Source of the DNA: Tachypleus tridentatus
Lineage: Eukaryota; Arthropoda; Merostomata; Xiphosura; Limulidae
Reading direction: 5' to 3'
Assembly (NCBI RefSeq): GCF_004210375.1
Contig: NC_134837.1
Location: 15,259,798 to 15,323,797 of the forward strand
DNA: 64,000 nucleotides
Position numbers and translations under genes: made by a program. Shown here piece by piece: positions 1-64,000 of this stretch. The notes beneath the pieces are model-generated. The model did no database searches, was not told the origin of the DNA, and worked only from the letters and a program-made list of their open reading frames with translations. The first letter of the stretch is position 1, and the number at the start of each line of letters is the position of its first letter.

Positions 1-1130
1 TTCGTAAACCATATACTGTTGATTCTTGCTCTCGAAAATTTTCAACAAATTTAGAGAACAGGTGGGACTTGCGCAATACACATCCAACAATATACGTCAT
101 ATGCATAAAAACAACTACACTGAAACAAATGTATGTATTAAAATAAATGTTTTGGGCTTAATATGTTTTCCAAAATGTAATTGATACGTCTATTTTATAA
201 ACCTCGATAGAGTAAGACAGTAATATTTTAGAAACTGCATAAATACCAGCACTGTACTGTATATCACTCCATTACATCTGATTTTATCTAACAAACTTTG
301 AATTTTTTTTTATTCTGGATACACAACAGAATTAAGAAGTTTAGAAAAATCGATAATTGGATTACACGATAAGATAAAACTAGTTACTGTGCTACGTACG
401 ATAAATTAGAGAAGCAACACTTTTTATGATAAAAATCATGAAAAGGTCACGTACTTGCAAAAGCCAATGTTAAGGTTAGGATTTGAATAGATATCGTCAA
501 GTTCGTTCTAAAAACATACAGTCTTGAATATTTTTCTGTTATCTAATAAAAGATATAACAAATTAATAACATTTCAGGGTGGAGAGCACATTTTTGTTCA
601 CCCCTGTTGGTCTTTAGATTTTCTAAGGATTTGTGTTAAATTTGGTTAGTTGACAGTTGCAGAAACAATATATCTCAGTTTTCAAAACTTTGAATGGCTC
701 AAAGATACAATTTTTTGGTAATATATTTTTTAATTTTTTTGTGTGTGTATAGTCTGATATTTAATTTTGTTTCACCAAAACGATATAATAAAATAATATT
801 TATTCTTAGATTATCTCTTGAGAAACAATGCTGTGTTCAGTAGTTTTGTACAAAAAATATACTACCTATGGTTAAATCGCATCAAGATGTTTCAGAAATA
901 ATTTGAAAACTGACACTCGGTTGTCCAAATATTGAATTTAAAACCGTCTTGTGTAACCAAATTTGACAAGGTAATTGATATATGCAAGTCTAGGCCACAC
1001 TGTCTTGCAGTTATTTAGTGTGTGTTTAATGTAATTTGAAAAGAGACACACAAGGATAATCTATTTGGTAAGTTTAGAGCAAACTTTACACTAAAGGGAC
1101 CACTGGAAAAATGTATATCTGATAATTGTA
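1..1130. other. AT-rich non-coding stretch
   Basis: Frequent stops in all frames and no recognised repeat. A strong donor-like GTAAGT lies near 1067 after an acceptor-like tract ending near 1006, but the segment between has stops in all three frames, so I do not call an exon. Confidence 0.5.
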
Positions 1131-1134
1131 ATGG

Positions 1135-1500
1135 TGATTTATTTTGTTTATTGATATATAATACTGAATCTTTATTTTCTTTAGTGATATCAGACAGTAA
1201 AGTTTTTTTCTACTTACTTGTATTTCACATTGAAGCTTACTTCTGTTTACTGATATGTGACACATAAGCTTTCTTTTGTTTATTGATATCAGACAGTAAT
1301 GTTTCTGTTTACTGGTATCTCACACTGAAACTTTCTTTTGTATATCAATATCTGACAGTAACACTTTCTTCTGTTTAATGACATTCAACAGTAAACCTTT
1401 CTTTTATTTACTGATAACCAACAATAAAGCTTTTTTTTTGTTTACTGATATGTGACACTGACACTTTCTTATGTTTACTGATGTCTGTGTTTACTTTATG
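1135..1500 (+). repeat. Degenerate minisatellite, about 40-bp unit
   Basis: A phrase of the type TTTACTGATATCTGACAGTAA followed by a pyrimidine-rich CTTTCTTTTG recurs about eight times with many substitutions and indels. The degree of divergence points to an old array. It is not coding. Confidence 0.7.
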
Positions 1501-1666
1501 TTTCAGATAAAGAAGTTTAATAATACCTAAACTGTTTGATTGATTTATGTGACAACAAAATGGAACAAAGTAATGTAACGTGTTTTTAGCTATAGTTGTG
1601 TTTGAAAAATCATATTTTTTTTGTAAATTTATAAAGTTACATTTTTATTTTAATGTGTTTGTCCAG

Positions 1667-1734
1667 AGCCAACCAATTCAGGGGATGCATTTCACTGGAT
1701 GCCCAAAGAACATATGTGCTTCTTGTTTTATTTG
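1667..1734 (+). CDS. Candidate internal exon, product unknown
   Basis: This 68-nt segment sits between a good acceptor (pyrimidine-rich tract ending GTCCAG) and a good donor (GTGAGT). All three frames are open. One reads SQPIQGMHFTGCPKNI..., ends with TG and would join with the G of the segment at 2311 to give Trp. Another reads ANQFRGCISLDAQRTYVLLV. I recognise no family. The splice signals are real in the sequence; that it is coding is inference. Transcript evidence would settle the frame. Confidence 0.33.
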
Positions 1735-2310
1735 GTGAGTCATATTCAACAGAGACTGCATGTAGTTGTTTTAGGCCTTTTGTAATCATTAATAATTTTA
1801 ATCTCTTGATGATTTAACTTGGCTCCTCCATATTTTTATAAATATGAAAAATATTGATTTTCTTGTTCATTAGTTTACGTCAAGGATAGGTAGTGCTACC
1901 AATACTGAAGCAAGACACTGCTATTTATAATTTAAAATGCAAGTGACATTGTATTATAGTGATCATTGTGCTGTGTGAGACCTCTGTGTAAACTGTCCTG
2001 TTTTTTTCACTGAATAAATTCTTAAATTCACTTTGTAGTTACATAAGCATGTTACACATTTTTTATGCTACTTTCAGGAGAAATTGTAGACTTTAGGTAC
2101 AGGTGACAGTCAAAACTTAATAAGTAGAATATCCAAACTGTTGATTGTGTTAAGAATCTACCATATTCAGAGGATTTTCTCCCCATCAGTAACTCAGTGA
2201 TAGCTTTGAAAAATTTTACTTATAATAATCCAGTTTTTGTATCTGTGATGGGCACAGCACATATAACCCATATTTTAGCGTGCAATTAACAGCAAACGTT
2301 TCTTTTCCAG

Positions 2311-2359
2311 GTTACTGTTTGCACTGATGAAGCTCTTACCTAGCAAAACTAAAAAATAA
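2311..2359 (+). CDS. Candidate terminal exon, product unknown
   Basis: It follows a strong acceptor (CGTTTCTTTTCCAG). Read with one base completing the previous codon it gives LLFALMKLLPSKTKK and then TAA. The phase fits the candidate exon at 1667-1734, and the joined tail would be a hydrophobic stretch followed by basic residues, like a membrane anchor. It is very short, so chance is a serious alternative. Confidence 0.25.
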
Positions 2360-2692
2360 GTTTTTTATAATTTAAATTAGATAATATAACAGTAAAGTTT
2401 CAGACTTACAATTTACATAAATTAGATTTTTTATGAATATTTAACCTCATTTTTCTCGAGAATATATGGCCAGTGTTACTGATAACTGAACTTTGTAAGA
2501 AGATTTTTTAGTGTTTCTAACAGATTTTATATGGATAGAAAGCATGAGTAAAAGTAGATAGTTTTGGACTTCTGACTCACTCTGTCAGTTAACTCACTAC
2601 TAACTTTCACAGACAGTTGAGAAAGTCAAGACAAGAATATAAGATCAAAATAAGATGTTAATATTAGTTTAGAATGCAGCCATCATAGATAA

Positions 2693-2795
2693 ATGTAACT
2701 TTTCCTCTGTATATTTCAAAATATATAGCATAACCTTTTTAATGATGTAACTTTTCCTCTGTATATTTCAAAATATATAGCATAACCTTTTTAAT
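2693..2795 (+). repeat. Direct tandem duplication, 52-bp unit
   Basis: Two almost identical copies of a 52-base unit beginning ATGTAACTTTTCCTCTG sit back to back (2693-2744 and 2745-2795). This is a recent local duplication with no coding content. Confidence 0.85.
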
Positions 2796-2970
2796 AATTT
2801 TTCAAAGCATTTTAGTTCACATAGTGTATGAGTTGCATCATATTGTGCATGAGCTGAACGCCTTTTTTCAAGCACTCCACAGTAATGCTAAGTACTCACA
2901 ACTAAGTAATAAATACAGTTTCTTTGTGTTCACAAAAGTAGACTTGGTTTTAACTCATAAAAGAAATTTT

Positions 2971-3252
2971 AATGATTGTATCATAGACCAACAATCAATT
3001 ATTTCTAATGATTGTATCATAGACCAACGATCAATTATTTCTGATAATCGTATCATAGACCAATGATCAATTATTTTTGATGATCGTATCATAGACCAAC
3101 AATCAATTATTTCTAATGATTGTATCATAGACCAACGATCAATTATTTCTGATAATCGTATCATAGACCAATGATCAATTATTTTTGATGATCGTATCAT
3201 AGACCAACAATCAATTATTTCTAACGATTGTATCATAGACCAGTGATCAGTT
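2971..3252 (+). repeat. 36-bp minisatellite with 108-bp higher-order unit
   Basis: About 7.8 copies of a 36-base unit containing GTATCATAGACCAA. The copies fall into types that recur in the order B-C-D, B-C-D, giving a 108-bp higher-order repeat. Each junction holds a near-perfect 7-base inverted repeat around a 9-base spacer (for example ACAATCA...TGATTGT). Because 36 is divisible by three, long open frames on both strands (such as the - strand one at 2955-3236) are artefacts of the repeat. Confidence 0.9.
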
Positions 3253-3960
3253 AAAAACAGGAAGTTCTCTTAATAATCTTGTTCCATGATGAGGTTAATG
3301 TTTTACTATTTTTGCTTATTGCCAGAAAATCCTATTATGTTGAATGTTTTGCTGTCTTGAATCTATTACCTTTCTCAAGAAGTATTACACAAGGAAAGTT
3401 TCAGTTAAAGTTGACCAGGTTTATTTTCTTAATATTGTTCTTTTTTTATTTTCTTAGTTTTACTTCCTGACAAAATTATGTCCTTCCCTGTTGGTTATAG
3501 GGTCCTAATCATAAAAACTTTAAACTGCAATACCGTTACTGTTTGTTATGACATCCTAATCACAAAATTACTTTCAGTATTGGAATTAACCTTCTAATTA
3601 GTGACTGGGTTTCCTATGCATTTTACACGAGTAATAGCACACAGTTATTTTGGCCAGCTTATTACACTAGTTCTTTTTGCACACAAATGTTTTATTTTTT
3701 TTTGTAAATTATAGTAAAATTGTAACAACATGATTAAAACCAGTTATTTGACACCTATTAATTTAGGTAATAGTTGAGGAATTAAAGATGATATTCAAGA
3801 AGGATTATCTTATAATTATTAAAACATTATAAAATTTATCACACATATCCATAATCAAAAGTTATTCTTTATATTAGGTGCTACCTCAGAGAAACACTAA
3901 AAGAGACTGCTGACTGTGAAAACATGAATCTTCTGACTTCATGTTTTTTTGTCCTACTTC
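3253..3960. other. AT-rich non-coding stretch
   Basis: No convincing gene. The 63-codon open frame at 3279-3470 has low-complexity Phe/Leu-rich content and no splice context, so I treat it as chance. Confidence 0.45.
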
Positions 3961-4034
3961 ATTCCCAGGGTAATAACCAGGTGAGTTTTTATCACTATGT
4001 GCATTGATTACTTCTCATGCAGACACTTGTGTGC

Positions 4035-4671
4035 CAGTTTACAAACTTGGCCCTACATGTGAACACTACAGTAGTGTTAATGTTTTTGTGTCAGTTTACA
4101 AACTTGGCACTGTGTGTGTGAACACTAAAGAGTGCCAACTGTTAATTGTCAGTTTACAAACTTGGCACTGTGTGTGTGAACACTAAAGAGTGCCAACTGT
4201 TAATTGCAGTAGTGTTAATGTTTTGTGTCAGTTTACAAACTTGGCACTGTGTGTGTGAACACTAAAGAGTGCCAACTGTTAATTGCCAGTTTACAAACTT
4301 GGCACTGTGTGTGTGAACACTAAAGAGTGCCAACTGTTAATTGCCAGTTTTCAAACTTGGCACTGTGTGTGTGAACACTAAAGAGTGCCAACTGTTAATT
4401 GCCAGTTTACAAACTTGGCACTGTGTGTGTGAACACTAAAGAGTGCCAACTGTTAATTGCCAGTTTTCAAACTTGGCACTGTGTGTGTGAACACTAAAGA
4501 GTGCCAACTGTTAATTGCCAGTTTACAAACTTGGCCCTACATGTGAACACTACAGTAGTGTTAATGTTTTTGTGTCAGTTTACAAACTTGGCACTGTGTG
4601 TGTGAACACTAAAGAGTGCCAACTGTTAATTGCCAGTTTTCAAACTTAGCACTGTGTGTGTTTGAAATGCT
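4035..4671 (+). repeat. 58-bp minisatellite with internal 8-bp hairpin
   Basis: About ten copies of a 58-base unit starting CAGTTTACAAACTTGG. Each unit contains TTGGCACT and, about 20 bases later, its reverse complement AGTGCCAA, so every unit can form an 8-bp hairpin. Two variant units (near 4048 and 4533) replace the GTGTGTGTG part with CCCTACATGTG and add a CAGTAGTGTTAATGTTT segment, giving a second level of periodicity. Confidence 0.9.
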
Positions 4672-4753
4672 TATCTTAATTTCCATCTTAAAAACGCTGA
4701 TAGAAGTAAATCATTTCATAATTCAAGAACAACTATATAAAATATGTGTACAG

Positions 4754-4823
4754 GCATGCTTTGTACTATAGAGTATTATTCAAGCAGCTGAACTCTGTAG
4801 AGATTTTTCTCACTTTTCTAATG
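4754..4823 (+). CDS. Candidate internal exon, product unknown
   Basis: A 70-nt segment between an acceptor (ATGTGTACAG) and a canonical donor (GTAAGTT). With one base completing the upstream codon it reads HALYYRVLFKQLNSVEIFLT followed by FLM and ends in phase 0. The amino-acid mix is protein-like, with alternating hydrophobic positions typical of a helix. I do not recognise the family. It may belong with the next candidate at 5085. Confidence 0.35.
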
Positions 4824-5084
4824 GTAAGTTATAAATATGAAACAGATCTCTGTTGTATATTACTCATTTTAATTCTTCCTTTATACATCAGAAACTTGTT
4901 TTCATATCTGTTCAGATCACAATTACAAATTATAAAAAATACACAAATAGTCCACTCATGTTGTGTGAAATCACTGGATCAGTTACAACATTATTGCTGT
5001 TGTAGGACACCACACATATAGTTAGCTCAGCAATGTAACTGGTAATTAAAATACAGTATACCACATTTTAAATCCTTAACAAAG

Positions 5085-5171
5085 ACTCTTTATCAATTAT
5101 CATCGAATGGAAGAAAAAAATTCCAAAGATACCTGAGAAAACTTGGAAACAAAAATGTCTTAGATGTTTGA
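5085..5171 (+). CDS. Candidate terminal exon or decayed coding block
   Basis: In phase with the exon candidate at 4754-4823 it reads TLYQLSSNGRKKFQRYLRKL and then GNKNVLDV and TGA. A different frame is open from about 5074 to 5270 and contains TWKQKCLRCLNDDEMTTVKQ and a Cys-rich SCYCRCYRHG, ending near a donor-like GTAAAGT at 5256. Two overlapping protein-like frames suggest a frameshifted pseudogene as much as a live exon. The acceptor (TTAACAAAG) is weak. Confidence 0.28.
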   Translation, partial: TLYQLSSNGRKKFQRYLRKLGNKNVLDV

Positions 5172-5279
5172 ATGATGATGAGATGACAACTGTTAAACAA
5201 CACATTATATTAAGTTGCTACTGTAGATGTTATAGACACGGTTATCAAAAATTCAGTAAAGTCACTAGCTAAAACCAAA

Positions 5280-6600
5280 TTTAATTAATAAAACAACAGT
5301 CTAGTGTATGCTGTGCATTAACAATTGCAGCATTACATAATGTTGAAAATACTTCTTAATAAATACAATATAAAAATTAATTACCTCAACTTTTCTAATG
5401 TTACTGTAACAAACTAAGTGTGTATATATGTATTTATGTATGTGACCGAAACAATAATTATAATGTAGTGCAACCTATCAGATGTCACCAAAAACAAAAA
5501 TATATTAAAAGTATTTTCAGTTTGGGTATTCTAGGTTCAGACAATTAGAAACATAACTACAGTACATGCAACAACCATTTCTGTATCATAGAACATCATT
5601 TTAACTACTCTCCTAATAATAACACAACTTTCCTTAGGACTGTACTTGAAGGTTTGATTATATCTTTATTAATGCTATTTACAAATATAGTTTTTAAAAA
5701 AGTAACTGTTGTTTTTTCAATAAACGTTACCACATTTAATAGATAAAAACATTACAGTTTGTATTAGTACAATCCGAACACTTCTTCCTAGCACTATTTG
5801 CCAGAAAATAAAACATTTTTTTTTAATGTTCACTTTTTCTAAATTTCTTTGCTATAACACTGTCTTAAAACAGCCGAGTGTCTGCTATCACTAACTAGTA
5901 AGCTTCCCACAGGTTGTTGAGTATCATGAATGTTACTAATTGTTTAACTTTTGTTTCTCATTTCAAGGTTTTAATTGGTTAATGTGCAGCTCCTACTGTC
6001 CTGTCAAAGTACATGACATGTGTTACTCATGAGATGCCTGTAAGCATACCTTGTGATAAAAATTTTATTATTATTTTTACCTAATCTACCTTATCTAACC
6101 TAGAACATTTCTACTTTTTACATTTTAGTTAATTTTAAAATGAAAATCAAGGAACACATGAAAACAAGAAATAAGGTACTTAGCTGGGTCATCTTCTTTT
6201 TGCTGTCACCTGTCGATGATACTTAATCCCACTTTTTAATACTAATTGTACTACTGCAATAAATAACGTTTTATTTAATTAAATAGTGTTCCAAAGAACA
6301 AATAATAATATGCAAAAATCAGAATATATTCCAAAGCTATCACAATTATTCTGGCTTTCGAACTGTGTAACAAAAACCGTTAGAAATTCACCTTAACTCA
6401 GGGTATCTATCCTGTGGAAATAAAGCTTAAACTGGAAGCAAAAGTGACAATTATGTCTCTAGAAAACAATATATCATTTGATAGATGTAAACGTTAGCTT
6501 TCTGTTGGTTATAAATAATATAATATTAAATGTCAGAGAGAAGTACTTGTATTTGTGAAAGACAGAATGTGGAAGGTGGGCATGGCATAAGGGCTTTTAT
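5280..6600. other. AT-rich non-coding stretch
   Basis: I see no gene, SINE or tandem array here; short A/T runs only. Confidence 0.45.
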
Positions 6601-6607
6601 TTTCCAG

Positions 6608-6787
6608 TTTATGGCTCTGAAACCAAATAAGATTGAAGGCTATAAAAATTATGGTTTGCCTGAGAAATAGCTTTATTATAATGAAGAATTAACATTGAAT
6701 TCCAAAATTCTTGCACAAATGGTAAATAAATTAAAAACAGAAGACATAGGTAATAAGTATCGTGATTCTCATGTTAAGGAAGATTGA
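6608..6787 (+). pseudogene. Exon-like segment with one in-frame stop
   Basis: It starts right after a strong acceptor (GGGCTTTTATTTTCCAG). The frame reads FMALKPNKIEGYKNYGLPEK, TAG at 6668-6670, then continues in the same frame for 38 codons (LYYNEELTLNSKILAQMVNK...) to TGA at 6785. Either the real exon ends at the TAG, or a CAG codon has mutated and this is a decayed exon. I do not recognise the product. Confidence 0.3.
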
Positions 6788-6789
6788 AG

Positions 6790-8139
6790 TTTTTAAAAAA
6801 ATATTTCCTTATAAAATTAAGAATTGAAAACTTCAGTGATATTAAAAGCATTAATTATGTTTTGATGTCAAGCTTATTTATGTATGTTGATAATAAAGTA
6901 GTTCAATTACACTTTGAATTTAACTCTGTGAAAGATTGTGACCTACACAATATCTAAGGGTTAACAGTGTGACTATTACAAAGGTAAATTAAGATACTTT
7001 GGTGTGGCAAATGCAATTATAACACATGAATGAAAAGTTTAGCTCAACTCATCTTTAGCTCACTAAAGAAGACTGAGATCAGAATATAAGGTTTTAAACA
7101 AAGAAACGTAATAACAGGGAGGCAGAAGAGAAAGTGAGCAAATAACAAGATACAAACTTTTATGTGTCACAGGTGTTGTTTATAGTAAGGAATTAATACA
7201 TATTAATTATATTATACTATATTAACTCAATGAAATTATAATTCAAGTGTAGAAGAAGTTTCAATACAACTCACTTGGGACCTATAAACAATTCTAAATG
7301 TAACAAACAGTCCTTACCTTCCTCTCTTTTTAGCTTTTAGTTTCATTTAATATCAAGTAGTAATTAAAAGAGTTGTGGTTGTGAGTCTTGTAGAAATATA
7401 GGATGGTCTATTTTGCATTCTTATACATGTCATAAAATAAAGGAGGGAGATTGGTAGTTTTACACTGTAGAATTCTAAGTGCAGTTTTATTTCTACTTTA
7501 AAATTATATGTAAATATTACACGTAACTGCTTTTCCACAGCTGGCTACAGAAAGAGAAAGGTTGCAGGAGTTGAGATGTTGTGGTTTTAAGCACTCAGCT
7601 CCTAACCCTTAACTCATTTTCCATTGGTGCTGGTTAGTTTTATATTGGCATCTGGATATTGTCTGATATGTTGAATACCTTCAGTGTATTTGGATGCTAT
7701 GGCCACAGGTGTTATCCATTGTGACAACAAAGACTGGTAATTCAAAAATAATTGTTAAATTTTTAAGTTTCTTTGTAAAGTTTGATTTCTATATGTGTGT
7801 GTATATGTATAATATGCATGTGACATCCATTTTTTTGTGTGTAAAATTTTATTAAGATACTGTACTGATATTCAAATCAAATTACATTATGTAATTTTTT
7901 CCATTGTCATATACATGATGTTATCAGCCTAATGGAAACATTATTTCAATACCTAAAGGTTATTATGTATGGTTTTAACTTTCATTTTAGAATAAATCTA
8001 CACAAAAGCATTTAAAGAAATCTTCATAAAAGTATTTGAAAGTTATATGTATAAAAAAGAAAAGTTCTATTTAAAGATTTCCATGTATGTTTTGTGTTAC
8101 ATTACACTGAAAATAAAGAAATATAACACATTGAATACT
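6790..8139. other. AT-rich non-coding stretch
   Basis: Nothing supported. The 61-codon - strand frame at 7353-7538 lacks splice context and protein-like composition. Confidence 0.45.
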
Positions 8140-8147
8140 GAGAAGTC

Positions 8148-8276
8148 CAGGGCTGTGGAGAGCCATTATGGGCCCCAGAGCAGCAAGCATTAAGCCTCCC
8201 ACTCACACTAAGGCATTATATATAGGCTCTCCTCCTGAGCCCCAGCTCCCCTGATCACTCTTTTTCATCAGGTCTG
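8148..8276. mobile_element. hAT-type MITE (129 bp) with 8-bp target duplication
   Basis: The 8-base GAGAAGTC flanks the element on both sides (8140-8147 and 8277-8284). The left end is CAGGGCTGTGGAGAGCC, a classic hAT-superfamily terminus; the right end reads CAGACCTGATGAAAAAG on the opposite strand, a diverged inverted match. Inside, GGGCT...GGAGAGCC has complementary GGCTCTCC...AGCCC, so the element folds on itself. It has no coding capacity and would be mobilised in trans by a hAT transposase. Confidence 0.8.
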
Positions 8277-8284
8277 GAGAAGTC

Positions 8285-10440
8285 AACACATATAAATTAA
8301 TGGTTATCTGATGATGCCAAACCATAGAAAGTTTGATTTAAACCACTAATGAGTGATGCACTGTTTGGCCTAGTTGTTTGTGATTGTTAAATGAATTGTT
8401 TTGGTTTTGCCTTCATAATATGATTAAAAGTGTGAAAACTAATATTTATTATATTCATCTTAATTTTCACTGTGTGTTTATTTTTCCACAAACTCTTTCC
8501 ATACTTTTAGAGGTGCCATGATCAAACTTGGTAGGTGAACACAGGGTTGCTTAGGGATGTCCTTAGCTGCACAGCATAAAGTCTCCACAAATGGTAACCA
8601 AAACATGCCTGTTAGACCCCCTAAACATGATGAGGGTCTAAAACTGGCTGTTTAGGGTTTCCAAACCCAAATTTGACATTACAATTAGTGTTTTTGGTCT
8701 CCTTAGGATCCTGAGGGGTGCTATCCCTGAAACTGTGTTCATACCATAACTCACAAGCTGGTGAATCCAAACGTGGTAGATGTTCTTGGATTACACAACT
8801 AGGTGGGTGGACTAAATGTTTGTTTTTCTAGGTACAGACCCCATCACAGAGTAGTTTTAAAAGTAGTTGAGGATAATTTAGGAACTTAATTAGTATAGTT
8901 AGCTTTTATGAATAAGAGGGGAGCTTTAAATCATACAGCAGAACATTGGTATTTTATGATGGTACATACTAAATGTCTGGGTGTAATGAAGGAAACCATA
9001 AAATGAAGGGTGTGGAATTTTTGTAAAAATAATTTTTAAACAATCTAGTTATTCCCTCTTTATTCCTAAAAACACAGTGTATGTGATGTCAGTTTTCTTT
9101 ATATACATCTATACTACACATGCATAGTTTCATCTAAGCCTATTCGTGGGTCAATCTGTGCATTCCAGTAATGACAAGTTTCTACATTTTCCAAGTTGAT
9201 GTTGAGATTTTCTACTAATTTATATGCTGTAACGTATTATAACAATTACCATTTAACTTCTGTTTTCTTTTAAGTAAGAAAGAAAGTCTACTTTCACCAT
9301 ACAAAACAAATATTTCAAGATACAAGGAAAATAATTATTTACATTAAGTATATAGTTATTTTTCAAATACTAATAGGAAAAGCTTCTATTCACAATGTTT
9401 GTTTTCCTAGTATAAAAGACTTCAGGGTCTCCAAAATCTCAAATAAAACTCCAAAATTTTGTGTACTATAACAGCAGTTAAAAGAACTGTCGATTTCCCC
9501 TTTCCATACCTACTCAAGGATATATCTTTACTCAGCTATGTTCAAGTCCATTTTTCTAACTACTCATAGATATCTGCTGCATGTAGTCAGTGACTCTCCA
9601 ATATTAAAACTAGATGTAGAAAGGTCATACACATGTACTAAGTTCCTAATTTAGAAAAGGATTATATAACCTTAAAATGTTCTTTAAGGCTTACATTTCA
9701 TGACCTATCTTTGTGTCAAGTCCTCATGTTATGAACTCTCAATCATTTCAATGAGTTGCATTAAAACTTGTCCAAGTCAGTATGAATATAGATATTATAA
9801 ACGACCTTTAACCTTGGTAATCTAGTGTTGTGCAATATTGCACTAGAATTTTGGTCCACGTTAAAAGTGTGGTGTCATTACAAGTCTTCTAATCCACATT
9901 TTTGTTCTATGCCTTATTTTCTCCAGCTCAAACAACCAAAGAGTTCAATAAGAAACAAGAAACATAGGAGATAAACTGCCAGAAGTATTGACTGTAAGAA
10001 TAAAACAAAAACACTTTTCTGTACTTTTATATGTGTGTTTTTCCCTTGAAATCTCTTTTCATTTTATCCTCTCTATAATTTTCTTGGATCCTGCTGTACT
10101 GGAAATATTTCATATTGTGTAGTATAAATTTGCTTCAATATTACCTAGTATGGTGTTTTGGCATTTTGAAACTTAATTATTTAAAAAATAATAAAATTTA
10201 TTGTGTTCTTTTGTATTAATATCAAATGATCATTTCTGACATTGTACGTTGCCAGTTGGTCCATGTGATATGCTCACACTGTGTCATGCTTGTATTGTTT
10301 AAGTACTATAAGCACTAACTGAGTCTAGCCTCCTGGATTATCAAAAAACAGAATATTGTCATAGTTTGTAATGACCTTTCAAGTGTACAAGTAAATTTCT
10401 TGGCAGACTTATTAAGTGGATAAGAAGCTACTTTATGACA
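8285..10440. other. Non-coding stretch, possible old repeat near 8510-8870
   Basis: 8510-8870 is less AT-rich, with phrases such as TTAGGGTTTCCAAACCC, and may be an unidentified old repeat. No frame in it is protein-like. The rest is AT-rich without recognised features. Confidence 0.35.
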
Positions 10441-10455
10441 TTTTACATATTTTTA

Positions 10456-10520
10456 GTGGTGGTGCTGGGGGGGGGGCTTGAGCCCCCCAAATGAGCCAAG
10501 CCCCCTCAGCCCCCCAATAT
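10456..10520 (+). mobile_element. GC-rich hAT-like terminus
   Basis: A run starting TAGTGGTGGTGCTGGGG leads into a G-tract, a perfect 8-bp hairpin GGGGGGCTTGAGCCCCCC and further CCCCC blocks. Termini of this style (CAGNGGCGG... then G/C runs) are known for hAT elements of the ZMYM-associated type. It lies about 240 bases upstream of a hAT transposase remnant in the same orientation, so it is probably that element's left end. I did not find a matching right end. Confidence 0.4.
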
Positions 10521-10756
10521 TGTTACCTACATATATTCATAAAATATGGAAGACACAATCGTCTATGTTGCTTAACAATTAGCATCAAAGAGACATAGAA
10601 CTGTAGAACTCAACATCTTCATCAAGATGGAAGTATGTGTCATGCATCCCATAGCAACGTACTGAATGCACTGAAACTCGTGTTGTATTGCTGCTCCCTG
10701 TGTAATGCCATTCTATCTTGAGCTTTAACGAAGATTAGACAACCCTAAAGTGTCTT

Positions 10757-11650
10757 GTGGAGGGGGACAATGTTCACAGAACCACTGAATCAAAGGGCCT
10801 GTGCATCCTCCTAGATCAGCAGTTCGTAACCAGTCTAGTGGCCATAGAAAAACTATTGCTGATGATAAAACAGCTATCAGACCACCTCCAGTCACCTGAC
10901 CTGCAGCTGGCCTCTGCAGAGGATGTAGTACAATCTGTCATATCAGAAATGAGAACTGAAGAAGCATGGAAAGACTTGGAAGAGTCTGCTGAGGATACAT
11001 GTAAGAAAGTGGGAATATGTACTGAGACGATGTATCAAGGTGGAGAGTGATCTGCCCCCAGACACCTGGACAAATTCATAATCACATCTAGTACTGGCCA
11101 AAGAAATGAACAAACACAAGATGCCAGGAGACACGCCTTCTTTGCCATCATAGACAGGATGCTTAACAAGCTGAATAGAAGATTCTCCTCTGATGCCTGC
11201 AGTGTTCTGATGGGTGGAACTGCATTGAACACCAAACACTTCACATTTCTGGACAAACAAGCACTTTTAGGAATGGCAGTAAACTATGGTGTGGCAGAGG
11301 ATGACCTCACAGTGGAGGTCCACCAGTTGAACTGGCTAATTGCCAGGAAGAAAGACAAGGGGCAGGAATTATCCACACCATTGGATCTTGTAACTGTGCT
11401 GGAGCCCTACAAGGATGCCTTCATGGATCTCCACAAACTTGTATACATCGCTGTGACCCTGCCTGTGAGAGAAGTTTCTCATGTCTGAAGCTTCTCAAGA
11501 CGAACTTGTGTCAACAGCAGTGGTAACAACTGCACCAGCAACCTTGCTGTCATATCAGTAAACTCCAGGAGGGCAAAACAACTTGATATTGATACTGTTA
11601 TAGACACATTTGCTGCCAATCATCAGAACAGGTGCATTGTTTTGAAGTAA
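10757..11650 (+). pseudogene. hAT-family transposase remnant (C-terminal part)
   Basis: The frame beginning MEGDNVHRTTESKGLCILLD matches the helical middle of hAT transposases of the ZMYM1/52-kDa-repressor type. It is broken by an in-frame TGA at 11048-11050 and continues in the same frame through DARRHAFFAIIDRMLNKLNR to 11466. A frameshift there leads to the hallmark hAT dimerisation motif CERSFSCLKLLKTNL, and after another stop and shift to NLAVISVNSRRAKQLDID and a terminal TAA at 11650. A live transposase excises and re-inserts elements with 8-bp target duplications; this one cannot. The N-terminal zinc finger and much of the catalytic part are missing, so it is a deleted dead copy. Family assignment rests on the CERSF motif and general pattern, not on a search. 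Confidence 0.8.
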
Positions 11651-12805
11651 TATTGACTATAAACACAACATGATGAAAGATACTTAGCCTGATAGCGACC
11701 TTACTTTTCCTCAGAGTGTATTAACTTCACATGGGATAATTCGTTTCTGCTGTGTAAACTATGTCTTTATGTTATATTTCTTTTGATGTGTTGCTTTACT
11801 CTTAATGGTATATTAAATGTTCAATCTAAGCTAATCTTGATTTTCTTTATTATTATGTATTACCTTCAGTGGAATTTAGGTGAGTTTCCTCTTTTACATA
11901 TATGCATATTTTCTTAAACAGATTATTTCTAATTTGTAATAATGAATTATTAATCAGAGTGTGAGTTTCCAATGATAACTGCATTGAAAATGCAGTTCAA
12001 AATAGCACACCTTTTTGAAATGTACCTTGGTATTTACATTATTATAATTTACCATCTATACTTAATATTGATGGCATTTTGGGAAGCTCCTCCACAGTGT
12101 AACAGTTTTATCTGTATGTGTGTTATCCATCTGCTACTTGACTAGGCCTAATGTGAGTGAAAGATTATAAAAGTGAAATATATTTTTGATAAACAAAAAT
12201 GGAATTGAACTCTTGCACAGCAATGTGTTTGACTTAAACTATCAACAAAGTATAACTAAACTAATAACACATGATAAAATATATTTTTACAAATAGCTTA
12301 CATGTTAGTTTCTAGTTTAAAGAATTTAGTTGAAAGTGTGATACATAAATAAAAAAATATGTGCTTTATGAGTTAAATATACACAACTTTTTCCTACTTA
12401 TAACTTCTTTAGTGCTGTTTGGGTATTTTGTCCATCACTTCCTGTCAGCATATTCTATTGAGAGTTATATGCTAATTACAGTTTGTGAAGAGTTATGTGA
12501 ATCTGACTAAACAGAAAGAAACTATCTTATATATTCCATAATTAGCAAATGGCACAGCATTAAAGTCCAGGCTTTATCCATAAGTTTTCTAATATATTTT
12601 TGTATAAACATGCTAGGAATTATGGATGAAACCAAAGTGTATTATTCAAAACAACATTCATAAATTACAGTTACATAAAAGTACAAAATAATTAGTTGAA
12701 TAAAATTAAGAAAATGTTCAAATAATACTCAAAAAATTTATATAGAAAATACGTATCTCTTTCATTTACCTGTATTTTAATGTTATTTAGGGTTTGATTA
12801 TTTCC
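11651..12805. other. AT-rich non-coding stretch
   Basis: Possibly includes the unrecognised 3' part of the hAT element. No gene seen. Confidence 0.4.
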
Positions 12806-12814
12806 CTTTTGTAG

Positions 12815-12863
12815 CAACACTGAGGAACAAGAGAGATGATAAACTTCAAAGTGCCAAACTGGG
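12815..12863 (+). CDS. Candidate short internal exon, product unknown
   Basis: A 49-nt segment with textbook splice signals: TTTCCCTTTTGTAG before it and GTAAGT after it. Only one frame is open and reads TLRNKRDDKLQSAKLG, with two bases left over at each end. The basic/acidic helix-like content is plausible for a real protein. I cannot name it. The - strand open frame across the same bases (12692-12889) is probably a shadow. Confidence 0.38.
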
Positions 12864-12864
12864 G

Positions 12865-14590
12865 TAAGTAGCAGCAGGTAAGGGTGCACAGATTAAGATT
12901 TTATTGACTGATACCAATAGCCAATGATAACAGAACCATATAGACTGATATTAGTGCAGATACGTTATTTTAAACTACTGAAACAAATTAATATTTATTC
13001 TATAGGTGATTTATTTTTAGTTGCATTTATTGCAAAGTTTCATCAAGAGCATTTACTTTTACAAAAGAATAAAAATAACTATAAAATAATTTAGAAAAAT
13101 ATTTTTTGTTGTCACTTATAAAAACACTTAGCAAAATAAAGATACATATATTATAACTTTTGAATTGTAATTTTTAACTTTATCACAGTTTATAGTAAAA
13201 GTTTTATATATCTAAATGTGATTATTAATCTCCACACAAAACATGTCACCATAAAAGTATTCAGTTTATTTTACAGAATTCAGCCCAACAACTTTATTAC
13301 TTCAACAAACAAGACAGCTTTCAGTTTCAAAACAATGTGAATATGTTTATTAATATGTGAAATGTAGATCATACCATAAAAAAATATAAAAATAAATTGA
13401 TAGTAATAATAATAAAAACTTATAATCAGTTTCAATAATTTACTTAATCAATAAATAAAAAAACATGTCAGAAGTATATTCATGGCTTCCAAGCTGTATC
13501 TAGTATCTGTGAATGAATGATTCTATTCACAAGAAGCAGTATTATTGGTTTATCACATATTAGTCAGTTACTTTTCTTGTCTAAAAAACTTTCACTGGTG
13601 ATGCCTCCATTTCATATTTTGCAGCACGTAGCTTGTAGTCAACGTCCTATTGTTGTTTCCAAATCAAGCCCTTCTGAGAAAGTTTTATAGCTGATTAGCA
13701 CTGTCTGTTCACAAACTATAACCAACACATGACCATCAGCTGTTTGTGTATTATGACATTCTATTCAGCAAAATGTAAAAATATCACTATACAATATAAG
13801 GAGGACAAATCTTTCTTAGTCTTCATATGATTGCTGTGCTAGTGAACCCAATAGTACAAGTCTAAATTATCTCTTCGTCAGATAGGTTCAGTAGTACCAG
13901 AAAGGATTAGCCTTGATATTGCATGCCTAATATGAGAATGAGGTTGATGCAGTCTAAAGCTATCTAATTAAAATGTTATGCATATTAAGCAGCAAAACTA
14001 TTATTCTTTCCATGAACAAGAAATATTTACATTAATAAAATGAAAGAGAACAAAATATCTGGTTTATTTCATATATTATTTTCAACCTCATTATCTTATG
14101 GCTACCTCTGATATCAAGGATAATACACTTTAAATCCAACAATTAAAAACACCTGCATGTCTTTGGCATCCATTCCTTGCCTCAGACAAATATGATACAA
14201 AAATATGGACATAGAATATGTATTGAAAATATTTAAAAGAATTGGATTTATTAATAAAATAACTCTAGGAGGAAATAACATGTCAAAACTTAACATATAG
14301 AAACAAAATTTATTTGACAAGAAATAACTTTAACTGCAATACTATTCTTCAAATCTTTTTATGTAAAACGTTTTTAGTTTTATGACAAACATGATATTTT
14401 AAAATGAAATTGTACTTCAAAACACTTTCTTGTGGATATAGGTGATGATGTATCTCCAGCAGTAGATGCTTGAGACAATGTGTTTGTTTTGTCTTTTGAA
14501 GTTTTTTTTTATTTACTTAAACAAGAAAAAGTGTCAGGATAGTATATAGAACCCTTTATGGTATACCAAAATGAAAAGCACAAAAAATCC
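12865..14590. other. AT-rich non-coding stretch
   Basis: Long A/T-rich DNA with many short A runs, without SINEs or arrays. The - strand 68-codon frame at 14114-14320 looks like chance. Confidence 0.45.
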
Positions 14591-14599
14591 ATGTGGTCC

Positions 14600-15353
14600 A
14601 TATAAAGTTTAAGAGCTACTGTTCTGGAGTCATTTTGAACTGGTTTTCTTGGATGTGGCTCCTTTGTATGTCATTTCTTTTTGTCATGTGCCCATAGCTT
14701 CAGTTCATTTAGCAGCTTGGACATGACAATTGTCTTTGAAGAAAATGGTCTACTGGAATGTAGAATGGAGTTGTTGGTGATACTGAGGTCTCATTAGGAT
14801 TGATATCCCAATCTACAATATTGCATCTGGTTGAAGAGGAAGCTATTTTCAATTATGATGGCAGTGGTCTTATGAACGATTGCATTTTAGGCAGCTTTGC
14901 ATGTTTTAGATTCAGAAAGATCTCTTTGTTTTGGCTGTAATTAAGTATAAAAGTCACCGTGGCTTCTTATTTTGGAGTATCCTTTGGTGGAACACTTGAC
15001 CATGTGTCAGGAACTCTCCTGCAGTGACCACAGATACTGGAGTAGATGGTATAAGTTAGACTGAAGGGGGAGTTTGTTTCTTGCTGAGGGTGCACTTTGA
15101 TGGAGCCAACTGTTGATTTTGGCCAAGCAACTCAAAGTTTGAACACTAATGGAGAACTTTCAGCAGATTAGGACAATCTTGATTGTGAGAGGTACGTGTC
15201 AGCAGAAAGTAACTCTTCAAAGACTTTTTACCAGCTGCTATCAGACCAACAGTGGCCCTCAGATATTTTGGTACCTCTGAGAAATTGTTGATGTGGTCAT
15301 AGTAGACAAAGATAGCATGGTTTTCTGTAATTGAAAGAAATGTGTGGAAAGGT
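14600..15353 (-). pseudogene. Coding-like block with several stops, unidentified
   Basis: On the - strand, after an acceptor-like TTCAATTACAG near 15330, a frame reads ENHAIFVYYDHINNFSEVPK, YLRATVGLIAAGKKSLKSYF, LLTRTSHNQDCPNLLKVLH and reaches TAG at 15146-15148. Beyond this stop the same frame stays protein-like (LAPSKCTLSKKQTPPS, STPVSVVTAGEFLTHGQVFH) with scattered stops, and 14640-14830 again has a protein-like piece (TTPFYIPVDHFLQRQLSC). Base composition is more GC-rich than the surroundings. I read this as a decayed gene or retrocopy; alternatively the first part is a true terminal exon of a - strand gene. I do not recognise the protein. Confidence 0.45.
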
Positions 15354-15548
15354 TGATAGTAAAGACTCTGGTAATTTATGTTTGATAAAAGGTAGGATAC
15401 TCAAAAGTTCAGGAATTTTGTCTCGTACAACTAAAATCAAGACAAATTGAATATACTTGATCAATTCTGTTCTTGTAAGGTCAGAAGTTCAGACATTACT
15501 GTAAGGTTCACAGATATAATCAACATATTTTAAATAATGAGTGTTAAA

Positions 15549-16881
15549 ATACTTACACAAAGTCAGTTAATAATTACTTCTGATTCCATCGAGATTTGTG
15601 CCAACTTACACAAACTCAGTTAATAATTACTTACTTTTGATTCCATCCAGATCTCTGCATACTTACACAAAGTCAGTTAATAATTACTTACTTTTGATTC
15701 CCTCCAGATCTGTGCCTACTTACACAAAGTCAGTTAATAATTACTCACTTTTGATTCCATCAAGATCTGTGCCTACTTACACAAAGTCAGTTAATAATTA
15801 CTCACTTTTGATTCCATCAAGATCTGTGCCTACTTACACAAAGTCAGTTAATAATTACTTTTGATTCCATCAAAATTTGTGCCTACTTACACAAACTCAG
15901 TTAATAATTACTTACTTCTGATTCCATCAAGATCTGTGCCTACTTACACAAACTCAGTTAATAATTACTTACTTTTGATTCCATCTAGATCTGTGCCTAC
16001 TTACACAAAGTCAGTTAATAATTACTTACTTTTGATTCCATCCAGATCTGTGCCTACTTACACAGTCAGTTAATAATTACTTACTTTTATTCCATCCAGA
16101 TGTGTGCCTACTTACACAAAGTCAGTTAGTAATTACTTACTTTTGATTCCATTGAGATCTGTGCCTACTTACACAAAGTCATTTAATAATTACTTTTGAT
16201 TCCATCAAAATTTGTGCCTACTTACACAAACTCAGTTAATAATTACTTACTTCTGATTCCACCAAGATCTGTGCCTACTTACACAAACTCAGTTAATAAT
16301 TACTTACTTTTGATTCCATCTAGATCTGTGCATACTTACACAAAGTCAGTTAATAATTACTTACTTTTGATTCCATCCAGATCTGTGCCTACTTACACAA
16401 AGTCAGTTAATAATTACTTATTTTTGATTCCATCCAGATCTGTGTCTACTTACACAAAGTCAGTTAATAATTACTTCTGATTCCATCAAGATCTGTGCCT
16501 ACTTACACAAAGTCAGTTAATAATTACTTTTGATTCCATCCAGATATGTGCCTACTTACACAAAGTCAGTTAATAATTACTTCTGATTCCATCAAGTTCT
16601 GTGTCTATTTACACAAAGTCAGTTAATAATTACTTCTGATTCCATCAAGTTCTGTGTCTATTTAAACAAAGTCAGTTAATAATTACTTCTGATTCCATCA
16701 AGTTCTGTGTCTATTTACACAAAGTCAGTTAATAATTACTTTTGATTCCATTAAGATCTGTGCCTACTTACACAAAGTCAGTTAATAATTACTTACTTTT
16801 GATTCCATCCAGATATGTGCCTACTTACACAAAGTCAGTTAATAATTACTTACTTCTGATTCCATCAAGATCTGTGCCTAC
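15549..16881 (+). repeat. 57-bp minisatellite (about 24 copies)
   Basis: The unit is about 57 bases with core TTACACAAAGTCAGTTAATAA and GATTCCATCAAGATCTGTGCC. Shorter 53-base variants lack one ACTT. Since 57 is 19 codons, several open frames run through it (15598-15864, 15861-16073, 16196-16480, 16742-16984) with repeats of PSRSVPTYTKSVNNYLLLI; I regard these as repeat artefacts. The right end stops abruptly inside a transposon coding frame. Confidence 0.92.
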
Positions 16882-17026
16882 TGATGCGAGTAATGGTGAG
16901 TCGCATTGGTGGATCTGTTTGAAACTCCCTTCTAAACTGTCTTTGCACTTCAGCTACGTTCTTGCACATCCAGTGACACTTTAAGATAAATTTCATTTTC
17001 TCAAAGCTTAGTCTTGCTTCTACCAT
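16865..17026 (-). pseudogene. DUF4817 helix-turn-helix fragment of a mariner-type element
   Basis: The - strand frame from ATG at 17026 reads MVEARLSFEKMKFILKCHWM and then CKNVAEVQRQFRREFQTDPP and MRLTITRI. The phrase AEVQRQFRREFxTxPP is the DUF4817 helix-turn-helix found at the start of many arthropod mariner-related transposase genes, where it binds the element's ends. In family members the frame continues with a DKFEADG-type linker; here the 57-bp minisatellite begins instead and the frame ends in TGA at 16865. The protein is therefore only an N-terminal stub of about 53 residues. Confidence 0.72.
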
Positions 17027-17095
17027 TACTTCAAATCAGGTGCACCTGTAAAAACAAGAAAGTTTGAGTGAATTATAACTATTAAAAGTGTGTAC

Positions 17096-17124
17096 ACATT
17101 TTTTTGGGCATCCTGTATATATTG
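17096..17124 (-). mobile_element. Mariner-type terminal sequence
   Basis: Read on the - strand this is TACAGGATGCCCAAAAAAAT followed by GTGTACAC, resembling mariner termini of the ACAGGGTGTCCCAAAA type. It lies about 70 bases upstream of the DUF4817 frame in the matching orientation, so it is probably the 5' end of the same element. Confidence 0.5.
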
Positions 17125-17129
17125 CTACA

Positions 17130-18480
17130 TGTTAAAAACTTTGACTTAGTTCATTTTAAGAGTTTGTCCAAGAATAAATAGTATATTTTTCCACAGCATA
17201 TATTCCTCATTCATCTTCAAAAACAATATATATATATTAATGTATCCCTACTATTCAAAATACAAACAATAACTGATAATGCCTGTTATATTTTAACATA
17301 ATTTTTTTCATGCATACAAAAATTCTTAATCCTCATACACAAAACTTTAAAAAGTTTATTCCTTTTCTATCAGATGTTATTATTTTGAAATATGTAATGC
17401 ATACACAATATTAACTGATTCCAATGGATGCCTGTTGTCCACATCTCTCCTGGTGTGGGTACATCAGAAGAATTCTTTATATATTTATTGTGACATCCAC
17501 ATCATTGATCATGGAAGCAGAAGTTAAATTTTGTTTAACATTGGGCGTTATTCAGTCTAGTCACTGATCAGATGTGGAAAACCAGTAACTTCATGTTGAA
17601 TATAACAAAGTATTAACTTTGTTGATTCTTGAGATATCAACCTTCAAATGTTAGAGTGATTCCTATTATTATTCCATAATCACTTCTTAAACAACAGTAA
17701 AGATAATTAACATGTAAAATCATTTAAGATAATTATGTCCACTGTCTGAAATGAAGTTTTTCCCAATTCTGTATTATAACACTTAAAATGTATTACAGCT
17801 TTATTATCTATTTTAGTTTCGTTCTACTTTTGACATGAAATGCCTTTCTTGATTTCAATTCTTTAAAACAAATCTGATGCTATCAAGATTTATAATGTGA
17901 TATAAGACAACAAATAAGCAAACAATCTGAACAATAACAATTTACCAACAAAAAATTTATCATTTAAGAAGAAAAAAAAACAGAGGTGGTTACAATAAAC
18001 ATAGAAGTATGGAAATATATATTTAAAACCTTAAAAACAAATGAAAAATAAAATGCAGAACCAGACAAATGCAAAACAAATCCATTAATAAGCATAGAAA
18101 AATGGAATAATACAAAGCAGGAAAAAACCCATCTAGTTTTTTTGTTTTTACAATGATGATAAAAACAAGTTATTTTATGATGATGATACTTAGCTCAAGC
18201 CCTCAAATAAATAAAATAACAAAGGTCCCTTTACCTCGTGCATAATTTATTTTATTGGTTTCATGACCACTGTGGAAGGCATATCTGTTGTTTAATGTAT
18301 GAGGTTAAGGTTACCTCACTCCTTGTACTTTCACATATCACTAATTGTGTATGAATGAGGTTCTCTGTGGGCCTGCAGAAGTAGCCCAAATGTAGAGAGA
18401 CAATGGAAGATACCCATAACATAATTTAACTTGCATATTTTTTAACATGTAGAATAATTTCTCATTTGTACTTCCATCCC
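17130..18480. other. AT-rich non-coding stretch
   Basis: No gene or named repeat recognised. Confidence 0.45.
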
Positions 18481-18604
18481 AGTAATTTTTCTAGATAAAG
18501 CCAAACCTTATTGTGGTATTTTTTATGTGGAACAGTGGTGTCAGTAAATTAGCCTGATTGTCTGCAGAACTCACATATCTGTTTTTGACTCGCCAAGCAT
18601 TTAC

Positions 18605-18701
18605 CTTCTCCTTATAGCTGTATCCTGCAACTTTCATGACATGCTGTGTACCATTCATGAAATATATCTTGAGTAAATCATCTAGATGTTGTTGACACAT
18701 T
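18605..18701 (-). CDS. Candidate exon, product unknown
   Basis: The - strand frame reads MCQQHLDDLLKIYFMNGTQH and VMKVAGYSYKEK and then meets a good donor (AAG|GTAAATG). The acceptor side (GATTAAG) is weak. The pattern LLKIYFMNGTQHVMKV looks like two beta strands, but I cannot assign a domain. The frame stays open past the donor to 18491. The same strand carries the exon candidates at 21006 and 22776, so all three could be one gene. Confidence 0.3.
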
Positions 18702-19276
18702 CTTAATCAACTGTGGACCCACTTCCATTTGTTAAATGCCAGGCACCACTCCTACAGTTTTTCATTCAGTTATGTGCTTTGAGAGAAGTTTCCAAACAAA
18801 GCTCATGCCACTTCTGTAGTCATATATTCATGTAATTTACTTTGATGACAGTTTTGAAATAGTTTCCTTCCTTAGCTTAAATGGAATGCTGTTTTATTGA
18901 ATCACTTCATAACCTATACAAGTCACAGGATTAAAATAAGGTGATTGAAAATGTAAGTTACCATAAATCATGAAAAAACAACATTTGTATCAATACTACT
19001 ATGAGTATCATGCTTCATTATTGCTGACAAAATAAACTGAACTGTTCATAAAACACTTTTTTTCAGTTTAGGTACTTTAATCCCAGGAATATTTGATTTT
19101 ATCCACAGCCAAGCTTATGTTTCCACTGACTCTATAAATTAGTTCACTAAATGAAATATTTTTTCAAACATAAAATATTCTCTTATGTTAAACAAAGAAA
19201 AAGTAATACATCCTATGAATTTTTATTTATTAATTTTTAAGTATATTTTGTCATAAATGGTATAAGGTAGTAGTAG

Positions 19277-19560
19277 TTGTTGGTTTCTGATTTTCTTGCA
19301 AAGTTATTTGAGGACTGTCTGTACCAGCCATCCCTAATTCTGAAGTGGCAGATTAAAGCGAAGAAGGTACACAACACCATCCATAACCAACTCTTGGGAT
19401 ACTCTAATTGAGCAGTTAGATTTGAATGTCACTTTTATAATGCATCTGAGCCCCCAAATGGTGAAGTGCATATTTTTGTTTGCTGATGATGAGATGTAAA
19501 TTATACAGCCTCAGACTTGCAGTCCAGTGATTAACTATTAGGCCTTGCTTTTCCATATAC
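19277..19560 (-). mobile_element. Old SINE, group D
   Basis: Contains, in reverse orientation, the shared SINE core (GCCATCCCTAATTCTGAAG..., CCAACTCTTGGGATACTCT, TTTTATAATGCATCTGAGCC) with heavy divergence. One of very few SINEs in the first 23 kb. Confidence 0.6.
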
Positions 19561-19564
19561 GAAA

Positions 19565-21000
19565 TGACTGATTAATCATTACAGTTTGGTTACACCAGCT
19601 TTACCTTTATGAATGGTAATTATGTGGGTGTAAAGAATATTACTTATTATTAATTACATGATATTTCTTGACCATTTTAAGTGGTCCAGCACTGTTAATT
19701 AGCAAGATTACAAGTTAATATATCTCAATATCAGTACAATCTTATCCTACCTGACTTCTGGATAGCAGTATTATTTTCTGTTCTACACCCAATGGAACAC
19801 TTCTTGTTTGCATATTTTTGCATGATCCAATCACGACTGAAATTTAATCAACCAATCTGTTACATTTTGAAATAAGATTAACAACTGCTTGGTCATCTTG
19901 AAAAACATTGAATATGACAACTATAGTTAGATAGGCTTAATATTTTTTTAACTTTACAGTTATTCATACAGTTACATATACATACACACATTCCTACACT
20001 GATACAATATAGGATTGTACATATTTCATCTTATAAGGTATTTTTAACATAAAAATTCATATGTTACATTTATTAACTTTCAGGTGGTGTTAAGAAACAT
20101 AAATATTACTCTAAGTATCTTAATTACCTAAACATCTGACCAATTTTTTTATGTCTTTTAGATCAGATAAGTAACATCTAAATGTCATAACAATCCACAA
20201 TAGAAAGTTAACAACATGCATGTTAAACTAATTCATACATTTTAAGGGCAGGATCTTTTGTATCTTATAAATCAGACACACAAAATACCTGACATCTATC
20301 TGTGACAAATATATATAAATTGTGTACAAGTTTTCTTCTGAAACTTTTAAAGTGAAGTTACTACTAATTATCTTATAGAAGAGATTTTCCACTATTAAGA
20401 CACTGATACACATAATGAGCTGTTATAGAAATTTTTAAAAACTAAGCAGTTTGAACATTAAAACAAGTTAATTTAGATTCCTTGTTATTTAAATAAATAT
20501 TACTTATATTAAGATATTTAGCAGCTTTATCAAAATTTTCTTGAAAAGTGTTTACAGTTTCTTTTACAAAAGATAAAATTATCCTTATATAAATAAATAT
20601 AAGCAATCTATGGTTATTTACCTCCTCTTGAGCTTTTTAACTTTTCTGGTACTTGATCTGATTTAAATGTCATAATTAATAATTTCAATAAAACATAAAC
20701 TAATGTACTACACTGTTTAACTTCCATAATTTGTACATTATTATCACTTGAAAACGTTTTATTACTCAGTGTATTAATAATACTTTGAGCTTCACAGACA
20801 GTTAAAAGTGGAGAATAGTTTGATTACAAATATTTGTGTTACATTTAAATAATTTTTTGTGCTGACCTTGGATATTTACTTTTTAGTTACTAAAATATTT
20901 CTGCATACAATACAGTAAAATTACTTACTAACTGCAATAAATATATTTTTTAGACATGCTATTAATAATCACATAATTTATTCTTATTAACACAAGCAGA
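19565..21000. other. AT-rich non-coding stretch
   Basis: No supported feature. Confidence 0.45.
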
Positions 21001-21005
21001 AATAC

Positions 21006-21062
21006 CTGGCAATATCAGACTTAAATATTAGTGCTATAAATGGCAGCATAAGCTGCTCCTTT
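21006..21062 (-). CDS. Candidate exon, product unknown
   Basis: A 57-nt segment on the - strand between an acceptor (GCTCAATTCTACAG) and a donor (CCAG|GTATTT). Only one frame is open: KEQLMLPFIALIFKSDIA with one base before and two after. Protein-like but too short to identify. Confidence 0.28.
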
Positions 21063-21069
21063 CTGTAGA

Positions 21070-22770
21070 ATTGAGCCACAGCAGATGACCTGGTCATTCA
21101 ATGCAAAGATATCCGTACGATACGACATGCAATGTCACTTTTGTTTGGTTTCTGCTTCACATATTTTATTATCATCTTCCTCATAAGTTGAACGCAACTG
21201 CATTGTATGAAAGTGATCAAACTGAAACTCATATTGTTCATGTAATTATTTATTCATTTAAATTCAATTTTTATGAGTTATATGTCCACAGAACTCCTTT
21301 ACTAACTTTCATCCAAAATGCTTCAGACAATTCCTCATAATAACGTGAGTCAGTAGAGAGCACATGAACAAATCTATTTTATTTGTGTATTTCCCATATA
21401 CAATTCCATGTGTCATTTAACAACAGTTATAAATCTAATCTAATTAAGTCTATCTTTTTCCTTTTATTATTAATTATATTACTAAATTCCTGTTAATATT
21501 ATAATTTATCATTTTCATTTATATTGCTTTAATATATTTTTCAAACTTTTCTCTTATGAATTAAATCTTTAGTCATTTTTGGTTATCAACATGTATGTTT
21601 CTGATGTTTGTCATTTACAATATAACACATTTATAAACTAACATTTTCTCTTCTTTCAATAACTATTTAATCTCACAATTCTGTAGAATTATTAATCACA
21701 CGTGTTTAAAGTATCCTTAAGATACCCCCTTTTTTCTTTTGTCTTAAACTTCAATTTATTTTTCCATGTTATTTGTAAAAATATTTATTTTGTATACAGG
21801 AGTTGAACTTGAAATTTTATCCAGTTTTATGTCTATAATTATGATATTGCTTGCCATTGTAAAAGCATTACCTATAATTTTCATCTTTGCATATTCTGTT
21901 ACACATGTAATAACCAAATCCTTTCAAAATGTCTGAATGGTCTTCAAACCCAACTTTATAATTTCATATAATACATTCATGTATTTGATAAGTAGTCCAT
22001 TTCTAGTGTCCTTCATAAATTAATATTAAAATAATTTATATAAGAACATAGAGATATATATATAATCAGAATATTTATGACATGAAATTAATATTTGATG
22101 TGCACACACATATAGGTTCTACTGGTTTAGCACACTTAAGATTAAAATCATGTATTTCAATTCCTAATGGGAGAAAGCGTGCAGATTGTTTATTGTGTAG
22201 TTTTTCAGAAGAACAAATGAACAAAGCTAGTAAATGTACAAAAGAGTCACGATCAGCTACAGAAATGTGATACAAAACAAAATGAGTCACAGATAAAAAA
22301 AGAATAAACTCTGAAAAGATAACATAAAACATGGTAAACTAAACAAGAAAATATGGAGAATATTTTCACTGTGCCCTTTTGAATTACAACTGGAAATAGC
22401 AGCAACATGAATACAAAAGGGTGAGGGGTAAGTTTCTCCAACTTTTTGTTGTTTAAATCTAATTTTTATATTTCATATTTACAGGATTTTTCTGTAATTA
22501 AAAACAGTTACATTTGAATACATAACAGACTCACTGTTTATGAAACCACACACTTTCTTGACATCAGCTCCAACTTTTGTCATAAAATCCTACATTGTTA
22601 AGAGTTTAAACAGAAGCCACTATCCACTTCAGTTACTTTTATGTCACACTTAAACTCTACTAGTAAAATACAAAATTTTACAAGTACTAATGAATATAAA
22701 AATTGTTAGTTATTTTTACATTTAAATAAAGTTATTTTAAGAAATATTGCTGACCTGTAATACACATTAA
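21070..22770. other. AT-rich non-coding stretch
   Basis: Overlapping open frames on both strands at 22075-22441 are low in supporting evidence and mutually exclusive. I leave them uncalled. Confidence 0.4.
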
Positions 22771-22775
22771 CTTAC

Positions 22776-22839
22776 CAACGTCTGCTACCCTTGGAATTGT
22801 CACTCCTTTGATTTCTGCACACAGAAGGAGGGCTGTCTG
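22776..22839 (-). CDS. Candidate internal exon, product unknown
   Basis: A 64-nt segment on the - strand with an acceptor (CAACGTGTTTAG) and a perfect donor (GTTG|GTAAGT). The frame QTALLLCAEIKGVTIPRVAD plus V is open and strongly protein-like, with one base over at the 3' end. Local base composition is richer in G+C than its flanks. It is the best-looking exon of the - strand candidates, but I do not recognise the protein. Its phase does not join directly to the 21006 candidate, so another exon would lie between. Confidence 0.42.
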
Positions 22840-23363
22840 CTAAACACGTTGATGTTGTTTCAGACACTATGAATATCATCTTCAAGAATTAAAAATTTAT
22901 TTTAAACTCTCAAATACATTAGATTTATTGAAAACCAGTAATCTTCTTTCTTATTTTCAGTGTTTTATTACTGAATTACAAGTCAATACTCCAATTTATT
23001 TCACATTACATTTTGGCAAAGGTATATGAAAATATGAGGCAAAATCAGCTTTCCATACTAATTTTAAAATTACTAAAACTCAAGTATTTCATTTTCTAAA
23101 TACTATAAAAATTTTATAGAAACACTAATAAAAATAATACCAGAAGCTGCATTGATTAGGAATATTTACATGTACACATCTGTAATTGTTCTCTTTTGTC
23201 TCGTTGTAGAAACTTGTAGCTTGGAATACATAATGACCTACACTAAATGAACAGTAGTGTTAACTTTTAACATTTTCAGTAAATTTCAATCAGTGAATTT
23301 TAGAACTATAACAGTCCATTTCCATATCATCCAAGATTTTGCATGTGAGTGAGATATTTAGGT

Positions 23364-23521
23364 TTGGTTTTTCTTGTTTTAAATTTTGTGCAAAGCTACT
23401 CACGGGCTATCTATGCTAGCCATCCCTAATTTTGTAGTTTAAGACTAGAGGGAAGGCAGCTAGTCATCACCACCTCTTCGGCTACTCGGATTGTGAGTCG
23501 AGTGCCTTAACCACCTGGCTA
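23364..23521 (-). mobile_element. SINE group A, internally deleted, with 12-bp TSD
   Basis: Flanked by AGATATTTAGGT at 23352-23363 and 23522-23533. In reverse it reads from the tail (CAAAGCTACTC...) through GTAAGACTAGAGGGAAGGC and then jumps to the tRNA-like head (GATTGTGAGTCGAGTGCC, CCACCTGGC). About 110 bases of the core are missing. Confidence 0.88.
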
Positions 23522-23848
23522 AGATATTTAGGTAAACTGACTATCTTAAAAGTATCCAGCATCTATGAAAAGGAAAATTCAGAAAATGTTTTGTAACATA
23601 TAAATTTGAACACAGACAGAAATGAGAAAACAAAGTAACACAAATGTGTAAGTAAAATCAACCTGTATTCTCTGGTTCACTAAAGTGGGTTTCTAAATAA
23701 TGGTAATTTTAAGCAACTCCCCTTTCCCTCATCACACAAAACATAAGAACCAATTTTGTCCTTATGGAGTTGTCTGTGGTTCAAGCTGGACTTTTGGATT
23801 GAGCATCATTTCTTGCATCTTTCAAGTGTTAACAGCAGTTGCTCATCA

Positions 23849-23878
23849 TATATATATGTATATATATATATACACACA
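23849..23878. repeat. (TA)n microsatellite
   Basis: Alternating TA with a few G and C interruptions. Confidence 0.85.
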
Positions 23879-24640
23879 AGATACCATGCTCTGTCATTCA
23901 CACTAAATTGATAGGCAAGAAGTGATATAACCAATGTTCAAGAACTATGGCATTATAGAGAAAATCTGGATTGAAAACATCCAGTCAATTCAATGTGTGA
24001 TACATCAGGGTACAACATACGATTTAGGATTGTGTGTAAAATTACCAACACCATGATTCAACCTTTTTTTAGGGAAAGAGAATAGAAACGAAAACAAAGC
24101 AGTTGGATAGGTCATCTCACGTAAGACAAATTCTTTACTTGCCTAGATACCCATGTTTTTGTATACACGACATTTATGTATGTAATTAAACAAACATAAA
24201 CTGGTGTATAAATAATGAACTAACACAAACACATATCTATCAAGATACACAATTGTCATATGAAGTATAATAACGGATTTTAATGATATGTTGAGACTCT
24301 CAAATCCTTTTTGTATAACGTACTTAACCTCTGTACTAACACAACATCAACATACAACAACCTTAGTGACCAGCATCGTTCAATTCTGTTTTCATGTGCA
24401 AGACATGTAGACACTGTGTGCTTTTGCCACAAATCTGTAGTTCCCTTTTTGCACAAATGAAACCAGCTGATAATTTATGAAGTAGGTAATTCTTGAAAAT
24501 GCCAATGCTTCAGTCCAGTTCACTGTTATCACTTCATTCATTTAGCTACACTGTCAAGATAAAGTTGTTCCAAAACACAGTTCTATCTACATTATAAATA
24601 CCAAAGTCAGCTCTTCAGTCAAACACAAAAGCCTTTAAAG

Positions 24641-24755
24641 AAGTTTGTTTCTTTGATTTGTTTAAAATTAAGCACAAAGCTACACAGTGGGCTAACTGTG
24701 CTCTGCTGGTATCTAGTGTTATAGGTCTGCAGACATACCACTGTGCCGCTGAGGG
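24641..24755 (-). mobile_element. SINE group C with 10-bp TSD
   Basis: Flanked by GCCTTTAAAG at 24631-24640 and 24756-24765. In reverse: AAAC-type tail, TTAAGCACAAAGCTACACAG, GTGCTCTGC, GTCTGCAGACATACCACTGTG. The B-box region is damaged or deleted. Confidence 0.82.
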
Positions 24756-24769
24756 GCCTTTAAAGAGGA

Positions 24770-26385
24770 AATACTAAATATTATTTGAAGTATAAATAGT
24801 GTAAATCATTTTCAGTTCCTCATGGAACTCGCAAGCATTTATTTATAATTTATTTGTATGTCAAGTACCAATCTTAGAAAAAAAAATCCATTCAATTTCA
24901 AACATTACTATATCAATTTAGTGGGAATCAATGTGGATGGAAAACAGATTCCTGCTCGACCTTTATAACCAAATTTTGACATATAAGCTGTAGGTACGAA
25001 GCTATGAAACATTACTTAGTGGAACAGAAAAACGGTTCTAAAATCGAGGAACTGATATAGAATCTGATGAATATTCTGGAAGTAATACATTCTTTGTCTT
25101 TGATCTTACACCCGACTAATATATTGGGAATTCAGACTTTTACTTCGTAAAACAGGAACATTTAGGAATAGAAATATATTTTGGTGGAACTTTAACTCAG
25201 TACTACAACTCTTCTCGCGCATACTGAATTCCAGTCCATTTTAGAAATTGATCATTCCGGAAAAAAACATCACTGATACGTTAGAAGCTATGAGCACTGT
25301 AGAGATTTATTCGATACACTCACACAATTTGTGTATGACAAAGAAACTTCGATGTATTTTTGCAGGTGGTCAACTAACTGGCCATGCAAATATATAATTA
25401 TGCATCGTCAACTTGGATCCGAGTCATAAACTATGTCTACTTTGGTTGAAATGAGAAAGGTGAATATTTTTATCCATCAGACCTGCCATAAATTAACCTT
25501 AGCATCAGAAGATTCATGACAGAAAATTGTCAAACATGAACTTATAATAAAAACGTACTTCAAGGTCCACATTTGTCTGTGTGTAAATAGTATTGTATAT
25601 ATTATGCTTATTACTGTTCTAGCCATGTGTCAAAACGTAGACTGTTTGCGAAATTCAATTATAATAAGATTATTAATGATATGGCTGTTCATTAGCTGGC
25701 TGAAAAACGTTTTCAGTTGAATGTTCCTTATATGGATTTATTATTTATTGTAGTTCATATGGCTATATCATTATTGTAAATTAAAATAAATAAACACAAA
25801 ACAAAATATGTTCCAGTGTTGTTCATTTTTTTATTGAGAACGATGATATAGTACAAAAATATAAAATAATATTTTTTTTCCAATTTGTTAAAACATTAAA
25901 TAGCAATAAACGTCATATTAATAATATAATATTTTCGATTGATACCTACAGATGGAGCGAGATACAAACGGAACTATGTAAGCTCTTCTATGTAAGCTTA
26001 TATTTGTCAGAAACAAAAATATTTCATATCTTGGAAAACAGAAACTATACCAAGGACTTGGATAATATTACATGTATAGTAATTAACTTTAATAAACAAA
26101 GGTTAATGAGTTATTAATTATTTTCACTTTGCATATTCTTTAGCTACATATTTTTAATTTGAAAACTAATCATTTAGTTAATAATTAGTTAATCATCTTT
26201 CATTAATACAACATTAATTTAAACACCAGGTGTTGAACACTGAATGGTTGTATTTCCTTAGATAATTATTGAATTTTAAAATACGAACGATAATTTTAGG
26301 CCACTCTGTATACAAGTATAAATATAAATACATATGTACAACAACAAATTTAAGCCTAAGGTCTTTTAATACATATATAAGTATA
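24770..26385. other. SINE-free non-coding stretch with an octamer motif
   Basis: No gene recognised. An exact octamer ATGCAAAT (25384-25391), the POU-factor site type, is followed 8 bases later by ATGCAT. A single octamer is weak evidence for a regulatory element. Confidence 0.3.
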
Positions 26386-26388
26386 AAT

Positions 26389-26406
26389 AAAAAAAAAAAA
26401 AAAAAA
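26389..26406. repeat. A18 homopolymer
   Basis: Uninterrupted A run, possibly the tail of an old retrocopy, although nothing upstream is recognisable. Confidence 0.8.
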
Positions 26407-26782
26407 GATATATAAATTATTAGTACCGCCCTGCCGTGCTTTAGTGTGTTATTATAAAGATAATTTTGTGGTTTGTCGGTTAAACAAACTATATAAGAGT
26501 ACTACTATCATGAACCGAGCATTATCCTGTGCTTAAACTAATGTTTATTTCTACGTCATAATATAACGTGTGTTAGAATGAACTATAACCCTATAATATA
26601 CTAATTATGTAAACTGTTATATACCATCAATAAACATGACTGATATTTATAATAATATATGTATTTATTAAGAAAGCTCAAATGAAAGTTCCAATTATAA
26701 ATAAAACAATGCAGAACAAACGTCTGAAGATTTTAATATCCTTCATTCTATGCTGGATATCCTAATTCCGTTAGTACCAGTT

Positions 26783-27028
26783 AGGTTAAGGCGTTCGACT
26801 CGTAATCTGAGGGTTCGAATCCCCGTCGCATCAAATATGCTCGCCCTTTCAGCTGTGGGGGCGTTATAATGTGACGGTCAATCCCACTATTCCTTGGTAA
26901 AAGAGTAGCCCAAGAGTTGGCGGTGGGTGGTGATGACTAGCTGCTTTCCCTCTATTCTTACACTGCTAAATTAGGGAGGGCTAGCACAGATAGCCTTCAA
27001 GTAGCTTTGCGCAAAATTAAAAAACAGA
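26783..27028 (+). mobile_element. SINE group A with 11-bp TSD
   Basis: Flanked by AGTACCAGTTA (26772-26782) and AGCACCAGTTA (27029-27039). The head shows a tRNA-like B box GGTTCGAATCC and the anticodon-region phrase GACTCGTAATC. The group A core (GCGTTATAATGTGACGG, GGTGGTGATGACTAGCTGC, CTAAATTAGGG) and tail (AGCTTTGCGCAAAATT) follow. The first bases of the head are missing. Confidence 0.93.
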
Positions 27029-27062
27029 AGCACCAGTTATGTGGGTAATCTTACTCTTCACT

Positions 27063-27131
27063 CAGGGTCGGCCCTTAAAGGGGAGGGGTGTACCGAGGGC
27101 AAGGCACTTGCGCTCCCGACAGAACGGGCCT
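27063..27131 (+). mobile_element. GC-rich hAT-like terminus
   Basis: Begins CAGGGTCGGCCCTTAAAGGG and continues with GC-rich phrases (GTACCGAGGGC, GCTCCCGACAG). This resembles termini of ZMYM-associated hAT elements (CAGGGCCGGC...). No partner end or target duplication found, so it is a tentative fragment. Confidence 0.35.
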
Positions 27132-28064
27132 CACGTTAAGCTCATTTGATTTGTCACGAACATAAATGAAAAGTCTTAACTGTATAAAATATTCTATACC
27201 ACTTCTGAAATTTCTGGTCCTTTATGCTTGGAGTCCATTACTTTCTCTTCTGTTGATTTTTCTTCAGGTGTTGGTTTCTAGTTGTTTCGTATTCTTTGAA
27301 GGAAGCTGGAGTCTTTGAGTTGTTATCTTCTCTATAGACTCATTGTGTTAACCACGCTATGCGTGATCCGAGTAAATATAGTGAAAAAAAAAAAAGTTAT
27401 AGAAGACAACATAAGCAACCTTGTCTAATGACACAGTTAAGGCACGTAAAGGTTGTTTACGAAGCAAGAGAGAAAATGTATTAGAATATAACTAAGCAAA
27501 GATAAATTCCTATTCAAAACTGTGAAATGATTAAAACCATGATAGTTTAACTACTACAGCTCTGTGTATTCTTATCTAACGACCTTCCCATCTGACCTTC
27601 AATTTAACTGAAAGTGAATTTCAAGTATTCTTTATTTTTACTTTATTATTTAGTATCTTGTCCGTAAATTATGGTACAATGAAAAACCATCACGTAATTT
27701 ACACTGAGAGATATGGACACTTGTAACGCTATAAATATATAATAAAAACATTTTACTTGCTACCAGCAAATACGGAAATAGAAGAAAAACATGGACTGAG
27801 AGTAAAGTGCAAACTCTGTATATTTCAAATGTTATCTATTTTACACTTTTATAGTTTTAGTATTATTGTGCGTCATTACGTTTTATAGCATTATGTATAT
27901 TTATATCAGTCATAATTTATATATATATATATATGTATATAAATTCTGTTTTATTTTACAATCTTCGTACGCAATAAGTTTACCAGCTCACACTTGCAGA
28001 ATAGACGAAGATACCAGACGTTTAGTTTTAATAAAATCTGGACTTTTACCATACATCCTCAACT

Positions 28065-28342
28065 AAGCCCGCCATGGCCAGGCGGGTTAAAGCATTTGAC
28101 TCGTAATCCGAGGGTTGCGGGTTTGAATCCCCGTCGCACCAAACAGACTCTCCCTTTGAGCCGTGGAGGCGTTATAATGTGACGGTCAATCCCACTATTC
28201 GTTGGTAAAAGAAGCTCAAACGTTGGCGGTGGGTGATGTTGACTAGCTGCCTTCCTTCTAGTCTTACACTGCTAAATTAGAGACGGCTAGCACAAATAGC
28301 CGTCGTGTAGCTTTGCGCGAAATTACAAAAAACACAACCCAT
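28065..28342 (+). mobile_element. SINE group A, full length, with 11-bp TSD
   Basis: Flanked by CATCCTCAACT at 28054-28064 and 28343-28353. The head carries an A-box-like ATGGCCAGGCGGG, GACTCGTAATC and a B box GGTTTGAATCC. Core and tail are complete, ending GCGCGAAATTACAAAAAACAC. Confidence 0.94.
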
Positions 28343-28563
28343 CATCCTCAACTTGGTAGGGCGTAGCTAGTGGGTAACATACTGAATTATTAAACTGAGG
28401 AACCGTGGCTCGCATCTCGTTACAACTGCGTCTGTACTGTGATAAGTACAGCTAAGGACGAGTGGTTTAGTGTGCTTCGTACATTTCTATATAACTACCC
28501 AAAAGCTTCCTCCCTCCAAAAATTTTTAAAATATCATACACACACAGGTAGATCAACAATACA

Positions 28564-28830
28564 ATGAACAATAAACAAACGATAATAAATTCCAAGATAC
28601 AACAAACTACAAAACCTTACACTGCTTCATACAATATATTCTCGACATCAGCGACAAATAAAATTATAACAAAACACAACATTCCAGTAAACACTAAATT
28701 TATTCAAAAATCAGGTACAAAACCAAAATCCATGCAATGTAAAAATTACACTGACAAATACAACACCAACATTATTTATAAAATACAATGTAACAACTGC
28801 CACGACTTCTATATTAGAGAAAAAAGCATT
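28564..28830 (+). pseudogene. Penelope-like element ORF fragment (linker and start of GIY-YIG domain)
   Basis: The frame contains KYNTNIIYKIQCNNCHDFYI, which matches the start of the GIY-YIG endonuclease of Penelope-like retroelements (consensus VxYKIxCxxCxxxYIGET). In a live element this domain nicks target DNA and follows a reverse transcriptase. Upstream residues (TKPYTASYNIFSTSATNKII...) fit the linker before the domain. The reverse transcriptase is absent upstream, and the GIY-YIG domain is cut right after YIRE, where the reading runs into terminal-repeat sequence (from about 28831), giving an artificial 138-codon frame to 28980. This is a 5'-truncated, rearranged dead copy. Confidence 0.62.
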
Positions 28831-29090
28831 TTTATATGCAAAAACGGCTCGTTTTGGGTTGAGAAAATATTTTACATAGAAGAGCGAACAACGTTTCGAC
28901 CTTCTTCGTTCATCGTCAGGTTCACAAAGAAAGAGGTAACTGACCGGAAGCTGACCACATGTTTGAAAGGGGTTGTGTAACTGAGTGTCGGAATGTAGAG
29001 GGCGGTGTTAGATGTTTGAATATATAATTTTATATATTTTTGCATATAAATTTCTCAACAAGTGGGTTTCTCGACATCACTGAGAGAAAA
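28831..29090 (-). mobile_element. Penelope-like terminal repeat
   Basis: Contains the phrases ATGCAAAAACGGCTCG, TTTGGGTTGAGAAAA, CATAGAAGAGCGAACAACG and AACAAGTGGGTTTCTCG that recur at 53.9, 57.1 and 60.2 kb. It holds a hammerhead-type core on the - strand, although the adjacent ORF fragment is on the + strand, which indicates rearrangement. Confidence 0.65.
28892..28919 (-). ncRNA. Hammerhead-ribozyme-type core in PLE terminus
   Basis: On the - strand: CTGACGA, a short arm TGAAC, GAAGAA loop, GGTC, then GAAACG. CUGANGA and GAAA are the two invariant strands of the hammerhead core, and Penelope-like elements are known to carry hammerheads in their terminal repeats. Helix II is weakened by one base change relative to the copies at 53.97 and 57.17 kb (AAC against GGTC). 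The cleavage-site strand would be near the GTTGTTC that follows. Activity is unproven. Confidence 0.5.
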
Positions 29091-29260
29091 AAGCAGAAAA
29101 ATAGAAATCAGATTAAAAACATCTAACTGCAACGCCTCCTATAACCCCGTACCCTTCTACAGTCTCGTCCTCAAAGCATGTGTCCGACAACTGTCAGTTG
29201 CAAACTCTCTTTGTTAACAAGATGATGGCCTAAGAAGGTCTTTTTTCTTCTTCAGAAGTC
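29091..29260 (+). mobile_element. Penelope-like terminal piece, second type
   Basis: CTCGTCCTCAAAGCATGTGT, GTCAGTTGCAAACTCT and GATGATGGCCTAAGAAGGTC parallel the sequence at 33.41-33.50 kb. The first core strand is altered (AAGATGATGG), so no intact hammerhead is claimed. Confidence 0.5.
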
Positions 29261-29357
29261 TGGTGGTGTCATAGTTTTCAAATAAATGTTAAAAAAGTAT
29301 AGTTTCCTTGATTTCCTAAATATTCATTTGTTTTATTGTTGGATTATAGAAGGTTCG

Positions 29358-29796
29358 TAATTATGACTTTGTATTATTACTCACAGTGGTAATTATTACT
29401 TTGTCTTATTACTCACAGTTGTAATTATTACGTTGTCACTTTACTCACAGTGATAATTATTACTTTGTCATATTACAGTGATAATTATTATTTTGTCATA
29501 TTACTCACAGTGCTAATTATTACTTTGTCATATTACTCACAGTGATAATTATTACTTTATCATATTACTCAGTGATAATTATTACTTTGTCATATTACAC
29601 ACAGTGGTATTTATTACTTTGTCATATTACTCACAGTGCTAATTATTACTTTGTCATATTACTCACAGTGATAATTATTACTTTATCATATTACTCAGTG
29701 ATAATTATTACTTTGTCATATTACACACAGTGGTATTTATTACTTTGTCATATTACTCACAGTGATAATTATTACTTTGTTATATGACTGATAATT
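29358..29796 (+). repeat. 32-bp minisatellite with about 126-bp higher-order unit
   Basis: About 13-14 copies of a 32-base unit with TAATTATTACTTTGTCATAT and TACTCACAGTG. Four variant units recur as a block (starts near 29508 and 29634), a 126-bp higher-order repeat. Confidence 0.9.
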
Positions 29797-30149
29797 AACT
29801 AATTATTCTAAGTATCTTTCACTGAATTGCTGATAAATTTTATTTATCGTGTAACTAATTCTTGAAATATTTACCCAGGTTAGTACTGGTTGAAGTTTCT
29901 AGATTTTACTTATCCATGAATTTTTAAAATTAACGAAATGTGTGTAAATATATCATGGAGTTTTTATTGTTTTGTCTACTTTAAAACAGAGTTATAGAAA
30001 CTAGAATTATCTATTTTAATAAGACGCATTATACTGACACAAATGGACTGAACGTGGCCTAGTTTGGCGTTCCGGAATGTGTAGCTGATCATTGATAATT
30101 TGTTTCGTGCGTCACCATTACACAAAAAACAACAACAAATTGAGCTTCA

Positions 30150-30257
30150 CATTTTGGACCAGTGGATGCATTATAAGAGTGACGGTCAGATCTCATTATT
30201 CGGTTTGAAAAGAGTAACCGAAATGTTGACGGTTGGTTGTGTTAAATGGCTGCATTT
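30150..30257 (+). mobile_element. Old SINE group D, 5' part, split by a younger SINE
   Basis: Reads TGGATGCATTATAAGAGTGA, CGGTCAGATC, AATGGCTGCATTTCCTCTAG and resumes at 30555 with GATAGCCCTGAAGAAATTTT and GCTCGAAATTCAAC (to about 30605). The group A copy at 30268-30544 sits inside it. Confidence 0.7.
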
Positions 30258-30267
30258 CCTCTAGTCT

Positions 30268-30544
30268 GGACCGTCATGGCCAGGTAGTTAAGACACTCGA
30301 CTCGTAATCTGAGGGTTGCGGGTTCGAATCTCCGTCACACCAAACATGCTCACACTTTCAGCCGTGGGAGCGTGTTATAATATGACGGTCAATTCCATTA
30401 TTCATTGGTAAAAGAGTAGCTCAAGAGTTGGCGGTGGGTGGTGATGACTAGCAGCCTTCCCTCTAGTTTTATACTGCTAAATTAGGGATGGCTAACACAG
30501 ATAGCCGCCGTGTATCTTTGCGCGAAATTTAAAACAAACCAAAT
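30268..30544 (+). mobile_element. SINE group A inserted into an older SINE, 10-bp TSD
   Basis: Flanked by CCTCTAGTCT (30258-30267) and CCTCGAGTCT (30545-30554). Full-length: ATGGCCAGGTAGTTAAG, GGTTCGAATCTCC, core, and tail GCGCGAAATTTAAAACAAAC. Confidence 0.93.
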
Positions 30545-30710
30545 CCTCGAGTCTCTCTTGATAGCCCTGAAGAAATTTTGCTCGAAATTCAACAACCAAC
30601 AACTGGTATCTAAGACCAATTACTTTAATCACTAAAAATGAGACACAAATAGTTAGAATTAATCACGGTTAGCAATAATATTAGAAAATAAGTCGTTTAT
30701 TCTATGGTAG

Positions 30711-30955
30711 TTTTAAATTTCACGCAAAGGTCCATGAAAGTTATCTGCGTTAACCATCTCTAATATAATAGTGAAAGACTATAGGGAAGGTAACTAGTTA
30801 TCACCACCTACCGTCAACAAAAATAGTGGGATAGACAGAACTTCATAATGTCCCCATGATTGAAAGGTTGAGCATGTTTGATAAGTAGGATTCGAAAGCA
30901 TGAATTTCACGTTGTGAGTCAAGCGCCCTAACCGCTTGGTCATGCCAGGCCACCA
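30711..30955 (-). mobile_element. SINE group A, diverged
   Basis: Reverse-oriented copy with core (GGAAGGTAACTAGTTATCACC) and head (GTGAGTCAAGCGCCCTAACC, CTTGGTCATGCCAGGCC) recognisable but heavily mutated. Confidence 0.82.
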
Positions 30956-31286
30956 TACTACTAAATAGTTATTATTATTATTCACAATTATGCTTGTGCT
31001 ATAATTAACATTTAACATTAACTGACTTTTACTACTTGTTTATTATTACTTATTTAGAATAAAGTGTGTTTTGGATAACATCGTAACCTTGAAAAAGAAA
31101 GAAGACAACATAAGTTAACCGTCACCTGTTTCATGCAAGTTATTGACTTTAAACCAATTAGAACTGAAACCTTGACGAGAGGTTAAATATTTTGACACAA
31201 ACAATAAGTGATGAGTGTGAGGAAAAGGTAATAATACCTGACATTTAACAATATGATGCAGTAAACTAGTTATTATTATTATTATT

Positions 31287-31498
31287 TTTTGAATTTCGCA
31301 CAAAGCTACTCGAGGGCTATCTTTGCTAGCCGTCCCTAATTTAGCAGTGTAAGACTAGAGGGAAGGCAGCTAGTCATCACCACCCACCGCCAACTGTTGG
31401 ACTACTCTTTTACCAACGAATAGTGGGATTGACCGTCACATTATAACGCCTCCATGGCTGAAAGCGCGAGCATGTTTGGTGCGACTGGGATTCGAGAC
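31287..31498 (-). mobile_element. SINE group A, truncated at the head
   Basis: Reverse copy from tail (GAATTTCGCACAAAGC) to just past the B box (GGGATTCGAGACC). The A-box half of the tRNA-like head is missing. Confidence 0.9.
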
Positions 31499-31777
31499 CG
31501 GTTACATTGGGAAATGATTGTAGTGTAGTATTGAAAAACGGTTTGCAACATAATGGTTTAAGGATGCAATGTACTAAATTTATAACTCTTATGACCTGTC
31601 TTAAAAATATGATCTCAACGTGACTTTTTATCTTATCTGTGTTACTTACACTTTAAATAAAGAGACAGTTTATGTATTGAAGTTACCTTGTTAATTTGAT
31701 AAACGTTATAGTTTAAAGTTTAATGTACATAATCTAACAAATGAGTCAAGAAACAAGAGTATAATTAAGGTGTGTAG

Positions 31778-31798
31778 TTTTTTTTTTTTTTTTTTTTT
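31778..31798. repeat. T21 homopolymer
   Basis: Long T run, the reverse of a poly-A tail, without a recognisable retrocopy beside it. Confidence 0.8.
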
Positions 31799-31894
31799 AT
31801 AAACGCCAAAGTTTAGGTTTTCGCTGTCAAATATTCTATAGAATTAAATAATGATTCATTTCAAGAACAGTAAAACGTGTGGTCGAATTTGCTT

Positions 31895-31990
31895 GTTTTG
31901 TTATGCACAAAGGTACCAAATGGGCTCTCTTTGCTCTATCCACCATAGGTATCACAACCCAGTTTCTAGCGAAATAAGTATGCAGTTACT
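31895..31990 (-). mobile_element. SINE group C, old fragment
   Basis: ATGCACAAAGGTACC, TGGGCTCTCTTTGCTCTATC, CACCATAGGTATCACAACCC parallel a reversed group C copy. Confidence 0.5.
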
Positions 31991-32564
31991 AAAGGACAAG
32001 GTCGAATCCTCCTTGTGTAACGTTTTATTACTTACATATGTATCAGTCCGTTAATTATAAAATTTATTAGATTTCAGAGAAGTAATAAGAAATCTAAGTT
32101 AAATATGATTCATTGCCTGTTATCTACCTTGGATGCCCATTAAGTATGAGTTATTGCAACTTATGTACGTGTATAAAATCAAGTATGAACCACTGGAATA
32201 TATAACGTATCTACCTCAAAATGATAGTTATTTGTTTGGTGTTATAAAATTACGTATTTTACAAATAAAGGTTCTCAGAACTGATAAAGGATGTTATTTA
32301 TCATTGGAATTTTTAAGTGACAGTTAACATTCAGTACTGATACTGGAACAAGAAAATTTTATACGATATATGTCCAACGATAATTTTGACAAACTCTAGA
32401 TAAAGGGAACAATCATTATTTGTTTTTCTTCAAATTAAACCTCTGAATCTGAAGATACTTCAAATATGTTATGATCACACGATATAGATTTATAAGGATG
32501 TTTTTAAGAATTTACATAATTTATATATAAGTAGATCTTATAATTTTTTTCAAGGGTTATATAA

Positions 32565-32690
32565 ATTTGTTTGTTTGTTGTAGAGCAAAGCCACCAGAGA
32601 CTATCTGCTATGTTTACTACAGAGAACCAAACCCCAGAAATTAGCGTTGTAAGTCCTTAAACTTACCGCTGTTCTATCAGTGGACAGCGA
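32565..32690 (-). mobile_element. SINE group C, old copy
   Basis: Tail TTTGTTTGTTTG, AGCAAAGCCACC, GAGACTATCTGCTATG, CCAAACCCCAGAAATTAGCG and TTACCGCTGTTC follow the reversed group C layout. Confidence 0.6.
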
Positions 32691-33106
32691 TATGAAATTA
32701 GGTTGTTTCTTTGAGATCGTGTTGTGTGTATCTATGCTAATTTCATTTAGCAGCTGTGGTCTAACATCTCTGTTTATACTGCAGTTATGTTACATTTGAC
32801 CTTATCCTTACATGGCAGTGCTGTCAACGTATCTGTACTTTCATACCCGTTTAAGTAATGGCTGAGAATTAGCGATAATTACTTGTTTCACACTATTTAC
32901 ACAATGTGTATTCAACAGTTGTCATGATATATTCGTTTTTATCTCTTTCACCGGTGATAATATGATAATACCAGATCTGTACATATGTCAATTTTTGTAC
33001 AAATAGTAGTGACTATTTTTCATGTGATATTTTTAAAATATCGTGATACACTATTGATATTTATAGCGAAGTGTTTTACAATCAGAAACTGACCTGTTAT
33101 TTGGGT

Positions 33107-33383
33107 GTTTGTTTATTGAATTTCGCACAAATATACTCGAGGGCTATCTGTGCTAGCCTTCCCTAATTTAGCAGTGTAAGACTAGAGGGAAGGCAGCTAG
33201 TCATCACCACCCACCGTCAACTCTTGGGCTACTCTTTTACCAACGAATAGTGGGATTGACCGTTAATATATAACGCCCCCACGGCTGAAAGGGCGAGCAT
33301 GTTTGGCGCGACGGGGATGTGAACCCGCGACCCTCAGATTACGAGTCGCACGCTTTAACACGCTTGGCCATGCCGGGCCATTG
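33107..33383 (-). mobile_element. SINE group A, full length
   Basis: Complete reverse copy from TTGAATTTCGCACAAAT through GGGATGTGAACCCGCGACC to CTTGGCCATGCCGGGCC. A TTTGGGT-type short duplication flanks it. Confidence 0.93.
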
Positions 33384-33399
33384 TTTGGGTATATTCATA

Positions 33400-33525
33400 G
33401 TTATCTATTTATAAGGTTATGTCTGTACTGACTTGTTCAAATGTATGCTCATGAGTCTGCAAACTCTTTTAACCTGAAGATAACTAAAGAAGGTCCAAAC
33501 GTTTATTTTAATTAAAGTTTTAATA
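33400..33525 (+). mobile_element. Penelope-like terminal piece with damaged hammerhead core
   Basis: AGTCTGCAAACTCTTTTAAC is followed by CTGAAGA (33474-33480), an imperfect arm, and GGTCCAAACG (33492-33501). The first core strand is intact; the second has GAAA changed to CAAA, so a ribozyme here should be dead. Confidence 0.5.
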
Positions 33526-33676
33526 CCCGTATCAGTTGTCTTAAGAATACAACCGGGTTTGTCTTTATCATCACGAAAGACTTGTGGACTTATGTTTGTT
33601 CACACAATGTCGAGGATGTTTCTTGACTTTAAAGTTTCAGTTGTATTTATTTTATATGTGTAGAGATAATTTTTAT

Positions 33677-33850
33677 TTGTTTTGTGTCATTACCTGTTTC
33701 AACTGTGGTATATTATTCACGCACTTGTCTGATGAAATACTGATGATGTCATGGACATACCTTTTGTTTTGTGTCATTACCTGTTTCAACTGTGGTATAT
33801 TATTCACGCACTTGTCTGATGAAATACTGGTGATGTCATGGACATACCTT
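33677..33850 (+). repeat. Tandem duplication, 87-bp unit
   Basis: Two nearly identical copies containing TGTGTCATTACCTGTTTCAA and CACTTGTCTGATGAAATACT. They share an open frame because 87 is divisible by three. Confidence 0.9.
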
Positions 33851-34419
33851 TACTTTTATTATAAACATCGAGTTTATAAAACGATGATTTAATACACATG
33901 ATATGCGTTTGTTTCGTTAGCGAAGGTATTACACTTTATTTACATCTTTATTTCTTCCTCTGTAAGATTTTGAGAAATCTGTTAGAAACTGAGAACAATC
34001 TACCTTTCCAGAAGTGTTAGAGTTTTGTATATTTTTACTTCATGTCGATAACTTTCAGTTGTCATAATTGTTAAAAAAAATGTAGTGACCTGTTTTATAG
34101 TTGTTACGTGAAGATATTTTTATTTAAGTGTAAGGAATATGCTAATGTTGATTTATATGTGTTATATACTTCAATACAAGTGTTAATGCGTTTCTTTAGA
34201 GCTAATGTGAGGTTGTACTCGTTTTTATCTACTTTGATAGTGATTATGTTATATTTTCGACAGTACCAGTGTTTCAATTGCATTAATGTGTTTAGAGAGT
34301 CTGAAGTGACGTATTTAAAGAACTAAGATAAGTTATTTACAGTAACTGTTTACTTGTATTGAGTTCTTTGTGGCTGACGTCTTCCAAAAATAAAATCGCG
34401 AATATTCAAAATAATGATA

Positions 34420-35760
34420 ATTACTGAATACGTTACTGATAGTGAGTGCCCGATAGATATCACCCTTCCATAATTACTGAATACGTTACTGATAGTGAGT
34501 GCCCGATAGATATCACCCTTCCATAATTACTGAATACGTTACTGATAGTGACTGCCCGATAGATATCACCCTTCCATAATTACTGAATACGTTACTGATA
34601 GTGAGTGCCCGATAGATATCACCCTTCCATAATTACTGAATATGTTACTGATAGTGAGTGCCCGATAGATATCACCCTTCCATAATTACTGAATACGTTA
34701 CTGATAGTGAGTGCCCGATAGATATCACCCTTCCATAATTACTGAATACGTTACTGATAGTGAGTGCCCGATAGATATCACCCTTCCATAATTACTGAAT
34801 ACGTTACTGATAGTGAGTGCCCGATAGATATCACCCTTCCATAATTACTGAATACGTTACTGATAGAGAGTGCCCGATAGATATCACCCTTCCATAATTA
34901 CTGAATACGTTACTGATAGTGAGTGCCCGATAGATATCACCCTTCCATAATTACTGAATACGTTACTGATAGTGAGTGCCTGATAGATATCACCCTTCCA
35001 TAATTACTAAATACGTTACTGATAGAGAGTGCCCGATAGATATCACCCTTCCATAATTACTGAATACGTTACTGATAGAGAGTGCCCGATAGATATCACC
35101 CTTCCATAATTACTGAATACGTTACTGATAGAGAGTGCCCGATAGATATCACCCTTCCATAATTACTGAATACGTTACTGATAGTGAGTGCCCGATAGAT
35201 ATCACCCTTCTATAATTACTGAACACGTTACTGATAGTGAGTGCCCGATAGATATCACCCTTCCATAATTACTGAATACGTTACTGATAGTGAGTGCCCG
35301 ATAGATATCACCCTTCCATAATTACTGAATATGTTACTGATAGTGAGTGCCCGATAGATATCACCCTTCCATAATTACTGAATACGTTACTGAATAGTGC
35401 CCGTTACTGAATACGTTACTGATAGTGAGTGCCCGATAGATATCACCCTTCCATAATTACTGAATACGTTACTGATAGTGAGTGCCCGATAGATATCACC
35501 CTTCCATAATTACTGAATACGTTACTGATAGTGAGTGCCCGATAGATATCACCCTTCCATAATTACTGAATACGTTACTGATAGTGAGTGCCCGATAGAT
35601 ATCACCCTTCCATAATTACTGAATACGTTACTGATAGAGAGTGCCCGATAGATATCACCCTTCCATAATTACTGAATACGTTACTGATAGTGAGTGCCCG
35701 ATAGATATCACCCTTCCATAATTACTGAATACGTTACTGATGGTGAGTGCCCGATAGATA
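34420..35760 (+). repeat. 53-bp satellite array, about 25 highly uniform copies
   Basis: Unit: ATTACTGAATACGTTACTGA, TAGTGAGTGCCCGATAGATA, TCACCCTTCCATA. Copies differ at very few positions, mainly GTGAG versus GAGAG. One scrambled copy near 35375-35415 shows a partial duplication (GTTACTGAATAGTGCCCG). The uniformity points to recent homogenisation. Its flanks show no gene. Confidence 0.95.
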
Positions 35761-35984
35761 TGTCTGCCAAACTTAATCATTCCTCAAAACATGCCATCTT
35801 TGAAATTTGAAGTGAACGAGATCGCACATCTAGCATTTAATCTACTAATTAGAGCTACAAGTCAGTATATCTACTGTGTTCAGAGACCTTGGAGGAATTG
35901 AATTTCACAAAATGACTGTAACACACAAGCCATTTATGACAGTCTTATGTGCAACGCTGTACCTTCAGTGGTTCTGCTTCACTT

Positions 35985-36520
35985 TGGTTTGTTTTGAATT
36001 TTGCCCATCGCTATATTAGAATTATCTGTGCTAGTTTTCCCTAATTTAGTGGTGACAGACTATAGGGAAGGAAGACACACAACACCACTCTCCGTCACTC
36101 ATTGGTTACTCTTTTACCAATGAATAGGCCCGGCATGACCTAGCGCGTAAGGCGTGCGACTCGTAATCCGAGGGTCGCGGGTTCGCGCCCGCGTCGCGCT
36201 AAACACGCTCGCCCTCCCAGCCGTGGGGGTGTATAATATGACGGTCAATCCCACTATTCGTTGGTAAAAGAGTAGCCCAAGAGTTGGCGGTGGGTGGTGA
36301 TGACTAGCTGCCTTCCCTCTAGTCTTACACTACTAAATTAGGGACGGCTAGCACAGATAGCCCTCGAGTAGCTTTGTGCGAAACTCCCAAACAAACAAAC
36401 AAACAAACAAACAACCAATGAATAACAATGTCCCTGCGGCTGAGAGAGCAAACGTATTCGGTGACGGGGTTTCGAAACCAAAACCCTGGGATTGCGTACC
36501 AACCGTGGTTATCAAATCGC
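35985..36520 (-). mobile_element. Old SINE split by a younger one
   Basis: Reversed old copy: GTTTTGAATTTTGCCCATCG..., CTTTTACCAATGAATA up to 36126, then after the inserted SINE it resumes with AACAATGTCCCTGCGGCTGA and GACGGGGTTTCGAAACC. The open frames at 36348-36573 lie across this junction and are artefacts. Confidence 0.75.
36127..36413 (+). mobile_element. SINE group A, full length, nested, 11-bp TSD
   Basis: Flanked by ACCAATGAATA at 36116-36126 and 36414-36424. Begins GGCCCGGCATGACCTAGCGC, has GACTCGTAATCCGAGGGTC, a changed B box GGTTCGCGCCC, and ends with an (AAAC) tail at about 36388-36413. It is the most GC-rich copy and shows the group's probable full 5' end. Confidence 0.95.
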
Positions 36521-36831
36521 GAATTTTAGCCTTAAAAGCTATCAAGTTTACAACAAAGAGACACTACGCGTAGGTGGCAAATCTCTTTAAACGGTCATCG
36601 GAAGAGGTATTATAATAACTCACGAGGTACTATTTTATCAGAGTATTTAAACCTTTGACATAAGTTATAAAAAACACTACTTTTAAGAGCGCTGAATATG
36701 TATATAAAAATAGAATAAATGTTAAGAAATTTAAATTTCTTTCATTAAATAGAGGGAGTTACGGGATCTTAAATAAGAGTTAAGTTCTTGGGCAGTTTAA
36801 CGAAGTAAGGAATACCATTCAAAGCTTGGTG

Positions 36832-37246
36832 GCCAGGTGGAATAGGCACACGACTCATAGTCACAAACATATCGAAAGTCTTATTTTGATGCTTAATAAT
36901 TTACTAAGCAGACCTTGTCAGATGTTCTTAGGATAAGGTCGAAAACACCGCTGAGAACGAGGTGACTCAAGGCAGAAATAGTCAGGTGGCTTGGACACTC
37001 AATTTGTAATGTGAGAGTCGTGAGTTAGAATCCCCGTCACACCAAACGTGTACGCCCTTTCAACCGTGGGGGTGTTATAATGTGACGATAAATTTCACTA
37101 TTCGTTGGTAAAAGAGTTGCTTAACAGTCGGCGGTGGGTGCTGATGACTAGTTGCCTTCCTTTCTTGCCCTCTTACACTGCTAAATTAGGGACAGCTAGT
37201 GCAGATAGCCCTCGTGTAACTTTGCGCGAAATTCAAAACAAAGCAA
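36832..37246 (+). mobile_element. Long SINE group A copy with two tRNA-like heads
   Basis: TSD TCAAAG(C/T)TTGGTG flanks at 36819-36831 and 37247-37259. Between them lie a first head (GCCAGGTGGAATAGGCACAC, GACTCATAGTC), about 110 bases of unrelated sequence, a second head (AGTCAGGTGGCTTGGACACT, GTTAGAATCCCCGTC) and a normal core and tail. At 415 bp it is about 130 bp longer than other full-length copies. Confidence 0.72.
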
Positions 37247-37637
37247 TCAAAGTTTGGTGAAGATTAGATTAGTTTTCACAATAAAAACCCTCGACAATTG
37301 AACATTCTTAACTCCGTTTTTGTTATTGTTTTTAGTTTAACGAATTTTGATACAAAAGATTCTTATTTTATTTTTAACGACAAAAATTTCTTGATCATAT
37401 TTATGGAATTGCCATGGATTCTAAGGTAGCGCCCTCTTTGGCCAACCGTCTATTGAACTATCATGGAAAACAAGGGTTGGGAAATTTCCTAAAATCATTC
37501 AGTTTATTATTGCAGATATGTGAATGGAATTTTCACCACTTTCAGAAATTTTGATCAAGTTTTTTTAATTTATTGAAAACTTAAAACTTTTAAAATCCAT
37601 TGTCGAATATGAAGACCACAAACGGTCGTGTCTATAG

Positions 37638-37695
37638 GGCCCGGCATGGTCAGGTGGTTAAGGCACTCGACTAGTAATCTGAGGGTTGCAGGTTT
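37638..37695 (+). mobile_element. SINE group A head only
   Basis: GGGCCCGGCATGGTCAGGTG, GACTAGTAATCTGAGGG, then it stops in the B box (GCAGGTTT). 3'-truncated fragment. Confidence 0.8.
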
Positions 37696-38209
37696 CTACT
37701 TTGTAGAATAATACAGATTAAAAACGAATAATAATTAACTGCCGACAAAAACTATAATTTCCACGTGTCAAGTCGTTAGGTTCTATGTAGCAGAGAAAAT
37801 TGTAGAAATGCTAAATCTGTTTTACAACATAAACATTCTTGATACCAGAGATATAGCGTGTTTTGCATGATACAAATCACAAGCAGGTTTCCTAAGCCTT
37901 TATTAGAACGTAAACATTGTTACTTATCAGAAATATATTATATTTAGCGTCATATAAGTCACGTGTAGATGTTTATATGTTTAATGAAGATTAATTGCTT
38001 TACAAAGAAGCCACTGAATAACATATTCAAGTACTTAATTACTATAGTTGTAGCAATATACAATATAGTGACAGCAGAGTGTAGCTGCTACTGACCATCT
38101 CAATTTGGCTAATATCACATTAAACCTGCCTTATTCAGGTATATAGATCACTTGTACATATCTATACAAGGTTAACTTGAGAATATTGACGAATTAAGCA
38201 TAATTATTT

Positions 38210-38330
38210 TTTTATTTCTACTTGTTTCTTTCTTTTTTAATGAAAACTACACAATGGACAGTCTACGCTGTATCCACTTCTCAGAATCAAACATTAGACA
38301 TCAAAATCTACTGTTGATCCACTGTTTTTA
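38210..38330 (-). mobile_element. SINE group C, old fragment
   Basis: AAAACTACACAATGGACAGT, CTACGCTGTATCCACTTCTC and AATCAAACATTAGACATC follow the reversed group C order with many changes. Confidence 0.4.
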
Positions 38331-38481
38331 CAAAGCTATTTTATGGCAGGTTTTTACTTTGGAATCAAATATTGTAATATTTTACTGCATGTGATCCAAA
38401 TGTTTTATATTTTTAAACCACATATTACATAAATTTCGGTCATCGTGCAAACAGAGAAGAAGATACATCGAAGAATATACA

Positions 38482-38600
38482 CGTTAAAGTATCAAGTTTT
38501 TGTTTTGAATGTTTGTGCAATGACACACAAGGATAAGCCATCGTTAAAGTATCAAGTTTTTGTTTTGAATGTTTGTGCAATGACACACAAGGATAAGCCA
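38482..38600 (+). repeat. Exact tandem duplication, 60-bp unit
   Basis: CGTTAAAGTATCAAGTTTTT to GACACACAAGGATAAGCCAT is present twice, essentially identical. The open frame 38445-38657 spans both copies. Confidence 0.9.
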
Positions 38601-38639
38601 TGCTTGTCGTCTTTAATTTTGAAACAACAGACTACGGAC

Positions 38640-38720
38640 AGGGCTGTAAGTCAATAGCATCCACTTCCAGCTCTTGGGCTACTATGTTTGAATAGTGGGA
38701 TATGACAGTCACTCTTCTAT
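38640..38720 (-). mobile_element. SINE group D or A, core fragment
   Basis: CAGCTCTTGGGCTACTATG and AATAGTGGGATATGACAGTC match the reversed shared core. Confidence 0.55.
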
Positions 38721-38814
38721 TAATTATACTGTAACGTTACTTCAAACTAATATTACCGCAAACTGAACATTGCACTCAGTCTGCAGACATACAACGAATT
38801 TTATTATATTATGC

Positions 38815-38950
38815 TGTTTATGTCTGTTTACTTTGGCACAAATCTATACAAAACGCTGTTTGCACTCTGCCAGTCACGTGAAATGGAACCCTGGAATTTA
38901 GCTTAGTAAGTCCCTAAACTTATTCTGAGCCGACTGAGGAAAAGCTGTGA
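38815..38950 (-). mobile_element. SINE group C, old copy
   Basis: TTTGGCACAAATCTATAC, GTTTGCACTCTGCCAG, GGAACCCTGGAATTTAGC, AAACTTATTCTGAGCCG fit a reversed group C copy. Confidence 0.55.
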
Positions 38951-39276
38951 AAATATATTCATCTCTATAATAACTACATTGTTCTACTTTAAACGTTTTT
39001 AAAAGACAATTCATTGGTACAATCCATATTCATATATATTTCATATTATTTTAATAGAAATAGACCTCGATGGATCAGTGATATGATTCCTGAATTAAAT
39101 CTGGGCTCGATTCCCTTGATAGATAAGATACTGAAGGAAATCTCAGTAATATCTATTTCAATGTGGTATATTCATTTCATACACAGCCGTGAATAAGGTT
39201 GTTCAATCACATGTGACATTATGATTCCTGATCCGGAGAAAGTAAATCTAGATCATAAGTCAGGTATCTTTAAGAG

Positions 39277-39580
39277 AAATGTGGTTTAATTTAACGTATC
39301 TTTAATTGACTGTAGCCCATTGGTTAACATGGAAGAATAAATGTGGTTTACTTCAGGGTCTCTTTAACTGACTGTAGCCTATTGGTTAACATGGAAGACT
39401 AAATGTGGTTTACTTCAGGGTGTCTTTAATTGACTGTTGCCTATTGGTTAACATGGAAGACTAAATGTGGGTTACTTCAGGGTGTTCTTAACTGACTGTT
39501 CTCTATTGGTTAACATGGAAGACTAAATGTGGATTGTTTCAGTGCATATTTGGTTAATTGTAGACCATTGGTTAACATGG
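39277..39580 (+). repeat. 62-bp minisatellite, about 5 copies
   Basis: Unit with AAATGTGGTTTACTTCAGGG and CTATTGGTTAACATGGAAGA; end copies are more diverged than the middle ones, as expected for unequal exchange. Confidence 0.88.
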
Positions 39581-39639
39581 AGAACAGTGAATCTGTGAAT
39601 TCAGTTTGCTTTCCCTCACTTGATAAAACAAATGGTGCC

Positions 39640-39805
39640 CAAATTTTGGGGCTACAGGTGCATTATAGGAGTGATGGTCAAATTCCACGATTCAGCCAGG
39701 GGAAATAACTGAGAATTTGAGGTTGATATAGTTGATTAGCTATCTTCCATCATCAGTAGAAATTTCGAAAAGGGCTTGTGTAGAAAGCCTTGGTTTACTT
39801 TAAAA
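39640..39805 (+). mobile_element. SINE group D
   Basis: GGGGCTACAGGTGCATTATA, GGAGTGATGGTCAAATTCC, GATTAGCTATCTTCCATC, and tail TTTAAAACAAAA. Same layout as the split copy at 30150. Confidence 0.65.
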
Positions 39806-40471
39806 CAAAAATAAACATTCAGCATGCTTTATTTACACGAATGAAAACAATATTAAACAGAAGTGTTGCAGCAAATAAAAATAGCTGATTCTTTGTTTTA
39901 TTTATAGTAAGGATAGTTAAAAATATCAAACATTAGTCAAGTATCCATTCATATGAGCTGTTGCGTAGATTTAAACATGTAGCTAATAACTTTAAAACGT
40001 TGTTCTGTGATATTGTAATTGTTTTCTTGTAGACACAAGAAATATTACTACTATAAGGGAACAATTATTCGTCTATTTTCTTTCATTCACCAGAATGTAG
40101 CACCACGAATATCCAAATTTACCCTGACTTACTGGAAAACGTTTTCCCTGAAAGCAAACTGTGCGAAGTACAACAATATTAATGTTTTATTTAGAATGAT
40201 ATTCTGTGAAGCAGTAATTGTGAACATGAAACTAATTCTGAGTTTTTATATTAAACATCTAAAAAATTTTTACGTTGTCCGAAAATAAATGATTTGGAAT
40301 TCATTTAATAGAATTTATAAAAGAAGACGAAAAAACCGTCAAATTGGGTAATACTTATTTCCTTTTTCTCCCCAAAATATCCATTGTGAGGAAATACATT
40401 AAAGTTGTTATAGGCTTCTTTATTACAATTACGACTACAATAAGATCATTACCGTTTTATTCAGGTGTTAA

Positions 40472-40735
40472 TTTGCCCCGATATGGCCAGGTGGTTAAAG
40501 TGCTCGACTCGTAATCTGAAGGTCGCGGGTTCGAATCCCGGTCGCACCAAACATGCTCGCCTTTCAGTCGTGGAGACGTTATATGTTACGGTCAATCCCA
40601 CTATTCGTTGATAAAAGAGCATCCCAAAAGATGGCGGTGGGTGGTGATGACTAGCTGCCTTCCCTCTAGTCCTACACTGCAAAATTAGGGACAGCTCGTG
40701 TAGCTTTAAGCGAAATTCAAAAATAAACAAATAAA
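40472..40735 (+). mobile_element. SINE group A, full-length type with a small 3' deletion
   Basis: CCCCGATATGGCCAGGTGGT, GACTCGTAATC, perfect B box GGTTCGAATCC, core, and tail AGCGAAATTCAAAAATAAAC. The part between AGGGACAGCT and CGTGTAGC is shorter than in other copies. Confidence 0.93.
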
Positions 40736-40999
40736 TAATTGTTAAGTACATTACTGTAAATACGTCACGTTTTGTTACTACCCAATGAGACAAGATATAT
40801 CATTCTAATTATCACACCGTTAACTTTAAGAACAAGATATCTTGGATTATCAGTGAGTTGATACGATTTATCTTCCTGAGTGAACCACAACAAGCGACAG
40901 TTCTGTATAGAGGGTATAATAGAGGATTTTAATATACAAGTGATTCTATTACTAGTCAAATATTGTTAGTTTATTCTTTAAAAACGTTTGGTTTTAGGA

Positions 41000-41090
41000 A
41001 TGATCAAAATGTTTAAACCACGTCGTCAGATGATTAAGACATGTAACTCTTTATTTATTCTATTAGTTTGTTTCGCTACGGAAGTCAAAG
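41000..41090 (+). CDS. Candidate first coding exon of a secreted protein (signal peptide)
   Basis: An acceptor (ACGTTTGGTTTTAG) ends at 40997, ATG follows at 41000, and the frame reads MIKMFKPRRQMIKTCNSLFI then LLVCFATEVK and G, with a canonical donor GTATGTG at 41091. The layout is a typical signal peptide: basic n-region (KPRRQMIK), hydrophobic core (SLFILLVCFA) and a small-residue site before TEV. An intron right after the signal peptide in phase 1 is very common in secreted animal proteins. I find no next exon, so the mature protein is unknown; it may be a long intron away or beyond the window. It lies in a SINE-free gap between 40.74 and 41.58 kb. Confidence 0.48.
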
Positions 41091-41586
41091 GTATGTGCTA
41101 TTGATAACCATATATCTGTGCTTTTTTTAATAACTCACAAGAACACAGGGTTCTAATACAACGCACACTCTCAACATCATTGTTTAGTTTAACCTTTATA
41201 ATGTAAATTAAAACTGTGCTTGTAAGTATCACCAGTCACTAAAGTACATTCCGTTTTGTTTAAAAGCTTCATTCTAATCGTAATGTTGATATTTAAAATA
41301 TTTCGAAATTCTCTTTTACAGTTTCAGAATAGTTACGTATCTTTTCGCACCTCATTGTTTTAGTTTGAAGTGTCAGTATCAAATGTCCATACAAACTGTT
41401 GGTTCACAGTGTCCACAGAAATTATGCTGGTTTTAATTGTAAAAAAAAAACTTTAAAGGTTAGAATCGTTCTTTAAAATGTTGTAAGATTTAAATGCTTA
41501 ATACAACATTAATTATTCCAAATGTTCAGAAATTGTCTTTCATTACAAGTGCATTTATAATGCTCTAGGCGGTTGTAATATGATTG

Positions 41587-41858
41587 GTTTTGTTTGTTTT
41601 GAATTCTGCGCAAAGCTACACGAGGGCTATCTGAGGTAGTCGTTTCCTAAGTTTGCAGTGTAAGATCAGATGGAAGGCAGCTAGTCATTACCACCCACCG
41701 CAAACTCTTGGGCTATTCTTTTACCAACGAATAGTGGGATTGATCATCACATTATAACGCCCCTACGGCTGAAATGGCGAGCATGTTTGGTGTGACGGGG
41801 ATTCGAACCCGTGATCCTAGGATTAGAAGTCGAATGCCTAAACCAGCTGGCCATGCAG
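41587..41858 (-). mobile_element. SINE group A, full length
   Basis: Reverse copy from TTTTGTTTGTTTTGAATTC through GGGATTCGAACCCGTGATCC to CAGCTGGCCATGC. A GC(G/A)GTTGT duplication may flank it. The - strand frame at 41752-41946 is inside it. Confidence 0.9.
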
Positions 41859-42199
41859 TTGTGTGTAAATAGAATGAAATATAAATCACCACCTCAGTGA
41901 TTGAAGTTGTAGTTTGACTCTCAAGATATTTATATAATACACACAACTGAAAAAAAGATATGCTGTTGTAATAATATAATCTTTTTAATAAATTTTAGGA
42001 GAGGAGAAGAAATTAATTCGTTCAATAATTTAATCAAATATTTTGGAAAATTTTAAAATACTTCAAGTTTCGTTAAAAACGCAAAAAAAAAGAAAATATG
42101 ACGTGTGAGATGGTTACGACATATATGGTATTACTTTGTGAGAAGTTCACCATAAATTACTGTGATAAAGAGTTAGGTGTGTATGTAAATAGTCCGGAG

Positions 42200-42330
42200 A
42201 ATAAAGGCTCAGCTGCTGTATGACTTCAGAGTGCAAAGAGCAAGTGCTGGTGACTGGCTGTTCGCTTTCTCTCCAGTCAGCAGGTTTAAAGTAGGGGCGG
42301 CTACGCTTGAATCTTGGAGCCTTGACATCA
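42200..42330 (+). mobile_element. SINE group D fragment
   Basis: CTGGTGACTGGCTGTTCGC, TTTCTCTCCAGTCAGC, AAAGTAGGGGCGGCTACGC match the core region with divergence. Confidence 0.5.
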
Positions 42331-42561
42331 CCCTTTAGCTCACGTATTGCATACTATCAGATATCATAGCATTTCATAAGCCAAGTTGTAAATAAGGGAA
42401 CAGCCCACATATGCATATTTAGTGAATCAGAACTAGTTGGCACATAAGAAAACTTTTAATCCAAACCATGTACTAGAATGCAAAACGTTTCGTCCAGTTG
42501 CTTTAGATAATATTTCATCAATTATTTATGGTTCATTGAAATTTTCTAACGCTATGAAATT

Positions 42562-42822
42562 GGTCGGTTTGTTTTGAATTTCGCGTATCTGGACTAGCCG
42601 TCCGTAATTTTGCAGTGTAAGAATAGATAGAAGGCAGCTAGTTATCACCACCCACTGCCAACTGTTGGACCACTCTTTTACCAATGAATAGTGGGATTAA
42701 CCATAACACTGTAATACCCCCATGACTGAAAGGGGAGCAGGTTTGGTGTGACAGGGATTCGAACCAACGACCCTGAGATTATGAGTGGAATGCCTTATCC
42801 ACCTGGGCATGCCGGGCCAGAT
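42562..42822 (-). mobile_element. SINE group A, full-length type
   Basis: Reverse copy: GGTTTGTTTTGAATTTCGCG, core, GGGATTCGAACCAACGACCC, CACCTGGGCATGCCGGGCC. A deletion removes part of the tail-proximal CAAAGCTAC region. Confidence 0.92.
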
Positions 42823-43157
42823 TATAGTTAATGAAGCATTTGGAATAAACTCCCTTCCACAGATATAAAAGTGAAAATTTTTGAAAATTTATATTTATAA
42901 CCAAAATTTTACTTTTGTGTTAATGGTTGAAAAAGTTTAATGGCTCGCAGTTAAAAACCGAATATACGATACTGAATGTAATATGTATGTATTATAGAGA
43001 CCGAACATAAAGTTTAAACCTAGAAATGTGAATAATTTTCAGGGTCATTTATAGTAATAAGACAAAGTAACTTTAGCCATGCATACATTAAACAACAGAA
43101 AACTAGTGAACTCTTAATGTCTTAACTATATGATATATTTATTCCTTCCCACACTAT

Positions 43158-43442
43158 TTAATTCCGGAAGGTTACTAAGGTGATAATTTTAATTTTGAAA
43201 TATGCGACTAGACTATGTAACAAAATGTTTACTTTTTCTTGTTCCTGGGCAGAAAGTGTTACTTCCGAATTGCTTATGCCTAAATTAAATAGAAAAGACC
43301 TATTTTTCTCTTCAAACTTTGCTTTTGTGACATGGGTAATGAAATGTTCAAGTTTCACCATTTTCCAGAACATTTCAGTTAGATTCAGTACTGAGTAGCT
43401 GATAGAGAATTTTCTCGAACTTACGTGAATTTTCAAGAACAT
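43158..43442 (-). other. Open frame of 94 codons, undecided
   Basis: The - strand frame includes KFEEKNRSFLFNLGISNSEV and TLSAQEQEKVNILLHSLVAY, which read more like protein than most frames here. A + strand frame overlaps it (43180-43398). No splice sites or family match were found, so I do not call it a gene. Confidence 0.2.
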
Positions 43443-43531
43443 TCTACAGTAATATATATATAGGGGCTCACCACTTCAGTTTAGTTCTAGCTGCCTAAGT
43501 GAACACATAGACCTAACTGATTTTATCAGAG

Positions 43532-44404
43532 ATGGAATCAAGAAGCTGCAAGCATTCTCCAGACATATTCTGCTATGTATGTGGCCAATTTATCAAGACA
43601 AGAGCGAAAACGTACTCTGTGAAAGAGGAATATAACAGCGTCAAGACCTTGCTAGAAGCCTTGAAGTATGATGAGTATGGCTGAGAGGTTATCGGAGACT
43701 TCAAAATGGTGGCATTCCTGATGGGTCTTCTAGGAGGCTTTACCAAGTGTCCCTGTTATCTTTGCCTTTGGGACAGCAGGGACAGTGCAGAGCACTATAA
43801 CAGGAAGCAGTGGCCACAACGGACCGAGTTCTTTGTGGGCAGGCACAATGTCAAGTGTGAGCCACTGATGGACCTCCAGAAGGTGTTGTTCCCACCATTG
43901 CACATAAAATTGGATCTTATGAAACAATTTGTCACAGCTCTTGATAAGGAGTCTGCAGCTTTCAAGTATCTTCGAGACTTCTTCCCTAAGTTGTCTGAGG
44001 CAAAGATCAAAGCTGGTGTCTTCGTTGGACCACAAATAAAGAAGATCCTGGAGTGCTCAAAATTCCCCAAGAAGCTCAGTAGGAAGGAAAAAATCTTGGG
44101 GCAGCTTTGTCGCAGTGGTTCGGGGCCAAAAATTATGTGAAACTGGTTGAGGCTCTGATGAAGAACTGTGGCAAAATGGGCTGCAGAATGTCCCTGAAAG
44201 TCCATATCCTGGACGCTCATCTTGATAAATTCAAGGAGCATACTCAGAGGAGCAAGGCGAGCGCTTCCACCAAGATATACTGGAGTTTGAACGCCGCTTC
44301 CAAGGAGCGTGTAATAAAAACATGATGGGGGACACTATATGGGGCTGATACGTGGAAGTGATTTACATTACAGTCGCAAATCTCGAAAAACTACTCATTT
44401 CTAA
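43532..44404 (+). pseudogene. Pseudogene of a multicopy arthropod protein family, probably transposon-derived
   Basis: Starts MESRSCKHSPDIFCYVCGQF, with CxxC pairs, and is interrupted by TGA at 43682-43684 where a Trp is likely (YDEYG*EVIGDF). It continues in frame with GLLGGFTKCPCYLCLWDSRD, LFPPLHIKLDLMKQFVTALD and AGVFVGPQIKKILEC. A frameshift near 44100 leads to NYVKLVEALMKNCGKMGCRM and ILDAHLDKFKEH, a second near 44238 to EEQGERFHQDILEFERRFQG, and a third near 44342 to SDLHYSRKSRKTTHF and TAA at 44404. From memory this family of unnamed proteins occurs in many near-identical copies in arthropod genomes, which suggests a mobile origin; its biochemical role is not known to me. The N-terminal part seems to lack a segment after KTYSV. 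Confidence 0.75.
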
Positions 44405-44640
44405 ACATTTTTGTATAACTTTAGTATAAATACATGTAAATATTGACTTATATGTTGTTTTATTCAGACCTTATGTAAATGAAAATGTGAAAATGTGCCC
44501 GTTTTTACATACAAAATAGGTTAATTTCTAAATTTCATCATCCAGGTCACAAAAGTAAAGTTTGAAGGGAATAATGGCCATTTTCTGTACTTTTGCAACA
44601 TAAGCAATTAAGAAATAACACATACTATCCAGGAACAAAA

Positions 44641-44703
44641 TTTGTGTTACATTGTGTTATTTGTATTACATAGTGTTATTTGTGTTACATAGTGTTATTT
44701 CTA
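44641..44703 (+). repeat. Short tandem repeat, 21-bp unit, 3 copies
   Basis: TTTGTGTTACATAGTGTTAT recurs three times with small changes. Confidence 0.8.
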
Positions 44704-44778
44704 AAATAAATATTACTTTATTTTGCAGCAAGTGTGCTAGTATTGCAATAGCTTAATTCAAAGCATAATTTAAAGAGT

Positions 44779-44895
44779 TGTCCCCGCTATTACAGCGGTA
44801 AGTTTACGGATTTACAACGCTAAAATCAGGGGTTCGATTCCCCTCGGACGAGCTCAGCAGATACCCCGATGTGGCTGTGCTATAAGAAAACACAC
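44779..44895 (+). mobile_element. SINE group B, full length, 12-bp TSD
   Basis: Flanked by AATTTAAAGAGT at 44767-44778 and 44896-44907. The head has ATTACAGCGGTAAG, GGATTTACAACGC and a perfect B box GGGGTTCGATTCCCC. The 117-bp body ends GTGGCTGTGCTATAAGAAAA CACAC. The anticodon-region phrase TTTACAA is Val(TAC)-like, but pairing is too poor for a real tRNA. Confidence 0.93.
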
Positions 44896-44909
44896 AATTT
44901 AAAGAGTAA

Positions 44910-46060
44910 AAAAATATATTTTAAAATAAAAGAGAAACGAATAAGAGAAATTACCATAAATAAAGTTGTGGACAATGTTGTATAAAAACTTGTCATAACG
45001 AGCAAGTTGATATAATTAACATAAAAAACTTACCATACTAAACTTTTCATATATTTTTTAAGGAGGTTTCTGTGGATTACTTTCAGGTAGAAAGAAATAA
45101 AAACACACTCATTTAGTTAAATTTCTGTAAATGATGGTAATAAATATTGTCTCATAAAAACTGTTGGTAGAATTATATAAGCCTTTTAGATATACATGGC
45201 TGTTTAATTAAAATTTTCAAAGGAGGTAAGATTTAGATTATAAAGTGCGAGTGTTAAATTTAGTATCTTTAGAAGCGATAATTTATCGCAGGTTTGTTTA
45301 TGTAGTTCTTTAAAAGTCGTATATTGTTTACTTTACTAATGGATTATTGTTATATTGTTGCTTTATGTTACTTGAACTTTCTATTTTTCTCATTGTGTCA
45401 ATGAGTATTGTTACTTCATAATATCTTGTTGTTTGTAGAACATTTTAGGCGTCAGTCGGTATATATATATATATATATATATGCGGCCAAGTTAGGTAAT
45501 GTAAGTTACATTAGTGAAAGTAATAGTAGGTAAAAGTGAAGTTAGACTGTCTGTCAGTTTACCCATAAGGGGTAATTTTTGAAGTGTTTCACAGCTTGTA
45601 TTGTAAATACAGAGAAGAGAAGAATAAATTGTTTTGTCAAAGTTGTTCTAAAGTAATGAATCTGTGGACGTTATGGAAAAATAAGAAAATATCTAAAAAT
45701 CTGGATACAATTGTGATAATAATAGTGTAACTGAATTATCTATCCTTGTTACAATTAAAACTATCTGGCAATAATGCACAAACATAGCCAACAACATGAT
45801 TACAATCGACATTGAAGACGAGTTCTAAGGACATTGTGGAGTCTAAAAATGCTTGCTACAAACTTCTTGTTATTAAATTCAGTGTTATATTTCATGAACA
45901 ACAGTACTGTTCAAATGCTGGTCGTAGTTTAGTGTTTAGTAAACTGACTGGATCAAAGTTTCCATAGTTCGCGTTTCATTGCCACAAAACATTCACACTT
46001 TGGATAATGTGGCTTCAGCTGTGTTGTTAGAAAAATGTTAAAATCACATTCTTACACATT
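44910..46060. other. AT-rich non-coding stretch with (AT)n
   Basis: A clean (AT)n run sits at about 45461-45481. No gene recognised. Confidence 0.45.
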
Positions 46061-46064
46061 ACAG

Positions 46065-46175
46065 TGGACCAAGAGTCGGTTATAATATTGTTGGTTAGCC
46101 ACCATCCCTGTGGTTTATTAGACAGGGACAGATAACTTGTTTGCTCTTGTGTAGCTTTGCGCGAATATCCTAAAC
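46065..46175 (+). mobile_element. SINE tail fragment
   Basis: GTTGGTTAGCCACCATCCCT..., then TTGTGTAGCTTTGCGCGAAT. Only the tail is well preserved. Confidence 0.5.
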
Positions 46176-46234
46176 TATTATAATACCACTTGTCAGGGTA
46201 CGGTTTTAAGGATATTGACTACGTTATATCTTTA

Positions 46235-46660
46235 GGCAAGACTGTATGAACACTTAACATGTCACATTTCCAAACACATAGTCGTAAGGTAGCTACTATA
46301 CAGCGAGTGCAGACGAGGTTTAAAATGCTCACTACTTCTCTAGGCACAGATGTAATATTACTTACTACATGGCCAGATACAAGTGTAAGATATCTGCTAT
46401 AGAACATGTGCAGACGAGGTTTTAAAATACGTACCACATGTCTAACCACAGTTGTGAGGTACTCACACATGTGTAACCACGGTTGAAAGGCACTCGCTAC
46501 ATGTCTAGACACTTAATACATGACTGCGCATGTTTATGAGGATAGTTGCCATACAACATGTTCAGACACGGTTTTTTTATTACTCACTACTTTTCCAAAC
46601 ACAGTTTTAGGTTACTTACTACATAGTTAGACAATATATTCAAGGATGATTTTAAGAGTG
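46235..46660 (+). repeat. Degenerate minisatellite, about 38-40-bp unit
   Basis: Phrases of the type GTACTCACTACATGTCTAGAC and CACGGTTGTAAGG recur about ten times with strong divergence. The - strand open frame 46219-46512 is produced by it. Confidence 0.65.
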
Positions 46661-46664
46661 CTGA

Positions 46665-47225
46665 CAGTACTGTTTATCACACACCTATGTAAGAACATGA
46701 AGCATGATACACGACTTTATCAAATGCCATCCAGATTTTGAACATTAAGTTTTGGTATAAAACTTAGTAGTTAAGATACGGCATTTTGGTGCTGAATGTG
46801 ATACTTAATGTATCTTTTTATGAAAACACACAAAACCGTTTGAATGAAAACGCTTAAGTCTCTCACATTCATTGAAAGCGATAGGGAATTGATATTGTGT
46901 AAATAAAATATAATCTGTCCAAGCATAATCAACAATCTCATATTTTTCGTAAACATTCTAGTAAATATGCACATTCGTTTCTATTACCACTAACGCAAAT
47001 GATAATAAGTTAGAAAGCAAACATTATTTGTGAGGTTTGGGTTCCTAAAAATATATATTTAGAATCATGTCCAAAAGTTATATATGTATTTTTTTTCAAA
47101 TCCACACCATAGATATATTTACTTAAAATCAAACTAAATATAACAATAACTCGACACTTTAAATACACTAAAATTATATACCGAAGATGAATTTTGATTG
47201 GAGAATGAATTATTTATTTCATTAT
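46665..47225. other. AT-rich non-coding stretch
   Basis: Nothing supported. Confidence 0.45.
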
Positions 47226-47230
47226 ATCAA

Positions 47231-47490
47231 CTTCCCGGCATGGTGAGGTGGTTAAGGCATTCGATTCGCAATCGGAGGGTCGAGGGTTCGAATCCCCGTC
47301 ACACCAAATATGATCACACTTTTAGCCATGGTGCATTATAATGTGACAATCAATCCCCCTCTTTGTTAGTAAAAGAGACGCCCAAATTACAGCGGCGAGT
47401 GGTGATGAATAGCTGCCTTCCTTATAGTCTTACAGTGTTAAATTAGGGACAGCTAGCGCAGATAGCCCTCGTGTAGTTTTGCGCGAAAAA
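47231..47490 (+). mobile_element. SINE group A, full-length type
   Basis: CTTCCCGGCATGGTGAGGTG, GATTCGCAATCGGAGGGTC, perfect B box GGTTCGAATCC, core and tail TGCGCGAAAAAAAATTAG. Confidence 0.93.
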
Positions 47491-48175
47491 AAATTAGTCT
47501 TTTGAGGAAGTATGTGGCGCCATATATAAATAAAATTTACATTAACGTACGTCAAAAATAATAAATGCTCAATAATACGTGATAGAAGAGGTCGTTTACT
47601 TTCAATTAACATGTCACGTATTCCATATGATGACTTCAGAAATTTTGGATGAGATTGGACCAGAGACCAAAAAGTAATTAGATAACGGACAAACAGACAG
47701 ATGCACAGATTTTTGTTCTTATATATATATATATACAATATAGTGAATTTGGTATGTTTGACATAGCTGTGACTTCACCAATTCAGGACCAAGGTTTAAT
47801 ATAAGGCATCGATCATTCATTCGTATGGACAAGGTATGGGGAGTTATCATTGACTGTTATACATCCCTGAGAATAATAATACCTTGTCTTCAATAATCTG
47901 TTCGATATGTTGTGTATGTGTGAACGTGATCTGCTGATAATATATGTGCAATTAAAGTAAATCAGATGTTTATTATAAAAATAGGAATAAAACGTAATTC
48001 ATTCGTTTTAAAAAGTTCAAATTACAGCAATGGTTCTTACGTTTTAGTTGCTAAATCCTACATTATTATTCTTATTTAGGAAAAAACTATTATTGTATTA
48101 CTTATTAAGTGATTTCCGTCTGCTCATTTTAAGTTATTACAAGATTTCTCTCTTGTCAGAAATCCAATGCTACAA

Positions 48176-48303
48176 GCCCCCCAATAGTACAGCGGTATGT
48201 CTGCGGATTTACAACGCTAAAATCAGGGGTTCGATTCCCCTCGGTGATTCTCCCCAGGCTGAGCAGATAGCCCGATGTGGCTTTGCTATAAGAAAAACAC
48301 ACA
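48176..48303 (+). mobile_element. SINE group B with 11-bp TSD
   Basis: Flanked by CAATGCTACAA (48165-48175) and CAATGCTATAA (48304-48314). AGTACAGCGGTATGTCTGCG, TTTACAACGC, GGGGTTCGATTCCCC, GTGGCTTTGCTATAAG. A short insertion (ATTCTCCCCAG) follows the B box. Confidence 0.93.
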
Positions 48304-48333
48304 CAATGCTATAAATTGATCTAATGTTTTCTA

Positions 48334-48516
48334 TCAAGACCCAGAATCGGGCCGTTTGATTTGATCTGAACTTGAATGAATTACATTCATGTTCACATCT
48401 ACCCAACTTTTTCTTTTCGAGACAGGTCCCGACCTTTCCTTCTTTCCACTGCTACCTTTGCCTCCACCCAAAAGACCATTTAGTGAGACATTCCCCACCC
48501 AAAAAGTCAAGAATAA
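48334..48516 (-). CDS. Coding-like C-terminal segment, unidentified
   Basis: On the - strand the frame reads NVSLNGLLGGGKGSSGKKER, SGPVSKRKSWVDVNMNVIHS and SSDQIKRPDSGS, then TGA at 48334. The Gly/Ser/Lys-rich, low-Leu composition is unlike the AT-rich chance frames nearby and looks like a real protein tail. 48,520-48,690 upstream is also GC-richer, and another - strand frame there reads REIRRVLSPTGVFRNFVVPL. A SINE lies just past the stop, in what would be the 3' UTR. It could be a terminal exon or part of an unrecognised retroelement. Confidence 0.3.
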   Translation of the reverse strand, partial: LFLTFWVGNVSLNGLLGGGKGSSGKKERSGPVSKRKSWVDVNMNVIHSSSDQIKRPDSGS

Positions 48517-49261
48517 TAACGATAATTAATTTATTAAAATAATAATAATAATAAAAAAAAAACACCACTTAATCCTAATAACAATCCACGAAAGGGGACG
48601 AAGAGGAACTACAAAGTTCCTGAACACCCCAGTTGGAGAGAGAACTCTTCGGATTTCTCTCTCTCTAAACTGAACCCCTGCCACGTTAGTTTAGTTTAGT
48701 TTATCGTACACAAAACTTGTTATAAAAGAGTCAAAATGTTTAGGTTACATATTCCTTGGGTTCTAATAATGTTCGATCTTATTTCAACTTGCAGTATCAG
48801 TGGCTGATATCTTGTTGTTGATTTAATCTATATAAAAAATATATTCTATGAGTTGGACAGTTTTCAAGTATCTTAACACGCTTACGATTAATGTGATTTC
48901 TCACTTCAAATATATATAATTTTACATATATGTTGTTCGGAGCGAACATCGTGGGCATGACGCGGTAATTAGTTAACTCAAAGATGAATAAGTTACTTAT
49001 TTTCATTATTTACAATTACACTATAAAATTAATTATAATTTGTAATGTATTTATATTTATCATAAAAATATATTTAACAAAATATCTTATGGCAATAGCG
49101 TATATGATTTCAACAAATCATTGCTGTTACAAGAAGCCTATGTCAAACTGCTATTCAGATTAAAACAAAACCTACAGGCACGACTTGAAACGAATAAAAC
49201 AAGGACATTTTTGGCATATTATGTCTCACAATTACTCTATAATCTAAAAACACAGTTTGAC

Positions 49262-49515
49262 TTGTTTTGAAATTCGCGCAAAGCTACTCGAGGGCTATCT
49301 GCACTAGCCATCCCTAATTTAGCAGTGTAAGACTAGAGGGAACCAGCTAGACATCATCACCAACCGCCAAATCCTGGGCTACTCTTTTAGCAGGGAATAT
49401 TGGGGCTGACTGTCACATTATAACGCCCTCACGGCTGAAAGGGACAGCATGTTTGGTGTGACGGGGATTCGAACCCGCGATCATGAGATTACGATTCGAG
49501 TGCCCTAACCATCAA
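49262..49515 (-). mobile_element. SINE group A, full-length type
   Basis: Reverse copy with GAAATTCGCGCAAAGC, core with a few deletions, GGGATTCGAACCCGCGATC and a truncated head ending CTAACCAT. Confidence 0.92.
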
Positions 49516-49579
49516 AAGAGACAAACCAAAGGGAAAGCACATAATCAATAACACACTTAGCGTTCTCTTGGGATTGTCT

Positions 49580-49712
49580 AACTCAATAGTATAATGGTAT
49601 AATCACATTACATTACAACGCCCACTAGAGTGAAATATCAAGTATGTTAGGTAACGAGACTCGAACCTGTGACTCATAACTTGTAAGTCGAGTGCCGTAA
49701 TCATTAAACCAG
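49580..49712 (-). mobile_element. SINE group A head fragment
   Basis: CACATTACATTACAACGCCC, GTATGTTAGGTAACGAGACT, CGAACCTGTGACTCATAAC, AAGTCGAGTGCCGTAATC fit the reversed head and start of the core, diverged. Confidence 0.65.
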
Positions 49713-49715
49713 ATC

Positions 49716-50185
49716 TTATTGTTTTTACTCATTAAATTGTTCATAAATAGCGTTAATTAATACGCTAATAGCCATACCAATAATAAACTCATCCCTGGCC
49801 ACCAAATTAATTAGGAGAAAAGATATAAACCCGTAGAAGATAAGTTTTCTTCGATATATTTTCAACAAATTTTGAAAAAAAAAAAAAAAGTTAAGAGCAA
49901 AACTGGGCTTTTTCACCAGTCTTATAAATTGGAATTATTACTGTTTCTTTATTTTAACTGGAAATGCAGTGGTATTACACCTTTACTAAATCTTAAATTA
50001 ACAACATGTTTTAACGGTTTTGATAAAATAAAATACATACATGATGTATGTGCATGAGAAGATATTAAGTTTGTTTATTTCCGTAGCTCCATTATTACTT
50101 TTAAGTGTATTTACAATACGTTCCATCTACTTAGTAGAAACAGGTTGTTAAAAAAACAATACGTTAAGAGATTCATTTTTGTTTA
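49716..50185. other. AT-rich non-coding stretch
   Basis: No gene; an A13 run lies near 49876. Confidence 0.4.
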
Positions 50186-50192
50186 CTCGAAT

Positions 50193-50292
50193 TCCCTCAC
50201 AGTGGTATGTTTACGAAATCACACCGTTAGAAACCGGGTGTCGATAGCACATTGTGTAGCTTTGTGTCTATTTCCAAACAATCAATCAATGT
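50193..50292 (+). mobile_element. SINE group C
   Basis: CCCTCACAGTGGTATGTTTA, CGAAATCACACCGTTAG, GGGTGTCGATAGC, TGTGTAGCTTTGTG and tail CAATCAATCAAT. A deletion follows the B box. Confidence 0.8.
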
Positions 50293-50299
50293 AGAAATG

Positions 50300-51430
50300 G
50301 ATGTTCATTTTAATCTAGGTGATTGCCAAACTTTATCAATTAGTATTTAACAATTTTAAAATCCTATTCGAGATTTACGTGGAAATAAGGTTTCATTAAA
50401 TGCAAGCAGCTCGAAATTCAGAGTTATTTATTTATTAATAACATTCAACATTTTCTTAGGACACTATTTACATAACTTTGGTTTTAATTTTCAATACTCA
50501 ACTTCAGTCTTGTATTTAAAATAAATATAATTTTCTATATGTTCTCCACCTATCCTTAACTGTTTCTTCATGAAAACGTAATGATTTTGTTAAATCTTTG
50601 GCAGCCTAAGGTTCATATTACGAGCTGGGCATCAGTTTTTCTTCCCAAGTTCCAAGCAATCAGTGATATGTTTAATTATTAACAGAAAGAAATAAAAGAA
50701 TAAATCAGGTGATTTTTTTTAATAACACTTATCGATGTCTTCCTTTTGTACTACATAGCTAAATACACTTAATACTGATGGTATTTCGTATTGTTTCAGT
50801 GAACAAAATTATTATAATGTGTATGATTATGGAATAATAGTCAGTAATGTGTGTATTAATAGCTGTTGATTGTCGTTTTAAGCATTTTAACAGGTTTAAA
50901 AGAAGTGATCTTAGCCAGACCAAGAATTCCAAGTGACCCTAGTACATTAAAAACACTTAAGTTAACCAAAATTATAATTAAGTTTAAGTAATAATTGGTA
51001 TCATTGTATTTTAGAATTTTCTTATTTTTATGTATGTCAATGCTACCAATCAAAGTATGCATAATAAAACAACGAGAGATATAAAACTTGCACAGAAAGT
51101 GTTCTGTTTAAGGGGTAAATAAATTCAAAATTGAAAGTGATAAATATTTTTTTTTTATTTTTAGCTTTTGAAGTTCATATGTTATGCTGTGTTCAGCATA
51201 CAGAGTGCATAATTCTTCTCACGATTCATGGCATGCACATGTTTCACTGGCGTGATGACAACAACAAACTGCAACATTAAGCGCCTGTATCTGACGTCAT
51301 TTCAGTGTCCACTGACTGACAACATAACTGTATAGTGAAACAGATGACCCATACAGGCAGACTTCAGCCGCCTTTCGGGAAAATAAGGATAACTGGTTTA
51401 GTGTTAAACTGTGCCGGTAGGAGTGCTAGA
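50300..51430. other. AT-rich non-coding stretch
   Basis: No gene recognised. A single CRE palindrome TGACGTCA occurs at 51292-51299. Confidence 0.4.
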
Positions 51431-51445
51431 TTCAATTCCTTAAGG

Positions 51446-51608
51446 CAGTGGTTCCCAACTTTTTTTATGCCCCGCACCCCTAAAAAATTTTAATATGTTC
51501 TCGCACCCCTCACAGTAATTATTTATTTAAGAATAAATGTGAAGGTGGCCAAAACAAATGTTATCTCGCACATCCTGGAACGCGAGTACCCCTGGTTAGG
51601 AACCACTG
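51446..51608. mobile_element. hAT MITE (163 bp) with 8-bp target duplication
   Basis: CCTTAAGG flanks at 51438-51445 and 51609-51616. Left terminus CAGTGGTTCCCAACTTTTTT; right terminus on the opposite strand CAGTGGTTCCTAACCAGG. These are typical hAT inverted ends. The interior (CCGCACCCCT, CGCACCCCTCACAG, CGCGAGTACCCCTGG) has no coding capacity. Confidence 0.93.
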
Positions 51609-51716
51609 CCTTAAGGGATCATTTTTTATATGCGTTTCATGCTTTGTCTATATTCTGAAGTTGACAGTTACTTAGATAAATATTTCTTCGTAAGATAAGA
51701 AGTATGTCCTTTTAAT

Positions 51717-51846
51717 AGGCCCTGCAGTGGCACAGCGGCGTGTCTGCGCATTTCCCCCAATAAAAACCAGGTTTCGATACCTGTAGCAGGCAGAGCATAG
51801 ATAACTCATTCTGTAGCTTTGTGCTTGACTCTAAACAAACAAACAA
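51717..51846 (+). mobile_element. SINE group C, full length
   Basis: GGCCCTGCAGTGGCACAGCG, GTGTCTGCGCATTTC, GGTTTCGATACCTG, GCAGAGCATAGATAACTC, TAGCTTTGTGCTTGACTC and an (AAAC) tail. Confidence 0.9.
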
Positions 51847-52424
51847 ATCTTTTGAAAGATTTATTGCACGAGGTAACTATTGTGCACAAAACTAGTTTTT
51901 CTTCTGTCACAAAAATCTGTGACATTCGATGATTTATGAGTTACCTGGTTTAATATAATTTTATCTTTCGTATTTACGTTCAGAGTGAAAGGCTGAGACA
52001 AGAAAATCGTTATCAAAATGCGCTGTTTTTATTTGAAAGTATTAATATCGTATAATATTTAGTGCAGAAAAAAAACATTATCTTCTTATCAAGCAAGAAT
52101 TTGATAACATTGCTATGAAATTATCACCTCACGAATAATTACGATCTCGACAGAAGTTACCTGGCATTATCTTGTTTTCACCCATACGGTAATAGGATTT
52201 AGACAAATATCAGATTTATAACATTTTCAGATATTCACAGAATATTTTTTTTTAATACAAGGGTGCAGCTACATGCAAATATGTTACTACTGTATAAAGG
52301 AAATTCGGACCAATATCTCATGTTGTAATACAAGGTGGGTGAACTACGAGGTGAGTTTTAACCATAGCCAGACATTTTGGTAAACGTTAAAATAATTTCA
52401 GTATCTATTCACACATACACGTAT

Positions 52425-52598
52425 GGCCCGGAATGGCCAGGTGGTTAGGGAGCTCGACTTCTAATTTTAGGGTCGCGGGTTTTAATCTCTATCGCGCCAA
52501 ACATGCTCGCCCTTTCAGCCGTGGGGGCGTAATAATGTGACGGTTCTTCCCACTATTCATTGTTAAAAGAGTTTTCCAACAGTTGGCGGTTAGTAGTG
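52425..52598 (+). mobile_element. SINE group A, 3'-truncated but with 10-bp TSD
   Basis: Flanked by ATACACGTAT at 52415-52424 and 52599-52608. Head GGCCCGGAATGGCCAGGTGG and core up to GTTGGCGGTTAGTAGTG; the LINE-recognised tail is absent. Confidence 0.9.
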
Positions 52599-53495
52599 AT
52601 ACACGTATATTGTACTAGCTGTAGACATTTGTTTCATTATAAATACAGTAAAGTTTTGTCATATTTAAAAACTCTGCTGATCAAAGCGATGTTCTTCCAT
52701 GAATAATAATAATAAAAAAAGAAAACAGATGTTTTGTGAAAATAAAGACCTTGAATGAACACAAAACAAACCTATTACCGCATTTAAGTTTACATATATT
52801 GATGTGATATTCAGTACTTTGATTTATAATAGTAACGTTGTGAGATTCACAATAAACAGCAGAATTATGGGTTGTTAAACAAAGCAGTAGAAGGAAACAG
52901 AAGAGAAGTAGTAACGAATTTCATAAAGACCTGACTGACTTTTCTCAAAGTTCTGTTTCAACACCGACTTACAGATATTTAAACAGGAGAAAGAGTTCTT
53001 ACGTAAGATAAGAGAAAAAATGAAGATGTCTTATACTCAACACTAGGAACAAACGTCACTGGTGCTACACCCTGCAGAATGTTTCCTTTAAGCTGAGTGG
53101 CCACACAAACACCAATCAAGTTTTGCAAACTTAATTATTCTAGTCACGAAATATTCTTACTACAGATGAGTAGTCTCAACATGTTGATGGCTTTAATGAC
53201 TGTGATAGTTGATAGGCTTAAAGCGCAAATAGCTACCTAGTAGCATTGCAGGGCGTTCTAATGATCCAACAGGATTGATGGTATAAAAGTATCACCACCC
53301 CCAAGAATAAAGCTAGTAGCACATTTCTTTGATATTGGCGCAAATGAAAAAATCATTATTTACACGGATTGAAGAAATTAAAAGAAACATTTTGCTGCAG
53401 TTCTAAGTTTATATTTAGACACTTCCAGAAAAATTAAAATAAACCCCAAACCTATACTCACTTGTACAAGTGTTTGTGCTACTTCTTAACATAAA

Positions 53496-53570
53496 GGCTC
53501 GGTTCCCCTCGGTGGGCTGAGCAGATAGCTCGATGTGGCTTTGCTATAAGAAAAACACCCAAACACACAT
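53496..53570 (+). mobile_element. SINE group B, 5'-truncated, 10-bp TSD
   Basis: TTAACATAAA flanks at 53486-53495 and 53571-53580. Only CGGTTCCCCTCGGTGGGC and the 3' part to ATAAGAAAAACACC remain. 5' truncation with TSD is typical of incomplete reverse transcription. Confidence 0.92.
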
Positions 53571-53883
53571 TTAACATAAATACTACCTAGCTTGGGAACC
53601 AATAATGCAGAATAGGAAACAGTTGAAGACTACAAAAGCATTATATTTTTGAAAAGTATTAAATTACTTTTTCCACACCTTGCTGAACTTCTCTCATGAT
53701 ATAAAATATGTATCAATGGCAAAATGCTAGATATTCAGAAATAAATTCAGTTTGTAAGAAAGCCACACAGTGAGGTCCTTCTGAGCTGTTATTTTCAAGT
53801 TCAGTTATAAAAATCGTGGCTGAAAAGTTTTCACTATTATTAAATATACTCATGTGACACTTGTTTCGAATACTAAACACAAT

Positions 53884-54032
53884 AATCAGTGATGACGAAA
53901 AAACCCACTTGTAGAGAAAAATATATACGTAGAAACGGCTCGTTTGGGTTGAAAAAATTTTGTGAACCTGACGATGACCGAAAAAGGTCGAAACGTTGTT
54001 CGCTTCTCTACATAAAAATTTTCTCAACCCAA
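53884..54032 (+). mobile_element. Penelope-like terminal repeat, solo, with 12-bp TSD
   Basis: ACTAA(A/G)CACAAT flanks at 53872-53883 and 54033-54044, and copy 2 of the duplication has a single unfilled copy of this site near 61442. Internal inverted repeats GTTTGGGTTGAAAAAATTTT and AAAATTTTCTCAACCCAAAC surround the hammerhead-type core. The - strand frame 53713-54027 runs through it by chance. Confidence 0.72.
53968..53995 (+). ncRNA. Hammerhead-ribozyme-type core
   Basis: CTGACGA, arm TGACC, loop GAAAAA, arm GGTC, then GAAACG. The two invariant strands CUGANGA and GAAA are intact and helix II has four good pairs (GACC with GGTC), with an extra U before it, which is not canonical. Helix III would be very short, as in other PLE hammerheads. 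Confidence 0.58.
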
Positions 54033-54984
54033 ACTAAGCACAATTCTAGTGCATTTGTATAGAGGTTGAAAATGTTATACGAAACTTGCGCTTCTCTATA
54101 CCATTACAGTCTTGCTGATATGATAGTAATAACCCTGAGTCACTCGGCAACATAAGTATTTATTGCAGAATGCTGACGTAAGACTGTCTTGTCCAAAGCA
54201 CAATAACCATCTTAGAAACTTTCCCGTAAGCCATTTGTCATGCCATAATGACAGCTTCCAAGTGCCTATTTCATCAGTTTAATTGCACAGAAATTCATGG
54301 ATGCCGCACCCAATAACTTACTGACATCTCATTGTTTGTAATAGCATGAATATCGATTTCAGGCTCCAGTTGATTGCAGTTTGTATCAGTTTAAGGAGAG
54401 TTATAGCTTATCGCTTACATTGGTGAATCCATCCCACGTGATCTTTATGCTCCTGTACTGTAAATCTTTATACGTATTTATAATAGCATACGTATGTTAA
54501 TCATGTTAAAAAAAGCCTTAAATACTGATGATAAGACATCATATGTAAATTATCAACATTATTTCTTCAAATACAGATATTACATCGCACGTAGATTACT
54601 CACGTTACAACTTAAACACAGATATGATAACACATGGGGATTAGTAACGTAAAATATTCAGGGACAGATAGATATAAAAAGAATCGTATGTTAATTACGT
54701 GACATTTTCAAAGTTCCTCCCATTGGCTAATCAGTCTCATTGCTTACGGTACTAATACTCGGGTAGCTTTGTTCGTATTAACAATTAAATATTTTCAAAG
54801 CCACATATTAAAACATGAGCACATTAATCATGCCACATCTTCAAAGACAGATAGACAACAGCATTGTATTTATCAAGTTCCATCCTGAAGTGGGTTATAC
54901 ACGTAAAGACTAATGATGTTAGAAAGAAAGGAGAAAATAGAAACAGGTTCTACAAAAGGCAAAAAATAAATATGTTTAACGTTT

Positions 54985-55105
54985 ATGATAAAGCTATCAA
55001 CAGCTGCCCTTAATTCGGACCACTGACCAGAGAGAAGGTAGCCAGCCAACAATGTTACGGTTAAGAAGTGACTGTTACACTTATAATGCACTAATAGCTT
55101 ATGTA
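54985..55105 (-). mobile_element. SINE group D fragment
   Basis: Reversed core: GCTATCAACAGCTGCCCTTA, GACCAGAGAGAAGGTAGCC, TTACACTTATAATGCAC. The - strand 72-codon frame is part of it. Confidence 0.55.
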
Positions 55106-55109
55106 CGAG

Positions 55110-55655
55110 GAATATTTTGTATTGTACAGATTTATACCAAGACTGCTAGCTCAAATTCCAAGCTCTACCATAAAACCAATCTACACCACACTATTTAGTT
55201 TAGGTATGATTCTGTTTATTATCAAAGGATAGCTAATCCTAAGTTCCCTTTCTTCACTGGCTCTTCTAACGATTTTCAACTGCAAATAACATACACTGGA
55301 AGAACAATGAAAGACTCAGTAAAGAGTATATCTCCTCCACTCGCCGTTCATCATATCTGCCTCACACAAAATAAGAAATTTTACCCTCGTGTCTGTCTTT
55401 ATTACTGGAACAACAACAGACAATATATTATATTATAGATCATTTTTCACTGAGTTATAAGGCAACAATAGTGTGAAAAATCAGTTCCCATGTTTTTTTT
55501 TTTTTGGTTTTAATAACCTTAAACTTTCACCAGCTAAGCATTTCTAATTTGGGTCATTCTAGAAGTTTATACCAAATTTTGTCCAAACCTATCGAGTCAT
55601 GTTTCATAAATCTTAGTGACAAACACAAAAAGCAGAAACATAACCCTCGAAATAA
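55110..55655. other. Non-coding stretch
   Basis: No gene; an 11-base T run near 55494. Confidence 0.4.
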
Positions 55656-55661
55656 ACAAAT

Positions 55662-55795
55662 AGGTGATAAATAGTGGAATTAACTGTCACATTTATAACC
55701 CCCAACAATAAAAGTGTGTCGCGTGTTCAGTGCAACACTGAACGTGAGAATTTCGATTCACAATCTGCTGCACTACCCATCAGGCCATTTTTAGC
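55662..55795 (-). mobile_element. SINE group A, old fragment
   Basis: AATAGTGGAATTAACTGTCA, TTTATAACCCCC, GAATTTCGATTCACAATC, CACTACCCATCAGGCC follow the reversed layout. Confidence 0.55.
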
Positions 55796-55799
55796 CTCA

Positions 55800-56940
55800 T
55801 GCAGAAAATATAAATAACATAATTGTTAGACAAATAATAAAAACAGTACAGATGAGATTAGTTCATCAATGTAATATATAGTTGGTAATAACCTTTCTCA
55901 CTGATCCTGGCTTTACTATTTGTTTTGATAAATTAGTAATAACATTGTACATAACAACTAAGGTATACTAAATATGACTTTTAACGTATCTCTCTAAAGT
56001 TCTGAAAGACACTGATATCCATTTAAGGTATCTATATTTATTGTTTTTTCGTGGCACTTCGAAAAATAAACTAGCTTCTATGATTATAACTTATGTTTAA
56101 CTAGATTCATCATATGTTGAAAAAATATATAACAACATCGTAACTAACAGTTAATATTTAAATTAATATAATATAATATATATTTAATATATGTTTAATA
56201 TAAAAGTGTTCTTGTTAGTGTATAAGATAGTTGTAGAACGGAAAGTTCTTAAATATCTCAACAAAAAACGACTGATCCATGTACAATTTATCTTCTTTCA
56301 AGATAGTGCGTTACTAACGGGTTTAGTGTCTTTATCATCTAACCAAATATAAATTCATAAATCTGATGACAACCCCACTTCACACTTGGACTAATAAACT
56401 TGTAAGTGAATAGTATTGAATGAGACTGTTGATAGGTAGGTATTTGTTTACACAGGCTGATTACTAAGCTTAGTTGAGACTTGTATCAAACCACGTTTTG
56501 TCGTTAGCTACCGAACACCTGGAGATGCCTTTTAGAACAACAATATAAACCTGGCGAACAACAATGACATAAACTAATACACAGTGTTCGCTATGTTTAT
56601 AAGTATTCTATATTCAAAGAAGAAGTGAACATACGAGATGACCACAACTAGTTTTTTAGTTAACAATAAAATATTCATGATACACTTATTTGTAGGAACA
56701 TAATATTTTAATTTTCTATTTATTCGTGCTCTTACATATAACATTATATATCGTGCCAGTAGTTGAAACTATCGTTACTTGGTGAAACTGCATAGTTACA
56801 GAATTGAGGAAAACAAAGACAATTTTACGTTTCATAAATATTTCATTTATTACGACCATGGTTTTATCAGGTACCTGGAATATGAATACAATGTTTGAAT
56901 GTATTGGTCTTTATTTACATAACGTCTACCGTTTCCTTCT
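55800..56940. other. AT-rich non-coding stretch
   Basis: TATAT-rich near 56160-56205. No gene recognised. Confidence 0.45.
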
Positions 56941-56944
56941 CACA

Positions 56945-57063
56945 CTTTCCAGTGGCTCAACGGTAAATCTGAAGGCTAAATCCTGGTTTCGATACCCGTG
57001 GTGAATGCAGTACAAATAGCTCATTGTGTAGTTTTTTTTGCTTGGCAACAAACAAACAAAAAC
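56945..57063 (+). mobile_element. SINE group C
   Basis: CCAGTGGCTCAACGGTAAAT, TGGTTTCGATACCCGTGG, GCTCATTGTGTAG and (AAAC) tail. The open frame 56804-57004 runs into it. Confidence 0.85.
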
Positions 57064-57069
57064 AAATAT

Positions 57070-57202
57070 AATCAGTGATGACGAGAAACCCACTTGTTGA
57101 GAAATTTATATGCAAAAACGGCTCGCTTGGGCTGAGAAAACACTTTTACATAGAAGAGCGAACAACGTTTCGACCTTCTTCGGTCATCGTCAGGTTCACA
57201 AA
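57070..57202 (-). mobile_element. Penelope-like terminal repeat
   Basis: GTGATGACGAGAAACCCACT, TGCAAAAACGGCTCGCTTGG, GAAGAGCGAACAACGTTTCG. Directly follows the tail of a group C SINE. Shares its outer end with the copy at 53884. Confidence 0.7.
57166..57193 (-). ncRNA. Hammerhead-ribozyme-type core
   Basis: On the - strand: CTGACGA, TGACC, GAAGAA, GGTC, GAAACG. Best-preserved copy in the window, identical to the 53968 core except in the loop (GAAGAA versus GAAAAA). Confidence 0.6.
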
Positions 57203-57737
57203 CTTGGAATTTAATGGGGCCAGAACAATGGTGGCTTTAATTGAAAAATGCGACTGGTTGAAAATAAAGATATCTTTAATGTTACTTTACTATTTACATT
57301 TCATCTATATGTCGGGTTATTAATAGAATTCAAGGTTCAAAGAAGTAACTTTTTTCTTAGGCCATAATAATGAAAGAAATTACCAACGACACCACGTGTA
57401 GATTTGAGGACGAAAATACATTTTTAATACAACACAAAAGAATATAGAAATTCATGAAATAAAGTTTTCGGTGTTCTATATTAAATTAAAAAAACTAACA
57501 AAGTGTCACATTTTGAGTAAAAACTGTCTTTAAAGCCCAACCAAATTATCAGTACTCTCATCTTTAGATTGAATTTTATTGTTTTAAAAGAAAATCTTTC
57601 CACCTGCCTCACCCCTCCTTAGGCTTTGAAACTGCAAATATATTCTGGCATCATTAACAATATAGAAAACACGTTTTTGAAATGGGTATTCCAAGTTTTC
57701 CAACATTTCAACAACGCTTTAAAATGAAGGACTGTTT

Positions 57738-57893
57738 CCATAATATGGTGAGTTGGTTAGGGCGCTTGACTCGTAATCTGAGGGTCGTGGGTTCGAATCA
57801 AACATTCTGGTCCTTTCAGCGACAGGGGCGTTATGATGTGACTACAATCCAATCCCATGGTTTTGCGTGAAATTCAAAACAAACAAACAAACA
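57738..57893 (+). mobile_element. SINE group A, internally deleted
   Basis: Head (GAGTTGGTTAGGGCGC, GACTCGTAATCTGAGGGTCG, GGTTCGAATC), short core (GGGGCGTTATGATGTGAC), then directly the tail TTTTGCGTGAAATTC with (AAAC). About 100 bases of core are lost. Confidence 0.9.
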
Positions 57894-58045
57894 AACCATA
57901 ACATAAATAGCTAGTACCACAGGTATCCTGCTTGTTATCATGTTAAGTATTACAATATATCCACAGTGGACAAGATATCTGCTATTTCACGTAAAGTAGA
58001 TATTTTTATAAAATGTTTATTTGTTGTATGGTCTAAGATTGAAAT

Positions 58046-58172
58046 TCCCTCCCAGTGGTACAGGGGTGTGTCTGCGAAGTCACACTACGAGAAGCTAGCT
58101 TTCTAAACCCTTGGCGGAAAAAGCACAGATAGCTCTTTGTGTAGATTTGTGCATAATTTCAAACAAGCAAAC
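58046..58172 (+). mobile_element. SINE group C, full length
   Basis: TCCCTCCCAGTGGTACAGGG, GTGTCTGCGAAGTCAC, GCACAGATAGCTC, TTTGTGCATAATTTC and AAAC-type tail. B box damaged (TTTCTAAACCC). Confidence 0.88.
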
Positions 58173-58384
58173 AAATTTCGTCCTGTACAAGATCTTGTTA
58201 CCTTAAGATTTTGGTATTTGTTTACAACAATGGAAATCAGATTAAGCACGACCAAGAATGGTACAAGAGGTTTCCAGAGCACTATGGGAATTAGAACGTT
58301 GTTGCTACGAAATTCTATTTAATTCAATACTTCTTGTTAGAAAAGAGTTATAAGGATAGTTACTGCACTATTTGTTCAAATAAT

Positions 58385-58625
58385 GGACGTGTGATTAAGG
58401 TGTTGGACTGGATCTGAGGAAACGTGTTTCTTGTTCTATTGTTGTAAGAATACTCTACACTGTAAGACAATAGGTGCGTTATAAAAATGAGGTAAATTCT
58501 ACTATTTGGCTAAGTTTAAGAATTTACAATTGACGCTTTTCACTACTTGGTTTACCCATAGTCAATCTATCACTGAAAACTAGGGATGGCTTGCACAGAT
58601 AACTGTTGAGTGAATTTCAAAACAA
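58385..58625 (+). mobile_element. SINE group D, old copy
   Basis: TGGACGTGTGATTAAGGTGT, AATAGGTGCGTTATAAAAAT, GAAAACTAGGGATGGCTTGC, GAGTGAATTTCAAAAC. Confidence 0.6.
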
Positions 58626-58629
58626 AAGA

Positions 58630-59460
58630 ATTCACGTTATATTTTTTAGGAGAGAAATGTCATCTGCAGTTAGTTATCTTTAAAAAAGTTTTTCTTCATA
58701 TTTTCCTTTGAAAAAGTAAAAACTCGAATCTTCAGTAGCTTACGAATTACATAGGTTGAAGGATATTTAAATGTTCATATTTCCGTACTTCAGTTACGAA
58801 ACAAGTACAACGTCATTTGAACAAAAACGGTTGTATGATAAGTGAATTATCATATCTTTAAAAGGAGAATAAACGAAAGGCGACAGTAGTTATCTGAAAA
58901 TATTCATATCATATAAGGTTTTATTCAATAGAGCATTATACACATGAAATGCAATCAGATTAAAAATTGATAAAAAATATATTCATTTGACGTAAAATTA
59001 ACAAGTTGACAAAATCTATGCAAAGTTATTTCGTTACACTTTCAAATTAATAACCATTCGATAAAGTTTTAGATAACAAGAAACAACGTCACCAATGTAA
59101 TATTTAACGCTTTTTCTGACTAGGAACGTGGAAATATAGAATGAAACCCCTAAACTTTAATATTTTATGGCCGTTGTGTAGCTTTCCATCAAGAAAACAG
59201 TCAAAGAAACAGAGAAATAGGTTAAAATTCAATAACGTTAAACTGGATGAAGTAATCTTAAGTTATATTATAATTAAAATGTAGTACAAAGCATAGTTAA
59301 GAAAATCTGATGTCTCTTTAACATCCGAGAGAGAAATTAGGGTAAAATATTTTGAGGTTTATTGACACATCAATTAACATAGAATACACAAACTGCATAA
59401 CTATAAATAGTTGTTTAGTTGAGAATATAATTTAGTAATCAAGTAATGAACACACATTCA
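58630..59460. other. AT-rich non-coding stretch
   Basis: No gene or repeat recognised. Confidence 0.45.
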
Positions 59461-59464
59461 TTCA

Positions 59465-59519
59465 AATGTTTGTTTGTTTTGAATTTCGCGCAAAGCTACA
59501 CGAGGGCTATCTGTGCTAC
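59465..59519 (-). mobile_element. SINE group A tail, strongly 5'-truncated
   Basis: TTTGTTTGTTTTGAATTTCG to GGCTATCTGTGCT. Flanking ACATTCA-type sequence may be a short TSD. Confidence 0.85.
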
Positions 59520-59600
59520 ATTCAATGTTAGCAGTAATTGCATTATTAAACGTTGTCAAATGAGTGGGAATGCCATCTAAAAAACTATTAACAAGAGAAG

Positions 59601-59673
59601 TGACGTCATGGTTCCACGAAGTGGTGGTACGACAGAGCATTTTGTTAGAAAACAGAATTGGATAATGACGTCA
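59601..59673. promoter_or_regulatory. Two CRE palindromes
   Basis: Perfect TGACGTCA at 59601-59608 and 59666-59673, 65 bases apart in a non-repeat stretch. CREB/ATF factors bind this site. Whether there is a promoter here is unknown. Confidence 0.35.
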
Positions 59674-59824
59674 GCTACGAAAAGCACGCAATAATTAACG
59701 CATTAAAATAATCATTAATCTAATTAGTATATTGTTTATTTTATAATAATACTATTTTATCTTTCATAGTCCTGCTAAAGAACGAGGTGAGGCGGATGGT
59801 ATTACTAAGAGCAGTGTTTGTGTA

Positions 59825-59904
59825 GGCAGATAGTGTTTCAAGAGCAGATAAGAGCAGGGTTTCTGAAGGCAGATAGTGTTTCAAGAGCAGATAAGAGCAG
59901 GGTT
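59825..59904 (+). repeat. Tandem duplication, 43-bp unit
   Basis: GGCAGATAGTGTTTCAAGAG and CAGATAAGAGCAGGGTT present twice. Confidence 0.88.
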
Positions 59905-60167
59905 ACGGCATATCTGCCTAAACATTTCAAATATTCTCACTTGAACTTCATAGTTTTAAATCTATACTTCAATTATATATTCTGATAATAAAATACCCAT
60001 CAATCCCTGAACTATGGAGAAAGTATTGCATAATTCAAATGACATTCTGTTTGATTGGTGTTTACCTGAAGGAAATATTGCAAACATTCGTTTACATGTA
60101 TTCACTCTGAAAAGGATGTTTACTTAAATATCTAAATATTAATAATAAATTACCTTTCATACATATG

Positions 60168-60292
60168 TAAAAACGGCTGGTTTGGGTTCAGAAAACGTTT
60201 CGCTCCTCCACTAGTGCTTTCTCTATCCATACCAGCTGTATTTAAATATATAATTTTCTAAACAAGAGGGTTTTCTCGTCATCACAAATTAC
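60168..60292 (-). mobile_element. Penelope-like terminal repeat lacking the hammerhead
   Basis: GTAAAAACGGCTGGTTTGGG, AGAAAACGTTTCGCTCCTCC and AAACAAGAGGGTTTTCTCGT share the outer ends of the other copies, but no CUGANGA strand is present. Confidence 0.6.
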
Positions 60293-60591
60293 CTTTCATA
60301 TTTATCTTTATAAGATGATTTGTTTTGTTAATTGTTTAAAAGACCTATGCAAATGGTTTTCTTTATCCATTGCTATTGTAGAAAATTATAATCTTGCCTT
60401 TCTGTAGAAATGTTCATGAGATTTTGTGTAGAGGTTGTTTCTTATTGGTTTATAACTTTACCCAGAGAGTTGATTGGCTGCTACTAAATCTATTTGCATA
60501 TAGATGTACTTCCAAAAAAGGGTAATAGTTCTACAAACTTTGATCTTAGGAGTAGGTGTAAATTAAAAAAGAAGTATACATCACTGATTTC

Positions 60592-62017
60592 AAAGTTCTG
60601 TTTCAACACCGACTTACAGATATTTAAACAGGAGAAAGAGTTCTTACGTAAGATAAGAGAAAAAATGAAGATGTCTTACACTCAACACTAGGAACAAACG
60701 TCACTGGTGCTACACTCTGCAGAATGTTTCCTTTAAGCTGAGTGGCCACACAAACACCAATCAAGTGTCGCAAACTTAATTATTCTAGTCGCGAGATATT
60801 CTCACTACAAATGAGTAGTCTCAACATGTTGATGGCTTTAATGACTGTGATAGTTGATAGGCCTAAAGCCCAAACAGCTACCTAGTATCATTGCAGAGCG
60901 TTCTAATGATCCAACAGGATTGATGGTATAAAAAATCGCACATCCACACACATTGCTTTGATACTGGTGCACATTAAAACATTTATTCTGCACGTGTATT
61001 CAAAAGATTAGAAGAAATATTACCCTGCAGTTCTAGAGTTCTTTTTAGACACTCTCTCCACCCCCCAAAAAAAAAACACACACACAAAAAACAACAAACT
61101 TAAACTCAGTTGTCTGTATAAGTACTTCATTAGTCTGGGAAACAATAACTCGGAATAGGAACCGACTCTTTCACAAAACAGTTTTAGTCTGTAATAACCA
61201 CTGTAGGTTTGAAGAAAATCTGTAGGCATAAAGATAAAAGGACTTTTCCACACCTTGCTAAACTTGTCTTATGATATAAAGTAAGGAAAATACTAGATAT
61301 TCAGAAATCAATTCAGTCTCTAAGAAGGCCACATTATGAAGTTCTTCTGAGATGTTATTTTCTAGCCGAGTTGAAAACTCACAACCCAGAAGTTATCACT
61401 ATCATAAGAAAAAAAGACTTGTATTCACTTCTTTGAAAAACTAAGCACAATACTTGTGCAATTGCACAAACTTGAAAATGTTATATAAAACTTGAGCCTC
61501 TCCAAGTCATTACAATCTAAGCCACTAGGTTCAGTCATGCTGTGTTTGATGACAGTAACCCTGATTCTTGACAATTAAGCTGCAATGTAAGCTTTATTGT
61601 AAAGGGCTTATGTAATACTATCATGTCCAAAATACACCACTTCTCCCTCATGCTTTCCATAAGCCCTCTGTTATACGAGGACGACAGTTTCTCAGTGCCA
61701 ATTTCGACGGACCAGTTGCATAGAAATTCTCAGATGCTGCATCCAGCAACTTGTTGACTGGTATGTTTTTATTTGTCATAGCATGAATACCAATTTCATT
61801 GTCCAGTTGCTTGAGGAATGTTTCCATTCAAAGGGAAGTTAACACTGATCTTGGTGAACCTATACCATGCAAGTCTTGTTTGCGATAGTAGGTCCTCTTT
61901 TTATTATGTTTCATGCTGTTGCCTGGAACGCGTGGGCGGCTTTTACTACCGAACTTCTTGCTCTCACACTGCAAATCTTCATAAGTAGTTATGACAACAT
62001 TCTATATCAATCATGTG
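60592..62017 (+). repeat. Local duplication, copy 2
   Basis: Partner of 52947-54507, same orientation, about 7.6 kb away. It lacks both mobile insertions of copy 1 and has about 90 extra bases near 61866-61955. The - strand frame reading METFLKQLDNEIGIHAMTNK and NIPVNKLLDAASENFYATGP is protein-like, so the unit may derive from a decayed gene. The + strand frame 61867-62127 lies partly in the extra bases and I do not support it as a gene. Confidence 0.85.
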
Positions 62018-62070
62018 ACGCCATGAAAGATTTATATAAAGCTAGTTTATTGTTTGGCCCAAGACTGAAA

Positions 62071-62257
62071 ACCCAATTATTGTATCTAAGTGTTCGAGTG
62101 ACTATACTACTCACAGGAGCCCCCTAGTAGCACAGCAGGTGGCAACGGATATCAAAACCCGGTTTCCAGCGGTGTGAGTTCATAGACACCGTTTGTGCTA
62201 CTAGGGGGCTCCTGTCAATGGTATAGACGCTCGAACACTTAGATGCAATGATTGGGG
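62071..62257. repeat. Inverted repeat with SINE-like head at its centre
   Basis: Arms 62071-62134 and 62194-62257 are about 64 bases each. The inner 22 bases of each arm (core AGGAGCCCCCTAGTAGCACA) match perfectly. The sequence right after the left inner arm (GCAGGTGGCAACGG, AACCCGGTTTCCAGCGGTG) resembles a group C SINE head, so head-to-head SINE pieces may have built it. Confidence 0.8.
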
Positions 62258-62753
62258 TTTCACTCAATCAGCCTCATGAACTAAATCTATTAACAAAACT
62301 TAACAAATAATAGATAGGAAATTACGTTCTAGGATCAGTTTTTCATGTTTATAGCCAATCATTTATAGTAAACTTGTAAAATCATTTGTTAAAGGCAAAA
62401 AAATCTTTATTTTCCTATTAATCGTCCATCCAAGCATATAAGCCTTGGTTAAACTGACGGTTCACTTTACTGTCGCTACAGTATCTATTAACGTTGACGA
62501 AACGTATCATATAGCAGTCTCTAGGTTTCTTGCATAGACTGTCTTTCTATACGTTCGAGGGACAATTAACAAGAAAATAGATATTTTTTTGCCTTTAACA
62601 AAGTTAAATAAACTTCATCTTGCAAGTTTATTATAAATGATTGGCCATAAACATGAAAAACTGATTCTAGACCATAATTCCCTATCTAATATTTGTTAAG
62701 TTTTGTTAATAGATGCTAGAAAGATTTAGTTCATGGGTCTGATTGAGTGAAAT
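62258..62753. repeat. Fold-back structure with about 190-bp arms
   Basis: Left arm 62258-62448 (starts TTTCACTCAATCAG) and right arm about 62562-62753 (ends CTGATTGAGTGAAA) are reverse complements at roughly 85-90% by eye with two small indels, around a 113-base loop. No coding capacity and no clear TSD. It may be a MITE-like fold-back element or an inverted duplication. It abuts the preceding inverted repeat at 62257/62258. Confidence 0.85.
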
Positions 62754-62817
62754 GTATATATATATATACAAGTTGTGCACAAACTGAAATGTAGTACACT
62801 CATACAAATGTATACTT

Positions 62818-62925
62818 AAACAGCAGTAAGTCTACGTGTCTACAACTCTAAAATCAGGGGTTCGATTCCATTTGGTGGACTCAGCAGATAGCCCCATGTG
62901 GCTTTGCTATAAGAAGACACACACA
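62818..62925 (+). mobile_element. SINE group B
   Basis: ACAGCAGTAAGTCTACGTGT, GGGGTTCGATTCCATTTGG, CTCAGCAGATAGCCCCATG, GTGGCTTTGCTATAAGAAG with ACAC tail. Confidence 0.9.
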
Positions 62926-63365
62926 CTTATACAAAACTTAATTTAATCCTGACAATTCAGTATTTTATAATCTATGTAAGTTTCAGTTTGTGTTATTCAT
63001 AAATACCAAAGGTTATCGATCTGTGAGCTGGACTTGGTCACCTGAATTTGCTCCTGGATGAATTTGGAGAACACAATCCCAGTTGTAAGATGTGTGATAG
63101 TATTATTTATTTTCGTGTCTAAACAATTACGTTCTAGAGAAATTAAACTATGTGTAAACAACAGTAGTTTTAAACTAGAAATATGTGACTCTAGGTCAAA
63201 AAGTAGTAACTTGAAACATAAGTTCTCAATGTACACGCAAATCGTGAGAAAGAGAACGATATGAAAGTGAGTTTTGTATCCTTGTGTAAAGTAAATTAAC
63301 AAACACATTAATTTTAGTTACTTTTAAGTTAGTTACGTATAAAACTTATTCTTCACTAATTAAGT

Positions 63366-63450
63366 TTGTTTGTTTGAAGTTAAGCACAAAGTTACACAAT
63401 AGTTGACTGTGTTCTGTATCTCAGGATAGCTGGTATGGGTATTAACACTT
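63366..63450 (-). mobile_element. SINE group C, truncated
   Basis: GTTTGTTTGTTTGAAGTTAA, GCACAAAGTTACACAATAG, GTGTTCTGTATC; head missing. Confidence 0.75.
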
Positions 63451-63454
63451 TTAC

Positions 63455-63855
63455 TAATAACGTGTTTACCTGAAGATGACCTAAGAAGGTCGATTTGTTT
63501 TGTTTTGAATTTCGTGCAAAGCTACTTGAGGGCTATCTGAGCTAGTTGTCCGTAATTTAGCAGTGTAAGACTAGAGGGAAGGCAGCTAGTCATCACTACT
63601 CACCGCCAACTCTTGGGCTACTCTTTTGCCAACGAATAGTGGGACTAACTGTCACATTATAACGCCACCACCGCTGAAATGGCATGTTTGGTGTGACGGG
63701 GATTCGGACCCGCGACCCTCAGATTATGAGTCGAGTACCTTAACACCTGGCCATGCCGGGTCTAAGAAGGTGGAAACATTGTTCTCTGCTTTATTAGTAA
63801 AAGTGTAGATAAAAAAGATACGTTTTTACTTTAAGTGGGTTTCCCGTCATCACGA
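63455..63855 (+). mobile_element. Penelope-like terminus split by a SINE
   Basis: CTGAAGA (63470-63476), TGACCTAAGAAGGTCGA, then the SINE 63494-63761, then CTAAGAAGGTGGAAACATTG and, near 63834, AGTGGGTTTCCCGTCATCAC, the common outer end. Without the SINE the hammerhead strands CTGAAGA and GAAAC would be in their usual spacing. Confidence 0.7.
63494..63761 (-). mobile_element. SINE group A, full length, 13-bp TSD, inside a PLE terminus
   Basis: Flanked by CTAAGAAGGTCGA (63481-63493) and CTAAGAAGGTGGA (63762-63774). Reverse copy from TTTGTTTTGTTTTGAATTTC through GGGATTCGGACCCGCGACCC to CACCTGGCCATGCCGGG. Confidence 0.94.
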
Positions 63856-63859
63856 TTCA

Positions 63860-63928
63860 CTGTGCTCTGCCCACCACGGGTATCCGAACCGACTTCTGAT
63901 GTTGTAGGTTTGCAGACATATCGTATTT
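63860..63928 (-). mobile_element. SINE group C head fragment
   Basis: CTGTGCTCTGCCCACCACGG, GTATCCGAACC, GTAGGTTTGCAGACATA fit a reversed group C head without its tail. Confidence 0.65.
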
Positions 63929-64000
63929 TTTGTTCAACTTGGGGTATTATGACGAGTAACATATGGCCTAGCTAATTAATGAGTGAATAACTTCTGTATA

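Follow-up and report, generated by a model that had tools for sequence, protein, structure and literature searches.

Probable minimal type I hammerhead ribozymes with an extra base in Penelope-like elements of the horseshoe crab Tachypleus tridentatus

A 36-base motif present in three copies in 64,000 nt of the Tachypleus tridentatus genome (the window, i.e., the whole stretch of DNA analysed) very probably corresponds to a minimal type I hammerhead located in the pLTRs of a Penelope-like element (PLE) encoding RT and a GIY-YIG endonuclease. The copies, at 28884-28919 (-), 53968-54003 (+) and 57158-57193 (-), differ from each other at 2 of 36 positions, and the pattern CTGAYGATGAMCGAARAAGGTCGAAACGTTGTTCGC matches the window three times for a shuffle expectation of 0.00. 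The motif belongs to the published minimal hammerheads of Penelope-like elements and is of a known kind. As described in reviews, these hammerheads share with the window motif the type I order, the location in the termini of RT and GIY-YIG elements and the lack of helix III, whereas the window family systematically has one base more between A9 and helix II.

Architecture of the window copies

The invariant strands CUGANGA and GAAA around helix II, which a sequence-only reading of the window had placed at 28892-28919 (-), 53968-53995 (+) and 57166-57193 (-), were confirmed at these exact positions, as was the extra U before helix II, found in all three copies. The same reading had described two further copies as damaged or interrupted, and both descriptions hold: CAAA replaces GAAA at 33474, and a repeat of ~270 bp interrupts the copy at 63470 (Table 1). 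In contrast, its statement that no convincing helix I could be drawn has to be revised, as GUGAAC directly before CUGA pairs with GUUCGC directly after GAAACGUU in 3/3 window copies, six pairs including one G.U thus flanking the core. The architecture comprises helices I and II (the latter being GACC/GGUC in the copies at 53968 and 57166), a single base between A9 and helix II, and a palindromic ACGU instead of helix III.

Table 1. Positions of the hammerhead motifs, their parts and the associated element features, in the window unless a locus is named.
Feature	Position	Strand	Details
Minimal hammerhead, intact fold	53962..54003	+	own model 30.6 bits, E 1.7e-5
Helix I of the + copy	53962-53967 GUGAAC / 53998-54003 GUUCGC	+	6 pairs including one G.U
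Core strand CUGACGA	53968-53974	+	extra U at 53975
Helix II GACC/GGUC	53976-53979/53986-53989	+	loop GAAAAA
Second core strand GAAACGUU	53990-53997	+	predicted cleavage after 53997
Fold-back terminus around ribozyme	53942..54034	.	arms 53942-53961 and 54015-54034
Minimal hammerhead, helix II with A.G mismatch (GAAC/GGUC)	28884..28925	-	E 9.1e-5
Predicted cleavage of 28884..28925 copy	between 28890 and 28889	-	
Penelope-like GIY-YIG endonuclease frame, fragment	28660..28826	+	adjoins inverted ribozyme-bearing terminus
Minimal hammerhead, both helices intact	57158..57199	-	E 1.1e-4
Predicted cleavage of 57158..57199 copy	between 57164 and 57163	-	
Decayed hammerhead, sister class A2	33474..33503	+	GAAA to CAAA; own model E 0.5
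A2-class hammerhead, 5' part	63470..63493	+	split by repeat
Interrupted A2-class hammerhead, 3' part	63763..63783	+	
Locus L051	endonuclease 2001-1606, then ribozyme 1480-1454	same strand	
Locus L039	endonuclease match 4348-4728, then ribozyme 4884-4910	same strand	
Locus L043	ribozyme 4429-4455, then frames from 4930	same strand	5829-6278 matches RVT_1

The repeat interrupting the copy at 63470 extends over 63489-63757; the ribozyme is split after 63493 and its remainder resumes at 63763. A 12-base target duplication, TAAGAAGGT(C/G)GA with one mismatch, bounds the insertion. This repeat, which has 22 matches, whole or part, within the window, is probably a tRNA-derived SINE: one of its ends, reversed, is tRNA-like by eye, and ARAGORN finds no tRNA.

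Searches with Rfam at gathering cut-offs returned no hammerhead match in the whole window. At permissive settings, no hammerhead match to the motif was obtained in 53000-58000 or 28800-29000, nor any, including to Hammerhead_1 (RF00163), at eight PLE-type loci among 20 loci searched; the searches that included the copy at 57158-57199 were that of the whole window at gathering cut-offs and the permissive one of 53000-58000. A permissive search of 53900-54060 gave Hammerhead_HH9 at 53950-54016 with 13.9 bits (E 0.66, cut-off 52), the seventh by score among 11 matches in that segment, after six miRNA families. The Rfam hammerhead models inspected all have a helix III, which the window motif lacks; with Hammerhead_1, the motif shares the core and the helix order, while helix III is present in the model and absent in the motif.

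Genomic copies and covariation of the helices

Coagulin (PF02035), a family not known outside horseshoe crabs, matches the 2.17-Gb assembly with E values as low as 1.5e-25 and has no match in 14 control genomes, in agreement with a horseshoe crab host. In this assembly, the core has 20,220 exact matches versus 25 for the reversed pattern. Of these, 18,879 (4 reversed) have 14 bases between GA and CGAAACGTY and 1,341 (21 reversed) have a spacing of 8-13 bases. Flanks were fetched for 120 matches, namely 100 matches listed of the 1,341 and 20 diversity picks hand-chosen among 100 listed of the 18,879, and the removal of eight repeated rows left 112. The core letters CUGANGA and CGAAACGUY were fixed by the listing patterns, which forces core invariance in this sample; similarly, the C fixed before GAAA forces the first pair of helix II to be G-C in paired rows. 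At position 17, GUY dominates and GUA (125, control 13) and GUG (118, control 29) are similarly rare, counts which lend no support to an NUH triplet (H17 other than G).

The sequence of helix I differs between families: GUGAAC/GUUCGC in A, AACACUC/GAGUGUU and relatives in B, UUGC/GCAA in C and UUGACC/GGUUAA in E. Classes were assigned by author-made rules and label A, which includes flank letters, is circular for helix I (its 30/30 was left unused), so the helix I count was redone with labels derived from the core letters alone. Runs of at least four helix I pairs were then found in 26/30 A-like rows (37.6% in a control using 3' strands of other labels), 10/21 B-like rows (control 1.2%) and 9/31 others (11.1%). 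Among the A2-like rows, 0/28 have such runs and no helix I covariation was detected, 53.0% of positions being paired versus 54.1% after shuffling.

Pairing is centered on the register required of a hammerhead. In this register, pairing over the first six positions is 68.6% for the 52 rows (of 112) with an extra base other than T, versus 49.3% when shuffled, and none of 1000 shuffles reached the observed value. The same rows are 30-48% paired in eight other registers, the most unusual of which (+2) was reached by 20/1000 shuffles. Similarly, 31 non-T rows with longer spacing have 60.2% of helix I paired versus 46.4% shuffled (0/1000), and all 112 rows 70.4% versus 56.2% (0/1000). For the 112 rows, register +4 (46.0% versus 40.5%) also beats every shuffle and is weaker than register 0.

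Further support for both helices came from an alignment (A1) of nine rows of classes B-E, none of class A or A2. These rows were hand-picked from 25 that already had at least three pairs in helices I and II, a selection bias with which their values have to be read: 90.3% of cells are paired and the covariation score is 0.712 versus 0.172 shuffled, slid versions reaching at most 0.171 with 27-42% pairing. Changes on both sides occur in 5/6 helix I pairs and 6/8 pairs overall, and helix I covariation is also present in rows not selected for pairing. A test of covariation in helix II, suggested by the sequence-only reading, was positive, the paired sequences differing by family and one of the two counted pairs having double changes. 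The covariance-model check that it had also proposed gave a divided answer: covarying pairs were found across genomic copies, and a match near an Rfam cut-off was not.

Searched with the A1 model, the window copies rank first (30.6, 27.8 and 27.4 bits for 53968, 28892 and 57166; E values in Table 1), the next match being the decayed copy at about 33474-33476. The same alignment stripped of its pairs recovers the same three copies with 14.3, 13.4 and 13.1 bits (E 0.0018-0.0042), so that sequence alone is enough to find them and pairs add ~14-16 bits. Collectively, the covariation of helix I between families and the retrieval of the window copies by a model built from other families strengthen the hammerhead reading.

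The motif might also be a plain terminal hairpin involved in RT binding or priming, with no ribozyme and with hammerhead letters that are incidental. This is improbable: such a hairpin requires a base at position 7 that can pair with G, but among the 58 rows in which helix II is paired, 28 have A and 2 have G there; moreover, helices I and II are formed directly in the fold of L129, a class B copy. In its favor, the MFE fold of 2/3 window copies and of a class C copy (L132) is one long hairpin pairing the core GACG with CGUU, an inactive form, and the 53968 copy is enclosed by an inverted repeat of 20 nt with 95% complementarity. For the 28892 copy, the MFE fold does not give the hammerhead structure. 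The variation at position 7 argues, at the level of sequence, that the long hairpin is not the conserved shape; as modeled, it could serve as an off state of the hammerhead.

The base between A9 and helix II

When one base is skipped after A9, a helix II of at least three pairs can be formed in 58/112 rows. Without a skipped base it is formed in 1/112, so the usual consensus with helix II directly after A9 is confined to a single row (L093), apparently a class A copy minus the extra base. Helix II is formed in one row if the spare base is placed 3' and in four if two bases are skipped, and 53/112 rows have neither a canonical nor a one-extra-base helix II of three pairs. The extra base is T in 36 rows, A in 18 and C in 4, and the helix II which follows includes, among others, GACC/GGTC, GCT/AGC, GCC/GGC, GTC/GAC, GGGC/GCCC, GAGC/GCTC and GAAA/TTTC.

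The extra base is systematic within the sample, and a base at that site is already known from a viroid. The plus-strand hammerhead of chrysanthemum chlorotic mottle viroid (CChMVd) likewise has one unpaired base after the conserved A9 (PMC3705267). In this viroid ribozyme the extra base is A, whereas in the horseshoe crab motif it is U, A or C.

As a rough background, viral contigs gave at least 124 matches in at least 120 stretches (spacing 8-16 versus 8-14 in the genome sample), including at least 8 with an extra-base helix II, at least 18 with a canonical one and at least 1 with a helix I of four or more pairs. In bacterial and archaeal contigs, for which the pattern fixed a G after the extra position, 37 stretches gave 38 matches, with 4 extra-base helices II, 3 canonical ones and 1 helix I of at least four pairs. 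The viral, bacterial and archaeal matches look like chance and were dropped as candidates for real hammerheads.

The sequence-only reading, which noted the extra U and found no convincing helix I, considered a diverged variant or a decayed one. The extra base is not plain decay, since it recurs as U, A or C across families keeping helix II. The broader proposal that a once-active ribozyme has decayed family-wide, the extra base being a mark of lost function, is consistent with the partial element copies of the window, the mismatch in one helix II, the loss of GAAA at 33474 and the 53 rows mentioned above. It also agrees with a viroid hammerhead for which removing the extra base increased cleavage (PMC11014351). 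This proposal is nevertheless very unlikely given the distribution of T, A and C across differing families that retain helix II, the self-cleavage of CChMVd hammerheads, one of which contains the unpaired A after A9 (PMC3705267), and the state of locus L051. There, the 3' end is repeated inverted at the 5' side over 502 bp with 99.6% identity, ribozyme included, which suggests a young copy.

Host element and proposed mode of cleavage

A search of the genome with an RT frame that adjoins one of the copies yielded at least 133 matches among 35,153 first-look candidates. At L051, frames near the ribozyme match RVT_1 (PF00078, E 7e-12) and GIY-YIG (PF01541, E 8.9e-5). In L051 and L039 the ribozyme follows the endonuclease match by ~125-155 nt, and in L043 it precedes the first frames (Table 1). 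The placement of hammerhead-type cores in Penelope-like termini by the sequence-only reading is thus borne out in the fetched copies, where RT and GIY-YIG frames adjoin on the same strand.

That the window motif would instead belong to a retrozyme, i.e., an element which is non-autonomous and carries type I hammerheads of the canonical form, is hardly tenable: type I motifs minus the extra base, whose helix I is longer and whose GAAAC is followed by GUGUC, do occur in the same genome (among loci L174-L187) and Rfam weakly recognises 4 of the 9 tried, but they form a different family, and the window motif has no helix III and its fetched copies adjoin RT and GIY-YIG frames.

L174-L187 are 14 hand-picked loci, mostly type I hammerheads minus the extra base that resemble retrozyme ribozymes, with a GCUC/GAGC helix II, GAAACGUGUC and a long helix I containing a GGAU/AUCC part. 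Four of them, compared over 1.3-1.4 kb, have only ~35-70 bp in common, and no second copy was seen. At three other loci (L188, L189 and L190), CTGATGA...CGAAACTG motifs have a helix II of the canonical form and may have a distant helix I. Two further types of repeat were noticed: CTGATGATTCCTTTACTAGCGAAAC recurs at 74- or 148-bp steps at G000:C1:1668828-1669148, with no helix II seen, and is probably a satellite, and CTGATGAGTTGCAACTTTTCACACAAGGCGAAACGT is repeated head-to-tail with a period of ~36 bp at G000:C1:5856332-5856400 and L048:3862-3966.

Regarding the Penelope-like hammerheads themselves, the RNA would read, in order, helix I, CUGANGA, a bulged base, helix II (3-5 pairs), GAAAC, GUY, the cleavage site and the second strand of helix I. 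As GAAA is separated from the cleavage site by no more than ACGU, a monomer would be unable to close a helix III. Two ribozymes, from one transcript or two molecules, may pair their palindromic ACGU ends and then cut each other after GUU, which would trim the element RNA. PLE hammerheads reportedly cleave as dimers, going by the title of the 2017 study by Lunse et al. Reviews similarly describe PLE ribozymes as minimal, devoid of helix III and possibly cleaving as dimers (PMC6155905; PMC7761336), and one of them calls their in vivo activity and role a mystery (PMC7761336). Dimer formation, cleavage and its role in the horseshoe crab are inferred from this literature, by analogy with which cleavage after GUU, dimeric or protein-assisted, is most likely at the window-type ribozymes.

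Dimers formed in cis need tandem copies, for which support is poor. Within 5 kb, 17 neighbouring pairs are found among the 100 matches listed of the 18,879, 15 being "- then +", one "+ -" and one "+ +"; inverted ends thus outnumber tandem ones among the matches listed. Together with the inverted repeat at L051, this agrees with the repeated, inverted termini of a Penelope-like element. At L040, the two direct copies of a 1,945-bp repeat (98.8% identical) each contain a ribozyme, 3.7 kb apart. No RT or endonuclease match was found at this locus, which therefore does not establish tandem elements.

A protein-assisted reaction has a precedent in PAc (Poseidon of Anolis carolinensis). Cleavage of PAc occurred only with its protein present and in vitro insertion was unaffected by ribozyme mutants; among RNA-seq reads, none started or ended at the site predicted for cleavage (PMC11167929). 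In the three window copies, unlike in PAc, the frame opened by the AUG runs for 13 codons before its stop. Among the titles listed for horseshoe crab together with hammerhead or Penelope, none concerns such ribozymes.

A family with ~20,000 core matches in one genome thus lies far below the Rfam cut-offs, and yet has clear helices and covariation. It is possible, though rather doubtful from sequence comparison, that PLE hammerheads make up a separate structural subclass, in which helix III is lost and an unpaired base after A9 is obligatory. If true, this subclass would be distinct from the canonical type I hammerheads of the same genome which lack the extra base, and this base may restrict the activity of the ribozyme to the dimer or to the presence of the element's protein. 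The recurrent extra base would offer a simple handle on the dimeric versus protein-assisted tuning of Penelope-type ribozymes.
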